64,000 bases of DNA, taken from positions 186,001 through 250,000 of the forward strand of contig NZ_WTYV01000004.1 in assembly GCF_009827655.1 (NCBI RefSeq). The letters run 5' to 3'. Below the pieces are notes generated by a model, which saw only the letters and a list, made by a program, of their open reading frames with translations, made no database searches and was not told the origin of the DNA. The DNA comes from Alteraurantiacibacter buctensis. GTDB lineage: Bacteria > Pseudomonadota > Alphaproteobacteria > Sphingomonadales > Sphingomonadaceae. Position numbers and translations under genes: made by a program. This document shows positions 1-64,000 of the stretch, piece after piece; positions within the stretch are counted from its first letter, which is position 1; each line of letters starts with the position of its first letter.

Positions 1-1
1 T

Positions 2-367
2 GAGAACGCAGACGTGGGCAACGTGCCCACCACCCGCCACATGATCTTCCTGACCGACGGCGAGACCGCGCCGCTCGACATCTCCTATGGCTCCTACGGC
101 ATCGAGCCCCTCGACCGGCGGCGCTGGCGGCCCACCTCCAGCATGAGCCTGACGCAGACGGTGGAAGCGCGCTTCAGCTTCGCCTGCGAGGAAGTGAAGC
201 GCCGCAACATCCAGGTCTGGGTGGTCAGCTTCGGCACCAGTGCCAATGCGATCATGCAGAACTGCGCCGGCTCGGGCCACTATTTCGTGGCCGCCAATGC
301 CGCCGAATTGCAGAACACCTTCAGCGAAATCGCCCGTCGCATGGCGGCGCTGCGGATCACCCGCTGA
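2..367 (+). CDS. vWA-domain Tad/Flp pilus-type protein (TadG-like), C-terminal part
   Basis: Reading frame is open from base 2, so the gene starts outside the window and only its C-terminal ~121 residues are here. A von Willebrand A-type segment is visible: the hydrophobic strand ending in LTDGE (RHMIFLTDGE), later IQVWVVSFGT, and a closing helix with FSEIARRMAALR, which is the usual end of TadG-like proteins. These are anchored pilin-like proteins of the tight-adherence (Tad) secretion system in the cell envelope. The stop TGA overlaps the next gene's ATG by one base (TGATG), so the genes are translationally coupled. The two following TadE-like genes support the assignment. The N-terminal membrane anchor cannot be seen. 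Confidence 0.75.
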   Translation, partial: ENADVGNVPTTRHMIFLTDGETAPLDISYGSYGIEPLDRRRWRPTSSMSLTQTVEARFSFACEEVKRRNIQVWVVSFGTSANAIMQNCAGSGHYFVAANAAELQNTFSEIARRMAALRITR

Positions 368-966
368 TGGCCCGCATCCGCCTTTACCGCCGCATTGTCG
401 CCCTGCGTGCCGACACCGGCGGGGCTGCGGTGGTGGAGTTCGCCCTGATCGCCCCGGTGCTGATCATGGCCCTGATGGGCATGTTCGACCTCACCTACAA
501 CATCTACACCTCCGCCATGCTGGAAGGATCGATCCAGAAGGCCGCGCGCGATTCCTCGGTAGAGGATGCCGATGCCGTGGTGGACAACCGCGTCACCAGC
601 GCAGTGAAGTCCATCGCGCCGGATGCCACCCTTACCTTCAGCCGCCGCGCCTATGACACCTATGCCAATGTCGCGCAGCCGGAAGACTTTACCGACCTTG
701 ACAACAACGGGGCCTGCAATGCCGGCGAGCCGTTCGAGGACGTGAACGGCAACAACACCTGGGACCGGGACCGGGGCAGCTCCGGCTTCGGCGGCGCGCG
801 CGATGCGGTGATGTACGAGGTGACGGTCAGCTATCCGCGGCCCTTCCCCATTTCGCGCTTTGTCCCGGGCATGGACGCACGGGTGACGACCGTGGCGCGC
901 ACGATCCTGCGCAACCAGCCCTTTGGCATGCAGCAGACTTCGGTGCGGGTGGGCAACTGCACATGA
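367..966 (+). CDS. TadE-like pilus assembly protein
   Basis: 199 residues. An N-terminal basic stretch is followed by the TadE signature: DTGGAAVVEFALIAPVL, in which the Glu before FAL is the pseudopilin-type residue, leading into one membrane helix (to about residue 45). The rest is predicted to be outside the inner membrane and contains an acidic, Asn-rich stretch around residues 115-140 (DLDNNGACNAGE, NGNNTWDRDR) that resembles a calcium-binding loop; that reading is inference. The start ATG overlaps the previous stop by one base and the stop overlaps the next ATG (ATGA). TadE-family proteins are minor pseudopilins of Flp pili, but the main Tad ATPase and secretin genes are not in this window. 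Confidence 0.8.
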   Translation: MARIRLYRRIVALRADTGGAAVVEFALIAPVLIMALMGMFDLTYNIYTSAMLEGSIQKAARDSSVEDADAVVDNRVTSAVKSIAPDATLTFSRRAYDTYANVAQPEDFTDLDNNGACNAGEPFEDVNGNNTWDRDRGSSGFGGARDAVMYEVTVSYPRPFPISRFVPGMDARVTTVARTILRNQPFGMQQTSVRVGNCT

Positions 967-1898
967 CCGCAAGCCCCCCTGCCCGCCCCTTGCGCGCCCT
1001 CGCCGCCCGCCTGCGGGGCTGCACCGCCGGCCTGGCCGCGACCGAGTTTGCCCTGACCTTTCCGATCATCCTCGCCCTGGGGCTGACCGGGCTGGAGCTG
1101 TGCAACCGCACGATCGTGACCATGCAGGTCAACCAGCTGGCCGTGCAGCTGGCCGACAACGCCTCGCGCATCGGTGACGAATCCATGCTCCAGGACCGGC
1201 GGATCTACGAAAGCGATATCCAGGACCTGTTCTATGGCGCGGAGCTGCAGGCTGGCCCGTCGTTGAACCTCTATGGCCAGGGGCGGGTGATCCTCAGCAG
1301 CCTGGAAGTGGTGCCCGGCACCAACAACCAGTATATTCACTGGCAGCGCTGCATGGGCGCGCTGCGTTCCAATTCAACCTATGGCAATGAGGGTGACGGG
1401 CGGAACGGCGGCTTTCCCGGCATGGGCCCCCCGGGCGAGGAAGTGCTCGCCTTTCCCGACGAAGCGGTCATGTTCGTGGAGCTGCATTACGAATACAAGC
1501 CGATCATCGGCAATCCGTTTGGCAGCCCATCACAGATTCATTCGCGCGCCAGCTTCACCGTGCGCGATGACCGCGACCTGTCACAGATTTACCAGAAGGA
1601 CGCATCGAACCCGGCGACGGTGGCATCCTGCGGCAGCTATGGCACCACCAGCTACAGCGATCCCCTGCCTGCCGGATCCAGTTCCAGCTCCACATCGAGC
1701 ACATCGTCGACCAGCACAACCAGTGGCGGAACCTCGGCTAGCTCCACTACGACGGGCGGCACTACAACCACGGGTAGCAGCACAACCACCGGAGGAACGA
1801 GCACGACATCGGGCAGCTCGACCACCACGTCCGGCGGCTCCAGCACTTCGGGCGGGACGACCTGCACCTTCCTGATGCGGCTGCTGTTCCTCTGCTGA
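963..1898 (+). CDS. TadE-like protein with Ser/Thr/Gly-rich tail
   Basis: 311 residues. The N-terminus has a TadE-type signature (GLAATEFALTFPIILALGLTGLEL, residues ~24-47; written here only as its parts ATEFALTFP and the helix after it), then an extracytoplasmic domain of about 180 residues. From about residue 237 to 300 the chain is nearly pure Ser, Thr and Gly in imperfect short repeats (STTTGG, TSTTSG types), ending in a hydrophobic tail with two Cys (CTFLMRLLFLC). The tail looks like a flexible or glycosylatable stalk; function is inference. It starts inside the previous stop (ATGA overlap), forming a three-gene coupled unit. Confidence 0.72.
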   Translation: MTASPPARPLRALAARLRGCTAGLAATEFALTFPIILALGLTGLELCNRTIVTMQVNQLAVQLADNASRIGDESMLQDRRIYESDIQDLFYGAELQAGPSLNLYGQGRVILSSLEVVPGTNNQYIHWQRCMGALRSNSTYGNEGDGRNGGFPGMGPPGEEVLAFPDEAVMFVELHYEYKPIIGNPFGSPSQIHSRASFTVRDDRDLSQIYQKDASNPATVASCGSYGTTSYSDPLPAGSSSSSTSSTSSTSTTSGGTSASSTTTGGTTTTGSSTTTGGTSTTSGSSTTTSGGSSTSGGTTCTFLMRLLFLC

Positions 1899-1908
1899 CA
1901 GGCAGGTA

Positions 1909-1938
1909 ACCGGCCGGGGCACACCGCCCCGCGCCGGT
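1909..1938. terminator. hairpin between convergent tadE-like gene and pdhB
   Basis: An imperfect inverted repeat (ACCGGCCGGGGC, loop ACACC, GCCCCGCGCCGGT, one bulged G) lies between two genes that run toward each other. Position and stem strength suggest a shared terminator, but neither strand shows a clear T-run after the stem. Confidence 0.4.
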
Positions 1939-1955
1939 ATTGCTGCCCTATCGAC

Positions 1956-3320
1956 TCAGCCCTTGTAGCAGACCTTCTTTGCGGCCGTGACGATGCGCGA
2001 GGCATCGATCAGCGCCAGCTTTTCCAGGTTCGCGGCATAGGGCAGCGGCACGTCCTCGTTGCACACCCGAATGACCGGTGCGTCGAGCAGGTCGAAGCCC
2101 TGCTCCATGCACACTGCAATCACTTCCGACGCGATCGAGCAGGCCGGCCAGCCTTCCTCGGCCACCACCAGGCGGTTGGTTTTTGCCAGGCTGTCGAGGA
2201 TGGTCTGGCTATCGAGCGGGCGCAGGGTGCGCAGGTCGATCACTTCGGCATCGATGCCTTCTTCCGCCAGCTTTTCAGCTGCTTCCAGCGCAAACTTCAC
2301 ACCGATGGAGTAGGACACGATGGTCACGTCGGCACCTTCGCGCATGATCCTCGCCTTGCCGATCGGCAGCACGTGATCGTCAAGCTGGGCCAGCTCGAAG
2401 CTGTTGCCGTAGACAAGCTCGTTTTCCAGGAAGATCACCGGATCGTCACTGCGGATGGCCGCCTTCAGCAGGCCCTTGGCATCGCTCGAATCGTACGGAG
2501 CGATAACGATCAGGCCCGGAACGCTGGCATACCACGGGGCATAGTTCTGGCTGTGCTGCGCGGCCACGCGGCTGGCCGCGCCGTTGGGGCCGCGAAACAC
2601 CACCGGGCAACGCATTTGGCCGCCCGACATGTAGTTGGTCTTGGCCGCCGAGTTGATGATGTGGTCAATCGCCTGCATGGCGAAGTTGAAGGTCATGAAC
2701 TCGACCACCGGGCGCAGGCCGCCCATCGCCGCACCCGTGCCGATGCCGGCAAAGCCGTATTCGGTGATCGGCGTGTCGATCACGCGCTTGGGGCCGAATT
2801 CCTCCAGCAACCCTTGCGTCACCTTGTAGGCACCCTGGTATTCGGCCACTTCCTCGCCCATTACGAAGACGCGCGGGTCACGGCGCATTTCCTCGGCCAT
2901 GGCATCGCGCAGCGCCTCGCGCACGGTCAGCTTGATCATGTTGGTGCCGGCGGGAATTGCGGGGTCTTCCACCCTTGCGGCCGGGGCCGGGCGTTCGGCG
3001 GGTGCCGCCGCCTCGGGAGCCGGGGACGGAGCGCTTTTTGCTGCGGCCGCAGGCGATGCAACGGGCGCCGCCACCTCGCCCTCGCCGTTCAGCACGGCGA
3101 TTACCGTGCCCACCTTCACGCCTTCGGAGCCTTCGGGAACCAGGATCTGGCCCACGGTGCCCTCGTCGATGGATTCGAACTCCATCGTCGCCTTGTCGGT
3201 CTCGATCTCGGCCAGCACGTCGCCGGCTTTCACGCTGTCGCCTTCCTTCACCAGCCACTTGGCCAGCGTGCCTTCCTCCATCGTGGGGGAGAGCGCGGGC
3301 ATCTTCAGTTCAATCGCCAT
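1956..3320 (-). CDS. pdhB: pyruvate dehydrogenase E1 component subunit beta, lipoyl-domain fusion
   Basis: 454 residues. E1-beta forms with PdhA the thiamine-diphosphate enzyme that decarboxylates pyruvate and transfers the acetyl group to lipoyl groups, feeding acetyl-CoA into the TCA cycle. Residues 1-80 are a biotinyl/lipoyl domain with the modifiable Lys in [10 protein letters not shown] (K43). An Ala/Pro/Glu-rich flexible linker follows (~82-125), then the transketolase-like pyrimidine-binding and C-terminal domains ([32 protein letters not shown], PFxx-type [24 protein letters not shown]). A lipoyl domain fused to E1-beta is normal in alphaproteobacteria. The start at [12 protein letters not shown] is chosen because it is the family N-terminus; a longer frame upstream would run into pdhA. 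One base separates it from the pdhA stop, so the pair is one operon. Confidence 0.95.
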
Positions 3321-3321
3321 C

Positions 3322-4416
3322 TCAGTAGGTCCCCACCAGCACGTCGGTATAGAGTTCGGACGGAGCCGGTTCGGGCGACTTTTCGGCAAAGTCAGCCGCC
3401 TCGGCCACGCTGGTGCGAATGTCCTTCTCGATATCCTTCAGCCGGTCTTCCGAAACGCCCAGCTTGAGCAGTTCGGCCTTGGCCATCTCGATCGGGTCGC
3501 TCTTCTCGCGAACGCCCTGCACTTCCTCGCGGGTGCGATACTTGGCCGGGTCGGACATGGAGTGGCCGCGATAGCGATAGGTGTTGAGCTCCATCAGCAC
3601 CGGCCCGTTGCCGCCGCGCACGTGTTCCACCGCGATGCGGGCGGCCTGGTGCACTTCCAGCACGTCCATGCCGTTCACTTCCATGCCGGGAATGCGGAAA
3701 GCCGTGCCGCGGCGATAGAACTCGGTCTCGGCGCTGGAGCGCTTGACGCTGGTGCCCATGGCGTACTGGTTGTTCTCGACCACGAAGATAATCGGCAGGC
3801 CCCACAGGCTGGCCATGTTCATGGTTTCATAGACCTGGCCCTGGTTGGCCGCACCGTCACCGAAGTAGGCCATGCACAGGCCGCCATCCTCGTTGTACTT
3901 GTGGGCAAAGGCCAGGCCCCCGCCCAGCGACACCTGCGCGCCGACGATGCCGTGGCCGCCGTAGAAGGCATGCTCGGTGCTGAACATGTGCATCGAGCCG
4001 CCCTTGCCCCGGCTGATGCCGGCTTCGCGCCCGGTCAGTTCGGCCATGATGATCTTGGGATCGATGCCATAGGCCAGCATGTGGCCATGGTCGCGATAGC
4101 CGGTGATCACGCTGTCCTTGCCTTCGTTCAGCGCGCTTTGCAGACCCACCGCAACCGCTTCCTGGCCAATGTACAGGTGGCAGAAACCGCCGATCAGGCC
4201 CAGGCCATATAGCTGGCCGGCCTTCTCCTCGAACCGGCGGATCAGCAGCATCTTCTGGTAGAAGCCCAGCAACTCTTCCTCGCTGGCGTTGAAGCGGCGG
4301 TCCTTCTCGAACCGTTCCTGCAGGCTGCGCAGCTCGAAATTGTCGCCATTACCGGCATTTGCCGCAGACTTTGCGGTCTTGCCGCCAGATGCAGAAGAAG
4401 AAGCTGATCGTGCCAA
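3322..4416 (-). CDS. pdhA: pyruvate dehydrogenase E1 component subunit alpha
   Basis: 364 residues, typical length. Contains the thiamine-diphosphate motif GDGAANQGQ...[11 protein letters not shown] and the substrate/phosphorylation-loop type region [15 protein letters not shown]. Also [19 protein letters not shown] and [11 protein letters not shown], which are diagnostic of bacterial E1-alpha. The best start is TTG at 4416: the preceding in-frame codons lack ATG/GTG and the Ser/Ala/Lys-rich leader (about residues 1-25) is usual for sphingomonad PdhA. It lies directly upstream of pdhB with a single base between them, and downstream of ftsB (155-bp gap), a common order in the group. Confidence 0.94.
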
Positions 4417-4571
4417 AATCCACCATCCCGATGCGCGCCGGAGGGGCCGGCGCCGCTTGCCGTTCGGCTATAGGCAGATCATCGGCGGCCATGCAACGGG
4501 GCGAATCAGCAATGAACCGATGCGGTTAGAAAAGCTGCAAGTGGGTACCCGCGCGGTTTGCGCGGAGGGAG

Positions 4572-4874
4572 CTACTGCTCCAGATCGATGACGTATTCGT
4601 CAGGGTGGGCGACGTTGAGGTTCTGCCGCACCTGCTCGCTGGCAAGGTCCGGATCGACATGATCAGGGTCCAGCAGGTCAACCCGGTTGCGCAGCACGGC
4701 ACGCTGCTGTTCCAGCGCGGCGATCTGTTGTTCGCGATGATCCAGCAGGGCAGACTGCTCGCTCCACGCCAGCAGGCCGAACGGGCCAATCAGCGCCATG
4801 GCCCCCAGCCCCAGCAGCCATGCCAGGGAGAACCACTGCATGCGTTTCTCGCGCCGGGCCGATTGAGCGTTCAT
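4572..4874 (-). CDS. ftsB: FtsB/DivIC-family septum formation initiator
   Basis: 100 residues, typical for the family. A short basic cytoplasmic tail is followed by one membrane helix (~residues 12-36, WFSLAWLLGLGAMALIGPFG), a coiled coil (~40-70, LLDHREQQIAALEQQRAVLRNRV) and a C-terminal segment. This is the bitopic architecture of FtsB, which with FtsL and FtsQ links the divisome to septal peptidoglycan synthesis. The position upstream of pdhA is conserved in alphaproteobacteria. It could be called DivIC; the two names cover one family. Confidence 0.82.
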   Translation of the reverse strand: MNAQSARREKRMQWFSLAWLLGLGAMALIGPFGLLAWSEQSALLDHREQQIAALEQQRAVLRNRVDLLDPDHVDPDLASEQVRQNLNVAHPDEYVIDLEQ

Positions 4875-5076
4875 GATGCAACAGAATCATACTTCAGGCG
4901 GCGATTCAAGCACTTTCGCCGGTGTTCGTTGACGGTGCCAGAACATCTCCCCCGTAGTGCCTTGCGAATTTCCGGAGCGCAGGCTGCCAAATTGTTGATT
5001 AAGCCCAGCGCAAGTTACTTGCCTGTAACGCCGGGCAAGGCCACTAGGGGGCATCGCAAGGGAGACCCATCCGATC

Positions 5077-5616
5077 ATGTTCGCGCAGCGCGTAGCCATC
5101 GTTCTCGCCGGCAGCAGTGCCCTCGCCTGCCTGCCTGCTCCGGCTTTTGCCCAGGTGCCGGAAGGGGTCACCCTCAATATCCTGCGCGAGTGTTCGCGGA
5201 TCGATGATCCCTCTGCTCGCCTGGCCTGCTATGATAACAACATGCGCGCGGCTGGCGGCCAGGCCCGGAACACCATCCCGGGCCAGGTACAGGTGCAAGG
5301 TGGCGGTGCGGTAAGCACGGACGGCCGCCCGGCAGGTTTCGGGCGCGAGGACCTGCCCGTGCCGCAGGCAGCACAGGCCCAGAGCTATGGTCCGGACGAG
5401 ATTACGGCCACGGTCACCGAAGTGACCCAGCGTGGCCCCGGCATCTATCTGCTGACGCTGGAAGGCGACGCGCAGTGGGTGTTCACGGAAGGCGTCAGCA
5501 TGTCGTACAACCCGCCGCGTCGCGGATCGCGGGTGGAAATCATGCGCGGCGCGATGGACAGCTTCCTGCTTCGGTTCGACAATCAGGAGTCGGTGCGCGT
5601 CCGCCGGGTCCAGTGA
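5077..5616 (+). CDS. secreted protein of unknown function
   Basis: 179 residues. Residues 1-24 are a Sec signal peptide ending PAPAFA|Q. The mature N-terminus has the pattern ILRECSRIDDPSARLACYDNN (quoted in parts: ECSRIDD, ARLACYD), a short two-Cys motif seen in many exported proteobacterial proteins and probably disulfide-bonded. The C-terminal half (residues ~105-179) is beta-rich with alternating hydrophobics, resembling a small barrel. No enzyme motif is visible. The gene stands alone between ftsB (divergent) and the MarR gene (convergent). Function not assigned. Confidence 0.7.
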   Translation: MFAQRVAIVLAGSSALACLPAPAFAQVPEGVTLNILRECSRIDDPSARLACYDNNMRAAGGQARNTIPGQVQVQGGGAVSTDGRPAGFGREDLPVPQAAQAQSYGPDEITATVTEVTQRGPGIYLLTLEGDAQWVFTEGVSMSYNPPRRGSRVEIMRGAMDSFLLRFDNQESVRVRRVQ

Positions 5617-5635
5617 GGCTTGCAGGGCTGCCGCT

Positions 5636-6955
5636 TCAGCGGTGCCCCAGTTCCTCATAGGCCCGTTCGCGCTCCAGCTGGATCACGGCGTTGCGGCGGA
5701 TCTTGTCGAAGGTCGCCAGGAATTCGTCCCGCTCGGTTTCGGATAGCGGCCCCAGCAGGAATGCGCTGCGCTGGCGGCTGGCATCCTGGATCACGTTGAA
5801 CAGGCGGGCGCCCTCCTCCGTTGGGCTGAACCGTCCGTGGCGCCGGCCCGGCCCGCCCTCGCGTTCCACCAGCCCGCGCTCGATCAGCGCGTTGACCGTG
5901 CGTCCCGCCTGGCTGTGATCGCGATCGATCCGGTCGACCAGCACGTGCCAGTCGATCGGCGGAGCCAGCCCGATCTCGTTGAGAACCCAGGCTTCGAAGC
6001 TGGACAGGCCCGTCAGCCGCTTGAACGTCAGCGAGCCGCTGCGGCTGAAATAGGAACTGAGCGTCATCAACGGCGAGATGATGCGGCTGCGGTCCATCAC
6101 GATCCGATCGCCGCTGCCCTCGCTTTCCACCGCTGCGCCGGGCCGCGGGAAGTTGGACGGCTCCTGCCCCTGGCTGAGGCTGCGCTCCTGCTCATAGAGC
6201 AGCACGGACTGTTCCAGCAGCTTCTCGATCACGTTGAAGAAGCGCGCCAGTTCGGCATCGCCGATGTCGAAGGTCAGCTCACGGTTGCGCAGGTCCGCCA
6301 GGCGCAACAGGCGCACCGCGTGTTCCTGCCCCTTGCGGGTGAGCGAAAGCGGCGAGCGAAGCTGTTCGCGCTCGACCAGCCTGATCTCCAGCAGCCGCTT
6401 GACCGACCGGCTGACCTGGGCCTTGTCCACCCCCACCGCCGCCGAGATGCCGGCCGGCACCAGTGGGCCAAGATTATGCAGCAGGAACAGGATGCGCCGG
6501 TCCAGCTCGATCAGGTCGAGCTCGCGCGCATAGGCCATCTCGGCACTTTCGCGCACCTTGAACAGCAGTTGCCACAGTTCGCTCTGGATCACCGAGGTGG
6601 CGGGGCGGCCGGCGGTGCCGGATGCCTTGGCCGGCTCGAGCCCGTTGAGGATGATGTTCAGGCGAAGGGCGAATTCCGAGGGCGGAGAGTCGGGTGCGCC
6701 CCCGCCACTCGCCTGGCGTTCTGACGAAACGCTGCCGATAACATAGGCCTCGACGATCTGGATAGCTTCGGCTGCCATCGGCCCAAGGCCTGCGACGATC
6801 GTTTCCATCGCCGGGGGTGCACAGGGCATGGGATCATCCGTGCCGCATTGACCGGTCAGGATGGCCGAGCGCAAGTCCAGCGCACGTTCGATCAGGCTGC
6901 TGCGCCAGTCAGGGCCGGCGACCGCGTCGCGATCCTGGTGCACCCCTTTTCCCAA
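5636..6955 (-). CDS. tandem MarR-type winged-helix regulator
   Basis: 439 residues, about three times the length of a normal MarR protein. Two winged-helix units are visible. The first (~135-260) has LIELDRRILFLLHNLG, then helix-turn-helix AAVGVDKAQVSRSVKRLLEIRLVER and the wing SPLSLTRKG. The second (~283-435) has LSSFEAWVLNEIG, HSQAGRTVNALIERGLVEREG and the wing RHGRFSPTEEG. A single chain can thus mimic a MarR dimer. The start is TTG at 6955 because GGGGAG lies eight bases upstream. It is divergent from the TonB-dependent receptor across a 650-bp gap and may regulate it; that is inference from position only. The N-terminal ~120 residues match no domain I recognise. Confidence 0.78.
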   Translation of the reverse strand: MGKGVHQDRDAVAGPDWRSSLIERALDLRSAILTGQCGTDDPMPCAPPAMETIVAGLGPMAAEAIQIVEAYVIGSVSSERQASGGGAPDSPPSEFALRLNIILNGLEPAKASGTAGRPATSVIQSELWQLLFKVRESAEMAYARELDLIELDRRILFLLHNLGPLVPAGISAAVGVDKAQVSRSVKRLLEIRLVEREQLRSPLSLTRKGQEHAVRLLRLADLRNRELTFDIGDAELARFFNVIEKLLEQSVLLYEQERSLSQGQEPSNFPRPGAAVESEGSGDRIVMDRSRIISPLMTLSSYFSRSGSLTFKRLTGLSSFEAWVLNEIGLAPPIDWHVLVDRIDRDHSQAGRTVNALIERGLVEREGGPGRRHGRFSPTEEGARLFNVIQDASRQRSAFLLGPLSETERDEFLATFDKIRRNAVIQLERERAYEELGHR

Positions 6956-7605
6956 ACCCCGAACTCCCCAAACTATCCGAAGTAAGACAGCACATTCCGC
7001 CTGCTTTGGCTATGGCGGACGTTGTCAACCATTCGGCAAATCTGCCTTCTGCCTGACAGGTCGCCCCGAAGGGCCCGAAGGGCGGCGAATTGGAGCGGAT
7101 GTTATCAACCTTTTCACCCGGCGGAAGTTGGCAGGGCGATGCAGGTAAGCAACACCCGGCCGGGCTCGCCACACTCTATCACATGTTACCATGTTGTGTT
7201 TAAAGCACTTTTATTCGTATTACGATCGGTGACGAGGCCTGCGGCGCGCCGGTTTTGGCCGCATTTTTCGGGACATAGTCAAACGGCGCTCCGGAATGTG
7301 GGGGAAGGCAGGCTAGACACAGTCAACAAGCGACAATATGCAGGCCAGGCACGGCAACAGGCGATTCATGGCCTGACCGTTGGGGGAAGGAATCAATGAG
7401 TGCAGCATATTCCTGCGCCAGTCGCATGCGGAGCGCTGTAGCGCTCCGGGCGGATGATTCCCGCAACCTGTCCTATCTTTTCGGTGTGCCCGCCCTGCTC
7501 TGCAGGTGAGCATCGTGCGTGGCCCGATGCCGCGCGACCGGAACGGAAGGAACGCAAAATCGCGGGCGGCATCAGCCGCCAACGTTAAAGTGAAGGGAGC
7601 ACGAA
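6956..7605. other. 650-bp intergenic region between divergent MarR and TonB-receptor genes
   Basis: No convincing gene is seen on either strand. It holds an AT-richer core (about 7190-7300), a GC-rich stem-forming stretch near 7061-7089 (CGCCC...GGGCG) and the dyad at 7429-7448. A perfect TTGACA sits on the minus strand at about 7023-7028, but no good -10 follows at normal spacing. The receptor's ribosome site is AGGGAG about ten bases before GTG 7606. The region presumably carries both promoters and a long 5' leader for the receptor mRNA. Confidence 0.55.
7429..7448. promoter_or_regulatory. perfect 9-bp inverted repeat upstream of TonB receptor
   Basis: CGGAGCGCT, two bases GT, then AGCGCTCCG: a perfect 9-bp dyad with a 2-bp centre, about 160 bp before the receptor start. 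The near-zero spacing fits a protein-binding operator better than an RNA hairpin. MarR proteins bind dyads of this size, and one is divergently encoded next door. Binding is inference. Confidence 0.4.
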
Positions 7606-10600
7606 GTGAGAGGTTTTAACAACAAGCGGGTCGTCAAGGCCCTGCTGCTGGCAGGTGGAGCCAGCGCCATTGTCACTGCCATTCCGGCAGCGGCACAGGA
7701 AGATGGTGCGAACTCGGACGACCGCATCGTCGTGACCGGTTCGCGCATCCGCGTGCAGGACTACGAGTCCAACAGCCCGATCGTCACCGTCGGTGCCGAC
7801 CTGCTGGAGAACTCGGGCACTTCGTCGGTCGAAGTGAACCTGAACCGCCTGCCGCAGTTCGTGCCTGAAAAGACCCCGACCCAGGGCGGCGACATCCAGG
7901 CAACCCCGACCAACACCCCGGGTTCGGCCACCGTGTCGCTGCGCGGCATCGGCTCGAACCGCAACGTGGTGCTGATCGACGGTCGCCGTGCAACCCCCGG
8001 CAGCGCCAGCATGGCGGTGGACATCAACACCCTGCCTTCGGCCGCCATCGAGCGCGTCGAAATCATCTCGGGTGGTGCGTCCTCCACCTACGGTGCCGAC
8101 GCCGTCGGCGGCGTGGTGAACTTCATCCTCAAGAAGAACTTCGAGGGTATCGAGTTCAGCGGCCGTTACGGCATCACCCAGGAAGGCGACGGGGCGGAAT
8201 ACGACCTCAGCGCGCTGATGGGCACCAACTTCGCAGACGGGCGCGGCAACATCAGCCTCGCCATGTCGACCTCGGACCGCAAGGCGTCCTACCGTGAAGA
8301 CCGCAGCTGGTACAACGAGCTGTGGGCCAACCCCAATGTGGGCGGCAACTACTTCTTCCCGACCTATTCGGGCATCACCCAGACGGGTGCCAACGCCCAA
8401 TACCAGGCGCTGCTGAACGCCATGTTCCCGAACCGCACGCCGGGCACCAACGTGTCGGCCACCGGCTCGCTGTATTTCCTGCCGGACGGCACGCCGTTCA
8501 CTTTCGGCAACAGCGCGGCAGGCGTTTCGGGCGTGTCGAACTTCCCGACCAGCCTGATCGATGGCCAGGAAACCGTGCGTTCGTCGCTGGGCGGCATCTC
8601 GCAGAACTTCCAGGACGATTACCTGAACCTGCCGCTGACCCGCTACAACTTCTATGTGCGCGGTTCGTACGACATCAATGACTGGGTGTCGGCGATTGCC
8701 CAGGGCTATTTCAGCACCTCGCACACCGAAACCGTCCAGCAGCCGGGTCCGATCGTGGGTGGCTGGAACGTGGTGGTCCCGCGTTACATCAGCGGCGTCA
8801 ACGGCGCCACGGTGAACGATGCGACCTGGCTGCCGGCTAACCTGACGGCGCTGCTCAACGCTCGCGGAACGACTGTTGCTCCGCTGGCTCCTCAGGGCGC
8901 AGCAGAATCCGCTGTGGATTACGCGGCACGTCAGGCAGCGTATCAGCGGCTGCTTGACTCGACGGCGTGCCTCGCGGCCGGCCAGGGCTCGGCGGATGCC
9001 AACAACTTCGTTTCGCAGCGGGCGTGTTCGTGGTCGCCGACCGGCTATGTGCCAGGCCTCGGCAACCGCGAGGTTATCACCGACAACTACACGTACAACA
9101 TGGTGTTTGGCCTCCAGGGCGTGATCCCGGGTTCCGACTGGAGCTGGGACATCACATGGAACCGCGGTGAATCGGCCACCAACTTCATCACCACCGGTGT
9201 TGCCTCGCTGGAGCGCCTGCGCGCGGTGATGTCTGCGCCGAACTTCGGCGCTGGCTTCGTGCGCCAGGGCAACGCTGCGGGTGGTGGCTTCGGTGCAAAC
9301 CGGGCAACCTGCACCACCGGCCTCAACCCGTTCTCGGGCGTGACGCCGTCGCAGGATTGTATCGATGCGGTGAACGCCGACCTGAAGGAAACCGGCACCA
9401 TGCGGCAGACCGTGTGGGAAGCCAACATGGAAGGGTCGCTATTCGACCTGCCCGCCGGTGAAATGCGCGCAGCCATCGGCGCGTCGTATCGCGAGAATCT
9501 CTATGAGTTCCGCGAAGACACGCTGAAGGAAGTGACCAGCAGCTTCCTCGACCAGGCTCTGGGCATCTACCCCGCCCGCAGCATCGACGAGCAGATCAGC
9601 AACCGCGATGTGTACGGCGAAGTCTCGATCCCGCTGCTGCACGATCTGCCGCTGATCCAGCAGTTCGACCTGGTCGGCGGTATCCGCTACACCGACTCCA
9701 GTCAGACCGGTGGCAGCACCACCTGGAAGGTTGAGGCTAGCTGGGAAGTGACCGACTGGCTGCGCTTCCGTGGCGGCTACAACCGCGCAGAGCGTGCGCC
9801 GAACATGGGCGAACTCTACTCGTTCACCCAGAACTTCGGCCTGCTGACGGGCGGCGATGCCTGCTCCACCGGCAACCCGTTCTCGTATTCGGCCAACCCG
9901 GCCAATGCGAACGGCAACCGCGTGAAGGCCCTGTGCGTGCAGTTGATGGACAAGACCCGCATCCCGGGTCAGCCGCTCAACTCCGAGCTGTACTACGGCA
10001 ACGGCCTGCCCTCCACCGATCCGGCGTACATCGCCCCGTCGGCGGGTTCGACCAGCACGTCGACTGCTCCGGGCTTCGCGTTCCCCTACTTCGTGGGCAA
10101 CCCGAACCTGACCAACGAAACGGCCAAGACGATCACGGCGGGCATGGTGCTGGAATCGCCGGTTGCCAGCGGCGCCTTCAGCGGCATGCGCCTGGCGGTC
10201 GACTACTACAACATCAAGGTGAACGATGCGATCGGTCTGCTGTCCGGTCAGACGCTGCAGCAGCTGTGTCTGGACCCGGCCTTCAACCCGACGTTCGATC
10301 CGAACAGCTTCGCCTGCGAAAACTTCCAGCGTGGTACGGGTGGCGGCATCGGCGCAGTGCGCCTGGCCTACACCAACTCGGCGGCGTTCCGCACGTCGGG
10401 TATCGACGCCCAGCTGGATTGGCGGATGGACGTGGGTCCGGGCACGCTGAGCCTGAACACCGTGTTCAACTACCTGATGTCGCTGCGGTCTTCGCCGTTC
10501 TACTCGGGTGTGCCGGCCGCTTCGCAGACGCCGTTCCGTCAGCTCGCGGGCACTTTCGCGGCTCCGGATGCCGGGCTGCAGTCGTTCGCCTACCGTTACA

Positions 10601-10923
10601 AGGTGCTGACCAACGTGAACTATCGCCTCGATCAGTTCTCGGTGGGTCTGCAGTGGCGTCACCTGCCGTCGATCAAGTCGGGGAACACCAACACCGGCTA
10701 CGGCTCGTACGACCTGTTCAACCTGAACAGCTCGTATGCCGCGACCGATAACGTGACGGTGCGCTTCGGTATCGACAACCTGTTCAACCGCGGCCCGGTG
10801 TTCGGCAACACCAACCCGCTGGCCAACCCGGCAGCCTTCCAGCTGAGCGGCGGAGGCTATGATGCGCAGAACTACGACATCGTCGGTCGCCGGTTCTACG
10901 TCGGCGCCAACATGTCCTTCTGA
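7606..10923 (+). CDS. TonB-dependent outer-membrane receptor
   Basis: 1105 residues. Signal peptide about residues 1-31 (VVKALLLAGGASAIVTAIPAAAQ in parts; cleavage after AAA). Near the mature N-terminus is DRIVVTGSRI, a TonB-box-like segment typical of sphingomonad receptors. The plug domain follows (~40-185), with SLRGIGSNRNVVLIDGRR, INTLPSAAIERVEIISGG and STYGADAVGGVVNFILKKNF, the classic plug signatures. The remaining ~900 residues are a 22-strand beta-barrel region that ends in a terminal aromatic (VGANMSF). No extracytoplasmic sigma-signalling domain is present. Such receptors import siderophores, vitamins, glycans or aromatic compounds with TonB energy; the substrate cannot be inferred. 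GTG start with AGGGAG upstream. A strong terminator follows. Confidence 0.93.
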   Translation: MRGFNNKRVVKALLLAGGASAIVTAIPAAAQEDGANSDDRIVVTGSRIRVQDYESNSPIVTVGADLLENSGTSSVEVNLNRLPQFVPEKTPTQGGDIQATPTNTPGSATVSLRGIGSNRNVVLIDGRRATPGSASMAVDINTLPSAAIERVEIISGGASSTYGADAVGGVVNFILKKNFEGIEFSGRYGITQEGDGAEYDLSALMGTNFADGRGNISLAMSTSDRKASYREDRSWYNELWANPNVGGNYFFPTYSGITQTGANAQYQALLNAMFPNRTPGTNVSATGSLYFLPDGTPFTFGNSAAGVSGVSNFPTSLIDGQETVRSSLGGISQNFQDDYLNLPLTRYNFYVRGSYDINDWVSAIAQGYFSTSHTETVQQPGPIVGGWNVVVPRYISGVNGATVNDATWLPANLTALLNARGTTVAPLAPQGAAESAVDYAARQAAYQRLLDSTACLAAGQGSADANNFVSQRACSWSPTGYVPGLGNREVITDNYTYNMVFGLQGVIPGSDWSWDITWNRGESATNFITTGVASLERLRAVMSAPNFGAGFVRQGNAAGGGFGANRATCTTGLNPFSGVTPSQDCIDAVNADLKETGTMRQTVWEANMEGSLFDLPAGEMRAAIGASYRENLYEFREDTLKEVTSSFLDQALGIYPARSIDEQISNRDVYGEVSIPLLHDLPLIQQFDLVGGIRYTDSSQTGGSTTWKVEASWEVTDWLRFRGGYNRAERAPNMGELYSFTQNFGLLTGGDACSTGNPFSYSANPANANGNRVKALCVQLMDKTRIPGQPLNSELYYGNGLPSTDPAYIAPSAGSTSTSTAPGFAFPYFVGNPNLTNETAKTITAGMVLESPVASGAFSGMRLAVDYYNIKVNDAIGLLSGQTLQQLCLDPAFNPTFDPNSFACENFQRGTGGGIGAVRLAYTNSAAFRTSGIDAQLDWRMDVGPGTLSLNTVFNYLMSLRSSPFYSGVPAASQTPFRQLAGTFAAPDAGLQSFAYRYKVLTNVNYRLDQFSVGLQWRHLPSIKSGNTNTGYGSYDLFNLNSSYAATDNVTVRFGIDNLFNRGPVFGNTNPLANPAAFQLSGGGYDAQNYDIVGRRFYVGANMSF

Positions 10924-10950
10924 TCCAGCGATCGGATAGACTGACGGATC

Positions 10951-10984
10951 GGGGCCTCTCCTTCGGGAGGGGCCCCTTTCTTTT
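10951..10984 (+). terminator. intrinsic terminator of TonB receptor gene
   Basis: Stem GGGGCCTCTCC, tetraloop TTCG, GGAGGGGCCCC (one G-T pair), then TTTCTTTT. It lies 28 bases after the receptor stop and is a textbook Rho-independent terminator. Confidence 0.9.
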
Positions 10985-11029
10985 GCCGCACGCCGGCGGC
11001 AGAATGACAACAAAGGGAGACATGCAGGA

Positions 11030-12019
11030 ATGACCAGGGTGATCCGCTTCCACCAGACCGGTGGGCCCGAGCAGTTGCAGATCGAGGAACTGGACATCGG
11101 CGCGCCCGGCCCCGGCCATGTCCGCATTCGCGTGGAGGCCGTGGGCCTCAACCGGGCCGAAGCGATGTACCGGGCGGGCAATTATCCCACCAAGCCGCAG
11201 CTCCCCAGCCTGATCGGATACGAGGGCGTGGGCACGATCACGGCTGTCGGGCCGGATGCCGGGGACTATGCCGTGGGCCAGCACGTGTGCGTGCTGCCGA
11301 TGATCCACCAGGGCCAGTATGGCATCTGGGCCGAAGAAGCGATCGTCCCCACCCGCATCCTGCTGCCCGCGCCCGATGGCATGGACGTGGCCCAGGCTGC
11401 GGCGATCTGGATGCAATACATGACCGCCTATGCCGTCTACGAAGTGGCCGAGGTGGGCCCCAACGATGCGGTGATCATCCCTGCCGCATCCAGCAGCGTG
11501 GGCATTGCCTGCATCCAGTTGTGCAACTGGGCGGGCGCGGTGCCCATCGCTGTTTCCCGCACCAGCGCCAAGGCAGACGCCCTGAAGGCACTGGGGGCGG
11601 CCCATGTCATCGCCTCGGAGGAGGAAGACCTGGTCGCTCGCGTGATGGACATTACCGGCGGCAAGGGTGCGCGCTGTGCCTTCGATCCGGTAGGAGGGCC
11701 GTACGTGGACACGCTGGCGCAGGCGCTGGCGCCGCGCGGGATCCTGTTTGTCTACGGTGGCCTCAGCGGCCAGCCCACGCCCTACCCGCACTGGCCGATG
11801 GCGTTTAAGGGCGCCTCGATGCGCGGCTGGGTAGCCAGCGAGATCTGGAACCACCCCGAACGGTTCAAGACCGCGCGCGAAACGGTCCTGGCGGGCCTTG
11901 CCAGCGGCCGGCTGAAGCCGGTGATCGCCCGCGAGTTCCACGGACTGGGATCGCTGCCCGAAGCCAACGCTTTCCTTGAGTCGAACCAGCAGATCGGCAA
12001 GGTGGTGGTGCGCCTCTAG
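11030..12019 (+). CDS. MDR-family zinc-binding dehydrogenase / quinone oxidoreductase-like
   Basis: 329 residues, typical for NADPH:quinone-oxidoreductase-like medium-chain dehydrogenases. The N-terminal GroES-like domain is visible (IGAPGPGHVRIRVEAVGLNRAEAMYRAGNYP in parts; PSLIGYEGVGTITAVG). The Rossmann domain has VIIPAASSSVGIACIQLCNWAGA and GGKGARCAFDPVGGPYV. The usual catalytic-zinc Cys/His set is absent, as in the zinc-independent quinone-reductase branch. ATG 11030 has AAAGGGAGA upstream. It probably reduces an enone or quinone with NADPH; the substrate is unknown. It sits between the receptor and tRNA-Arg as a single gene. Confidence 0.85.
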   Translation: MTRVIRFHQTGGPEQLQIEELDIGAPGPGHVRIRVEAVGLNRAEAMYRAGNYPTKPQLPSLIGYEGVGTITAVGPDAGDYAVGQHVCVLPMIHQGQYGIWAEEAIVPTRILLPAPDGMDVAQAAAIWMQYMTAYAVYEVAEVGPNDAVIIPAASSSVGIACIQLCNWAGAVPIAVSRTSAKADALKALGAAHVIASEEEDLVARVMDITGGKGARCAFDPVGGPYVDTLAQALAPRGILFVYGGLSGQPTPYPHWPMAFKGASMRGWVASEIWNHPERFKTARETVLAGLASGRLKPVIAREFHGLGSLPEANAFLESNQQIGKVVVRL

Positions 12020-12031
12020 CATCCGGCGATA

Positions 12032-12071
12032 CACCAAGGGCGAGGCTCCTTGCGAAGCCCCGCCCTTGGTG
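12032..12071. terminator. long hairpin overlapping the 3' end of tRNA-Arg
   Basis: CACCAAGGGCG (12032-12042) pairs perfectly with CGCCCTTGGTG (12061-12071), with an inner GGCT/AGCC stem. It lies between the convergent MDR gene and tRNA gene and includes the tRNA's encoded CCA. It could terminate both transcripts or act as a trailer-processing element. No T-run follows on the plus strand, so termination is not proven. Confidence 0.45.
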
Positions 12072-12143
12072 CACCCGACAGGATTCGAACCTGTGGCCCC
12101 CGGATTAGGAATCCGATGCTCTATCCTGCTGAGCTACGGGTGC
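12067..12143 (-). tRNA. tRNA-Arg (anticodon CCT)
   Basis: 77 nt on the minus strand with encoded CCA. The acceptor stem GCACCCG pairs with CGGGTGC. The D-arm region reads TAGCTCAGCAGGATAGAGC. The anticodon loop is TTCCTAA with stem TCGGA/TCCGG, giving anticodon CCT for Arg AGG codons. The T-arm contains GGTTCGAATCC. All cloverleaf arms can be drawn by eye. Confidence 0.95.
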
Positions 12144-12202
12144 GCCTTGATCGCCCTAATGCGATCGGGCAGGATTGGCAATTCGTTGGGGACGCCGCCT
12201 GC

Positions 12203-12532
12203 ATGTACGTTTCGATCACCGGCCTGAAGGTCCGTTCGCTGCTGCTGCTCCCGCTGTTCTTCCGTCATGCGGTGCCTTCCCTCACGCAGGCCCGCAAGGC
12301 CCCGGGCAACCTGTTTGCCGATGTCCGCCGGGTGGCCGGCGTCCAGCACACGCTGTCGGTGTGGCAAGACCGGGCGGCCATGCGCGCCTACCTCACGTCC
12401 GGCGCGCACCTCCAGGCCATCGGGGCATTCCGCCAAATCGGCAGCGGGCGAATCTGCGGCTATGAAGCGGACCGGCAGCCTACCTGGGAAGAGGCGCTGG
12501 ACTACTGGCACCAGTACGGGCGCGAGTACTGA
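12203..12532 (+). CDS. small protein, antibiotic-biosynthesis-monooxygenase-like fold (unassigned)
   Basis: 109 residues. The start ATG 12203 is chosen because the frame upstream runs antisense through tRNA-Arg. Pattern: an N-terminal strand, a helix, LFADVRRVAGVQHTLSVWQDRAAMRAYLTSGAHLQAI, then a C-terminal helix with TWEEALDYWHQYGREY (parts quoted). VQHTLSVWQD...MRAYLTSGAH is the usual strand-turn-helix of dimeric alpha/beta-barrel proteins related to DUF3291 or ABM domains. No catalytic residues can be named. It is convergent with the DUF1178 gene (4-bp gap). Confidence 0.6.
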   Translation: MYVSITGLKVRSLLLLPLFFRHAVPSLTQARKAPGNLFADVRRVAGVQHTLSVWQDRAAMRAYLTSGAHLQAIGAFRQIGSGRICGYEADRQPTWEEALDYWHQYGREY

Positions 12533-12536
12533 CGCG

Positions 12537-13019
12537 TCAGTTCAGCTCATCGGGCGGAGCCACGGGGAACGGCAGGGGCGCAATCTCGATCCCCTCCTCC
12601 AGCAAGCGCATCGCCTCATCGGGCGTGGTTTCACCGTGGATCGGAGCGGCATCGCGCTCGCCATAGTGCATGGCGCGGGCATCATCGGCAAAGCGCTTGC
12701 CCACCCACGTGCTGTTGGCCAGTGCCTTGGCCTGCGCCTCGGCCAGCTTGACCAGCGCCTGCTGCACCTCGGGCGGCATCGGCATGTTGGCCATGCCCTG
12801 CATCGGTGGCGGGCCCGGCAGGCGGCCTGGCAGTGGCTCGGGGCGCTGGTTGCCCTTCAGCGGCACGGCCGGGGCCATCGGTGCCTTGGCCACGTCCTTG
12901 CTGTCGCACTGCGGGCAGGCGAGCAGGCCCGCCGAGCACTGACGGTCAAAATCTGCCGAGGAGCCGAACCAGCCTTCGAACCGGTGCCCCTGGCCACAGG
13001 CAAGGTCATAGACAATCAT
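12537..13019 (-). CDS. DUF1178 family protein
   Basis: 160 residues. It begins MIVYDLACGQGHRFEGWFGS and has a second Cys pair in LLACPQCDS; C8 with the CPQC pair suggests a small zinc ribbon. The C-terminus GERDAAPIHGETTPDEAMRLLEEGI is the conserved DUF1178 tail. The middle (~50-80) is Pro/Met-rich and variable. The start at 13019 is chosen because it gives the family N-terminus; an upstream frame would overlap the amidase gene. It is 7 bp downstream of the nitrilase-family gene on the same strand, an arrangement common in alphaproteobacteria (grxC, carbon-nitrogen hydrolase, DUF1178). Function unknown. Confidence 0.88.
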   Translation of the reverse strand: MIVYDLACGQGHRFEGWFGSSADFDRQCSAGLLACPQCDSKDVAKAPMAPAVPLKGNQRPEPLPGRLPGPPPMQGMANMPMPPEVQQALVKLAEAQAKALANSTWVGKRFADDARAMHYGERDAAPIHGETTPDEAMRLLEEGIEIAPLPFPVAPPDELN

Positions 13020-13026
13020 TGTCGTG

Positions 13027-13851
13027 CTATTTGGGCATCGGGCGGCGGTTGGCAAGACTGGGAAGCTGCGCGCGGACCTCGGCAATCCGCGCAGGATCAA
13101 TCTCGGCGAAGCCCAGCCCCGCGTTGTCGCCACCCATGTCCAGCAGCACCTCACCCCACGGATCGACCACCAGCGAATGGCCATAGGTTTCGCGCCCGTC
13201 CTCGTGCCGGCCAACCTGCGCGGCAGCTATCACATAGGCGCTTGCCTCCACCGCGCGCGCGCGCTGCAGCAGGTGCCAGTGGGCGGCGCCGGTGGGCTTG
13301 GTAAAGGCGGCAGGAATGGCGATCACATCACAGGAACGATTGCCAAGTTCTTGGAACAGAGCGGGAAACCGGATATCGTAGCAGATCGCCAAGCCCAAGG
13401 TTCCAAGGCCGGGAACGGCCGTTGTAACCACGGCATCGCCGGGTGCATAGGCCGCACTCTCGCGCCAGCTTTCGCCCGTGGCCAGCGCCACGTCAAACAT
13501 ATGCAGCTTGTCATAGGTCGCCGCGATGCAACCCTGCGCGTCGATCACGAAGGTGCGGTTGGCAAAGCGTCCGTCCTCACGCAGCACGGCAAGCGAGCCG
13601 AGCGCCACCCATATCCCCTGCGCGGCCGCAGCGTCGCGCACCGCAGCCAGTACCGGATCGGCTTGCGGCGACACGATGTGCGCCCTCGCCCGCTCGCGGT
13701 CGCGATCAACCAGGCCGCTCATCTCTGGGGTGAACAGCATGGCCGCTCCGCCTGCCTTTGCTGTGGCTACGGCATCAACGATGGTTGCGGCATTGGCAGC
13801 AGGGTCGATCCCGCTGGTCATCTGCAGCACGGCGACGCGCATGGCAGTCAC
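13027..13851 (-). CDS. carbon-nitrogen hydrolase (nitrilase family, Nit1/deaminated glutathione amidase-like)
   Basis: 274 residues if started at GTG 13851; ATG 13842 (three residues later) is also possible. The catalytic triad is visible as E43 (LFTPEMSGL), K115 (TYDKLHMFDV) and C157 (LAICYDIRFP). The signature YDKLHMFDVA and CYDIRFPALF match the Nit branch, which hydrolyses deaminated glutathione to alpha-ketoglutarate and Cys-Gly, a repair reaction in the cytosol. The neighbouring glutaredoxin gene fits glutathione metabolism. GTGA overlap with grxC indicates translational coupling and favours the GTG start. Confidence 0.87.
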   Translation of the reverse strand: MTAMRVAVLQMTSGIDPAANAATIVDAVATAKAGGAAMLFTPEMSGLVDRDRERARAHIVSPQADPVLAAVRDAAAAQGIWVALGSLAVLREDGRFANRTFVIDAQGCIAATYDKLHMFDVALATGESWRESAAYAPGDAVVTTAVPGLGTLGLAICYDIRFPALFQELGNRSCDVIAIPAAFTKPTGAAHWHLLQRARAVEASAYVIAAAQVGRHEDGRETYGHSLVVDPWGEVLLDMGGDNAGLGFAEIDPARIAEVRAQLPSLANRRPMPK

Positions 13852-14114
13852 AGTCCCAGCAACGCGTCCAGCTTGCCGGCGCGTTCCAGCGCGGCGAGAT
13901 CGTCCGAGCCGCCGATGGCCTGCCCGTCGATGAAGATCTGCGGCACGGTGCGGGCATCGGGCTTGCGGGCCAGCATGTCACGCTTGGCCTCCCCGCCCAT
14001 CGTCACATCATACTCGGTATAGTCGACACCCTTGCTGTCGAGCAGGTGCTTGGCGCGGGTGCAGTAGCCGCACATCATCCGGGTGAAAATTTCGACCTTC
14101 GCGGCCACTGGCAA
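13848..14114 (-). CDS. grxC: glutaredoxin 3
   Basis: 88 residues, standard dithiol glutaredoxin length. The active site is C15-G-Y-C18 (CGYC, a variant of CPYC). The TVPQIF cis-Pro motif and the GGSDDL glutathione-binding motif are present. It reduces disulfides and mixed glutathione disulfides in the cytoplasm. First gene of a three-gene unit (grxC, amidase, DUF1178). It is divergent from hsp20. Confidence 0.93.
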   Translation of the reverse strand: MPVAAKVEIFTRMMCGYCTRAKHLLDSKGVDYTEYDVTMGGEAKRDMLARKPDARTVPQIFIDGQAIGGSDDLAALERAGKLDALLGL

Positions 14115-14214
14115 CGTCCTTCCGTCTGCTTCCGCCGCGCGACCGGCGGGGGTTGAAACCTGTTTGCCCTGCCTTATCTCAAAACGGTTCGCTGCGCGAG
14201 GCGTGGTGGACAGG

Positions 14215-14273
14215 CGGGGTGCCGAATGCGGGCCCCGTCATCCCAAATTGCTCAGAAGAGGATTTGTTTCGCG
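14215..14273 (+). promoter_or_regulatory. ROSE-like RNA thermometer in the hsp20 leader
   Basis: Two consecutive hairpins precede the hsp20 start. The first is CGGGG (14215-14219) pairing with CCCCG (14233-14237), with an inner CCG/CGG. The second pairs AATTGCTC (14246-14253), loop AGAA, with GAGGATTT (14258-14265), burying the ribosome site AGAGGA. Opposed bases include a G-G and a U-U, and the element UUGCU, six bases, then AGGAU. That is the layout of the conserved 3' hairpin in ROSE elements, which control Hsp20 genes in rhizobia. Melting on heat shock would free the ribosome site 11 bases before ATG 14274. Confidence 0.6.
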
Positions 14274-14759
14274 ATGAACCGTATCGACCTTACCCCCTAT
14301 CGCCGTTCCACCGTAGGTTTCGACCGCATTTTCGATCTTCTCGAAAAGCAGGCCCGCAGCGCCGGCGGCGGTGACAACTACCCCCCCTTCAACATCGAAC
14401 GCCGGGGTGGTGATGATTACCGCATCACCATCGCAGTCGCCGGCTTCCGTGGTGAGGACCTGGATATCACCGCGCAGCAGAACCTTTTGGTGGTGCAGGG
14501 CCGCAAGCGTGACGAGGTGACCGAGGGCGAAATGCTCCATGTCGGCATCGCCAACCGCGGGTTCGAGCGCCGCTTCGAACTGGCCGACTACGTCCGCGTG
14601 GCCAATGCGGACCTGGCCGACGGCCTGCTGGTGATCGACCTGGTGCGCGAAGTGCCCGAAGCGATGAAGCCGAAGAAGATCGCCATCGGCGGGGTCGGCA
14701 AGTCCGACCAGGCCAGGCTGGAAGTGGTCAAGACCGGCGACGAGGCTGACGCAGCCTGA
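14274..14759 (+). CDS. small heat-shock protein, Hsp20/IbpA family
   Basis: 161 residues. The alpha-crystallin domain (~37-130) shows PPFNIERRGGDDYRITIAVAGF and FERRFELADYVRVANADLADGLLVIDL (quoted in parts), the usual edge-strand and the Ala/Gly-x-Leu-type DGLLVIDL. The N-terminus MNRIDLTPYRRSTVGFDRIFDLLE is that of the IbpA/HspA class. It is an ATP-independent holdase that keeps unfolded proteins soluble for DnaK and ClpB. ATG 14274 fits AGAGGA 11 bases upstream. The C-terminal anchor-type I-x-I/V appears as KIAIGG. The leader looks like an RNA thermometer. A transposon begins 24 bp after the stop. Confidence 0.92.
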   Translation: MNRIDLTPYRRSTVGFDRIFDLLEKQARSAGGGDNYPPFNIERRGGDDYRITIAVAGFRGEDLDITAQQNLLVVQGRKRDEVTEGEMLHVGIANRGFERRFELADYVRVANADLADGLLVIDLVREVPEAMKPKKIAIGGVGKSDQARLEVVKTGDEADAA

Positions 14760-14775
14760 CGATACCTCAGGTGTA

Positions 14776-14783
14776 AAACGTAT
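14776..14783. repeat. target-site duplication, left copy (AAACGTAT)
   Basis: AAACGTAT occurs directly outside the left inverted repeat and again, identically, outside the right one (17915-17922). An 8-bp duplication is the size produced by IS1595-family transposases. Confidence 0.93.
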
Positions 14784-14805
14784 GGCGATTGTATACTTTG
14801 CAAAC
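14784..14805 (+). repeat. left terminal inverted repeat (IRL) of IS1595-type transposon
   Basis: Starts GGCGAT, then TG, then TATACTTTGCAAAC. It matches the right end in 20 of 22 positions; only the two bases after GGCGAT differ (TG here, AA at the right end). Confidence 0.93.
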
Positions 14806-14814
14806 AGAATGAGC

Positions 14815-15111
14815 CTAGGGCGTTTGCCACTCATTCCTGATCCATTTGCCCATGTCGTTTCCATTGGCGTCTGGAAGTGTTCTTGCGGCCCAAGTCATAG
14901 CTTCGACTTCTGTCACAAAGCATCGGGCATGCGGGGCAACTTCTTCAATCATCGAATTTATCTGAGAGGCGGTCACGGTGTCGCTAATCGACTTGATGAG
15001 CCAGAAGTTTGGCAGCCAATGCCAATACCCCATGCCTTTCAGCTTCTCTTTGAGTTGCCGCTCTTCCTCAGCACTGAGCACGTCCGTCGAGAGAATGAAT
15101 TTTTTGCTCAT
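14815..15111 (-). CDS. transposon cargo protein 5, possible Cas2/SinR-like fold
   Basis: 98 residues, last gene of the cargo operon. It starts MSKKFILSTDVLS, followed by a helix (AEEERQLKEKLKGMG), then WHWLPNFWLIK, a second helix (TASQINSMIEEV), strand ARCFVTEVE and a terminal W-rich part. This order, with an Asp after the first strand, a WxxL...WLI strand and the TASQI helix, resembles the small ferredoxin-like proteins of the SinR/Cas2/VapD type. That is my reading by eye, without a search, so no activity is claimed. The start overlaps the stop of the membrane-protein gene by four bases (ATGA). Confidence 0.65.
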   Translation of the reverse strand: MSKKFILSTDVLSAEEERQLKEKLKGMGYWHWLPNFWLIKSISDTVTASQINSMIEEVAPHARCFVTEVEAMTWAARTLPDANGNDMGKWIRNEWQTP

Positions 15112-15482
15112 CGACCCGTCTCGGTATCTGGCTCAAGGTTCTGAGCACTTCGTTTCGGGGCCTCTATCAAGCCAATGTTGCTGTCACCATAAATGCCGTG
15201 TTGAATCGCCATCTTGTGCAAGCTGTATTTCTCGGAGCGAAGGGCGTCGCGATCAGTGAAAAGAAGATAGATGAAGGAGATTGCGTAGATAGCCAGAAAT
15301 AGGCCAGCGAATGCCGCAATAGCAACCAAAGCCCAGCCTGGCGCTTTCGCGTAGGTCGCCGAGATGAAAATCAGCAACAGGATTAGGATGGGCCATATAA
15401 GCACTCGCAGCACATCCGAACGAGACAATTCGGCCTGCATCTGCTCTCGCAGAGTGGAAACTAACCTCAGAAAATCAGGCAT
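15108..15482 (-). CDS. transposon cargo protein 4, two-helix membrane protein
   Basis: 124 residues. A ~25-residue N-terminal amphipathic stretch (LREQMQAELSRSDVLR) is followed by two membrane helices (~27-46, VLIWPILILLLIFIS; ~50-74, ALVAIAAFAGLFLAIYAISF). The rest is a hydrophilic tail with DALRSEKYSLHKMAIQHGIYGDS. No known domain is recognised. Its ATG overlaps the last eight bases of the 44-residue gene (ATGCCTGA). In the operon it would place part of the module at the inner membrane. Confidence 0.75.
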   Translation of the reverse strand: MPDFLRLVSTLREQMQAELSRSDVLRVLIWPILILLLIFISATYAKAPGWALVAIAAFAGLFLAIYAISFIYLLFTDRDALRSEKYSLHKMAIQHGIYGDSNIGLIEAPKRSAQNLEPDTETGR

Positions 15483-15609
15483 CGGGTCTCTCTGGCTTCA
15501 CCTTCGCCAGCTTCTTGAGCCGCTCATCCCAATGGGCTTCGTCCTCATCCGCTTCCAGTTCGCGGGCGAGACGTTTGAACTTGTCAGTTTGTTTGGGTTC
15601 GTCGGTCAA
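15475..15609 (-). CDS. transposon cargo protein 3, 44-residue charged peptide (TTG start)
   Basis: 44 residues from TTG 15609 to TGA 15475; too short for most gene finders. It is almost entirely charged and helical: DKFKRLARELEADEDEAHWDERLKKLAK in parts (DKFKRLARELEADED, HWDERLKKLAKVKP). The start overlaps the PIN gene's stop (TTGA) and the end overlaps the next ATG by eight bases, so it fits the chain of overlaps exactly. I recall short proteins with a KFK-x-ARELE...DE...LKKLAK pattern as frequent unnamed neighbours of PIN and defence genes. An antitoxin or adaptor role is possible but unproven. Confidence 0.7.
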   Translation of the reverse strand: MTDEPKQTDKFKRLARELEADEDEAHWDERLKKLAKVKPERPDA

Positions 15610-16070
15610 TGAATGCCCCCAACAAGCTTCAGTTTGGGTTGCGCGATCGATGGCTTGCGAATGATGAGAGTAGGGGTTCCGTGTAAGCCACTTTGGTCAA
15701 TTAGAGGTCCGTCAAACGTGTGCAGTTCATCCATGCCAAGACGAAGTGCCGTCGCCATATGAATGGCATCTTTGGGTGCAACGTTGTGATGCCAAACCAG
15801 TTGCCTGGCATCCTCTGCAGTCTTTCGAGTGACACTGTGGACGTCGATGTAGCTTCGCTTAAAAAACGCCTCAACCTTACCAAGGTCAGTGGTTGGCACC
15901 CTCGGTTTACCGCGCATCGCGAGAACTTCCGCAAGGGTCAAAGCGGACGTAACGATCATCAGCCGTCCAGCCTCACATTCGTCTAGCACCTCGCGACAGG
16001 AATCCACCTTGTCTAGCTCGTCTTGGAGCCAGCCCAAAAAGCACACGCTATCCCAATAAACAGCGCTCAC
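15606..16070 (-). CDS. transposon cargo protein 2, PIN-domain nuclease (VapC-like)
   Basis: 154 residues, standard PIN length. The four acidic residues that hold the metal are visible: D7 (VYWDSVCFLGWL), E48 (SALTLAEVL), D101 (PKDAIHMATAL) and D120 (LHTFDGPL). PIN proteins are Mg/Mn-dependent ribonucleases; many are VapC toxins that cut tRNA or rRNA. The active site is complete, so the protein should be catalytically competent. Unlike VapBC, no AbrB, RHH or Phd-type antitoxin gene precedes it; a 246-residue protein does. It overlaps that gene by four bases (ATGA) and the following 44-residue gene by four (TTGA). Confidence 0.88.
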   Translation of the reverse strand: MSAVYWDSVCFLGWLQDELDKVDSCREVLDECEAGRLMIVTSALTLAEVLAMRGKPRVPTTDLGKVEAFFKRSYIDVHSVTRKTAEDARQLVWHHNVAPKDAIHMATALRLGMDELHTFDGPLIDQSGLHGTPTLIIRKPSIAQPKLKLVGGIH

Positions 16071-16807
16071 CGTGGCGAATTCCTCAAGAGCCCCACCACG
16101 TCATAAGCGGAGGGAAGTTCATCGTCAGGCGGGAATATCGTAATATCCTCAACCTTGATGCGCTTCGGCTTATCATCCTTCCCGTATCGCACTAAACCAT
16201 AAACTTCGGCTCGATGGCCAAATGCTTTGAGCGCATCAGGCAACCGCTCAGGGGGGACAATGCAATGGACCGCATTTCCGTCCAGCGGTTGGAAGATGAT
16301 GAATTTTGCATTCCCATGTTCGGAAATCGTTTCGATCCGCCCGACGACCGCTCCGTGTTCTTCGAAGCCCGACTTGAGAATGTCATCGATGTTGGCAATC
16401 GAATGGGCAGACAACCCGTGGGGCCGCTTCTCGACCCACACCCTGACTCCAATATCGGCATCGGCACCAAGCGAAATCTTGGCCAAATCCCTTACACCTT
16501 CGAGGGCGCGTGGAGGAAAATTCTCAGGCTCCTCAGCATCCCTCTCAAGGGACGAAAGGCCCGCTTCAATGCTGCTGTAGATACTGCCTACAGAGGCGGA
16601 GTTTGCGCCTCCGTTAGGGTAAACTCCGATCAGGTTGCTGCCCTGTTTGACTTGGACCCTCCAGCCAACAGTATCGTCGATCTGGTCGGTAAGTTGGTTT
16701 AGGACGGCAAAGAACGAACGGACCCCCCGAACAAAAAGTTCGGGGGTTAGATCTTCGCCGTTCAACTCAAGCGTGAGCGGCGCTTCAATGTCCTTCTCGG
16801 TCGCCAC
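16067..16807 (-). CDS. transposon cargo protein 1, unknown (246 residues)
   Basis: First gene of the cargo operon. GTG start at 16807 with AGGG four bases upstream. No membrane segments. The N-terminal half (~1-110) reads LTLELNGEDLTPELFVRGVRSFFAVLNQL (in parts), which looks like a helical-beta domain. The C-terminal half (~150-240) is beta-rich (AKFIIFQPLDGNAVHCIVPPE, AEVYGLVRYGKDDKPKRIKVEDITIFP in parts) and resembles a small beta-barrel. I do not recognise a named family. Position directly before a PIN toxin suggests an antitoxin or regulator role, which is inference. It overlaps the PIN gene by four bases. Confidence 0.72.
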   Translation of the reverse strand: MATEKDIEAPLTLELNGEDLTPELFVRGVRSFFAVLNQLTDQIDDTVGWRVQVKQGSNLIGVYPNGGANSASVGSIYSSIEAGLSSLERDAEEPENFPPRALEGVRDLAKISLGADADIGVRVWVEKRPHGLSAHSIANIDDILKSGFEEHGAVVGRIETISEHGNAKFIIFQPLDGNAVHCIVPPERLPDALKAFGHRAEVYGLVRYGKDDKPKRIKVEDITIFPPDDELPSAYDVVGLLRNSPR

Positions 16808-16816
16808 TTACCCTAA

Positions 16817-16835
16817 AATCTCCCTTTGGGAGATT
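16817..16835. promoter_or_regulatory. hairpin in cargo-operon leader
   Basis: AATCTCCC, TTT, GGGAGATT: a perfect 8-bp inverted repeat just before GTG 16807. In the minus-strand RNA it would bind up a GGGAGA purine tract upstream of the start, so it could limit translation or serve as a repressor site. Confidence 0.45.
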
Positions 16836-16861
16836 CTACACGACCAGATTCCTTGGCGCAA
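16833..16861 (-). promoter_or_regulatory. candidate promoter of cargo operon
   Basis: On the minus strand TTGCGC, 17 bases, TAGAAT (5 of 6 to TATAAT). The -10 lies about 25 bp before the GTG start. Read by eye only. Confidence 0.45.
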
Positions 16862-16882
16862 CCACGACTAATCCCCCATGAA

Positions 16883-16905
16883 ATCAAACTCATATTGAGT
16901 TTCAT
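16883..16905. promoter_or_regulatory. dyad between transposase and cargo operon
   Basis: AAACTCA, TAT, TGAGTTT, a perfect 7-bp dyad, extended by AT/AT pairs beyond one mismatch. It lies after the transposase stop and upstream of the operon promoter. It could be an operator for the cargo operon or a weak terminator for the transposase gene; no T-run follows. Confidence 0.4.
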
Positions 16906-16919
16906 AGGCTTTCTCACTT

Positions 16920-17849
16920 TTAGCAATGAGTTGTTTTATACGTGAGGCGCTTGCCGGTGATGCCAGCAAGCGCCGCACTGGAACGGTCCCCGTCATTGCA
17001 GCCAAGCGCCGCGCGATTGTTATAGCGGAACTCGAACTCTGCCAGATAGCGGTGCAGGTGGCCCTCGCCGCAGTGCTGATAAACGCCCTTCATGCCGCGC
17101 TTGAAGATGCTGAAATAGCCTTCCACGGTGTTGCTGTGGATGCTGCGATCCTCAAGGTTTACATACTCGCCCTTGCCGTGGCTGGTGGTGCCATGACCGG
17201 CGAAATAGCGCTTCACATCACGGTAGCCGCTATGTTCGTCGGTCATGATCCGCGCCTCACGTTCCACGTTGGCAATCACCAGCGGCATGAGGGTTTCGGC
17301 CCGCACATCGTCAATGACCATCGTGCGAGCCTTGCCAGTGTCGCGGTCCACCAGCGCAAGCACCTTCATCTTGTGGTGAAAGGCGCGCTTCTTTTCAGCG
17401 CCCTTCTTGCGACCAATGAAAGTTTCATCGACCTCGACAATGCCGCCATTGCCGCCGAACGGGGCAAGGTTTCCATCGCGCATGGCTTCACGAACGCGGT
17501 GCATCAGGAACCACGCGCTCTTGTAGGTGATTTCCAGCGTCCGGTGCAGCTGGTGGGCGCTTACGCCCTTCTTGCTGCTGGTGATCAGGTAAACCGCCTG
17601 GAGCATCTTGTGCAGCGGAATGCGGGCATGTTCAAACACGGTGCCCACCTTGACGGTGAACTGGCCCTTGCAGTTTCCACAGCGCCAGAGGCCAACGCGA
17701 ATGCGCTTCGCAGGGTTGGCCTTCACCTTCGTGATACGGTCCACAGAACCACAGTGCGGGCAAACCGGCTCACCTGCCCAGATCACCTTTTCGAGGTGGG
17801 CGAAGGCAGCTTCTTCACTGTGAAACTCGGGGCGGGAAAGGGCAGACAT
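16920..17849 (-). CDS. IS1595-family (ISXO2-like) transposase
   Basis: 309 residues. An N-terminal zinc ribbon (C30-PHC33 and C57-GNC60) is followed by a helix-turn-helix-like region and a DDE-type catalytic domain: D141 (VEVDETFIG), D204 (IMTDEHSGY) and the N240/E243 region (SNTVEGYFSIFKRGMKGVYQH in parts). DETFIGRKK and the SNTVEGYFS block are hallmarks of ISXO2-like proteins. The start at 17849 (MSALSRPEF) has GGAG nine bases upstream; an earlier frame start would lie inside the terminal repeat. The frame is intact from zinc ribbon to C-terminus. Confidence 0.93.
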   Translation of the reverse strand: MSALSRPEFHSEEAAFAHLEKVIWAGEPVCPHCGSVDRITKVKANPAKRIRVGLWRCGNCKGQFTVKVGTVFEHARIPLHKMLQAVYLITSSKKGVSAHQLHRTLEITYKSAWFLMHRVREAMRDGNLAPFGGNGGIVEVDETFIGRKKGAEKKRAFHHKMKVLALVDRDTGKARTMVIDDVRAETLMPLVIANVEREARIMTDEHSGYRDVKRYFAGHGTTSHGKGEYVNLEDRSIHSNTVEGYFSIFKRGMKGVYQHCGEGHLHRYLAEFEFRYNNRAALGCNDGDRSSAALAGITGKRLTYKTTHC

Positions 17850-17868
17850 TGGCTTAACTCCGTATGGG

Positions 17869-17899
17869 AGTCTTATAACACCAACGCGCCGTGTTTGCA
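17869..17899 (-). promoter_or_regulatory. candidate transposase promoter overlapping the right inverted repeat
   Basis: On the minus strand TTGCAA lies inside the inverted repeat and TTATAA follows after 16 bases, upstream of GGAG and ATG 17849. A promoter whose -35 is in the terminal repeat is common in insertion sequences. Confidence 0.45.
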
Positions 17900-17914
17900 A
17901 AGTATATTATCGCC
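17893..17914 (-). repeat. right terminal inverted repeat (IRR) of IS1595-type transposon
   Basis: Read from the outside in: GGCGAT, AA, TATACTTTGCAAAC, matching IRL in 20 of 22 positions. Confidence 0.93.
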
Positions 17915-17922
17915 AAACGTAT
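17915..17922. repeat. target-site duplication, right copy (AAACGTAT)
   Basis: Identical to 14776-14783. Removing the element plus one copy restores a continuous sequence from hsp20 into the hairpin that follows. Confidence 0.93.
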
Positions 17923-17923
17923 T

Positions 17924-17953
17924 GGGGGCGGCGTTACCAAGAACGCCGCCCCC
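17924..17953. terminator. strong hairpin, formerly just downstream of hsp20
   Basis: GGGGGCGGCGTT, loop ACCAAG, AACGCCGCCCCC: a perfect 12-bp stem. Without the transposon it would start 25 bp after the hsp20 stop, so it was probably that gene's terminator or mRNA 3' stabiliser. The T-run after the stem is poor on both strands. Confidence 0.6.
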
Positions 17954-18173
17954 TCGGCGCGTGTAACGCCGACCCGCTCGCCGACCAAGTTCCCCGGGTC
18001 GCAGTGAGGAACCTTTCCGGCGCACAAGCTGATTTTAAGAAAGTGCGGCCGCCCCAAGCCACGCAAATCCTAGGGCCACGCAACAGCGTAACGCAAGGGA
18101 AATTTCCTGCGCAACTAGTCGCTGATTAACCATAGGCGCTAAGCAAGAATCGAACGCGTTTGCGCTCAATCGC

Positions 18174-19814
18174 TTAGACCAGGCGTGACTGCTTCACCGC
18201 CGCTTCGATAAATCCGGCGAACAGCGGATGCGGGTCGAACGGCTTGCTCTTCAGCTCCGGATGGTACTGCACCCCGATAAACCACGGGTGATCCGGCCGC
18301 TCCACGATCTCGGGCAAAAGGCCATCGGGCGACATGCCGGAGAAGACCAGCCCGCCCTGCTCCAGCGCATCCTTGTAGGCCGAGTTCACTTCGTAACGGT
18401 GGCGGTGACGCTCGGAAATCGAGGTGGCGCCGCCATAGATGCTCGAGACGTGGCTGTTAGCCCCCAGCTTCGCCTCATAGGCCCCCAGGCGCATGGTACC
18501 GCCCAGGTCCGTCTCAGCAGAGCGCTGCTGCAGGCCTTCGGCGCTCATCCACTCGGTGATGATGCCCACCACCGGCTCGCTGGTCTCGCCGAACTCGGTG
18601 GAACTGGCCTCGGCGATTCCCGCCGTGTTACGCGCGCCTTCGATGCAGGCCATCTGCATGCCCAGGCAGATGCCGAAGAACGGCACCTTGCGTTCGCGCG
18701 CAAAGCGCACGCTGGCGATCTTGCCCTCGCTGCCGCGCGTGCCGAATCCGCCGGGCACCAGGATGCCGTGCAGCGGCTCCAGGTGGGCGGCAATGTCGTT
18801 GTCGGGAAGTTCGAAGATTTCGGCGTCGATCCAGCGGATGTGCACCTTCACGCGGTTGGCCATGCCACCGTGGATCAGCGCTTCGTTGAGCGACTTGTAG
18901 GCATCGGGCAGGCCGACATATTTGCCGACCACGCCGATGGTCACCTCACCTTCGTAGTTCTCGTAGCGGTCGAGAACGTCATCCCACCGGCTCATGTCCG
19001 GCGGGTTGGAGGTGCCGAGCATGGCGAAGTGGCGCAGCACCTCGCGGTCCAGCCCTTCAGCGTGGTACTGCTGCGGCACGGCATAGATGCTGCTGGCATC
19101 AAGCGCCTGGATCACCGCTTCCTTGCGCACGTTGCAGAACAGCGCGATCTTGGCCCGCTCGTTGTCCGGCAGCGGATGCTCGCAGCGGCACAGCAGCACG
19201 TTGGGCTGCACGCCCAGGCTGGTCAGCTCGCGCACGGAATGCTGGGTGGGCTTGGTCTTCAGTTCGCCCGCCGCCGAAACATAGGGCACCAGGGTCACAT
19301 GGATCAGGCAGGTGTGATCGGCCGGCAGCTCGTTGCGCAACTGGCGGATAGCCTCGATGAACGGCAGGCTCTCGATATCGCCCACGGTGCCGCCGATCTC
19401 GCACAGGATGAAATCATGGTCGCCCTGGTCGTCCAGCGCGAACTGCTTGATGGCATCGGTGACGTGCGGAATCACCTGCACGGTGGCGCCCAGGTAGTCG
19501 CCCCGGCGCTCGCGCGTGATGATGTCGCGATAGACGCGGCCGCTGGTCACGTTGTCGCTCTGCCGTGCGGAAACGCCGGTGAAACGCTCGTAGTGGCCCA
19601 GATCCAGGTCGGTCTCCGCGCCGTCATCGGTCACGTAGACTTCGCCGTGCTGGTAGGGGCTCATCGTCCCCGGATCGACGTTGAGATAGGGATCGAATTT
19701 ACGGATGCGGACCTTGTAGCCACGCGCCTGCAAAAGGGCAGCAAGACTTGCCGCCATAAGACCTTTGCCAAGCGAGGAGACCACGCCGCCGGTGATGAAA
19801 ATGTACCGCGCCAT
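18174..19814 (-). CDS. pyrG: CTP synthase
   Basis: 546 residues, full length. The N-terminal synthetase domain begins [19 protein letters not shown] (P-loop [10 protein letters not shown]) and includes [36 protein letters not shown] (in parts). The C-terminal class I glutamine amidotransferase has the nucleophile Cys in [11 protein letters not shown] and the GGFGTRG oxyanion strand. It makes CTP from UTP, ATP and glutamine, the last step of pyrimidine nucleotide synthesis. Order tpiA-secG-pyrG on one strand is conserved in alphaproteobacteria. 106 bp separate it from secG, so it may have its own promoter. Confidence 0.97.
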
Positions 19815-19920
19815 GGGAGTCGGGCCTTAGGGACCAAACCGGATTCGTGGCAAGCGGGCAAATGCCCTTATTCACCACTGAAACGATTTTTCACATTGCC
19901 CCTGATGAGCCGCAGATCGC

Positions 19921-20334
19921 TTATTCGGCAACGCCCGACTGGGCATCGTCCTGCGGCGCAGCCGAAGCCGGCACAACCGGGGCCGCAGCCCCGCCAGACT
20001 GACCTTGACCCAGCACGCCTTCCAGCCCCTGCGGTACGCCGCCCTGCTGGGCCGGGGTCACCGAACGGTCGAGCGACTGATCGACATCACCGCCCGAGTT
20101 GGCGCGGATGGAAACGATGGCCAGCGCAATCGACAAGGCGACGAAGACGATCGCCAGCCACTTGGTGGTGCGCGTCAGGAAGTCCGCCGCGCCACGGGCC
20201 GACATCAGGCCGCCGGGGCTGCCGCCGCCGCCAATGCCCAGCCCGCCACCTTCTGAGCGCTGCATCAGCACCACGATAACCAGCGCCAGAGCGACCAGCG
20301 CCTGGACCACGGTAAGGAAGATGAACAGGCTCAT
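19921..20334 (-). CDS. secG: preprotein translocase subunit SecG
   Basis: 137 residues. Two membrane helices (~2-22 and ~52-72) flank the conserved loop VLMQRSEGGGLGIGGGGSPGGLMSARGAADFLTR (in parts), the SecG signature. The C-terminal tail (~85-137) is a low-complexity Gln/Gly/Ala stretch, variable in sphingomonads. It is an accessory part of the SecYEG channel that helps SecA-driven export. It lies between tpiA and pyrG. Confidence 0.93.
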   Translation of the reverse strand: MSLFIFLTVVQALVALALVIVVLMQRSEGGGLGIGGGGSPGGLMSARGAADFLTRTTKWLAIVFVALSIALAIVSIRANSGGDVDQSLDRSVTPAQQGGVPQGLEGVLGQGQSGGAAAPVVPASAAPQDDAQSGVAE

Positions 20335-20411
20335 GTGACGACAATTCCAGCTAGCTTGGCGCGGGCTCGCGCGCCGCTCATTTAGGGACAGGAACCCCGC
20401 AGGGCAAGTTT

Positions 20412-21173
20412 TCAGCTTTCCAGCGACTCTGCAGCGGCCACCACGATGCCCAGGAAGCTTTCCGCAGTCAGGCTGGCACCGCCCACCAGCGCCCCGTTCA
20501 CCTCGTCAGCGCCGAGCAATTCCACGGCGTTCTCGGGCTTCACCGAGCCGCCGTAGAGGATGCGCACCTTGCCGCCCGTTTCCTCGCCGTAAAGATCCTT
20601 CAGCACGGCGCGGATCGAGCGGTGCATCGCGCCGACTTCTTCCACGGTAGGCGTGCGGCCGGTGCCGATGGCCCAGACGGGCTCATAGGCCACGGTGACC
20701 TTTTCGCCGGCATTGTCGCCCTGGGGCAGCGAGCCCCGGAGCTGGCGGGCGACGACGCTTTCGGCCTTGCCGGCATCGCGCTGGTCTTCGGTTTCGCCCA
20801 CGCACACGATCACGGCCATGCCGGCGGCCAGCACGGCCTCGGCCTTGGCGCGCACGTCGGCATCTTTCTCGCCATGGTTGGCGCGGCGCTCAGAATGGCC
20901 GACGATGGTAAAGCCGGCCCCGGCGTCCTTGATCATGGCGGCGGAAATGTCACCCGTGTGGGCCCCGCCCTCGGCCGCGTGGCAATCCTGCGCGCCAACG
21001 CCGATCAGCGCAGCTTCCTTGCGGGTGGCGTGGATCAGGGTGAACGGCGGCGCCAGAGCCACTTCCACCTTCACAAGACGCTCGGCCCCGCGATCGATCG
21101 CGCGCGCTTCGGACAGCATGGCGCGCGTGCCGTTCATTTTCCAGTTGCCGACGATGTAGGGGCGCATGGCCAT
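20412..21173 (-). CDS. tpiA: triosephosphate isomerase
   Basis: 253 residues. Contains GNWKMNG with the substrate Lys, the electrophilic His in VGHSERR, the catalytic Glu in [11 protein letters not shown] and the phosphate-binding GGSVKPEN. It interconverts dihydroxyacetone phosphate and glyceraldehyde 3-phosphate. The ATG at 21173 ([12 protein letters not shown]) is preferred because AAGG lies eight bases upstream; ATG 21167 is the alternative. It is divergent from ppiD, with 216 bp between them holding both promoters. Confidence 0.96.
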
Positions 21174-21389
21174 CAAGATACCTTGCAATCTGTGCAGTTC
21201 AGGGGGGGAAGGCCATCGCCGCTAATCTGCGCGGGGCCGCTTGTCAAAGGGCCAGTTGGAGAGAGGCGGACAATGCGGCTTCGGCTGTTGCGGGCACGCC
21301 GCAGGGGCGATAAAGCGCCTGCCCAAGCGCCTGCCCGAAAGCCTCTCCGGGGCCACCGGCGGCGCAATTATCGAAAAGAGTCACACCAA

Positions 21390-23318
21390 ATGCTGCAAAT
21401 GTTCCGCAACTTCTTCAAGTCCAAGTTGGGCGTCGGCGTAACGCTGGCCTTTCTGGTGCTGATGGCGGTGGCATTTGTCAGCGCGGATTCGCTCGGCACG
21501 CTGACCGGATCGGTCTCTGCCACCGACAAGGTGGCCGTGGTGGGCGATGACCGGATCGACGTGACCGATCTGGACCGCGCGGCCCGTGAATCGCTGCAGC
21601 GCGAGCGGCAGGAGAACCCGGGCATCACCATGGAGGCCTTCGTCGCCGCCGATGGCCTGCAGCAGGTGATGGATGGCCTGGTTACCCGCAGCGTGCTGCA
21701 GCAGTTCGCCGCCATGGCAGGCTTCCGCACCGGCCAGCGCCTGGTCGACAGCGAGCTGGTGAAGGACCCCAACATGCGCGGACCGGATGGCAATTTCAGC
21801 CAGGACACCTTCCGCCAGGTGCTGACCCAGATCGGCGTGACCGAGCAGGCTTATCGCGAGGATATCAGCGTGCGGCTGCTGGCCCAGCTGGTGGTCTCCC
21901 CTGCCCAGGCGGTGCCACAGCTTCCCGCCAGCATTGCCCGGCGTTATTCGGAACTGGGGTTGGAAACGCGCACCGGATCGTTCATCCAGTTGCCCGCCTC
22001 GGCCTTCGCCCCAACCGCCGCGCCCACGGACGCGCAGTTGCAGGCTTTCTATGCCGCCAACCGCAACCGCTACCTGCGGCCGGAACGGCGCGTGATCCGT
22101 TATGCCGTGTTCGGCGAGGACGCCTTCGGCAACATCCCCGCCCCCACCGCTGCGCAGGTGGCGGCGCGCTATAACCGTGACCGGGCCCAGTATGCTGCCA
22201 GCGAGACGCGCCGCTTCACCCAGTTGGTGGTGACCACCCGCGCCGCTGCCCAGGCGATCATCGCCGAAGTCAATGGCGGCACCAGCCTGGAAGCGTCGGC
22301 GCGGGCCAAGGGCCTGTCCACCACCTCGATCGCCTCCACCACCAAGGCCGGTTTGACCACGGCCACGTCTGCCGCCGTCGCCAATGCCGGTTTCAGTGCG
22401 CAGCAGGGCAGCCTGTCTGCTCCGGCGCAGGGCAGCCTGGGCTGGTACATCCTGCGGGTGGACGAGGTGGTGCAGCAGCCCGCGCGTACCCTTGACCAGG
22501 CCCGCGCCGAGATCACCGCCGCGCTGACCGCCGAGCAGCGCCGCGAGGCCCTGAACGAAGCGACCGCGCGGATCGACGAGGAGTTTTCGCAAGGCAAGTC
22601 GCTGGCCGAGGTCGCCCGCGAACTGGGCCTGACGCTGACCACCACCCGCCCGCTCACCGCCGGCGGGCAGGTCTATGGCACCACCGAGGCCGCGCCTGCC
22701 GCGTTGGGCCCCGTGCTGCCCACCGCCTTCGAAATGGAAGAGAGCGAGCCGCAACTGGTGGAATCCGTGCCGGGCCAGCAGTTCCTGATCTTCGATGTCA
22801 GCCGCGTGACCCCGTCTGCCGCCGCGCCCCTGGCCCAGATTCGCAACGACGTCGCCACCGCCTGGCGGGTTGACGAAGGAATGAAGCGCGCCGCCGCTGC
22901 CGCCACCCGCATCCAGCGCCGCGTGGAAGGTGGCACTACGCTTGCAGCAGCGGTGGCCGTCGAGCAGGTCAGCCTGCCCGGCGTGACCCCGCTCAATCTC
23001 TCGCGCCAGGAGATCGAGCGCCAGCCCCAGGTGACGCGCCCCACCATCCTGTTCTTCTCGATGGCCAAGGGCACCACCAAGGCACTGGAAGTGGCCGAAG
23101 CCGAAGCCTGGTACGTGATCCAGCTGAGCGATGTGGAGACCGAAAGCGTGCCCGCCAACAATCCTCGGGTACAGGCGCAGCGCGCCCAGTTGGCGCAGTT
23201 GCTGCCTGACGAGTACACCCAGCAGTTCATCGCCGCGATGCGCCAGGAAGTCGACGTCGAGATCGATGACGAGGCCGTGACCGCGCTGGGTCAGCTCCTG
23301 GCCGGAAACGGCAATTGA
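21390..23318 (+). CDS. ppiD: PpiD/SurA-type peptidylprolyl isomerase, membrane-anchored
   Basis: 642 residues. One N-terminal membrane helix (~17-34, LGVGVTLAFLVLMAVAFV) anchors a periplasmic chain. A SurA_N-like chaperone region follows (~40-220, DDRIDVTDLDRAARESLQRE; RGPDGNFSQDTFRQVL). The central parvulin-like unit (~240-380) includes ETRRFTQLVVTTRAAAQAII and GSLGWYILRVDEV. The C-terminal part is helical. PpiD assists folding of proteins leaving the Sec channel and fits beside secG. The parvulin domain is diverged, so isomerase activity is uncertain. The next gene, trpE, begins a few bases after its stop. Confidence 0.85.
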   Translation: MLQMFRNFFKSKLGVGVTLAFLVLMAVAFVSADSLGTLTGSVSATDKVAVVGDDRIDVTDLDRAARESLQRERQENPGITMEAFVAADGLQQVMDGLVTRSVLQQFAAMAGFRTGQRLVDSELVKDPNMRGPDGNFSQDTFRQVLTQIGVTEQAYREDISVRLLAQLVVSPAQAVPQLPASIARRYSELGLETRTGSFIQLPASAFAPTAAPTDAQLQAFYAANRNRYLRPERRVIRYAVFGEDAFGNIPAPTAAQVAARYNRDRAQYAASETRRFTQLVVTTRAAAQAIIAEVNGGTSLEASARAKGLSTTSIASTTKAGLTTATSAAVANAGFSAQQGSLSAPAQGSLGWYILRVDEVVQQPARTLDQARAEITAALTAEQRREALNEATARIDEEFSQGKSLAEVARELGLTLTTTRPLTAGGQVYGTTEAAPAALGPVLPTAFEMEESEPQLVESVPGQQFLIFDVSRVTPSAAAPLAQIRNDVATAWRVDEGMKRAAAAATRIQRRVEGGTTLAAAVAVEQVSLPGVTPLNLSRQEIERQPQVTRPTILFFSMAKGTTKALEVAEAEAWYVIQLSDVETESVPANNPRVQAQRAQLAQLLPDEYTQQFIAAMRQEVDVEIDDEAVTALGQLLAGNGN

Positions 23319-23323
23319 CGCTG

Positions 23324-24874
23324 ATGTCCGCAAGTGAACCACAGCCGCTGGCGGGCCTTCCCAGCAACGCCGAATCTGCGCGCACGGCGCTGGGCGCAGG
23401 GCGGCACGCGCTCGTCTGGCGCAAGCTGGTGGCAGACACCGAAACGCCGGTGGGCGCGGCGCTGAAGCTGATCGTGCCCGGTCGGGGCGATTTCCTGCTC
23501 GAATCGGTTGAAGGCGGCGAGGTGCGCGGGCGCTATTCGCTGCTGGGCATCGATCCCGACCTGATGTTTCGCGCTACCGGCGCCGCGGCCGAGGTCAACC
23601 GCCAGTGGCAGCATGATCGCGAGGCCTTCGCGCCGCTTCCCGGCAACAGCCTCGATGAACTGCGCGCCCTTGCCCAGTCATGCCAGATCGACGTGCCGAA
23701 GGAACTGCCCAGTGCCCTGGCCTGCCTGGTCGGCTATTTCGGCTATGAGACCATCGGCCTGGTCGAGAAGCTGCCGCGCGCACCGCAGAGCGACCTGGCC
23801 CTGCCGGACATGCTGTTCGCCCGCCCCACGCTGGTGCTGGTGTTCGACCGCCTGACCGACGCGCTGTTCTGCATCGCCCCGCTGTGGGCCGACGGCACTG
23901 ACCCGGACCACGCGATCGAGCGCGCCGGCGAGCGGATCGACGAAACCCTGCGCCAGCTCGGCAAGGCCGCCCCCGCCCCGGTGCGCGCGCTGGACCTGCC
24001 GGAGATGGACCTGGAAGCAGTGATGGATCCGGCCGATTACGAGCGCATCGTGCTCAAGGCCAAGGACTACATCACCGCCGGTGACATCTTCCAGGTGGTG
24101 CTGGCGCAGCGCTTCACCTGTCCGTTCCCGCTGCCGCCGTTCACACTCTATCGCGCGCTCAGGCGGGTGAACCCGTCGCCCTTCCTCTATTTCCTCGACC
24201 TGCCGGGGTTTGCCGTTGTCGGCTCCAGCCCGGAGATTCTCGTCCGGGTGCGCCCCGATGCGCAAGGCCATGCGGAGGTGACCATCCGCCCCATCGCCGG
24301 CACCCGCCCGCGCGGCAAGACCGACGACGAGGACCGTGCCAACGAGGCCAGCCTGCTCGCTGATCCCAAGGAATGCGCCGAGCACCTGATGCTGCTCGAC
24401 CTGGGCCGCAACGACGTGGGCCGGGTGGCCAGCGAAGGCAGTGTGAAGGTGACCGCCAGCTTCACCATCGAGCGCTACAGCCACGTTATGCACATCGTCA
24501 GCAACGTTGTGGGCCGCCTGGCGGCTGACAAGGACGCGATCGACGCGCTGTTTGCCGGGTTCCCGGCGGGCACGGTCAGCGGCGCGCCCAAGGTGCGCGC
24601 CTGCCAGATCATTGCCGAGCTTGAACCGGAAACGCGCGGGCCATACGCCGGCGGCGTCGGCTATTTCGCGCCCGATGGTTCGGTGGATAGCTGCATCGTG
24701 CTGCGCACCGCCGTGGTGAAGGACGGAGTGATGCATGTGCAGGCCGGGGCCGGCATCGTGGCCGACAGCGAACCCGCCTACGAAGCCGCCGAGTGCCGCC
24801 ACAAGGCCAGCGCCCTGGTCGCCGCCGCGCGCGAAGCCGCCAGGGTTGCGGGCGAAGCGGCCTTCGGGCAGTGA
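23324..24874 (+). CDS. trpE: anthranilate synthase component I
   Basis: 516 residues from ATG 23324; a TTG at 23315, which overlaps the ppiD stop (TTGA), is the alternative. Chorismate-binding C-terminal domain with [53 protein letters not shown] and [11 protein letters not shown]. The N-terminal regulatory region contains LLESVEGG, part of the tryptophan feedback site. It converts chorismate to anthranilate with TrpG. No leader peptide or attenuator can precede it because ppiD ends only five bases before the ATG, so control by classical attenuation is unlikely. Confidence 0.95.
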
Positions 24875-24881
24875 GCGCGCC

Positions 24882-25481
24882 ATGATACTCGTCATCGACA
24901 ACTACGACAGCTTCACTTTCAACCTGGTCCACTATGTGATGGAGCTGGGTGCCGAGGTGAAGGTGGTGCGCAACGATGCCATCACCGTGGCCGAGGCGCT
25001 GGCGCTGAAGCCGGCCGGCGTGCTGCTCAGCCCCGGCCCCTGCACGCCAAGCGATGCCGGCATCTGCCTGGACATGGTGGCAGCCTGTGCGGAGCAGAAA
25101 GTGCCGCTGCTGGGCGTGTGCCTGGGCCACCAGTCGATCGGCCAGCACTTCGGCGGCAAGGTGGTGCGCGGGGGGCTGATGCACGGCAAGACCTCGCTGG
25201 TCGATCATGACGGCACAGGCGTGTTTGCAGGGCTGCCCAGCCCCTACACCGCCACGCGCTATCATTCGCTGATCGTGGAAGACATTCCCGACTGCCTGGT
25301 GGTCAACGCAACCAGCGAGACACCGGGCCTTGATGGCACCGCCGTGATGGGCTTCCGCCACCGTGACCTGCCGATCCATGGTGTGCAGTTCCACCCCGAA
25401 AGCATTGCCACCGAACACGGCCATGCACTGCTGGCCAATTTCCTCAACATCTGCGGTATCAAGACGCGGGAAGTGGCGTGA
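24882..25481 (+). CDS. trpG: anthranilate synthase component II (glutamine amidotransferase)
   Basis: 199 residues. The class I amidotransferase triad is visible: Cys in [13 protein letters not shown], and His and Glu in [12 protein letters not shown]. The N-terminus [18 protein letters not shown] is diagnostic. It supplies ammonia to TrpE and may also serve PabB. Seven bases after trpE, and it overlaps trpD by four bases (GTGA). Confidence 0.95.
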
Positions 25482-26443
25482 GCCTGACCTTCTCCGAAGC
25501 CGAGGCGCTGTTTGCGCGCATGCTCGATGGCGGCATGACGGATGAGGAGATCCGCGATACGCTGCTGACCCTGACCGAGCGCGGAGAAACCGCGCAGGAA
25601 ATTGCCGGCGCAGCCAAGGCGATGCGCGACCGGATGACACGGATCAGCGCGCCCGCCAATGCCATTGACGTGTGCGGCACCGGGGGTGACGGGCAGCACA
25701 GCCTGAACATCTCCACCGCCACCGCGCTGGTGGTGGCCGCCTGCGGGGTGCCCGTGGCCAAGCACGGCAACCGTGCCGCCAGCAGCAAGGCGGGAACGGC
25801 CGATACGCTGGAGGCGCTGGGCCTCAACCTCGACAATGCGGGCCAGCGCGCCGAGCAGACCTTGGCCGACATCGGCATCGCCTTCCTGTTCGCGCAGACG
25901 CACCACCCGGCGATGCGTTACGTCATGCCGATCCGCAAGGCGCTGGGCCGGCGGACCATCTTCAACCTGATCGGCCCCATCGCCAATCCGGCCGGGGTAA
26001 GCCGCCAGCTTATCGGCATTGCCAGCCCGGCCTATGTCGACATCTATCGCGATGCGATGAAGCTGCTGGGCATGGACAAGGTGATGATCGTCGCGGGGCT
26101 GGAAGGGCTGGACGAGTTGTCGATTGCCGGTCCCAGCAAGGTGGCAACCATCGGCATTCCGGGCATCGCGCCGGAAGTGTCGCCGGAGGACGCGGGCCTC
26201 ACCCGCCACCCGCTCAGCGCCATTCGCGGCGGAGAGGCGGATTTCAACGCCGCTGCCCTTGCCCGCCTGCTCGATGGGGAACGCGGTGCCTATCGCGATG
26301 CCGTGTTGCTCAACAGCGCCGCCGCGCTGCTGGTGGCAGGTGAAGTGCGCGACTGGCGCGAAGGGGCGGAAGAAGCCGCCGAGGCGATCGACAAGGGGCT
26401 TGCGAAAGCGCTGCTCGCCTGCTGGGTGGATGCCTGCAAATGA
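25478..26443 (+). CDS. trpD: anthranilate phosphoribosyltransferase
   Basis: 321 residues, GTG start inside the trpG stop. Conserved [18 protein letters not shown] (PRPP loop), [21 protein letters not shown], and [13 protein letters not shown] identify TrpD. It joins anthranilate to PRPP, the second step of tryptophan synthesis. ATGA overlap with trpC. Confidence 0.96.
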
Positions 26444-27231
26444 CCAACAAGCTGATCGAAATCTGCGCCACCAAGGCCCAGGAAGTGGTCGCCCGCAAGG
26501 GCCTGGCAACCGTGGCCGACCTTGACCGGCAGGCCACCGAACAGACCGCCCCGCGCGGGTTCGAGGCGGCTCTGCGTGCCCGCGCCGCCACCGGCTTCGC
26601 CCTGATTGCCGAGATCAAGAAGGCCAGCCCCAGCAAGGGCCTGATCCGCCCCGACTTCCGCCCGGCGGAGCACGCGCTGGCCTATCAGCAGGGGGGTGCC
26701 GCGTGCCTCTCGGTCCTCACCGATGCGCCCTATTTCCAGGGGCATGAGGACTACCTGATGGATGCCCGCGCTGCCTGCACCCTGCCGGTGCTGCGCAAGG
26801 ACTTCATGATCGATCCCTGGCAGGTGGCCGAGGCCCGCGCCATCGGCGCCGACGCCATCCTGATCATCGTCGCTGCACTGGACGATGGCCAGATGGCCGA
26901 AATCGAATCTGCCGCGCGCGAACGCGGGATGGACGTGCTGGTGGAAGTGCACGACAAGGCGGAAATGGAGCGTGCTGCGCGCCTCCATTCGCGCCTGATC
27001 GGGGTCAACAACCGCGACCTGCGCCGCTTCGTCACCGATCTGTCGACCACCGAACGGCTTGCACCGCTGGCCCCCGAAGGCACCCTGCTGGTCAGCGAAA
27101 GCGGCATCAACAGCCATGCCGACTGCCAACGCCTGGCGGCATCGTGCGGCGCGCGCAGCTTCCTGGTGGGGGAAAGCCTGATGCGGCAGGACGATGTGGC
27201 TGCGGCCACCCGCGCCCTGCTGGAAGGCTGA
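26440..27231 (+). CDS. trpC: indole-3-glycerol-phosphate synthase
   Basis: 263 residues, a (beta/alpha)8 barrel. Catalytic features: [12 protein letters not shown] (Lys of the substrate loop), [33 protein letters not shown] and LVSESGI. It closes the pyrrole ring to form indole-3-glycerol phosphate. It is a single-function TrpC without fused TrpF. Last Trp gene here; trpF, trpB and trpA are elsewhere. Confidence 0.96.
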
Positions 27232-27269
27232 AACTTGCCCGCCGGTGCGCGCCGCCCTACCGCACCGGG

Positions 27270-27641
27270 ATGCATATCAATCACGATCCTGACGCGCCCG
27301 CCGCCCCGCAAATTGCCTTCGACGACTTCCTGAAGGTCGACATTCGGATTGGCACTATTGTCGATGCGCAGGAGTTTCCCGAAGCGCGCAACCCGGCCTT
27401 TCGCCTGCTGATCGACTTCGGCCCGGCGATCGGCCTCAGGAAAAGCTCCGCCCGCATCACCGAGAACTACCGGCTGGAGGACCTCCTCGGTATGCAGGTG
27501 GCAGCGGTGGTCAACTTCCCGCCGCGCCAGATCGGCCCGATGGTCAGCGAGGTGCTGACGCTGGGTTTCCCGGCCGAGGATGGCAGCGTGGTCCTGTTCA
27601 CCCCCACAAAAACCGTGCCAAACGGCGGCCGGCTGTTCTAG
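27270..27641 (+). CDS. tRNA-binding-domain protein, CsaA-like
   Basis: 123 residues. It is an EMAP-II/tRNA-binding OB-fold: [35 protein letters not shown] (in parts), [11 protein letters not shown] and [21 protein letters not shown], which match CsaA. CsaA dimers bind RNA and have been described as export-related chaperones in Bacillus; a role here is inferred. 38 bp after trpC and 10 bp before moaC, so it may be read as part of a larger unit. Confidence 0.86.
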
Positions 27642-27651
27642 GACCGGTGGC

Positions 27652-28122
27652 ATGGACAAGCTGACCCATCTGGACGAAACCGGAGCCGCCCGCATGGTGG
27701 ACGTTGGCAGCAAAGCGGAAACGCGCCGCAGCGCCACGGCGCGCGGCCGCATCGCGATGCAGCCCGCCACCCTTGCCGCAGTGCGCGAAGGCTCTGGCCC
27801 CAAGGGCGATGTGCTCGCCACCGCGCGTATTGCCGGTATCATGGCGGCCAAGAAGACTGGTGAGCTGATTCCCATGTGCCACCCCTTGGCGCTGGACAGC
27901 GTGACGGTAGCCTTCACTTTCGACGATGGCGGCGTGGTGGTGGAAGCCACCGCAAGCCTGACCGCAAAGACCGGCGTCGAAATGGAAGCCCTCACCGCCG
28001 CCTCGATCGCCCTGCTGACGATCTATGACATGGCCAAGGCGCTGGAAAAGGGCATGGTGATCGAGCAGGTGCGCCTGGTGGCCAAGACCGGCGGCAAGAG
28101 CGGCGACTGGCACACGGAATGA
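27652..28122 (+). CDS. moaC: cyclic pyranopterin monophosphate synthase
   Basis: 156 residues, standard length. Contains the conserved [31 protein letters not shown] with the substrate-binding Cys-His, [22 protein letters not shown] and MAKALEKGM. It finishes the first step of molybdopterin synthesis begun by MoaA. ATGA overlap with moeA shows coupling of two molybdenum-cofactor genes. Confidence 0.96.
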
Positions 28123-29330
28123 GCGCTTCTGCGCCGTCTCCTCTGCTGGCGCTGGACGAGGCCCAGGCGCGCCTCATTGCTGGCGTTGCCCCCCTGCCCG
28201 CCGAGCCGCTGGCGCTGGTCGATGCCTGTGACCGGTGGCTGGCGCAGGATGTGATCGCCGGACGCACCCAACCCGCGGCGGACCTTTCCGCGATGGATGG
28301 CTATGCCACCCGGGCAGACGATCAGGCAGGACCGTGGCGGGTGGTGGGCGAGAGCGCTGCCGGACATCCGTGGCCCGACGCGCTGGCTCCGGGAACGGCT
28401 GTGCGGCTATCCACCGGGGCGCTGATGCCGCCGGGTGACGGGGCGGTACTGCTGCAGGAAAACGCCCTGCGTGATGGCGACCTGCTGGCTCTCGCCGGTG
28501 CCGATGGACCCACCCCGCGCCATATCCGCCGCAAGGGGTTCGATTTCGCCGCCGGCGACACCGTGCTGGCGGCAGGCACCCGCCTGTCACCTGCCCGCAT
28601 TGCCCTTGGCCTGATGAGCGGGACCAGCGGCGTGCTGGTGCATCGCCATCCCCGCCTCGCGATCATTGACAGCGGGGACGAACTGGCCGCCGATCCCGCG
28701 GCAGCGCTGCCTCACCAGATCCCGGCCAGCAACGGCGCCATGCTCGCCGCCATGACCGCGCCACTCGCCGAAGCGGTGCGGTTGGGCCCGGTGCCTGACC
28801 GGCTTGATGCGCTGATCAACGCCTTCGAGGCGGCCGCGGGGTGCGACGTGATCGTCACCAGCGGCGGCGCTTCGGTGGGAGATCATGACCTGGTGCGCCC
28901 GGCGCTGGAAGCGTGGAGCGCGCAGATTGACTTCTGGCGCATCGCCCTGCGGCCCGGCAAGCCGCTGCTGGTGGCGAGCAAGGGCGATCGCCACATCCTG
29001 GGCCTGCCGGGCAACCCCGTTTCCAGCCACGTTACCGCCACCCTGTTCCTGCTGCCGCTGCTGCGAGCGCTTGCGGGATCGAGGCAGCCGTTCCCGCTGC
29101 CCGTCATGCTGCCGCTGGCCGACCCCTTGCCCGCAGTCGGCAACCGGACCGAATTCTTCCGCGCCCGCCGCCATGGCTCGGGAATTGCCCCCATTTCCGA
29201 GCGGGATTCGAGCGCCCTGCGAGCGCTTTCCCAAGCCGACGCCCTGATCCGGCGCGAAGCCGGCTCGCCACCGGCAGAGAAGGGAACGCCCGTTCCGGTC
29301 TACTGGCTCGAAAATGGCGGTAATGCTTGA
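28119..29330 (+). CDS. moeA: molybdopterin molybdenumtransferase
   Basis: 403 residues. The N-terminal MoeA domain has [14 protein letters not shown] and the [20 protein letters not shown] block. The MPT-binding domain has [22 protein letters not shown] and [13 protein letters not shown], then [18 protein letters not shown]. It inserts molybdate into adenylated molybdopterin. It lies between moaC (overlapping) and lexA. Confidence 0.95.
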
Positions 29331-29354
29331 CTTGGTAAATGATGTTTCATAATT

Positions 29355-29369
29355 GTTCCTTGTTCGTTC
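29355..29369. promoter_or_regulatory. SOS box (LexA operator) upstream of lexA
   Basis: GTTC, seven bases (CTTGTTC), GTTC: an exact match to the alphaproteobacterial LexA site GTTC-N7-GTTC, 73 bp before the lexA start. It implies that LexA represses its own gene. A partial second site, GAAC...GTTC, occurs near 29382-29395. Confidence 0.8.
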
Positions 29370-29441
29370 ACTTAATGGAGCGAACTCACTGGTTCTCACG
29401 GGGCCGCTTGCCGGTTCCGCTGCAGAGAGGGGAACAGACAG

Positions 29442-30128
29442 ATGTTGACTGCCAAGCAGCGCGAATTGCTCGTGTTTATCCAGCGCAAGCTGGAAGACAG
29501 CGGGATTTCACCTTCATTCGAGGAGATGAAGGACGCGCTTGACCTGAAGAGCAAGTCGGGCGTCCACCGGCTGATCTCCGCGCTGGAGGAACGGGGCTTC
29601 ATCCGCCGCCTGCCCAACCGCGCCCGCGCGCTCGAAGTGCTCAAGCAGCCGGATGACGTGGCCGCCACCCGCCCGGCGCGCGCCGCCAACGATGCCGTGG
29701 GCAATGTCGTTACCCCGCCGCGCGCCGCGCCGCAGCCGGCCAATGACGTGATCGAGGTGCCGCTGCATGGCCGCATCGCGGCCGGCGCCCCGATCGAGGC
29801 GCTGGAGGGTTACAGCTCGCTGCCTGTTCCCGCCGCCCTGCTGGGCGCGGGCGAGCACTATGCGCTGGAAGTCTCGGGCGATTCGATGATCGAGGCCGGC
29901 ATTTTCGATGGCGATTATGCCCTTGTCCGCAAGACCAGCACGGCGCGCGATGGCGAGATCGTGGTCGCCCTGGTGCGCAATGAGGAGGCGACGCTCAAGT
30001 TCCTCCGGCGCGAGAACGGGAAGATCGTCCTCGATCCGGCCAACGGCGCCTATGCCCCGCAGATCTATGACGATCACGAAGTGCAGGTACAGGGCAAGCT
30101 GGCGGGGCTGCTGCGCCGCTACCACTGA
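29442..30128 (+). CDS. lexA: LexA repressor
   Basis: 228 residues. An N-terminal winged helix ([41 protein letters not shown]) is followed by a variable linker (~65-100) and a self-cleaving peptidase domain. Cleavage site A114-G115 in RIAAGAPIE, catalytic S148 in SGDSMIEAG, and K186 in ATLKFLRR. On DNA damage RecA filaments trigger self-cleavage and SOS genes turn on. ATG 29442 has GAGAGGGG upstream. The GTTC-N7-GTTC box upstream supports autoregulation. Confidence 0.97.
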
Positions 30129-30194
30129 TCGTGTGAACGGCCGGGCCGCCTTTGCAGGTGGGGCCGGCCGCCGCACCGGGCCGACTGGCTTAGT

Positions 30195-32378
30195 CTAACT
30201 CCGGTCGGTGACTTGCCACCATGGGTGCTGGCGCTCGGTCTGGGCCACACTGCGCAGCTCGGCGCCGTCCAGGATAATTGCCAGGCCGCCGTTCTCCTCC
30301 AGATAGCGGCCATCCGCCTTCAGCCAGCGCGGCCGGCATGATCGCGGCAGCCAGCGCTCCGACACGACGATATCGGCCCGCTCGCAGGCGGCGGCCAGCG
30401 CGCGCTCCTCGATGCGCGAGCGGCTGCGGCTCATCAGCAGGTGCCAGTCTCGTCCTCCGCGCCGCAGGGTGATGACGCAGAAGTCGGTCGAACACTCCGC
30501 GCCAGGCCAGTCGGCCAGGGGCACCGGCTCACCCGCAACACCGGCCAGTTCAAGCATGTTCTCGCGGGTGTAGTCGCTGCGGCTTTCACGCAGGACCAGC
30601 AATTCCGCGCCCTCGCCGGTGATCCCCACGTGCCGCCCGTCTCCGGAGACCAGCACGTCCGGCACGGGGGTCGCCAGTAGCAGGCCGGTCGCCACGCCCA
30701 CCGGCAGGAGGCCCAATAACCGGCGCCGGCCGTGCCACAGGCCCAGCCACAGCCCGCCCGCCAAGAACAGGGCAAAGGCCGTATGGGTCATCTGCGGCAT
30801 CAGCTTTACAGCACCGGGCTGTCCGGCGGTGAAGTGCGCAATCCACAGCAGCAGGTCCAGCGCCTTGCCGGTCAGCCACCAGAACGGCGCGCCGGCCCCG
30901 ACCAGGTCCGCCAGTAGAGCTAGGGCAATCATCGGCATGGCGATGAAGGTGACCAGCGGAATTGCCACCACGTTGGCCAGCGCGCCATAGACGCCCGCCC
31001 GGTGAAAGTGGAACAGCACGATCGGCATCAGCGCCACCTCGATCACCAGGCCCGTCACCAGCAGCATCACGCCCCGCCGCCCGCCGCGGGCGAGCCAGCT
31101 TTCCTCACGCGGGGCCAGGAAATCGCGCACCGGCTGCGCTTCGTGCAGGGCCACGATGGCGATCACAGCAGCAAAGCTCATCTGGAAACTCGGCCCAGCA
31201 AGGGCTTCGGGCCACAGGACAAGGACAACGCAGGCCGCCACGGCCACCATCCGCATCGACAGCGCCTCGCGCCCCATCGCCAGCGCGCCCAACACCAGCA
31301 GGGCTGCAAGGCACGAGCGCAGCGTCGGCACCTCGCCGCCCGTCAGCAAGGTATAGCCTATCCCCGCAAGCGCCCCCATGCCCGCCGCCACAACCGGCAG
31401 CCGCACCCGCAACGCCAGCCAGGGCCACAGCGCCAGCACTTTCAGCGCCACGAAGAAGGCGGCGGCAATCACCGCACTCACATGCAGCCCGCTGATCGAG
31501 AGCAGGTGGGTGAGGCCGGAATCGCGCATCGCCTCCTCGTCGGCCGGGCTGATCGAACCGCGATCGCCACTGGCAAAGGCTGCGGCAATGGCGCCGGCGG
31601 AACCCGGCACCTGGCTGCGCACATGATCGGCCAGACTGCGCTGGGTGCTGGCCAGCAGGGGCGGCCGCCCCGCGGGCTCCATGACCTGCGGCGGGCGCTG
31701 GAGGCTGCCGGTGGCCGCCAGCCCCTCGAACCACGCCGCCCGGGCAAAGTTGTAGGACCCCGGCAGCATGGGTGGAGCAGGTGGCATGAGCCGTGCCTGG
31801 AAGCGGATCAGCGCCCCCTCGCCCAGCCCCCGAATGACGTGTTCCAGCGGCACATTGACCCGCACCTTGATCGCACGCCCCGTTTCCGGCTCACGCATCG
31901 CCAGGACCAGGCGGACACGGTCTTCCGCCGGCTGCTCGATCCGCTCAAGGATGCGGCCCTGGAAGGTGCCGGACAGCGGCCGCTCGATCGCCGCAGTGCC
32001 GATCAGCCCTGATCGCAGCCAGACCAGCGCCAGCCCGGCGGCAAATACCAGCGCCAGCACCACGGCCGCCTGTTGCAACCGCGCGCGTGAATCATTCCCG
32101 CGCCACGCCGCCAGCGCGCCCAGCGCCACCGCCAATGCGCCGGAAAGCGCGATAACCCAGGCCAGCGGCCCCGGCAGGGCAAACCACGCGGCGATGCCCC
32201 CCACCAGCGCCACCGCCAGCCACGGCCCGCGATCAAACCCGGCCGCTTCGAGAAAATGCTCCGCGCCATCAAGCGCGCTGGACAAAGACCATCGCTTTCG
32301 CCAAGGCGAATGCCGCAACGCAGCATAGTCGGGCTCTTCCCCGCCCATGGGGATCAAGGGGGCCTGGCCGGTCGCCAT
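30195..32378 (-). CDS. comEC: ComEC/Rec2-family DNA-uptake channel protein
   Basis: 727 residues. An N-terminal DUF4131 region has two membrane helices and a soluble domain (~residues 45-200). The central Competence domain holds many helices and the motif LTHLLSISGLHVSAV, which is the ComEC signature. The C-terminus has more membrane helices and a reduced soluble tail (~610-727); the metallo-beta-lactamase HxHxDH motif of longer ComEC proteins is not seen. ComEC carries single-stranded DNA across the inner membrane during transformation. The start at 32378 is chosen because the upstream frame runs into the gltX leader. Divergent from gltX, convergent with lexA. Confidence 0.88.
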   Translation of the reverse strand: MATGQAPLIPMGGEEPDYAALRHSPWRKRWSLSSALDGAEHFLEAAGFDRGPWLAVALVGGIAAWFALPGPLAWVIALSGALAVALGALAAWRGNDSRARLQQAAVVLALVFAAGLALVWLRSGLIGTAAIERPLSGTFQGRILERIEQPAEDRVRLVLAMREPETGRAIKVRVNVPLEHVIRGLGEGALIRFQARLMPPAPPMLPGSYNFARAAWFEGLAATGSLQRPPQVMEPAGRPPLLASTQRSLADHVRSQVPGSAGAIAAAFASGDRGSISPADEEAMRDSGLTHLLSISGLHVSAVIAAAFFVALKVLALWPWLALRVRLPVVAAGMGALAGIGYTLLTGGEVPTLRSCLAALLVLGALAMGREALSMRMVAVAACVVLVLWPEALAGPSFQMSFAAVIAIVALHEAQPVRDFLAPREESWLARGGRRGVMLLVTGLVIEVALMPIVLFHFHRAGVYGALANVVAIPLVTFIAMPMIALALLADLVGAGAPFWWLTGKALDLLLWIAHFTAGQPGAVKLMPQMTHTAFALFLAGGLWLGLWHGRRRLLGLLPVGVATGLLLATPVPDVLVSGDGRHVGITGEGAELLVLRESRSDYTRENMLELAGVAGEPVPLADWPGAECSTDFCVITLRRGGRDWHLLMSRSRSRIEERALAAACERADIVVSERWLPRSCRPRWLKADGRYLEENGGLAIILDGAELRSVAQTERQHPWWQVTDRS

Positions 32379-32406
32379 TGATTGATAACACAGGAACCCG
32401 GGCCTT

Positions 32407-33828
32407 ATGGCAAGCACCAGCGCAACACCCGCCGGCAAGAACCGCCCGGTCGTCACGCGCTTTGCTCCCTCGCCCACCGGCTACCTGCACATCGGCGGCG
32501 CGCGCACGGCGCTGTTCAACTGGCTCTACGCCCGCCACCATGGCGGCAAGTACCTGGTGCGGATCGAGGATACCGATCGCGCCCGCTCTACCGAACCGGC
32601 GATTGCCGCGATCTTCGACGGGCTGGACTGGCTGGGCCTTGGCGGGGACGAGGAGCCGGTGTTCCAGTTCGCCCGCTCGGCCCGCCATGCCGAGGTGGCG
32701 CACCAGTTGCTGGAAGCCGGCCACGCCTATCGCTGCTACCTGACGCCCGAGGAACTCGCCGCCCGCCGCGAGAAGGCGCAGGCAGAGCGCAAGCCTTTCC
32801 GGATCGACAGCGAATGGCGCGATACCTCGCCCGACCAGTGGCCGGCGGAGCAACCCTATGTGGTCCGCATCAAGGCCCCCAAGACCGGCGAGGTGACCAT
32901 TGCCGATGCCGTGCAGGGCAATGTCACGGTGGCCAATGCCGAGCTCGATGATTTCATCCTGCTGCGCAGCGATGGCACCCCTACCTACATGCTCGCCGTG
33001 GTGGTGGACGATCACGACATGGGCGTGACCCACGTGATCCGGGGTGACGACCACCTCAACAACGCGTTCCGCCAGCTCGTGATCATTCGCGGGATGGGCT
33101 GGCCCGAGCCGACCTATGGCCACGTGCCGCTGATCCATGGCAACGACGGTGCCAAGCTGTCCAAGCGCCACGGGGCGCTGGGCGTGGACGCCTATCGCGA
33201 CGAGCTGGGCGTGCTGCCCGAAGCGCTGTTCAACTACCTGCTGCGCCTGGGCTGGGGCCACGGCGACAAGGAGGAGTTCACGCGCGAGGAGGCCGTGGCG
33301 CTGTTCGACATCGCTGACGTCAACAAGGGCGCAAGCCGCTTCGACATGAAGAAGCTGCTCAACATGAATGGGCACTATATCCGCGCGGCGGACGATGCCC
33401 GCCTGGCCACGCTAGCGGCAGCGCGGATCGGCCCGGAGGCGGACGAGGCACTGCTTACCCAGGCCATGCCGGTATTGAAAACCCGCGCCCGCGACATGAT
33501 CGAGCTGGCCGATGGCGCCATGTTCCTGTTCCGCCAGCGCCCGCTGCCGCTGGACGAGAAGGCCGCCGCGCTGCTGGACGCCGAAGCCCGCACCCGTCTG
33601 GGCGCGATTCACGAACGCTTTGCGGCTGAAACGGACTGGACAACCGAAGCGCTGGAGGCCAATCTCAAGGCTTACGCGGAAGAGCTTGGGGCCGGTTTGG
33701 GGAAGCTGGCGCAGCCACTGAGGGCAGCCTTGACCGGCCAGGCCACATCGCCCGGTATTTTTGACGTTCTGGTCCTGCTGGGCCGCGAGGAAAGCTTGGC
33801 GCGCATCGCCGACCAGGCTGGCGGCTGA
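32407..33828 (+). CDS. gltX: glutamate--tRNA ligase
   Basis: 473 residues. The class I signatures are [19 protein letters not shown] (HIGH-type HIGG) and [11 protein letters not shown] (KMSKS-type). GluRS-specific [17 protein letters not shown] ([15 protein letters not shown]) is present. It charges tRNA-Glu and, in bacteria with GatCAB, often tRNA-Gln too. Upstream ACAGGAAC is a plausible ribosome site. 32 bp before gltA. Confidence 0.96.
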
Positions 33829-33860
33829 ACAGGACCCAGAGGAATTTCAGGAGAGCACCA

Positions 33861-35147
33861 TTGACCGATACCAGCGCCAAGCTCACCGTGGGTGACAAGA
33901 CGATCGATCTGCCCGTCATGGCCGGCACCACCGGCCCGGACGTGGTCGATATCCGCAAGCTCTATGGCCAGACGGGCATGTTCACCTATGACCCGGGCTT
34001 CACCAGCACGGCGAGCTGCGAAAGCGCGCTGACCTTCATCGATGGCGAGGAAGGGGTGCTGCTGCACCGCGGCTATCCCATCGGCCAGTTGGCCGAGCAC
34101 TCCAGCTTCATGGAAGTCAGCTATCTGCTTCTCAACGGCGAGCTGCCCGACGCCGAAACGCTGGCGAACTTCGAGACCACGATCACCCGCCATACCATGC
34201 TGCACGAGCAGCTGATGACCTTCTATCGCGGCTTCCGGCGTGATGCGCACCCGATGGCGATCATGTGCGGCGTGGTGGGCGCGCTATCTGCCTTTTATCA
34301 CGACAGCACCGACATCGCCGACCCCGTGCAGCGCAAGATTGCCAGCCACCGCCTGATCGCCAAGATGCCAACGATTGCGGCCATGGCCTACAAGTATTCG
34401 GTGGGTCAGCCCTTCATGTATCCGGACAACAAGTTGTCCTATACCGGCAACTTCCTGAAGATGACCTTTGGCGTTCCGGCCGAGGAATACGAGGTGATCC
34501 CGGCGGTCGAGAAGGCCATGGACCGGATCTTCATCCTCCACGCCGATCACGAACAGAACGCGTCGACCAGCACCGTGCGCCTGGCAGGTTCCTCGGGCGC
34601 CAATCCGTTTGCCTGCATCGCCGCCGGCATCGCCTGCCTGTGGGGCCCGGCGCATGGCGGCGCCAACGAGGCAGCGCTCAACATGCTGCGCGAGATCGGC
34701 ACGCCCGACCGCATCCAGCATTACATCGACCGCGCCAAGGACAAAAACGATCCGTTCCGCCTGATGGGCTTCGGCCACCGCGTGTACAAGAACTATGATC
34801 CGCGCGCGACGGTGATGCAGAAGACCGTGCGCGAGGTGTTCGACGCGCTGAAGGTGACCGATCCGGTGTTCGAAACCGCCCTGCGGCTGGAGGAAATCGC
34901 GCTGTCCGATCCGTATTTCGCGGAAAAGAAGCTGTTCCCCAACGTGGACTTCTATTCGGGCATCATCCTCTCGGCCATCGGCTTCCCGACCACGATGTTC
35001 ACCGCGCTGTTCGCCCTTGCCCGCACCGTGGGCTGGGTGGCGCAGTGGAACGAGATGATCAGCGATCCCGGCCAGAAGATCGGTCGCCCGCGCCAGCGCT
35101 ACACCGGCCCGACCGAGCGGGATTACGTGCCGGTCGAGAAGCGCTGA
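33861..35147 (+). CDS. gltA: citrate synthase (type II)
   Basis: 428 residues. Conserved [22 protein letters not shown] (in parts), [44 protein letters not shown] (parts), [12 protein letters not shown] and [13 protein letters not shown] with the catalytic His residues, and an Asp in the C-terminal part. It condenses acetyl-CoA and oxaloacetate at the TCA-cycle entry. TTG start with AGGAGA seven bases upstream. The NADH-sensitive hexameric type II form is typical of Gram-negatives. Confidence 0.97.
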
Positions 35148-35167
35148 ACGTAGCCGAAGCGAGGTTG

Positions 35168-35200
35168 AAACGGGGCGGCCACGGTCGCCCCGTTTTCCTT
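35168..35200. terminator. bidirectional terminator between gltA and kinase-like gene
   Basis: AAACGGGGCG, loop GCCACGGT, CGCCCCGTTT, then TCCTT: a 10-bp stem between convergent genes, with a short T-run at both ends because the stem is closed by AAA/TTT. Confidence 0.8.
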
Positions 35201-35205
35201 AGGGG

Positions 35206-36612
35206 TCAGGCGCGCGGCTCGGCCCGCCGGTCGGCAAAGCCGGGCAGTTCCAGGATGAACCGGGCGCCCTGCCCGCGCGCGCTTTCCACGCCCAGCGATC
35301 CGCCCATCGCCTCGGCCAGGCGGCGCGAGATATAGAGGCCCAGACCCGATCCGCCATCGCCGCTGCGGCCGAGGCGCTCGAACTTGCCGAACACGCGGGC
35401 CTGCTGCTCCTCGTCCAGCCCCTCGCCCTGGTCGGCCACGATGATGCGGGCCCGATCGCCTTCCTGCTCCACCCGCAGCCACACGCCCGCGCCTTCGGGT
35501 GAATAGTTGATCGCATTGCCCAGCAGGTTGAGCAGGATCTGCAGCACGCGGCGGAACTCGCCCACGGCAGGCGCGGCCTCGTCGGGCTTGGGCGCATCGA
35601 TGGTGATCCCGCGATCGCGCGCGCGAACGCCCAGGATGCCCGCGGCCCGGCGCGCGACGTCGGCCAGGTCGATCCTGTCGGGAGCGGTGGTGAACTGTTC
35701 GTCCTCCACCAGTTCCAGCGTGGTCAGGTCATCGATCAGGGCCAGCAGGTGCTCGCCGGCAGCGGCGATGTCCGCTGCATAGGCGCTGTACTCGTCGGCC
35801 AGGGGGCCAGCCATCTGGGTTCGGATGGTCTCGGCATTCGCGATGATACGCGCGACCGGCTGGCGCAGCACCGGCGCGATATCACGGCCCAGACCCGGCT
35901 GGCGGCTGCGCGCGTCGGTCACCGGTTCGGGCTGCGGCGGAGCAGGCGGCGCTTCGGGCGGCGGCAGGTCCGGGCTCAGCAGCAGTTCGAATCCCCCGCT
36001 GCCGGCGATCGGCTTGCCCAGCGGCACCAGCGTGGCGCGCCAGTCGCGGTCCGATCCGGCCAGCTTCAGCCGTGCCCCGTCAAGCAGCCGCCAGTGGACC
36101 GGCTGCTGGTGGCTGTCGCCTTCCAGCTCCACGAAATCGGTCCACGGCCGCCAGCGCCCTTCCACCATCCGCGCCAGCAGCGGCTGGAGCTCGGGCGAGG
36201 CGCTCTCGGCCACCAGCACTTCCTGCTTCGGGCCAAGACGGGCGGTCAGTTCTGCGGTCATCCGTGCCAGGGCAACCTGCCGTTCGCGCTCCAGCGAAGG
36301 GGCAGGGTCGGACACAGGCATGCTGCGCCAGTTGGAAATCGTGATCCGGCAACCCCCGCCCTCGGCGTCGGGCTCCACCTCCACCCAGGCGCTGACCTGC
36401 TCGGAAACGTCGCGCGCCTGCACGGCACGGGCCAGGCGCAGGCCATAGGTGCGCGCCTTGCGGACCAGTTCCAGCAGGGCCGGAGCGATGATGATGCCCG
36501 GCAGGTCACCGCCGGTGCGCCGTTGCAGGCCGGCCAGCGGCTCGTCCGCCTCGACCAGCCAATCGCGTCCATCGGTGCGGGCCCGGGTCAGCAAGGGGAC
36601 AGTGCTGGCCAT
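35206..36612 (-). CDS. histidine-kinase-like protein lacking the phosphoacceptor His
   Basis: 468 residues, no membrane helices. The C-terminal HATPase is intact: N-box LLNLLGNAINYSPEG (~362-374), G1 DQGEGLD (~394-400), G2 GGSGLGLYISRRLAEAMGG (~420-438). The HisKA dimerisation helix is present (~243-305), and the region GPLADEYSAYAADIAAAGEHLLALIDDL aligns well with alphaproteobacterial kinases. At the H-box, the usual H-E-L-R-T-P is P247-V-L-R-Q-P252, so the acceptor His is Pro. The N-terminal ~240 residues hold a PAS-like region and an Ala/Pro linker (~215-235). It follows a DUF2336 gene by 4 bp. It is probably a pseudokinase or ATP-binding partner. Confidence 0.85.
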   Translation of the reverse strand: MASTVPLLTRARTDGRDWLVEADEPLAGLQRRTGGDLPGIIIAPALLELVRKARTYGLRLARAVQARDVSEQVSAWVEVEPDAEGGGCRITISNWRSMPVSDPAPSLERERQVALARMTAELTARLGPKQEVLVAESASPELQPLLARMVEGRWRPWTDFVELEGDSHQQPVHWRLLDGARLKLAGSDRDWRATLVPLGKPIAGSGGFELLLSPDLPPPEAPPAPPQPEPVTDARSRQPGLGRDIAPVLRQPVARIIANAETIRTQMAGPLADEYSAYAADIAAAGEHLLALIDDLTTLELVEDEQFTTAPDRIDLADVARRAAGILGVRARDRGITIDAPKPDEAAPAVGEFRRVLQILLNLLGNAINYSPEGAGVWLRVEQEGDRARIIVADQGEGLDEEQQARVFGKFERLGRSGDGGSGLGLYISRRLAEAMGGSLGVESARGQGARFILELPGFADRRAEPRA

Positions 36613-36616
36613 CGTT

Positions 36617-37573
36617 TCAGATCGCCTGCTCCACCGGAGCCTCTGCAAGGAGGGCGGCAGCCCGTGCGGGAGTGAGCATATCGAACCCGGCCGGCAGGAC
36701 TGCATCGGGATGCAGGTAAAGGAACTGCTCTTCCACCGCCGACTGCCCCAGGCCCGCCGCACGCAGCGACAGGGCCAGGCGACCAAGCTGGTTTTCGCTG
36801 AACGACAGCAACACCAGGTTGCGCTCCTGGTTGCTGGCCATGCCCAGCGCCGTGGCGAACAGCGCGGGGCCGGCATGGTCGATCGCCAGCGCGCGGGTGG
36901 CACGCGGGCCAAGCGCGCTGACCAGGCGGCTCAACTGGCCGATGCGACCTTCGCCCTCGTCAAACCCGGCGCGCAGGGCAGCGCCGGCGGCAATGGCCAC
37001 ATCATCATCCGCGAAGTGGTTCTGCAGCAGCAGCAAGGCCTTGTGGAACAGGTCACCCGGCAGCTCGCCCAGCGGCAGTTCCATGCGGCGCATTTGCTGC
37101 AGGAAACGGGCCTGCGCGGCAATTGCCCGCATCGCCCCGCCTGCCAGATCGGCATCGCTGCTGGCAGCCAGTTCCTGCAACAGCGGCGAGAGCACGCCAT
37201 CGATCCCGCTGCGACGCTGGAGCTGTTCGGCCAAGGCGAATTCCTGGGTCAGCGCGTGCGAGTGGGCCAGTATGGCCGCATCGCCCAGCAACATCTGGGT
37301 GAGGCCCTCGTTCGCCTGCTCCACCATGTTCGAGGGATCGGCATCCCCCGCGGCCTCGCCGCAGGCGACCAGCAATTGCCTGGCAACGTGCGCGATCATG
37401 CCGCGCACCCGGGCGATCACCTCGTCGCTGAAAAGCGCTTGGTCGCGATTGTTCAGCAGCATGGCCAGAATCGGGCGCGCGGCGGCGAGCACGCCGTCCC
37501 CTTCGGCCAGCTCGTCGCGCATCACTTGCTCGACTGCGTCGGCACCGGTCGGAATTTGCCCTTGCTGGATCAT
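36617..37573 (-). CDS. DUF2336 protein
   Basis: 318 residues from ATG 37573 (AGGTGG upstream); GTG 37582 is an alternative. Mostly helical, with repeated short helices such as VLSPLLQELAASSDADLAGGAMRAIAAQARFLQQ (parts), and FDEGEGRIGQLSRLVSALGPRATRALAIDH. This resembles the DUF2336 alphaproteobacterial family. It is immediately upstream (4 bp) of the kinase-like gene, so the two probably work together. Function is not known. Confidence 0.72.
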   Translation of the reverse strand: MIQQGQIPTGADAVEQVMRDELAEGDGVLAAARPILAMLLNNRDQALFSDEVIARVRGMIAHVARQLLVACGEAAGDADPSNMVEQANEGLTQMLLGDAAILAHSHALTQEFALAEQLQRRSGIDGVLSPLLQELAASSDADLAGGAMRAIAAQARFLQQMRRMELPLGELPGDLFHKALLLLQNHFADDDVAIAAGAALRAGFDEGEGRIGQLSRLVSALGPRATRALAIDHAGPALFATALGMASNQERNLVLLSFSENQLGRLALSLRAAGLGQSAVEEQFLYLHPDAVLPAGFDMLTPARAAALLAEAPVEQAI

Positions 37574-37607
37574 CCTGCCCACCTACGCCAGCAGGGTTAA
37601 ATCCGCG

Positions 37608-38789
37608 TTAGCCGCGATGGGGCCAAATTCTGGCCACCAGCAACAGCGTAGAAACCAGCATCATGGCCACTTCGGGCGATGTGACCAGCGCCAGCCCGGC
37701 AAGCACGGCCGCAACCGGCGCCCGGTCACCCAGCGCGGCCTGCCAGCCCTTCGCGTCTTTCGCAGCGGGCAGGTTCAGGCCCAGCACCAGCACCAATGCC
37801 GGGAAAGCCTGGCGAAACCAGCGGCCCTCCACCCCCAGGTAGCCACAGGCGAGCAGGCCAGCATCGATTACACGGCGCAGCAGGGGCAGCCGCCGCCGGA
37901 ACCGCTCCCGACCGCGCTGGAGGCTGGCCACGGCTCCGGCCGCTTCCAGCGCCAGCGCGGCCAGGGCCAGCAGGGCAAACCCCGCCGCCCCAAGGCCATA
38001 CCACGCCGCCGCCACGGCGCCCGCTGTCAAAACCACGCCCGCGCCCAGCGCTGCCGGGATCGCCGCCGGCTGCCCCGGCAGGCTGGCTCCCCAGCGGCGC
38101 AAGGCCCAATGGCACAGCCGCGTGGTCAAGCCACCGCCCTCCCCCACCTCGGCAGCGAAACGGCGCAACAGCCACTTCTCCTCATGCAGGTGCACCGGCA
38201 CGCCGCGGCCCAGCAGCGGCCAGTCACCGCTGGCGATCATCGCTTCGGGCAGGCGTCTGTCGGGCACACCCGCCTGCAGGGCAATCCGCAGCAGTGCCGG
38301 GGCGGCTTCCACGTCCTCGGGCAGTTCCAGCAGGCGGTTCACCGCGTGCCCCGGCACCAGCATCACGCCCGCCCACGCACGGCCAAGATCGATCCGCTCG
38401 AATCCGGCCTCGACCCCGGGAGCCGAAGGGAAGACCGACACGAGGCCCCGGTGGTCAGTCCCTTCCGCCCAGGCGAGGCTGGATGGCAGCACCTGTGGCT
38501 GGATGACCAGCAGCAATTCGCCCGGAGCGACAGCGCCGGCAAGGGCATGGGGCGTGGCGATTTCACGCACCTTCAGACCCTGCTGTTCAGCCGCCTGGCG
38601 CACGGCAATGGCTTCCGCCCCGCCCCCGCCGCCTAGGATGAACAGCGCGCTGCACCCACAATCGACCGCGTGATCGGCTTGCCACTCGCCCAGCCAGCGG
38701 CCCAGCACCTGGCGTGCTGGCGCGCCTTCGCCGCCAAAGGCTGGCAGGCAGATCAGGGCCAGACGATTGAAGGGCAGGAGGTCACTCAC
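37608..38789 (-). CDS. unknown protein with C-terminal membrane segments
   Basis: 393 residues. The N-terminal ~230 residues look like a soluble alpha/beta domain (LALICLPAFGG, ALFILGGGGGAEAIAV, GELLLVIQPQVLP, GVMLVPGHAVNRLLELPED in parts) with a nucleotidyltransferase-like rhythm but no clear catalytic motif. WLLRRFAAEVGEGGGLTTRLCHWALRRW precedes membrane helices at ~240-290 and ~330-385. The overall plan (soluble domain plus CDP-alcohol-transferase-like membrane part) resembles bifunctional inositol-phosphate lipid enzymes in outline, but the DG-x2-AR motif is not seen, so I do not assign it. Lies between the HPt-like gene and DUF2336. Confidence 0.6.
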   Translation of the reverse strand: MSDLLPFNRLALICLPAFGGEGAPARQVLGRWLGEWQADHAVDCGCSALFILGGGGGAEAIAVRQAAEQQGLKVREIATPHALAGAVAPGELLLVIQPQVLPSSLAWAEGTDHRGLVSVFPSAPGVEAGFERIDLGRAWAGVMLVPGHAVNRLLELPEDVEAAPALLRIALQAGVPDRRLPEAMIASGDWPLLGRGVPVHLHEEKWLLRRFAAEVGEGGGLTTRLCHWALRRWGASLPGQPAAIPAALGAGVVLTAGAVAAAWYGLGAAGFALLALAALALEAAGAVASLQRGRERFRRRLPLLRRVIDAGLLACGYLGVEGRWFRQAFPALVLVLGLNLPAAKDAKGWQAALGDRAPVAAVLAGLALVTSPEVAMMLVSTLLLVARIWPHRG

Positions 38790-38832
38790 GCCAGCCTAGC
38801 TAGGGCCGTGGCAGGCGGCTGCCAAGCGGCGA

Positions 38833-39138
38833 TCAGGCCAGCGCGGCAAATCCCAGATTGAGCCGGTCCAGCTTGCGCAGCACCACCGGATCGCCGGGGG
38901 CCGCTTCCAGCGCCTCATCGGCCAGCAGGGCCAGGTCGGACGCGTGGAAGGAGACGCCCAGGCTCTTCAGGCGGCGGGCAGCCACCTCCCAGTTCCCGTC
39001 GCAGCGCGAGCGGCGCAGCAGGTCGATCTGGTGGTCGAGGCTGCTGGCAAACGATGCCAGCAGTTCGGCGCGCAGAGCCTGATCGTCGCCGGCGGCGGCG
39101 GCAATATTGGCCTCGAAATCAGCGCGATCCATGGTCAT
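38833..39138 (-). CDS. HPt-like protein with Arg in place of the acceptor His
   Basis: 101 residues, all helical. It resembles a histidine-phosphotransfer domain: an N-terminal helix (ALRAELLASFASSLDHQIDLLRRS) and the helix with WEVAARRLKSLGVSFHASDLALLADEALE. In HPt proteins the sequence is A-H-x-L-K-G/S; here it is A54-R55-R56-L57-K58-S59, so the phosphorylated His is Arg. Phosphotransfer should not occur at this site. GGAAGA eight bases before ATG 39138 supports this start. It is divergent from the long coiled-coil gene and precedes the unknown membrane protein, DUF2336 and kinase-like genes on the same strand. Confidence 0.72.
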   Translation of the reverse strand: MTMDRADFEANIAAAAGDDQALRAELLASFASSLDHQIDLLRRSRCDGNWEVAARRLKSLGVSFHASDLALLADEALEAAPGDPVVLRKLDRLNLGFAALA

Positions 39139-39208
39139 GCCGCTATCTTCCGCCATCGGGGTTAAGGCGGGTTTAATGCCTGGGGCAGGCCTGCTATCCT
39201 GCGCGGCC

Positions 39209-41533
39209 ATGAACAGAAGCAAGACCCTGACGGCCCTTGGCGGCACGGATCCCGGCACCAGTGCGCCGGACAATGCCGACCTCGGTCTGGACACGCCCGC
39301 CACCGGCACCGACCACTCGCCCGTGTTCGAGGAGGAGTGGGAGGAGCCCGCTCCCCCGCCCTCGCGCCTGTGGCCCTCCCTGGCAGTGCTGGCAGTGCTT
39401 GGGTGGACGGGGTTCTTCGCGTGGAGCCACCTGGCGGATTTCTCTGTCGGCGTGACACCTGCGGAAGGCTCCGCCCTGGTCTCGGCCTGGGCCGTGCCGG
39501 TGGTGCTGGTGGTAGGCCTGTGGCTGCTGGCCATGCGCCACTCCACCCGCGAGGCTGCGCGATTTGGCGCCATGGCGCAGATGCTGGCCGGCGAATCGCA
39601 GGTACTTGAGCGGCGTCTGGCATCGGTGAATGCGGAATTGAGCCTGGCGCGCGATTTCATCGCTGCCCAGTCCCGCGATCTCGAATCGCTGGGGCGGCTG
39701 GCGGCAGAGCGGATTTCCGCGAACGCCGCCCAGTTGCAGGACCTGATCCGCGACAACGGCGCGCAGGTGAACGCCATTGGCGAAGTCAGCGATACGGCCC
39801 TCGCCAACATGGACAAGCTGCGCGACCGGCTGCCCGTGGTGGCCAATTCCGCCCGCGACCTGACGAGCCAGATCGGCCACGCCGGCAACGTGGCGCAGGA
39901 CCGACTGGAGGAGATGATCGCCGCCTTCGAACGCCTCAATGCCTTTGGTGAGGCCAGCGGGCGGCAGGTTGATACGCTGCGGGAAAACACCACGGCAACG
40001 CTCGCCGCCTTCGAGGAACGCCTCGGCGCGTTGCAAGCAGCCCAGTCGGCCGCGCACCAGCGCTTTGCCACCGCCACGCAGGAGATGAAGGACCGGGTGG
40101 CCCAGGCCATTGCCGACATCCAGCAGATTGACGAAAGCGCCATCACCAACTCGCGCCTGCGGGTGGAAGCCCTGGGTGAGGCAGAGCGCAAGGTGCGCGA
40201 AGCCGTGGCCGAAAGCGATGCCCTGTTCGCCGAGGCCCAGGCCGAGCGGGCTGCCGCCATGGAGGCCGCCCAGCGCGAAGCCCTGTCTGCGCTGGAGCAG
40301 CGCTTGGCCGAGTTCGACCAGGCGGCCATCCTCCGTCAGCAGGAACACGCAACCCACGTGGCTGCGATGGCCGAGAAGGGCGAGGAGCTTGCCGCACGCC
40401 TGGCCGAGATCGATGCCGAACTGGCCCGCCTGGCCCAGGCCGGAAGCGCCGAAAGCGCGCAGTTGGCGGAGGCCTGCGCAGCCTTTACCCGCAACCTTGA
40501 AGAGGGGCGCAGCACGCTTGAACGGACGACCGCCCAAGTCACCGGGCTCACCGACAGCAGCGTGCGCCTGCTGGAACTGATCCGCGCCGCCGGCGAGCAT
40601 TCGGAAGGCACCCTGGCGCGCGGCATCGGCCAAGCCGATGCGCGCCTGTCCTCGTTCGGAGAGCGGCTCACCCAGTTGAGCGCCACGCTTGGCCAGGTGG
40701 AGAGCCGGGGCAGCTCTCTGCTGGTCGAGATCACCGCCAGCAAGTCGGAATCGGTGGAACTGCTCGCCACCCTGGCCACGCTGGAAGACCGGTTGGGCGG
40801 GCTGAAGGCCCGCGCCGAGGTCGTGGCCAGCACTTCCGCCGCAGACCTGCAGGCGGCCATCGCCGCCCTGGACGAAGCGGCCACTACCACCCTTGCGCGC
40901 TTGCAGGGTGGCCAGGCCGACGCCGTCCGCGCCATCGCGGAGGAACTGGGCGAGACCGCCAGCACCATCCTGTCGGAAACGCTGGCCGCCAGCGGATCGT
41001 CCGCGATAGCCGACCTGCGCCGCGCGACCGAGGAGGCAACCGAACAGGGCCGATCCACGGCGGTGGCCCTGCGTGACCAGCTTGCCAAGGTGAACCAGCT
41101 GGCCGGCAACCTGGAACAGCGCGTGGCCCAGGCCCGCGCCCAGGCCGAGGAGCAGGTGAACAACGACTTCACCCGCCGCATGGCGCTGATTACCGAAAGC
41201 CTGAATTCGTGTTCAATCGATATTGCCCGCGCGCTGGATGCCGAAGTGGCCGATACGGCCTGGGCCAGCTACCTGAAGGGTGATCGCGGCATCTTCACCC
41301 GCCGCGCGGTGCGCCTGCTCGACAACCAGGAGGTGCGCGCCATTGCCGAAGCCTATGATGCGGACGAGGAACTGCGGCTGGCGGTGAACCGCTACATCCA
41401 CGACTTCGAGGCGCTGCTGCGGCCGATCCTGTCCACCCGCGATGGCAATGCCATGGGGGTCACGCTGATCTCGTCCGATATCGGCAAGCTCTATGTGGTG
41501 CTGGCCCAGGCGATCGAGCGGCTGCGCGATTAA
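39209..41533 (+). CDS. large coiled-coil membrane protein (unknown)
   Basis: 774 residues. An acidic N-terminus (residues ~20-45, with PVFEEEWEEPAPPP) precedes two membrane helices (~52-72, SLAVLAVLGWTGFFAW; ~87-107, WAVPVVLVVGLWLLAM). Then ~550 residues of Ala/Glu/Gln-rich coiled coil follow, with heptad-like LAEIDAELARLAQAG and DLQAAIAALDEAATT segments. The last ~110 residues are a compact, less repetitive domain (RRMALITESLNSCSIDIARALDAE, GDRGIFTRRAVRLL, VTLISSDIGKLYVVLAQAIERL). It resembles envelope-spanning scaffold or polar-organising proteins of alphaproteobacteria, but no named family is recognised. Convergent with the DUF1467 gene (10-bp gap). Confidence 0.78.
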   Translation: MNRSKTLTALGGTDPGTSAPDNADLGLDTPATGTDHSPVFEEEWEEPAPPPSRLWPSLAVLAVLGWTGFFAWSHLADFSVGVTPAEGSALVSAWAVPVVLVVGLWLLAMRHSTREAARFGAMAQMLAGESQVLERRLASVNAELSLARDFIAAQSRDLESLGRLAAERISANAAQLQDLIRDNGAQVNAIGEVSDTALANMDKLRDRLPVVANSARDLTSQIGHAGNVAQDRLEEMIAAFERLNAFGEASGRQVDTLRENTTATLAAFEERLGALQAAQSAAHQRFATATQEMKDRVAQAIADIQQIDESAITNSRLRVEALGEAERKVREAVAESDALFAEAQAERAAAMEAAQREALSALEQRLAEFDQAAILRQQEHATHVAAMAEKGEELAARLAEIDAELARLAQAGSAESAQLAEACAAFTRNLEEGRSTLERTTAQVTGLTDSSVRLLELIRAAGEHSEGTLARGIGQADARLSSFGERLTQLSATLGQVESRGSSLLVEITASKSESVELLATLATLEDRLGGLKARAEVVASTSAADLQAAIAALDEAATTTLARLQGGQADAVRAIAEELGETASTILSETLAASGSSAIADLRRATEEATEQGRSTAVALRDQLAKVNQLAGNLEQRVAQARAQAEEQVNNDFTRRMALITESLNSCSIDIARALDAEVADTAWASYLKGDRGIFTRRAVRLLDNQEVRAIAEAYDADEELRLAVNRYIHDFEALLRPILSTRDGNAMGVTLISSDIGKLYVVLAQAIERLRD

Positions 41534-41543
41534 GGCTGGCGAC

Positions 41544-41822
41544 CTATTGGCCGGGGCCGCGACCCGCGGTGAAATCCAGGTCCGAAACGGTCAGCCAGCC
41601 CTGGGTGTAATTCACGATGTAGAGCGCGGTCAAAGCCAGCGCGATCACGCTGGCCCGCAGCGCCAGCCTGCCGGGGCGGAAGTGGGCCGGCGCGCTGTCC
41701 GCTTGGCCCGGTACCTTTGGGATGCCCGCCTCGTCATGCGTCTTCACCCCGAAGGGCAGCATCACGAAAGCCGTCATCACCCAGAACAGGGCATAGATGG
41801 CGATCATGCTGGTCAGCTTCAC
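41544..41822 (-). CDS. DUF1467 membrane protein
   Basis: 92 residues. Two membrane helices (~6-24 and ~55-75) flank LPFGVKTHDEAGIPKVPGQADSAPAHFRPGRL (in parts: LPFGVKTHDEAG, GQADSAP), the conserved DUF1467 core. Found in alphaproteobacteria, often next to RNase J, whose stop it overlaps by four bases (ATGA). Last gene of the long nuo-birA-coaX-rnj run. Function unknown. Confidence 0.85.
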   Translation of the reverse strand: MKLTSMIAIYALFWVMTAFVMLPFGVKTHDEAGIPKVPGQADSAPAHFRPGRLALRASVIALALTALYIVNYTQGWLTVSDLDFTAGRGPGQ

Positions 41823-43495
41823 TTGCGCCTCCCTTCAGCGCCTTGCGCCGGTTCCAGCGGCAGGATCACGCGGGTCTGCGGCTTCTTGCCGCTCCAGCGC
41901 TGGGCCGCGCGACGGGCTGCCAGGCGGGCCGCCTCCATGATCGTTTCGCGATCACGCGCCGCTGCGCCGCGCAGGGCAGACAGGGTCTTCTTCACGTCCT
42001 CCACCGCTTCTGCCACGAAAGCGGGATAGTCTTCATCCAGCGGCAGGCCGATGCCCTCGATCTGCACACCGCCGCCGCGCTCCAGCACCACGATCAGCAG
42101 CCCGTCGCGTGCCATGCGGCGGCGCATGGTGATCGCCTCGCCGTCGGCGGGGACGATGATCTCGCCATCCAGCACCAGGCGGCCCGCGCCCACTTCGGCC
42201 AGCTTGCCGGGCTTGCCGGGAGCCAGGCGCACGATGTCGCCGTTCTTCTGGAACACGGCCTGCGGGATGCCGCGCGATTTGCCCAGACGGCACTGCTCCT
42301 TCATGTGGCGGATCTCGCCGTGGACCGGAACCAGGATTTCCGGCCGGATCCAGCTGTAAAGCGCTTCCAGTTCGGGCCGGCCAGGGTGGCCGGAAACATG
42401 GATGTGGCTCTGCCGGTCGGTCACCATCACGATGCCGCGTTCGGCCAGGCGGTTCTGGATTGCCCCGATGGCGAGGTCATTGCCGGGGATCACGCGGCTG
42501 GAGAACAGGATCACATCCCCCTCCACCAGTTCCAGCGGATGGTTGCCCTCGGCAATACGGGCCAGGGCCGCGCGCGGCTCGCCCTGCCCGCCGGTGGCTA
42601 CGATCAGCACCTCCCCACGGTCAAGCCGCATGGCCGTGTCGAAATCGACCGGCGGAGCGATGTGGGTGAGGTAGCCGTTGGCCTGTGCCACTTCGATAAT
42701 CCGGTCGAGCGAGCGGCCCGCCACGCACAGCTTGCGCCCGGTTTCCTCGGCCACTTCGGCCAGGGTCTGCAGGCGAGCGACATTGCTGGCGAATGTGGTG
42801 ACCACCACCCGCTTGCCCTTGTGCTTGCGGATCTCCTCCAGCAGCCCCTGGTAAACGGCCCCTTCGGAACCGGAGGCGGAGGGGTTGAACACGTTGGTGG
42901 AATCGCACACCAGCGCCAGCACGCCCTCGTCACCGATGGCGCACAGCTCCTCTTCGGTGGCGGGCTCACCGATGATCGGCTCCTCGTCCAGCTTCCAGTC
43001 GCCGGTGTGGAATATCCGACCGTGCGGGGTTTCGATCAGCAGCGCGTTGCCCTCGGCGATCGAGTGGGCCAGCGGCACGTAGCGAATGGAGAAAGGTCCC
43101 AGGTCGAACGGCTCTGTATCGTCGATGATCGTCATCTCGATCTGGTCGGCGTTGCCTGCTTCCTCCAGCTTGCGCAGGATCAGTTCGGCAGTGAACGGCG
43201 TGGCATAGAGCGGCACGCCCAGGTCGGCGGCGAAATAGGGGATCGCGCCGATGTGGTCCTCGTGCGCGTGGGTCAGGACAATGCCCAGCAAGTCATCCGC
43301 CCGGTCCTCGATAAAGGCGGGATCGGCAAACATCAGCTCGGTGCCGGGGTATTCCTGGGCGCCGAAGCTCATGCCCAGGTCCACCATCAGCCACTTGCCC
43401 TGGCAGCCGTAGAGGTTGACGTTCATGCCGATCTCGCCCGAGCCGCCGAGGGCCAGGAACAGCAGTTCGTCTTCAGGAGTGTAGTCGGGTTTCAT
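41819..43495 (-). CDS. rnj: ribonuclease J
   Basis: 558 residues. The metallo-beta-lactamase motif is H76-A-H78-E-D80-H81 ([10 protein letters not shown]), with later GSSGEIGMN-type [26 protein letters not shown] in the beta-CASP part, and [10 protein letters not shown]. It is an endo/5'-exoribonuclease for mRNA turnover and rRNA maturation in the cytosol. Overlaps coaX by four bases and DUF1467 by four. Confidence 0.95.
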
Positions 43496-44292
43496 GCGGT
43501 CCTTGCGCGGTCTGCGATCATCGCCAGGCCCTGCAGGGTCAGGTCCCCGTCAACCGCGTCGAAAATCTTGGTGTGGTTGTCGAATAGCACGGCCAGGCCC
43601 CCGGTGGCGACCACCGTTACCACCCCGCCGATCTCGGCCTTCATGCGTGCAACCAGCCCCTCCATCATGGCCACATAACCCCAGAACACGCCGATCAGCA
43701 TCTGGTCTTCGGTATTGCGCCCGATAACCGAGGTGCCGCGCGGGCTTTCGATGGCGATGCGCGGCAGCTTGGCAGTGTTGCTGACCAGGGCGTCGAGCGA
43801 CAAGTTGATGCCGGGGGCGATGATGCCGCCCTTGTAGGCCCCTTCCGCCGAGACGACATCGAAGGTGGTGGCGGTGCCGAAATCGATCACCACCAGGTTG
43901 CCGGGATACTTGGCGTGGGCGGCCTCGGCATTCACGGCCCGGTCGGCGCCCAGGCTCTTGGGCTGGTCGACATCGATGGTGATGGACCAGGCGGCGGCCC
44001 CCTCGCCCGCGAACAGCGGCTCCACGCCGAAATACTTGCGGGCCAGCACTTCCAGGTTGTGCCGTGCGCGCGGCACCACGCTGGAGACGATCATGGCGGT
44101 CACATCGCTGCGGGCAAAGCCTTCAAGCTGCATCAGTTGCACCAGCCACACGGCATATTCATCACCCGTGCGGCGCGGATCGGTGGCGATGCGCCAGCGG
44201 GTGCGCATCTCGCCCGTTTGCCCCGGACCTGATCCGGGGTCGAACAGGGCGAAGACCACGTTGGTGTTGCCGACATCGACCGCGAGCAGCAT
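43492..44292 (-). CDS. coaX: type III pantothenate kinase
   Basis: 266 residues. It begins [18 protein letters not shown] (phosphate-1 DxGNT motif), then [41 protein letters not shown] and [11 protein letters not shown]. It phosphorylates pantothenate, the first step of CoA synthesis, and is the CoaA-independent type without feedback inhibition. The start ATG 44292 is set by the conserved N-terminus. One base after birA and overlapping rnj, so the three are coupled. Confidence 0.95.
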
Positions 44293-44293
44293 T

Positions 44294-45022
44294 TCAATCC
44301 GATCCTTCGTGCGACACGTCACCCGCGTGGATGCGCGCCAGCGTGCCATCATCGCGCACCAAGCGCAAAGCGCCGTCGGGTTCAAGCCCGTCGTAAGTCC
44401 CGGCTACCCGCGTCCCGGCGCCGTCGTGAACGCTCAGACGAGTGCCGGGAGGGTGCGCGGCAGCCTGCCAGCGGCTGAACATCGGGCCGGTTCCTTGCTT
44501 GCGCCAGCGGGCAAGCTCGATGGCAAAGCGGGCGGCCAGGTCTGCCGCGAACAGGTCACGGTCGGGCCGCGCACCGCGCTCAGCCAGGGCCAGCGTGCTG
44601 CGGTCGGCCAATGGCGGGGCAGCGGCCAGGTTCACGCCCACGCCAATCACCGCGAACGGCCCCTCGCGTTCCAGCAGGATGCCGCAAAACTTTCTGCCGG
44701 CCAGCAGCACATCGTTGGGCCACTTCAGTTGCAGGCTGGCCGGCGCGGCAATCTGCCCGGACACGCAGGCATATACTGCCAGCGCGGTGACGAACGACAG
44801 GCTGGCGGCAGGCGGATCATCGGGCGAAAGGCGCACCAGGGTGGAGCCCATGAAGTTTCCCGGCGCGTCCAGCCACGGCCTGCCCTGCCGCCCCCGCCCG
44901 GCGGTCTGCCGGTCGGCGATCAGCCAGAAGCCTTCCGGCAGCGCTTCGCCCGAAGCAAGCCGCGTCAGCAGGTCCGCGTTGGTGGAACCGGTCTCGGCTA
45001 CGATGTCGCGCCGGAAGACCAA
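44294..45022 (-). CDS. birA: biotin--[acetyl-CoA-carboxylase] ligase
   Basis: 242 residues, catalytic domain only; no N-terminal DNA-binding domain, so it cannot be a BirA-type repressor. Motifs: [25 protein letters not shown] (biotinyl-AMP loop), [19 protein letters not shown], and GVGVNLA. TTG start (TTGGTCTTC) directly after the nuoN stop with one base between. It attaches biotin to the carboxyl-carrier protein. Position between nuoN and coaX is widely conserved in alphaproteobacteria. Confidence 0.93.
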
Positions 45023-45023
45023 T

Positions 45024-46487
45024 CTAGCCCGCGATGAACAGTGAGGCTGCCGCCAGGTCTGCCAGGTTGCCCAACCAGCCCGTCGCCAGCCATGCCAGCG
45101 GCGAGATCACCAGCACCGACAGCGCCAGCAGCACCCAGTGCCAGGTATCCGCCTTGCCCTGCACGCGGTCCACCGGCTCATCGAAGAACATCACCTTGAT
45201 GAACTTCAGATAGTAGAACGCGCCGATCACGCTGGCGGCGATGCCGATGGCGGCCAGTGGCAGCAGGTCTGCCTCCACCGCGGCCTGGAACACCACCAGC
45301 TTGGCATAGAAACCCATCAGCGGCGGAATGCCCGCCAGGCTGAACATGATCGCCAGCAGGCACCAGGCCAGCGCCGGGCGGGTGGTGGACAGGCCCTTGA
45401 TATCGCCGAAGGTCTCAAGCTGGTTGCCGTCAGCATCGCGCAGCAGCAGCAGCCCCACGAAGCTGCCCACGGTCATCGCCACGTAGAACAGCAGGTACAG
45501 CAGCATCGAAGCCGCACCCGCCGCACTGGCCGTGGCCAGGCCGATCAGGATGAAGCCGACATTGTTGATCGACGAATAGGCCAGCAGCCGCTTCAGGTTC
45601 TCCTGCCCGATCGCACCCAGCGCACCCACCACGATGGAGGCGAGCGCGGCGAAGGTGACGATCTGCTGCCACGCGGCGGTCTGGCTGCCGAAAGCTTCCA
45701 GCGACAGGCGGGCAAGCAGGGCAACGGCGGCCACCTTGGGCGCGCTGGCGAAGAACATGGTGACCGGCGTGGGCGCGCCTTCGTACACGTCGGGCGTCCA
45801 CATGTGGAACGGCACTGCGCTGATCTTGAAGGCCATGGCCGACAGCACGAAGACCAGGCCGAACAGCTCCCCGCCCGAAAGGCCGTCGGCCATCGCCACG
45901 TTGATCGCATCGAACGCGGTGGAGCCGGTGAAGCCGTAGATCAGGCTGATGCCGAACAGCAGGATGCCCGAAGCCAGCGCGCCGAGCACGAAGTACTTCA
46001 GGCCGGCTTCCGCGCTCTTGTCATCATCGCGCAGGTAAGCCGCCAGCACATAGGCGGCGAGCGATTGCAGCTCCAGACCGATGTACAGAGCTATCAGGTC
46101 GGTGGCGGACACCATCACGCTGGCACCCAGCGCCGAGAACAGGATCAGCACCGGGAATTCCGGTCGCATCGCCCCGCGCTTCTCGAAATAGGCCGACGAC
46201 ACCACCAGCGCGGCACCGGCTGCGGCATAGATCAGCAGCTTGGCAAACCCGGCAAAGGCATCGGCGCGGACCTGGCCGAAGAAGGCGATCGTCTCCAGGC
46301 CCGAGGCTCCGGCGCATACGCTGGGGGCGACCAGGGCAAAAGCCCCGCCCAGCGCCACGCAGCAGGCGATGGACACGGCACGCGAAGCAGCAGCCCCGCC
46401 CCAGGCGGCAAACAGCACCATGATCAGGCCCGATACGGTCAGGATCAGTTCGGGCACGACCAGCGAAAGGGAGTGCAGGTATTCCAT
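45024..46487 (-). CDS. nuoN: NADH-quinone oxidoreductase subunit N
   Basis: 487 residues, about 14 membrane helices. Motifs of antiporter-like subunits: LYIGLELQSLAAYVLAAY, EAGLKYFVLGALASGILLFG, FKISAVPFHMWTPDVYEGAPTPV and LLAYSSINNVGF. It forms part of the proton-pumping membrane arm of complex I. The ATG overlaps the nuoM stop (TGATG), and birA follows. Confidence 0.97.
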   Translation of the reverse strand: MEYLHSLSLVVPELILTVSGLIMVLFAAWGGAAASRAVSIACCVALGGAFALVAPSVCAGASGLETIAFFGQVRADAFAGFAKLLIYAAAGAALVVSSAYFEKRGAMRPEFPVLILFSALGASVMVSATDLIALYIGLELQSLAAYVLAAYLRDDDKSAEAGLKYFVLGALASGILLFGISLIYGFTGSTAFDAINVAMADGLSGGELFGLVFVLSAMAFKISAVPFHMWTPDVYEGAPTPVTMFFASAPKVAAVALLARLSLEAFGSQTAAWQQIVTFAALASIVVGALGAIGQENLKRLLAYSSINNVGFILIGLATASAAGAASMLLYLLFYVAMTVGSFVGLLLLRDADGNQLETFGDIKGLSTTRPALAWCLLAIMFSLAGIPPLMGFYAKLVVFQAAVEADLLPLAAIGIAASVIGAFYYLKFIKVMFFDEPVDRVQGKADTWHWVLLALSVLVISPLAWLATGWLGNLADLAAASLFIAG

Positions 46488-48025
46488 CAGTGCGCCCCCC
46501 CGTGCGCTGCGGCTTCTTCCTCGGCAGCGGCAGGCGCGGCCTCTCCCGTCACCAGGCGGGCATCACTTGCCGGCTGGGCGCGGCTGATACGGGCTTCCAG
46601 CAGGGCGATGTCATTGCGCATCGGCGCCATGAAGCTCTCCGGATAGACACCCATCCACAGCACGGCGGCGGCGATGGGGGCCAGCATGGCCCATTCGCGG
46701 GCGTTCAGGTCCGGCATGGCCGCGGCATCGGCGTTCTTCTGCTCGCCGAACGCGATCCGGCGGTAGAGGTACAGCATGTAGGCCGCGCCAAGAATGATGC
46801 CGGTGGTGCAGACGAAGGCCACCCAGCTATTCACCTGGTAGATCCCGCCCAGCGACAGGAACTCTCCCACAAACCCGCTGGTGCCCGGCAGGCCGATGCT
46901 GGCCATGGTGAACAGCAGGAAGAACAGCGCATACTTGGGCATGTTGATGGAAAGGCCGCCATAACGGTCGATCTCGCGGGTGTGCAGCCGGTCGTAGATC
47001 ACGCCCACGCACAGGAACAGTGCGCCGGACACGAGCCCGTGGCTGAGCATCACGATCATCGCCCCGTCCAGCCCCTGCGTGTTGAAGCTGAACAGGCCGA
47101 TGGTCACGATGGCCATGTGCGCCACCGAGGAATAGGCGATCAGCTTCTTCATGTCGTGCTGCACCAGCGCGATAAGGCTGGTGATCACTACTGCCGCCAT
47201 GGAAAGGCCCCACACCAGCCACACGAACTGTGCGGAGGCTTCCGGGAACATCGGCAGGCTGAAGCGGATGAAGCCGTAGCCGCCCAGCTTCAGCAGCACG
47301 CCCGCCAGGATCACCGACCCCGCGGTGGGAGCCTGCACGTGTGCTGCCGGCAGCCAGGTATGCACCGGCCACATCGGCATCTTCACCGCGAAGCTGGCGA
47401 AGAAGGCCAGCCACAGCCAGGTCTGCGCGCTCGGCGCAAAGTCATAGGCCATCAGCGTGGGAATGTCGGTAGTACCCGCCGTGTTCGCCATCCACAGCAT
47501 GGCGATGAACATCAGCACCGAACCCAGCAGGGTATAAAGGAAGAACTTGTAGCTGGCGTAAATCCGGTCAACCCCGCCCCAGATGCCGATGATCAGGTAC
47601 ATCGGGATCAGGCCGGCTTCGAACAGGATGTAGAACAGGAACAGGTCCTGCGCCGCGAAGGTGCCGATCATCAGCACTTCCATGAACAGGAAGGCGGCCA
47701 TGTACTCGCCCACCCGCTTTTCGATCGAGTGGCTGGCCAGGATGCAGATCGGCATCAGGAACACGCTCAGCATGATCAGCATCAGGGCGATGCCATCGAT
47801 GCCCAATGCCCACTGGAAGCCGGCGAACAGGCTGGCGCGTTCGGTGAACTGCCACTGGTCGCCGCCAATGTCGAAATTGGCCCACAGGACGATGCCCAGC
47901 GCCAGGTCCACCAGCGTGGCCACCAGCGCGATGGTGCGCGCGGCGGAGGCACTGGCCTTGAAGCAAGCCACTGCGCCCAGCAGCGGCACCAGCAGCATCA
48001 CGGAAAGGATGGGAAAGCCGCTCAT
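46487..48025 (-). CDS. nuoM: NADH-quinone oxidoreductase subunit M
   Basis: 512 residues, antiporter-like. Contains the conserved Glu in [58 protein letters not shown] (in parts), and [13 protein letters not shown]. The proton channel is in the distal membrane arm. ATGA-type overlap with nuoL (four bases). Confidence 0.97.
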
Positions 48026-50121
48026 GCGAAAATCACCCAGCTGATCGCGGCGACAAGGCCGAGCAGCATCACCAGAGCATAGGAATAGAGGTAGCCCGAC
48101 TGGACCTTCTTGGCGACGACAGCGCCCTTCACCACCACCCAGGCCGCGCCATCGGGCCCGAAGCGGTCGATCACGCCGACATCAACCTTGTTCCAGAACA
48201 CGCGGCCAAACCAGAAGGCGGGCACCACGAACAGGTAGTGGTACAGCTCATCAAACATCCACTTGCGATAGACGAAGCGGTAGATGGGCCCCAGTTGCGC
48301 GGCCACCTGAGCCGGGAAGCTGGTGTTCTTGATATAGCCGTACCACGCGGTCAGCAGGCCCAGCACCATCACGATGAAGGCTGCGTACTTCACCAGCATC
48401 GGCACCTCGTGCATCGCGTGCATCAGGTGCTCGTTGTAGGCGATGGAGCCGTTCCAGAAGGCTTCGGTATCGAGGAAGGCGGTCTTGAAGACATAGCCCG
48501 CCGCCACCGCGCCGATGGACAGCAGCACCAGCGGGGTCAGCATCACCCACGGGCTCTCGTGCGGGTGGTAGCCGCCCGTGCCATCGCCCGATGCCGCGTG
48601 CGGACCGTGATCGTCGTGGGCATGGGCGTGACTGTCAGCACCATGCGCACCGTCTTCATGCGCAGGCGCATCGTGGTGGTCGCCATGATCGCCATGGCCG
48701 TGGGAGTCATGCAGGGCGTGCTGGATATGCTCGCTCTCCACCCAGCGCGGCTTGCCCCAGAAGGTGAGAAACATCAGCCGCCAGGAATAGAAGCTGGTCA
48801 GCAGCGCGGCGAACACGCCCACCCAGAAGGCGAAGAGGCCCACTTCGGTGCCGCTGGCATAGGCGACCTCGATGATCGCGTCCTTCGAGAAGAAGCCCGC
48901 AAAGCCCAGGCCCAGATGGTACACGCCCACGCCGGTGATCGCCAGGGTGCCGGCCATCATCGCCCAGAAGGTGATCGGGATTTCCTTCCGCAGGCCGCCA
49001 TAGAAGCGCATGTCCTGCTCGTGGTGCATGGCATGGATAACCGAGCCGGCGCCAAGGAACAGCAGCGCCTTGAAGAAAGCGTGAGTGAACAGGTGGAACA
49101 TGGCCGCGCCATAAGCGCCAACGCCAGCGGCGAAGAACATGTAGCCCAGCTGCGAACAGGTGGAATAAGCGATCACCCGCTTGATGTCCCACTGGGTGGT
49201 GCCCACCGTGGCGGCAAACAAGCAGGTTGCCGCGCCCACGAAAGTCACCACGCCCAGTGCCACCGGGGCAGCCTCGAACATCGGCGACAGGCGGCAGACC
49301 ATGAACACGCCCGCAGTCACCATGGTGGCGGCGTGGATCAGCGCGGACACCGGGGTCGGGCCTTCCATCGCGTCCGGCAGCCAGGTGTGCAGGCCCAGCT
49401 GCGCGCTCTTGCCCATCGCGCCGATGAACAGCAGCAGGCACAGGATGGTCATCGTATCGAGCCGCATACCCATGAAGGTGATGTGGCTGGCACCCTGCAT
49501 TGCCGGCGCGGCGGCCAGGATGTCCGGAATGCTGGTGGTCTGGAACACCAGGAAGGTGCCGAAGATGCCCAGCATGAAGCCAAGGTCACCCACGCGGTTG
49601 ACCACGAATGCCTTGATCGCGGCGGCGTTGGCGCTGGGCTTGCGGAACCAGAAACCGATCAGCAGGTAAGACGCCAGGCCCACGCCTTCCCAACCGAAGA
49701 ACATCTGCACCAGGTTGTCCGCCGTCACCAGCATCAGCATGGCGAAGGTGAACAGCGACAGGTAGGCGAAGAAGCGCGGCTGGTCCGGATCCTCGTCCAT
49801 GTAGCCCCAAGAGTACAAGTGGACGAGCGCGGAGACGCTGGTGATCACCACCAGCATCACGGCAGTCAGCGTGTCCACCCGCAGGGCCCAGTCGAACTCC
49901 ATCGCGCCGGACCGCACCCAGTCGAGCACCGGAACGACCGTGGCGGTCTCTGTTCCGGCAAGGAAGCCCAGGAAGATCGGCCACGACATGGCACACGAGG
50001 CGAACAGCGCAACCGTGGTCACCAGCTTGGCCGGCACATTGCCGATCGCGCGGTTGCCCAGCCCGGCGATGATCGCGGCCAGCAGCGGTCCGAAAACGAT
50101 AAAGGGGATCAGCGACGACAA
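48022..50121 (-). CDS. nuoL: NADH-quinone oxidoreductase subunit L with His-rich loop
   Basis: 699 residues, longer than many NuoL proteins. Core motifs: [64 protein letters not shown] and [18 protein letters not shown]. Residues 465-521 are an unusual hydrophilic insertion with about 17 His among Asp, Gly and Ala. The C-terminal lateral helix and last membrane helix follow. TTG start, with AAGGGG about 11 bases upstream, six bases after nuoK. Distal proton-pumping subunit. Confidence 0.95.
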
Positions 50122-50127
50122 GGCGGT

Positions 50128-50433
50128 TTACCCCTTCATCCGGTTGACGTCGTCAACGGCAATGGTGCCACGGCGGCGGAAGTAGATGACCAGGATGGCG
50201 AGGCCGATCGCTGCTTCTGCCGCAGCGACGGTCAGCACGAACATGGCGAACACCTGCCCCGTCAGGTCACCCAGCGCGGCGCTGAAGGCCACCAGGTTGA
50301 TGTTCACCGCCAGCAGGATCAGCTCGATCGCCATCAGGATGATGATCACGTTCTTGCGGTTGAGGAAGATGCCCAGCACGCCCAGCACGAACAGGATCGA
50401 GCTGACCACCAGGTAATGTTCGATGCCGATCAC
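50128..50433 (-). CDS. nuoK: NADH-quinone oxidoreductase subunit K
   Basis: 101 residues, three membrane helices. Contains the two conserved membrane Glu residues in [14 protein letters not shown] and [17 protein letters not shown] start overlapping the nuoJ stop (GTGA). Membrane arm of complex I. Confidence 0.97.
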
Positions 50434-51050
50434 AGCGAGACCCCCTTGCCCGACTCAGGCTGCTTCAGTTCGGTCGCGTCTTCCGGACGGCGCGCGTTCT
50501 GCCTGGCGATGTTCTGGTGGGCGCGGATCGCGCGGCTTTCGCGGTGGGTCAGCACCACGGCGCCGATCAGCGAGACCAGCAGCACGATGCCCGCCAGTTC
50601 GAACAGGAAGATGTAGCGGGTGTAGAGCAGCGCACCGATGTTCTCGGTGTTGCCCTCGCCCAGCAGCGGCGCGGCGCTGCCATCGGGCGTGCCCAGCGTG
50701 ACCGGACCGGCCTGGCCCAGGATCACCACCACCAGCAGTTCCACCAGCAGCACCACCGCCACCAGCGCGCCCAGCGGGGCGTTCTTGATGAAGCCGGCGC
50801 GCAGTTCGGCAAAGTCGATGTTCAGCATCATGACCACGAACAGGAACAGCACGGCCACTGCACCCACGTAGACGATCACCAGCAGCATGGCGATGAACTC
50901 GGCCCCCGCCAGCACCATCAGGCCCGCGGCGTTGAAGAAGGCGAGGATCAGCCACAGCACCGAATGCACCGGGTTGCGGCTCAGCACCACCAGCGCGCCC
51001 GAGAGGACGGCGAGGCAGGCGAACAGATAGAAGGCAAGAACCTGGATCAT
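50430..51050 (-). CDS. nuoJ: NADH-quinone oxidoreductase subunit J
   Basis: 206 residues, five membrane helices ([44 protein letters not shown] in parts; [16 protein letters not shown]). The [17 protein letters not shown] motif is diagnostic. The C-terminal ~40 residues are hydrophilic and variable. 12 bp after nuoI, overlapping nuoK. Confidence 0.96.
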
Positions 51051-51062
51051 TGTGCCGCGCCC

Positions 51063-51548
51063 CTACCGATACGGCGCATCGGCTTCAAGGTTCGCGGCAA
51101 TCGCCCGCTCCCACTTGTCCCCGTTGGCCAGCAGTTTCGCCTTGTCGTAGAGCAGCTCCTCGCGCGTTTCGGTCGCGTATTCGAAGTTCGGCCCCTCGAC
51201 GATGGCATCCACCGGGCAGGCTTCCTGGCAGAAACCGCAGTAGATGCATTTGGTCATGTCGATATCATAGCGCGTGGTGCGCCGGCTGCCGTCCTCGCGC
51301 GGCTCCGCCTCGATGGTGATCGCCTGCGCCGGACACACCGCCTCGCACAGCTTGCAGGCAATACAGCGTTCCTCGCCGTTGGGATATCGGCGCAGCGCGT
51401 GCTCGCCCCGGAAGCGGGGCGACAGCGGGTTCTTCTCGAACGGATAGTTGATCGTCGCCTTGGGCTTGAAGAAGTACTTCAAGGTCAGCCAGTGGGCCTT
51501 GACGAACTCCCACAGGGTGAACGACTTGATGAGTTGCGCGGCGGTCAT
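51063..51548 (-). CDS. nuoI: NADH-quinone oxidoreductase subunit I
   Basis: 161 residues. Two 4Fe-4S clusters: [14 protein letters not shown] and [16 protein letters not shown]. An N-terminal amphipathic segment and [17 protein letters not shown] are typical. It passes electrons from the NADH module toward NuoB in the Q-module. ATGA overlap with nuoH. Confidence 0.98.
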
Positions 51549-52597
51549 GCGCCATACCTCGTAAGCATAAGATAGAAGCTGACAGCGAAGACGAAGAACA
51601 GGCTCAGCGGCAGGAACACCTTCCAGCCCAGGCGCATCAGCTGGTCATAGCGATAGCGCGGCACGGTGGCCTTCACCCAGCTGAAGATGAAGAAGAAGAA
51701 CAGGATCTTCAGCAGCAGCCACACGATCCCCGGCACGTCGAACCACGGGATCAGGTCCACGTTCAGCGGCGGCAGGTAGCCGCCCCAGAACAGCACGGCG
51801 TTCAGCGCGCACATCAGCAGCACGTTGCCGTATTCGCCCAGCCAGTAGAGCGCGAAGGCCATGCTCGAGTATTCGGTCTGGTAACCGGCCACCAGCTCGC
51901 TTTCGGCCTCGGTCAGGTCGAACGGCGCGCGCTGGGTTTCGGCCATGCTGGAGATGAGGAACATCACCCACATCGGGAACAGCAGCGGGTTGAACACGAA
52001 GCCGTTGAGGAGGCCGAACACGTGGCCTTCCTGCGCCTCGACAATCGCTTTCAGGTTGAAGCTGTCGGCCCACAGCACCACGCAGACGAGGATGAAGCCG
52101 ATCGAAACTTCATAGCTGATCATCTGGGCGCTGGCACGCATGGCGGAAAAGAACGGGTACTTCGAGTTCGACGCCCAGCCCGCGATCACGGTGCCGTAAA
52201 CCCCCAGCGAGCTGATCGCGAGAATGTAGAGCAGGCCCACGTTGATATCGGCCAGGATCGCGCCCGAATTGAACGGGATCACCGCCCAGGCCATCAGCGT
52301 GACGGTGAAGGTGATAATCGGCGCGATCAGGAACAGGCCCTTGTTGGAGGCGCTGGGGATGATCGTTTCCTGCAGGAACACCTTCAGGCCGTCGGCAAAG
52401 CTTTGCAGCAGGCCGAAGGGGCCGACCACGTTGGGTCCCCTGCGCAGCGCCATCGCCGCCCAGATCTTGCGATCGGCATAGATGATCATCGCCACGCCCA
52501 GCATCAGCGGGAGCGCAATCAGCAGGATGCCCGCGAAAGTGGCGAGAAACCACGCCCATTCATAGGTCATGCCGAGCGATTGGAAGAACGCGGTCAT
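51545..52597 (-). CDS. nuoH: NADH-quinone oxidoreductase subunit H
   Basis: 350 residues, eight membrane helices. Contains [37 protein letters not shown] (in parts), [15 protein letters not shown] and [19 protein letters not shown], the quinone-channel loops. It forms the quinone chamber together with NuoB and NuoD. Overlaps nuoG and nuoI by four bases. Confidence 0.98.
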
Positions 52598-54609
52598 TCC
52601 GCTGCCTCCGCAAAGGTTGCCCCGTGCGTCAGTTCTTCCGAACAGCGCTGCATCACCGCGCTTGCGCGAGCGATGGGGTTGGTGAGGTAGAAATCGCTGA
52701 TCGGATAGGCACTGATGCTGCCTTCGGGCATGGCGTTGCCAGCCACCGACTTGGGCAGCGCACCGTAATCGGCAAGTTCGCCTTCATTGCCCAGCGCGGG
52801 CACTTCGGCCACCATCGCAGCGCGCAGCTCATGGAAGCTGTTGAAGCCTACGGACACGCCCAGTGCATCGGCCAGCGCCCGCAGCACGGTCCAGTCCTCG
52901 CGCGCGTCACCCGGGGCGAACACCGCCTTGTCGGCCCGCTGCACGCGGCCTTCGGTGTTCACATAGGTGCCGGGCTTTTCGGTATAGGCAGCGGCGGGCA
53001 GCACGATGTCGGCGGAATGAGCGCCCTTGTCACCGTGGTGGCCGATGTAGACCTTCAGGCTATCCGGGAAGCGGCTGAAATCCACCTCGTCCGCGCCCAG
53101 CGCCAGCAGCACCTTGGGCTTGGCTTCCACCAGGTCGGACAGGCCACCCTTGGAGACGAAACCAAGCATCACCGCGCCCATGCGCGCGGCGGCCATGTGC
53201 AGGGCGTTGAAGCCGTTCCAGCCATCCTTCACCATGCCGAAATCGTGCGCGATCTTGACCGCGGCGGCGTGGGCACCACGGGCAAAGCCCGCCCCGCCCA
53301 GGATCACCGCCGGACGCTGCGCGCCCTTCAATGCATCCGCCACGGCCTGCGGCAGGTTGGACAGGACCGCCAGGTCCTCGCCCAGGAATTCGGCCGGATA
53401 GGTCGGGTCCCACTGCGGGCCCAGGATGAACACCTTGGCGCCCTTTTTGGCGGCCTTGCGCAGGCGCACGTTGACCAGCGGGGCTTCCATGCGGACGTTG
53501 CTGCCGATGATCAGGATCGCATCGGCTTCCTCGATCCCCGCGAAGGTCGAGTTGAAGTTGACCGCTGCCAGGTTCGAGCAGTCGTAATCCATCCCGCCCT
53601 GGCGGCTTTCCAGCAGCGTGGAGCTGCTGGCCTTCAGCAGCGCCTTGGCGGCGAACATGGTCTCGCAATCGAGCAGGTCACCCGCGACCGCCGCAATCGA
53701 CGCACCCGGCTTGGCAGCGGCGATGGCCTTGAACGCCTCGTCCCAGCTCGCCTCGGCCAGCTTCCCCCCCTTCCGGATGAACACGCGGTCCAGGCGGCGG
53801 CGGGTCAGGCCTTCCACCTGGTAGCGCGCCTTGTCGCTGATCCACTCCTCGTTCACGTCATCGTTGTTGCGCGGCAGGGCGCGAAGCACTTCGCGTCCGC
53901 GGCTGTCGATGCGGATGTTGCTGCCCACCGCGTCGGACACGTCGATGGAGAGGGTCTTCTTCAGCTCCCACGGCCGCGCCTCATAGGCATAGGGGCCGCT
54001 GGTCAGCGCGCCCACCGGGCACAGGTCGATCACGTTGGCCGACAGTTCGTGCTTCGCCGCCTGCTCAAGGTAGGTGGTGATCTGCATGTCCTCGCCGCGA
54101 TAGAGCGCGCCGATTTCGTCCACTCCGGCGATTTCCTCGCTGAAGCGCACGCAGCGTGTGCAATGGATGCACCGCGTCATCGTGGTCTTGATCAGCGGGC
54201 CCATGTACTTTTCGGTCACCGCACGCTTGTGCTCGTGATAGCGCGAGGCACCCCGGCCATAGGCAACCGACTGGTCCTGCAGGTCGCATTCGCCGCCCTG
54301 GTCGCAGATCGGGCAATCGAGCGGGTGGTTGATCAGGAGGAACTCCATCACCCCCTCGCGCGCCTTCTTCACCATCTCGCTGTCAGTGCGGATTTCCTGG
54401 CCTTCGGTGGCAGGCAGCGCGCAGCTCGCCTGCGGCTTGGGCGGCCCGGGCTTCACTTCCACCAGGCACATGCGGCAATTGCCGGCGATGGACAGCCGCT
54501 CGTGATAGCAGAAGCGGGGGATTTCCTTGCCCGCCAGCTCGCACGCCTGCAGCACGGTGGCGCCGGCGGGAACCTCGATTTCCTGTCCGTCTACGGTGAC
54601 CTTGGGCAT
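52594..54609 (-). CDS. nuoG: NADH-quinone oxidoreductase subunit G
   Basis: 671 residues. An N-terminal ferredoxin 2Fe-2S domain (ending [15 protein letters not shown]) is followed by the cluster sites [16 protein letters not shown] and [17 protein letters not shown], and [12 protein letters not shown]. Then comes a long molybdopterin-oxidoreductase-like domain (~220-671) without bound molybdenum in this family. Peripheral arm of complex I. The start overlaps the stop of the 246-residue secreted protein gene by one base. Confidence 0.97.
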
Positions 54610-55349
54610 TACTCGGTTTCCTCGGAAGGCTGGGCGGCCTGCATTGCCTCACTGCGCGCCCACAAGCCGTCGGCAGCGTATTCGCGCAGGATGGCAGGGG
54701 TGAAATTCACTTCCTGGCCCTCTGCCAGGCACTGACCGATGGCCGGCGCCAGGGCGCGGGCGTTGTCGCGTTCGCTATCGCCGCCCGTGGGGCCTCGCAG
54801 CAGGGCATCAGCCTCGGCCGGGGCGTGGAATACCAGGCAATCGGCGAACTGGCCCATCGCGGTCGACTGTTCGGGCGTCGAGCCGATCAGCACCGGCCGC
54901 CCGGCCAGCACCACCGGCGAGTCGGCCGACAGACCGAGCGGAGCCGAATGGCGGCGCAGGTAAGCCGCCTCGGCCAGCGTCAGGCGCAGGTTGCGCTCGG
55001 GAATGCGCATGGTCATCGTTACCTGCGTGCCGTTCAGCGCTTCGTGCAGGCACTGTGCCAACGCAATCGGCGATTGCGTGTCCTGATCGCGCACGCCGGC
55101 TTCAGCATAAGCTACCGCCTCGGGATTGCCTGTACGCAGCAGAGCGACCGCCTCGGCAGGAAACCGCCCAACGACGCACGCGCCGACCAGCTTGAGGAGG
55201 CGGCGTCCGTCCTGCAGATCGGCCTGCTCGGTCTGCGAAATGATGCGCGTACCGGTGGGGCGGTATACATTCTGCGTGTTCTGCGCCTGTGCGGAACCGG
55301 CGATGGAACCGAGAAACGCAACGAGGGCGAGCGAGGCGGGGCGGATCAT
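54609..55349 (-). CDS. secreted protein encoded between nuoF and nuoG (unknown)
   Basis: 246 residues. A Sec signal peptide about residues 1-22 ([19 protein letters not shown]). The mature chain contains two similar halves: [28 protein letters not shown]...[19 protein letters not shown] and [27 protein letters not shown]...[10 protein letters not shown]. Each half has a Cys before a helix, giving an internal-repeat look. Start ATG 55349 overlaps the nuoF stop by four bases, and its stop overlaps nuoG by one, so it is translated in step with complex I genes. It is not a complex I subunit known to me; I cannot assign a function. Confidence 0.78.
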
Positions 55350-56641
55350 TCGGCCGCCTCGCGCATGGCAGCGGCGCGTTCGTTGATGCGGCGCTCCAGT
55401 TCGGGGCGGAAGTGCTTGATCAGGCCCTGGATCGGCCATGCGGCAGCATCGCCCAGCGCGCAGATGGTGTGGCCTTCCACCTGCTTGGTCACCTGCTGCA
55501 GCATGTCGATCTCGTCGACTGTGGCATCGCCGGTTTCCAGGCGGGTCATCATGCGCCACATCCACCCGGTGCCTTCGCGGCAGGGAGTGCACTGGCCGCA
55601 GCTTTCGTGCTTGTAGAAGTAGGACAGGCGGCTGATCGCACGCACCACGTCGGTGCTCTTGTCCATCACGATCACGCCAGCGGTGCCCAGGCCAGAGCCC
55701 AGTTCACGCAGGCCGTCAAAATCCATGAAGGCATTGCGGATCTGCTCGCCCGGCACCAGCGGCACGGACGAGCCACCGGGGATCACCGCCAGCAGGTTGT
55801 CCCACCCGCCGCGAATGCCACCGCAGTGCTTCTCGATCAGCTCCTCGAAGGTGATGCTCATCGCTTCCTCGACCACGCAGGGCTTGTTCACGTGCCCGCT
55901 GATCTGGAACAGCTTGGTGCCCTTGTTGTTGTCACGCCCGAAGCTGGCGAACCACGAGGCCCCCCGCCGCAGGATGGTGGGCACCACGGCGATCGATTCC
56001 ACATTGTTGACCGTGGTCGGGCAGCCATAAAGACCGGCACCCGCCGGGAACGGCGGCTTCAGGCGCGGCTGGCCCTTCTTGCCTTCAAGGCTCTCGATCA
56101 TCGCGGTTTCTTCACCGCAGATGTAGGCCCCTGCCCCGCGATGGACGTAGACGTCGAAGTCATAGCCCGAACCGGCGGCGTTCTTGCCCAGGAACCCTGC
56201 GTCGTAGGCTTCCTGCACGGCGGCAAACAGTGTTTCCGCCTCGCGGATATATTCGCCGCGAATGTAGATGTAAGCCGCCCGCGCGCGCATGGCGAAACCG
56301 GCGATCAGCGCGCCTTCGATCAACTTGTGCGGATCGTGGCGGATGATCTCGCGGTCCTTGCACGAACCCGGCTCGGATTCGTCGGCGTTGATGACGAGGA
56401 AGCTGGGGCGGCCGTCGCGGCTTTCCTTGGGCATGAACGACCACTTCATGCCGGTGGGGAACCCTGCCCCGCCTCGCCCGCGCAGGCCGGATGCCTTGAT
56501 CTCCTCGATGATGGCGTCCTGGCCCACTTCCATCAGCTTCTTCGTATTGTCCCAGTCACCGCGCTTCTGCGCAGCCGACAGGGTCCACGGCTGGAAGCCA
56601 TAGACGTTGGTGAAGATGCGATCCTTGTCTGCGAGGGTCAT
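55346..56641 (-). CDS. nuoF: NADH-quinone oxidoreductase subunit F
   Basis: 431 residues. FMN/NADH site [20 protein letters not shown] and the [15 protein letters not shown] block, with the 4Fe-4S site [16 protein letters not shown] and a distal Cys in [13 protein letters not shown]. It accepts hydride from NADH. The start [10 protein letters not shown] at 56641 overlaps the stop of a 48-residue membrane gene by four bases (ATGA). Confidence 0.98.
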
Positions 56642-56784
56642 CCCATCATCCCCGAACCAAAAACAAACCACGCCGCCGCAGCGACGATCACCAGCAGGGC
56701 CACCGTCTTGACGATGCCGGTCAGCACCTTCCAGGCGACGACGATCAGCACCAGTGCGATGAGGAGCGGGACAATCCCTTCCAT
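56638..56784 (-). CDS. 48-residue membrane protein between nuoE and nuoF
   Basis: 48 residues, two near-continuous membrane helices with the pattern [19 protein letters not shown] then [22 protein letters not shown] 56784 overlaps the nuoE stop by one base (TGATG); an ATG six bases earlier would overlap more. Its stop overlaps the nuoF ATG by four bases. It is too short for many gene callers. Placement in the nuo operon suggests a small complex I accessory or assembly protein, which is inference. Confidence 0.72.
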
Positions 56785-57452
56785 CACCATTCACCCCGGT
56801 AATCGTGGTTTTCGCGGACCATGTCCTTCAGCGACGACAAGGCATTGGCCGGCTCGCTGGTGTGGCGGCCGGGTTCCTGCGTGCCGGTCTTGGGCTGCTC
56901 GCCCCGGGCCAGCGCATCGAGCACGGCGTCGAGCCGTTCGGAGGTCAGATCCTCGTAGTTGTCATCGTTGATCTGCACCATCGGCGCGGTGGCGCAGTTG
57001 CCCATGCACTCCACCTCGGTCAGCGTCCACATGCCGTCAGCAGTGGTGTGGCCCTTGCTCATCCCGCGCTTCTTGCAGGCTGCAATGATGTCATCAGACC
57101 CGCGCAGCATGCACGGCGTGGTGCCGCACACCTGCACGTGGAATTTGCCCACGGGCACCAGGTTGTACATGAAATAGAAGGTCGCCACCTCGACCACGCG
57201 GATCACCGGCATGTCGAGATAGCGGGCCACGTATTCCATCACCGGAATCGGCAGCCAGCCTTGCGTGCCGGTCACTTCGCCCACCTGCCGCTGGGCATAG
57301 TCGAGCAGCGCCATCACGGCGGAACGCTGGCGGCCTTCGGGATAACGCGCAATGGCGGCCTTGGCCTTGGCGTCCCACTCGGGCGTGAAGGCAAAGTCTC
57401 CCCATTCAGCGCGCAGTTCGGGGGTGTCCGGGGCGAGGTGACGATTAGCCAC
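56784..57452 (-). CDS. nuoE: NADH-quinone oxidoreductase subunit E
   Basis: 222 residues. The 2Fe-2S ligands are the Cys pair in VCGTTPCML and the pair in [11 protein letters not shown]-terminal helices include [20 protein letters not shown]. The C-terminal ~35 residues ([14 protein letters not shown]...) are a variable tail. GTG start, which overlaps the preceding 60-residue gene by eight bases. Part of the NADH module with NuoF. Confidence 0.97.
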
Positions 57453-57627
57453 GGGTCAGTCTCCGTTCGAGATGGCGGCCGGCATAGAGGCCGACGACGG
57501 CGGCAAAGGCCGTGGATAGCACTTCCTTCAGGCTCGCCGTACCGTGGAACGCCACCGAATAGGTAGCCACGGCCGAGGCGAAAGCCGCGAAGGCGGCGAT
57601 GATGATGAACAGCTCGCGCAGGATCAC
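57445..57627 (-). CDS. 60-residue membrane protein between SnoaL-like gene and nuoE
   Basis: 60 residues from GTG 57627, with a GTGA overlap to the preceding SnoaL-like gene. Two hydrophobic segments (~5-25, LFIIIAAFAAFASAVATYSVAF; ~33-50, LSTAFAAVVGLYAG) and a basic C-terminus ([10 protein letters not shown]). Its stop overlaps nuoE. No family recognised; like the 48-residue gene it is embedded in the nuo operon. Confidence 0.68.
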   Translation of the reverse strand: MILRELFIIIAAFAAFASAVATYSVAFHGTASLKEVLSTAFAAVVGLYAGRHLERRLTRG

Positions 57628-57974
57628 CGGATGAACTCCACGCGGCTGCACTTATCGCCTTGGAAGCTGTAAACCGCGATCACGTCGAACGGCTCGACCA
57701 GTTCGGAGCCATCGCTGGCCGGGCCGCGCGTCACGTGCTCGCGGAAGATCACGTAGCTGCCGATGGCCTGCTTTTCGACGATCTCGGCATGGTTCTGCGG
57801 CCACTTCGCGAATGCGGCGGCGAGGCCCGAACGGGTGCCCTCCTTACCTTCACGCACCACGGCCCCGCGATAGTTTGCCTCGCAGGCGTCATCGGTCATG
57901 TACGAGACGTAGAGGTCCACGTCCTGCGCGTTGTAGGCCGCGATCATGGCTTCGGCGGTGGCGAGGTTGGTCAC
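57624..57974 (-). CDS. SnoaL/NTF2-like protein
   Basis: 116 residues. NTF2-like fold pattern: [35 protein letters not shown] (parts), a central helix [16 protein letters not shown], and strands FREHVTRG and [19 protein letters not shown]. Small ligand-binding or enzyme fold of unknown target. GTG start with a GTGA overlap to nuoD. Its place inside the nuo operon is unusual. Confidence 0.8.
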
Positions 57975-59185
57975 CGGTCACACTCCCCGAACACCACGTC
58001 GATCGCGCCCAGGATGGCGGTCGCGTCGGGCAGCATGTGGCCCTTGCACATGAAGTCCATCGCCTGGAGGTGGCTGAACGCCGTAGGGCGGATCTTGCAG
58101 CGGTAGGGCTTGTTCGACCCGTCGCTGACCAGGTAGACGCCGAATTCGCCCTTGGGGCTTTCGGTCGCCACGTAAACCTCGCCCGCGGGCACATGGAAAC
58201 CTTCGGTGTAGAGCTTGAAGTGGTGGATCAGCGCTTCCATGCTCTGCTTCATCTCGCCGCGCTTCGGCGGAGAAATCTTGCGGTCGAGGCTGGCCACCGG
58301 GCCTTCCGGGATTTCGGCAATGCACTGCTTGATGATGCGGGCGCTCTGATAGACTTCCTGCACGCGCACCATGAAGCGGTCATAGCAGTCCGAATTGGTA
58401 CCGACGGGGATGTCGAAATCCATCCGGTCATACACTTCGTAAGGCTGGCTCTTGCGGATATCCCACGGGATGCCGGCAGCGCGGATCATCGGGCCGGAGA
58501 AGCCCCAGGCAATCGCATCTTCCTTGCTGACAATGGCGATATCGACATTGCGCTGCTTGAAGATGCGGTTGTCCATGACGAGGGACATGGCATCGCCGAA
58601 CAGCTGCGGCAGGCGGGTATCGACCCACTCGGCAATGTCGGTCAGCAGCTTCAGCGGCACGTCCTGGTGCACGCCGCCGGGGCGCAGGTAGGCGTGGTGC
58701 ATCCGCGCGCCGCTCATCCGCTCGAAGAAGTTCATGCAGTCTTCGCGGATCTCGAACACCCACAGGTTGGGCGTCATCGCGCCCACGTCCATCACGTGGC
58801 TGCCGATGTTGAGCATGTGGTTGCAGATGCGCGTCAACTCGGCAAACAGCACCCGCAGGTATTGCGCGCGGATCGGCACTTCCACGTTCAGCAGCTTTTC
58901 CACCGCCAGGATGTAGGAGTGCTCCATGCACAGCGGCGAGCAGTAATCCAGCCGGTCGAAGTACGGCAGCGCCTGCAGGTAGGTCTTGTGCTCGATCAGC
59001 TTCTCGGTGCCGCGGTGGAGCAGGCCGACGTGAGGATCGATCCGTTCGATGATCTCGCCATCCAGCTCCATCACCATGCGCAGCACGCCGTGCGCCGCAG
59101 GGTGCTGGGGGCCGAAGTTGATCGTGTAGTTCGCGATGTTCTCGCCCGTGGTGGTGGGCGATTCCTCGAGCATCATGCCGCTCAT
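57971..59185 (-). CDS. nuoD: NADH-quinone oxidoreductase subunit D
   Basis: 404 residues. Contains [25 protein letters not shown] (quinone-site His region; parts), [28 protein letters not shown] and ECDR at the end. It forms the quinone-binding site with NuoB. ATGA overlap with nuoC. Confidence 0.98.
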
Positions 59186-60078
59186 GCCTCACCCTCCGTC
59201 TTGGGCTTGCGAACCCGCTTGGCGGCGGGCTTCTTCGCGGTTTCGGTAGAGCCGGTGGTGTCGGCGCTCTTGGCCTTGCGCGGCTTCTTGTCGGGCCGGC
59301 TTTCAGTAGGTGCGGGCGCAGCGGGAGCTGCACCGCCATCCTTGCCATCAGGCGGCGTGGCCACGTGCTTGGCCGCCTCGGCATTGGCCTTTTCGCCGGC
59401 GCCGGTCTGCGACGGCTTCTCGGTTGTCTTCGGCTCGGCCACGGGCGGCGGCGCGGGGGCCTGCGCGGCCTTCTCGTCACCCGGCAGGATGTAGTCGGCC
59501 CCTTCCCATGGGCTCATGAAATCGAACTGGCGGAAATCCTGTGCCAGCTTCACCGGTTCATAGACCACGCGCTTCTCCTCCTCGGAGTAGCGCAGTTCCT
59601 GGTAACCGGTCAGCGGGAAGTCCTTGCGGAACGGGTGCCCTTCAAAGCCGTAATCGGTCAGGATGCGGCGCAGGTCGGTGTTGCCGGCGAAGAGCACGCC
59701 GTACATGTCGTAGATCTCGCGCTCCAGCCACCCGGCGTTGGGCCATAGGGTGGTGACCGTGGGCACCGGGTTCGCCTCGTCCGTGCTGACCTTCACCATG
59801 ATGCGATGGTTCCGCGTAAGGCTGAGGAGCATGTAGACCACCTCGAACCGCTCCGCGCGGTCGGGGAAGTCCACCCCGGCCATTTCCATCAATTGCTGGT
59901 AGTCCTGCGTATCGCGCAGCAGGCGCAGGGCATCCTCGATCCGGTCACGCTGGACGGTCAGCACGATCTCGCCATGCTCCTCCTTCGCGGCCACGAGCAT
60001 ATCGCCAAGGGCGGCGGACAGGGTTTCCCGCGCGCCAGCGAACGGCGCGTAGCGGGGGGCGGAGTGGAGCACGCTCAT
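59182..60078 (-). CDS. nuoC: NADH-quinone oxidoreductase subunit C with long tail
   Basis: 298 residues. The core (1-~200) has the signature [42 protein letters not shown] (in parts), ending [16 protein letters not shown]. The last ~98 residues are a low-complexity Ala/Pro/Lys/Glu-rich extension, with a basic end ([15 protein letters not shown]). Such a tail is absent from short NuoC proteins and probably disordered. Start ATG 60078 is set by the nuoB overlap (ATGA). Confidence 0.95.
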
Positions 60079-60659
60079 CGCTCGATCGTCCCCGAACGAC
60101 GGATCTTCCGCTGCAACTGCATCACGCCGTAAAGCAGCGCCTCGGCCGTGGGCGGGCAGCCGGGCACGTAAATGTCCACCGGCACGATGCGGTCGCACCC
60201 GCGCACCACCGAATAGCTGTAGTGATAGTAGCCGCCGCCATTGGCGCAGCTGCCCATGGAGATGACGTACTTCGGCTCGCTCATCTGGTCATAGACCTTG
60301 CGCAGCGCCGGGGCCATCTTGTTGCACAGCGTGCCGGCAACGATCATCACGTCGCTCTGGCGCGGGCTGGCGCGCGGGGCCACGCCGAAGCGCTCCATGT
60401 CATAGCGCGGCATGTTCACGTGAATCATCTCCACCGCGCAGCAGGCCAGGCCAAAGGTCATCCACCAGAGCGAGCCGGTGCGCGCCCAGGTGAACAGGTC
60501 CTCGGTGCTGGTGACCAGGAAGCCCTTGTCGTTCACCTCGGTCTGCAGTGCGCGGAAATAGTCCGCGTCGGGCTGCAGGACCTGGCCGCCTTGCGCAGTC
60601 GGGAGATTGCGGGCGTTGCCAACCGTCGTCGGGTAATAAGGGGGGGCTGCGTTTGTCAT
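60075..60659 (-). CDS. nuoB: NADH-quinone oxidoreductase subunit B
   Basis: 194 residues. The N2 cluster ligands are visible: the double Cys in [10 protein letters not shown], the Cys in [14 protein letters not shown] and the Cys in [15 protein letters not shown]2 is the last Fe-S cluster before quinone. ATGA overlap with nuoA and nuoC. Confidence 0.98.
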
Positions 60660-61030
60660 TCCCAATCCAGCGCTCCCATCTTCCAGGCATAGGCAAGGCC
60701 GATCACCAGTTCGGCCAGGAACGTCATCATCGTGGCCCATCCGGTCCACCCCGTCAGGTCAAGGCTGACCGCCCAGGGGAACAGGAAGGCCGCTTCCAGG
60801 TCGAACACGATGAACAGGATCGCGATCAGGTAGAAGCGCACGTCAAACCGGTCACGCGGCTCCTCGAAGGCGGGGAAGCCGCACTCGTACTCGGAGAGCT
60901 TCTCGGCGTCGGGCTTGTGTGCGCCGGTCAGCCGCGCCACGCCCATCGGCAGGAACACGAACAGGGCGGAAAGGCCGAGGGCAACTGCCAGGAACAGCAG
61001 GATCGGCAGATATTGTGTCAGGTCGACCAA
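60656..61030 (-). CDS. nuoA: NADH-quinone oxidoreductase subunit A
   Basis: 124 residues. Three membrane helices; [43 protein letters not shown] (in parts) is the conserved loop and helix. TTG start (MVDLTQYLP) is chosen from the family N-terminus, since no ATG/GTG is available at that point and upstream residues look non-coding; no good ribosome site is seen, so the start is the weak part. First gene of the 22-gene run; its promoter should lie at about 61031-61123. Confidence 0.92.
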
Positions 61031-61123
61031 GGCAGACTCACTGGCTGGGAGGTATGATTGGTTCGCTATTGGCGCGCGTCTAGGCAAAGGCCAGCCATAC
61101 TGCAAGGCCGATAGGGGCCGAAA

Positions 61124-62407
61124 TCAGGGACTTTCCACCTGTGGTGGCCCGTCAAGCGGAACTGTGCGTATCAGGGTGGGTTCCGGCAAGGCGCCCTCCA
61201 CCAATGTGCCGCCTGGCGCGAACCGGTCCCACTGGCCGTTGGCGATGTAATAGAGCATGCCGTTGGCGATCGATCCGCCGAGCGGTTCGGTCCAATCGGG
61301 GTGGTCCTGTTCCAGCACTCTGCGTCCGACAATCCGCCGCCCGTCAGCCGACAGGCGCAGCGCCACGATCCGCATGGGGCTGGTGCCGTTCTGGATCGCG
61401 ATCAGTTCGCCTTCATGCAACCACAGGCCGTCGATCCCGTCGAGCAGCATGGGCACATCTGCCGGCAGACGCGACACGGTGCCGCTCGCCAGATCGATCA
61501 TGGCCAGGCCATAGCGATAGTCGCTGGCATAGAGCAGGTGCCCGTCCGCGCTCTCGGCCAGCCCTTGTGGCGAGCGCAGGGTGCCCGGCGCAACTAGCGG
61601 GGTGATTGCAGAAGCAGTGCTGGGCAAGCGATAGATCCCACCAGCCAGTGGATCGCTGGCGTAGACAACGCTCGCTGTGCCGAGCGCAAGGTCAGAAAGA
61701 TTGACGCCCGTCGGGGCTGGAAAGCTGACTTGAGACGGAACATCGGGTTGCGACGGCCCCAACAGGACTAGGCCGCCGAAAGACGGGATCCCTGCTGGAA
61801 GCATTCCAAGGTCGCCGACAGCCACCCAAACGCCGTGGCGGCGATCAAAGGCAATGCCGCTGGGATTGCCACCTGCGTGAAGGCCAGTGTTTAACCAGCC
61901 GCCATCGTGCCTGACCCATAGTTCGCGTGAAACCACACTGGTCAGGTACTGATTGCCTGTTGCCCGAACCACAGACAAGCCTTCCAATAAGTGTGCCTCA
62001 GCAGGGACTTCTCCCACAACTTCGCTGGCCATGACCGGCGTTACCGGGACTGCGAACCGCCGGATCAGCTCAGCGGCATAGGGGCCGGCAAACAGGTCCT
62101 GCAACTGCGCCTGCCCCCCGGGACCGAAGCGATGGCCCCGGTCGAGCAGCCAGGTCAACTCCCGCCATGCGCCTTCAAGATCCCCGGCCTCCAGCAGCGC
62201 GTTGAGAAGTCGCAGCCGCACCGAACCGCTGTCCGGAAAATCGGCTGCCAGTTGCGCCAGTCCGTCCACATCGGCAATCTGCCCGGTCGAGGCATCGACG
62301 GCACGCCACCGGGTAGATTCCTGCGCTGCGGCCGCAATGGGCACCGCGGCCAGGCCCAGCGCCGACACGGCGCCCCATACCATGCTGCGCCGCACAAACT
62401 TGCGCAT
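61124..62407 (-). CDS. secreted beta-propeller-like (SMP-30/NHL-type) protein
   Basis: 427 residues. Signal peptide about residues 1-28 (VWGAVSALGLAAVPIAAAAQ). A helical repeat-like part (~45-110, with LRLLNALLEAGDLEGAWRELTWLLDRG) is followed by repeated blade-like motifs: GNPSGIAFDRRHGVWVAVGD, LSDLALGTASVVYASDPLAGGIYRLP, SPQGLAESADGHLLYASDYRYGLAMIDLASG and LLDGIDGLWLHEGELIAIQNG. These match NHL/SMP-30-type propellers. Substrate unknown. The N-terminal helices resemble a TPR. It ends upstream of nuoA on the same strand (93 bp), so it could be read into the nuo genes. Confidence 0.78.
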   Translation of the reverse strand: MRKFVRRSMVWGAVSALGLAAVPIAAAAQESTRWRAVDASTGQIADVDGLAQLAADFPDSGSVRLRLLNALLEAGDLEGAWRELTWLLDRGHRFGPGGQAQLQDLFAGPYAAELIRRFAVPVTPVMASEVVGEVPAEAHLLEGLSVVRATGNQYLTSVVSRELWVRHDGGWLNTGLHAGGNPSGIAFDRRHGVWVAVGDLGMLPAGIPSFGGLVLLGPSQPDVPSQVSFPAPTGVNLSDLALGTASVVYASDPLAGGIYRLPSTASAITPLVAPGTLRSPQGLAESADGHLLYASDYRYGLAMIDLASGTVSRLPADVPMLLDGIDGLWLHEGELIAIQNGTSPMRIVALRLSADGRRIVGRRVLEQDHPDWTEPLGGSIANGMLYYIANGQWDRFAPGGTLVEGALPEPTLIRTVPLDGPPQVESP

Positions 62408-62474
62408 GACCCGCGGACCTTCTAATTAAACTCGCGACATCATTCCCACACTCCCAAGCGAAGGCAAGCACCCC

Positions 62475-63671
62475 ATGACATCCCTGCATCCCCGCGATCC
62501 CATTGTCATCCTGTCCTATGCGCGCACCCCGATGGGTGCGATGCAGGGTTCGCTGGCCGATGTCGCCGCGACCGACCTTGGTGCCACCGCAATCAAGGCC
62601 GCCGTGGAGCGCGCCGGGGTGAACGGTGAGGACGTGGAGAGGGTCTACATGGGCTGCGTGCTGCCCGCCGGCCTGGGGCAGGCCCCTGCCCGCCAGGCGG
62701 CACTGAAGGCTGGCCTGCCGCGCAACGCCGAGGCGACCACGGTCAACAAGGTCTGCGGCAGCGGCATGCAGACCATCATCATGGCCAGCGAAGCGCTCGC
62801 CAGCGGCGGGGCCGACGTGATCGTGGCCGGCGGCATGGAAAGCATGACCAACGCCCCCTACCTGCTCAAGAAGCACCGCGGCGGCGCGCGGCTGGGGCAT
62901 GACACGGCCTATGACCACATGTTCCTCGACGGGCTGGAAGATGCCTACAAGGCCGGCACGGCGATGGGCGTCTATGCCCAGGAAATGGCCGACAATTACC
63001 AGCTGACCCGCGAGGATATGGACGCCTACTCCATTGAATCGCTGTCGCGCGCCAATGCCGCCGTCAACAGCGGCGCCTTTGCCGACGAGATCATACCCGT
63101 CACCATCGCCACCCGCGCGGGTGAAGTGGTAGTCGACAAGGACGAGGCACCCGGCAAGGGCCGTCCGGACAAGATCCCGGCGTTGAAGCCCGCTTTCGCC
63201 AGGGACGGCACGATCACCGCCGCCTCTTCCTCCTCGATCAGCGACGGTGCGGCCGCCGTGGTCCTCACCCGCGCCAGCGTGGCGGCGGAAAAGGGCCTCA
63301 TCCCCGTTGCCACCGTGATCGCCACTGCCGCCCATGCGCAGGAACCCGCCGCCTTCACCACCGCCCCCGTCGGCGCGATCCAGAAGGTGCTGGCCAAGGC
63401 CGGGTGGAGCGTGGACGATGTGGACCTGTGGGAAGTGAACGAGGCCTTCGCCTGCGTCACCATGTTCGCCATGAAGGACATCGGCATCCCGCACGACAAG
63501 GTGAACATCAACGGCGGTGGCACCGCGCTGGGCCACCCCATCGGCGCCAGCGGCACGCGCATCGTCGTCACCCTGATCGCCGCTCTGAAGGCCGCAGGCA
63601 AGAAGCGCGGCGTGGCGAGCCTGTGCATCGGCGGCGGCGAGGCGACCGCGCTGGCCATCGAACTGGCCTGA
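62475..63671 (+). CDS. acetyl-CoA acetyltransferase (thiolase)
   Basis: 398 residues. Nucleophile C94 in VNKVCGSGMQ. The other catalytic residues are in NEAFACV, INGGGTALGHPIGASGTRIV (His) and SLCIGGGEAT (C384). It condenses or cleaves acyl-CoA with CoA; acetoacetyl-CoA thiolase is the most likely use, for degradation or polyhydroxyalkanoate supply. The divergent secreted protein lies 67 bp away. atoB/phaA are possible names; the sequence does not decide. Confidence 0.9.
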   Translation: MTSLHPRDPIVILSYARTPMGAMQGSLADVAATDLGATAIKAAVERAGVNGEDVERVYMGCVLPAGLGQAPARQAALKAGLPRNAEATTVNKVCGSGMQTIIMASEALASGGADVIVAGGMESMTNAPYLLKKHRGGARLGHDTAYDHMFLDGLEDAYKAGTAMGVYAQEMADNYQLTREDMDAYSIESLSRANAAVNSGAFADEIIPVTIATRAGEVVVDKDEAPGKGRPDKIPALKPAFARDGTITAASSSSISDGAAAVVLTRASVAAEKGLIPVATVIATAAHAQEPAAFTTAPVGAIQKVLAKAGWSVDDVDLWEVNEAFACVTMFAMKDIGIPHDKVNINGGGTALGHPIGASGTRIVVTLIAALKAAGKKRGVASLCIGGGEATALAIELA

Positions 63672-63741
63672 TTCCGCATCCGGGGGAACGGCAAGGCGGG
63701 AGCATCATTCTTGCCTTGGAGAGTTCCAAGGGAGATGAGGC

Positions 63742-64000
63742 ATGAAGACGGTATTCCTGGCAACCGCACTTCTGGCGGTGGCTGCGTGCAACCAGACCGA
63801 TGCACCTGCCAACGGGCCCGAAACTCAGGCCTCTGCCGACCTGCCGCTGACGGGGGATGCCCCCGGATTTGAGGCCGTTGCCCCCGGCGATTACACTGTG
63901 GAGCGCGCAAACGGTGAGATAGACACCATCACTATCCATCCGGGCATGACATATTCCCGCGTAGCTGCGGACGGTACGGCAACGGGCGGGACGATCTTCA
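63742..64000 (+). CDS. lipoprotein, partial (N-terminal part)
   Basis: 86 residues to the window end; the gene continues beyond it. Short signal peptide with lipobox LAVAAC at residues ~11-16, Cys16 as the lipidated residue. The mature part begins NQTDAPANGPETQAS and then has DYTVERANGEIDTITIHPGMTYSRVAADG, a beta-rich start. Ribosome site GGGAGATGAGG is close before ATG 63742. Function not inferable from this fragment. Confidence 0.75.
   Translation, partial: MKTVFLATALLAVAACNQTDAPANGPETQASADLPLTGDAPGFEAVAPGDYTVERANGEIDTITIHPGMTYSRVAADGTATGGTIF

Follow-up and report, generated by a model that had tools for sequence, protein, structure and literature searches.

A probable PIN toxin-antitoxin pair carried by an IS1595-family element with two variable cargo slots in Alteraurantiacibacter buctensis

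Results

Five overlapping genes and their leader

The window, a stretch of 64,000 nucleotides from Alteraurantiacibacter buctensis, contains five serially overlapping open reading frames on the minus strand (Table 1), as an initial annotation had described. They encode, in order of transcription, a 246-aa partner protein (UP), a PIN-domain nuclease, a 44-aa charged peptide, a 124-aa membrane protein and a 98-aa protein. The last three overlaps read TTGA, ATGCCTGA and ATGA as previously given, whereas the first is GTGA instead of the ATGA that had been claimed, because the PIN gene starts with GTG. PIN alone among the five proteins passed the Pfam cut-off (2.3e-10), and all four acidic residues attributed to it (D7, E48, D101 and D120) are present. 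With PADLOC, the sole match among the window's own proteins was a weak one of the 98-aa protein to JAB (0.0081).

Regulatory features had also been proposed for the locus. The leader hairpin was confirmed: it has an 11-bp stem, and none of 200 shuffles was as stable as the 51 nt that were folded. Lying ahead of UP, it could regulate expression of the cassette. One other dyad is present (16942-16978), within the coding end of the transposase gene. Promoter-like sites were not above chance (one found versus a shuffled mean of 1.7).

Table 1. Features of the element in window coordinates
Feature	Position	Strand	Basis or remark
Target-site duplication AAACGTAT, left copy	14776..14783	.	8/8 identical to right copy
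Terminal inverted repeat, passenger end	14784..14806	+	21/23 match other end
98-aa protein gene	14815..15111	-	ORF; only in this element among loci searched
124-aa protein, two membrane helices (judged by eye)	15108..15482	-	ORF; only in this element among loci searched
44-aa charged peptide	15475..15609	-	Common mark of related IS1595 elements
PIN-domain nuclease, probable toxin	15606..16070	-	Pfam PF01850; catalytic acids intact
246-aa partner protein (UP), probable antitoxin	16067..16807	-	Profile and structure model
Stable hairpin between transposase and UP genes	16814..16838	-	Folding, z -4.26
IS1595-family transposase	16920..17900	-	DDE_Tnp_IS1595 PF12762 8e-34; zinc ribbon PF12760 8.2e-13
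Terminal inverted repeat, transposase end	17892..17914	-	21/23 match other end
Target-site duplication AAACGTAT, right copy	17915..17922	.	8/8 identical to left copy

The five genes are cargo of an IS1595-family insertion

The five genes lie within a 3131-bp element (14784-17914) inserted between hsp20 and pyrG. A 326-aa transposase is encoded on the same strand, 112 nt upstream of them, and a 23-nt inverted repeat, GGCGAT..TATACTTTGCAAACA, encloses the transposase gene and all five passengers. The catalytic domain, the zinc ribbon, the inverted ends and the 8-bp duplication, a length typical of the family, assign the element to IS1595, and the presence of five passengers unrelated to transposition inside its ends makes it a transporter IS (tIS). 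Transposase, inverted ends and target duplication were absent from the initial annotation.

Of 40 genomes from the genus, that of A. buctensis included, 38 contained a detected hsp20. The insert was absent in all 29 same-genus loci from other genomes, where hsp20 and pyrG are near neighbours; a gap value was available for 28 of these loci, and the distance between the matching parts is 287-547 bp in 27 and 86 bp in one. At two loci, L156 and L177, the match spans the joined flanks of an empty site. Thus, the five genes are the cargo of an insertion that these relatives do not share.

Two further IS1595 elements were observed in the same genome. The second peptide-bearing element, L087 (G000:C10:956500-964500; 2992-6694, 3703 bp, duplication TAGAGAAA), has a different, unnamed cargo, and relatives of its middle gene occur in L128 (63% identity) and L130 (56%). 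The third, L088 (G000:C8; 1824 bp), consists of a transposase and one 183-aa gene and has no peptide.

UP and PIN form a widespread pair

Scanning with three PIN proteins yielded 78 loci. UP and PIN profiles, started from the window's 246-aa protein and PIN, both matched in 83/83 sequences of a set that contains repeats of some places. With repeats removed, the two genes were adjacent with UP first in 71 of 75 loci, at gaps of -26 to +20 nt; -4 and -8 were the commonest values, and the 4-nt overlap was seen in 21/75. The loci outside this range were L052, L060, L072 and L080, and two UP matches fell outside the strict distance rule (L040, where an early stop had been used to set the PIN frame, and L072, a disrupted copy at the edge of a contig). 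Both genes were also found in 7/7 viral contigs not used for profile building, four of which have a transposase or part of one, and the four profiles had no match in 160,850 bases of background. The hosts extend from Alphaproteobacteria through Nitrospinota and Planctomycetota to Actinobacteria. This is the layout of a type II toxin-antitoxin system in the broad sense: paired, adjacent and with the gene of the presumed antitoxin, UP, in first position. In the PIN alignment, from which 8/79 loci were left out, E48, D101 and D120 were conserved in 71/71 sequences, the window included, and D7 in 70/71.

A search with the single UP sequence found no relatives in the genome contigs or in plasmids, and a relative in one of 396 other family genomes. 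None of the sequence matches of UP in Pfam, NCBIfam or the PDB was convincing, and it fell into no recognised antitoxin or DNA-binding family, its 42 relatives giving only single chance-level matches (VbhA 0.057, VapB 0.059). The earlier statement that a VapB-type antitoxin is missing agrees with this, none being matched in the 246-aa protein by Pfam or NCBIfam; a VapB, RHH, AbrB or Phd antitoxin was likewise rejected for both the 246-aa and the 44-aa proteins after searches of the same libraries. The OB-fold nucleic-acid-binding family PF01336 was matched weakly by 4/42 UP relatives. The AlphaFold model of UP is of high confidence (mean pLDDT 92.4, pTM 0.75) and has an alpha/beta N-terminal domain and a C-terminal domain with the strand order b-b-b-a-b-b, which in our reading may be an OB-like barrel.

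The pair and IS1595 have been joined or parted many times

A transposase or its remnant was located directly upstream of UP-PIN in 38 of 76 non-redundant loci. The other 38 had no detected transposase, and since 34 of them offered at least 1300 nt of upstream sequence, this is mostly not an effect of contig ends; the pair is therefore not transposon-specific. Ends matching at 16/22 or better, together with an exact 8-bp duplication, were found in 28 of 42 transposase loci, the window included (25 of 39 once three extra copies of one genome were removed), compared with 1 of 84 shuffles in which 4-base blocks were permuted and 3 of 36 transposase-less loci, these three not being IS1595-type by eye. 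This count left out L001, L002 and L004 (duplicates), L078, and L065, where a long palindrome was the best repeat. The same 2931-bp UP-PIN element occupies four places (L064, L066, L067 and L068) in the genome of an uncultured member of the Rhodobacteraceae, each with a different duplication, showing that it is mobile as a whole.

On the PIN tree, which left out 12/79 loci, the IS label changed 22 times versus a shuffled mean of 22.4, with at least 12 changes forced by well-supported branches. The label is thus scattered as at random, and the pair and IS1595 joined, or parted, many times. At L007, L010, L013, L015, L059 and L080, UP and PIN persist beside only a C-terminal remnant of the transposase; the PIN of L080 appears shortened.

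One transposase-less UP-PIN locus, L052:4156-7572, lies between inverted repeats that match at 19/22 and differ in sequence from the IS1595 ends, again with an exact 8-bp duplication, and is perhaps another kind of mobile element.

The 44-aa peptide follows the transposase

Mismatches by codon position (0.42, 0.36 and 0.59 in 54 sequences) indicate that the peptide gene is coding. The peptide had no convincing family match in Pfam or NCBIfam. Among 64 complete contexts, it was present in 28 of 35 loci with a transposase versus 2 of 29 without (L001, L002, L004, L078, L065, L060, L063, L066-L068 and the 9/73 loci with incomplete context were left out). A profile search of the order located it at 35 places in 34/396 genomes, and 7 kb, less at contig ends, were taken around 32 peptide places and the second copy in the A. 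buctensis genome. Together with the window and G399 these make 35 peptide loci, of which 26 have a transposase or remnant upstream and only 5 have UP-PIN; the weakest peptide matches may be due to chance. In the 29 family loci whose transposase matched best (L181-L209, some of which are places already in the set), the peptide was found within ~1.5 kb in 21 and just beyond in L181.

Complete elements without the peptide also occur (L188-L190 and L088), and among UP-PIN elements they number 7/28 (L031, L038, L041, and L064 with its three copies). Since the peptide tracks the transposase, also beside unrelated cargo, it belongs to many transposons of this kind and not to the PIN pair. It is probably part of the transposon backbone, affecting transposition or its control. 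A role as the antitoxin was rejected: of the 29 complete UP-PIN loci that have no transposase, 27 are also without the peptide, and at 30 of the 35 places where it occurs in the order its neighbour is other cargo or none.

Related elements hold different genes in two slots

Ends and an exact 8-bp duplication were identified in 22 of 25 related transposase loci, and one more had a duplication of 7/8. Across related elements, different genes occupy two slots, one from transposase to peptide and one from peptide to far end. Of 67 cargo ORFs, 57 were scanned and 10 were dropped as spurious by eye. At most 16 of the 57 proteins had a Pfam match, among them DUF3800 (7), Panacea antitoxin (4), PIN (3) and Schlafen AlbA_2 (1); for the PIN count, the set contained the UP-PIN loci L119 (the same place as L077), L122 (the same as L073) and L125. 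PADLOC identified a BstA-type abortive-infection gene (1.6e-115) in the right slot of a peptide-bearing IS1595 element (L120:4723-5694), PDC-S46 in L148 (4.7e-255), a type II methyltransferase (1.8e-59) with a restriction enzyme (4.2e-6) in L129, and a match of the AlbA-like cargo of L123 to an argonaute model (9.4e-44).

Panacea-type antitoxin genes were observed as IS1595 cargo at L124:3493-4338 and L146:3108-4078; their unnamed partners of 89 and 102 aa are candidate toxins.

In the window's element the right slot is filled by the membrane and 98-aa genes, and this slot differs in nearly every element compared. Neither gene was found in any other locus searched. The membrane protein was rejected as a conserved component, since neither the 198 other genomes of the family nor the plasmids contained a relative. 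Small membrane proteins, recognised by eye, follow the peptide in L002/L013, L028, L048, L061 and L070, with no relation to the 124-aa protein established. The 98-aa protein, previously called Cas2/SinR-like, had no family match; a protein of L061 resembles it by eye.

Probable exchange of cargo between related elements

The window's element was compared with that of L077/L119. The transposases are 91% identical (86% in DNA) and the peptides 69%, compared with 34% for PIN and 30% over 105 residues for UP; alignment at the DNA level is confined to the transposase region and the peptide. In L182-L187 the transposase DNA is 76-82% identical, with no UP-PIN within the 1.5 kb examined.

Five elements in four genera (L087 of the A. 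buctensis genome, L124, L127, L129 and L139) share a matching insertion site near a gene whose ORF we read as YqaA-like; in L127, terminase-like genes follow the site. Because these five were picked for duplications that looked alike (TAGAGAAA in three, TAGAGGAA in one, shifted in one), their number is not a rate. Nearly all pairs of elements can be aligned over transposase and peptide, and most over the far end, but the slots do not align, except for a common DUF3800-type middle cargo of L127 and L139 (one 2.8-kb alignment) and 38 nt in the right slot of L087 and L129. The sites could represent either old insertions with in-place replacement of cargo or one target used repeatedly, and both readings require the exchange of cargo between related elements.

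Discussion

We consider it probable, judging from sequence, that the locus is an IS1595-family transposon with interchangeable toxin-antitoxin or defence cassettes, and that its present cassette is the PIN pair, with PIN as toxin and UP as antitoxin. The proposal of a PIN nuclease unit without a VapB-type antitoxin is supported, and a toxin-antitoxin or defence role for it is plausible in view of the cargo that sister transposons carry in these slots (Panacea antitoxin, BstA, restriction-modification and Schlafen-like genes); the same slots do not prove the same function. PIN would be an RNA-cutting toxin that UP, encoded by the upstream overlapping gene, keeps inactive. The cassette might act by addiction, making loss of the element costly, or in abortive defence, with phage infection or stress freeing PIN to act, and either would favour keeping the transposon. 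Cassettes may be exchanged by recombination between co-resident elements, which would use the conserved sequences on either side of the two slots (transposase gene, peptide gene and inverted end).

The annotation had taken all five genes for a single toxin-antitoxin or defence operon. Their serial overlaps do suggest one transcript, but genes 4 and 5 were absent from every other locus searched and gene 3 tracks the transposase, so that this is the least probable of the readings considered here. No complete five-gene copy was found elsewhere in the loci searched; what co-occurs and travels widely is the UP-PIN core. It is also very improbable that UP and PIN are not cargo at all and instead assist transposition or its control. 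A transposase or remnant stands directly upstream of the pair in half of the non-redundant loci, but none was detected in the other half, the complete elements L183, L184 and L186, whose transposase DNA belongs to the 76-82% group, lack UP-PIN, and the IS label changes on the PIN tree as often as after shuffling.

For the pair itself, an antitoxin UP with a PIN RNase toxin ranks as the most likely arrangement and a targeted two-component nuclease comes next. In the latter, which we regard as unlikely though well above the two readings just weighed, UP would be a targeting or sensing subunit that uses its OB-like barrel to bind RNA or DNA, perhaps made by a phage, and so directs PIN to it, the pair being harmless until triggered. 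The OB strand order that we read in the UP model, the weak PF01336 matches of a few UP relatives and the defence genes in the slots of sister elements fit such a subunit, as does the size of UP, which at 246 aa far exceeds the usual VapB antitoxins. It has no known trigger, however, and the UP-first order with overlap, most often of 4 nt, is the pattern of type II toxin-antitoxin genes, favouring UP as the antitoxin.

Siguier, Gagnevin and Chandler reportedly described in 2009 an IS1595 family with passenger genes, the 'transporter IS' or tIS. The window's element resembles tIS, as far as the descriptions found extend, in its transposase domains, inverted ends, 8-bp duplication (generally held to be the family length) and non-transposition genes inside the ends. 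Unlike tIS in those same descriptions, it has a conserved peptide of 44 aa that separates two slots with exchangeable content, and PIN, Panacea, BstA and restriction genes are among the cargo of the group. Passenger genes in insertion sequences are known in general, an excerpted text giving the 2009 IS1595 paper as reference (PMC3129680). A literature search on IS1595 in connection with passenger genes, toxin-antitoxin systems, PIN domains or defence returned no account of the arrangement at the level of search results, with subscription literature mostly outside its range.

Tn3-family transposons have repeatedly acquired diverse toxin-antitoxin pairs, PIN included, beside their transposition genes; a role in stabilising the transposon was proposed, and 39/190 elements carried pairs with the known antitoxin families ParD, HTH, RHH, Phd, AbrB and MNT, according to the excerpted text (PMC7157771). 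Compared with the Tn3 pairs as excerpted there, UP is without a known family, the carrier is an insertion sequence, and defence genes occupy the same slots. The pair is like VapBC in its PIN nuclease with the acidic tetrad and in the upstream, overlapping partner gene, but the partner has 246 aa and no VapB, RHH, AbrB or Phd match, unlike a small DNA-binding antitoxin of the VapB kind. BstA, an abortive-infection protein according to the excerpted source (PMC8585504), is the right-slot cargo of the sister element L120 and is absent from the window's element.

More tentatively, the IS1595 group as a whole may be a compact carrier of defence cassettes, a fixed frame of transposase, peptide and ends around two slots whose toxin-antitoxin and anti-phage modules are replaced in situ. 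The peptide would then be a dedicated part of this machinery, and UP-PIN would be a previously undescribed system of phage defence or addiction whose antitoxin is of a novel type. If this were true, the peptide might control transposition or cassette exchange, for instance, or protect the element. It is common to regard insertion sequences as simple and to think of defence islands as large. The elements described here, at ~2-4.6 kb, carry individual modules of the toxin-antitoxin or anti-phage type. Where sister copies occupy matching sites, the frame is retained and the cargo is mostly different, which makes cassette exchange testable. The slots could also serve as a search tool, as genes without a name inside them become candidates for new defence or toxin systems. 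UP-PIN is widespread, UP is without a named family in the libraries searched, and the pair may represent a PIN toxin system whose partner protein is OB-like.

At L140:3292-4568, proteins of 244 and 182 aa are encoded beside the peptide; neither profile matches them, and by eye they are distantly UP-PIN-like.
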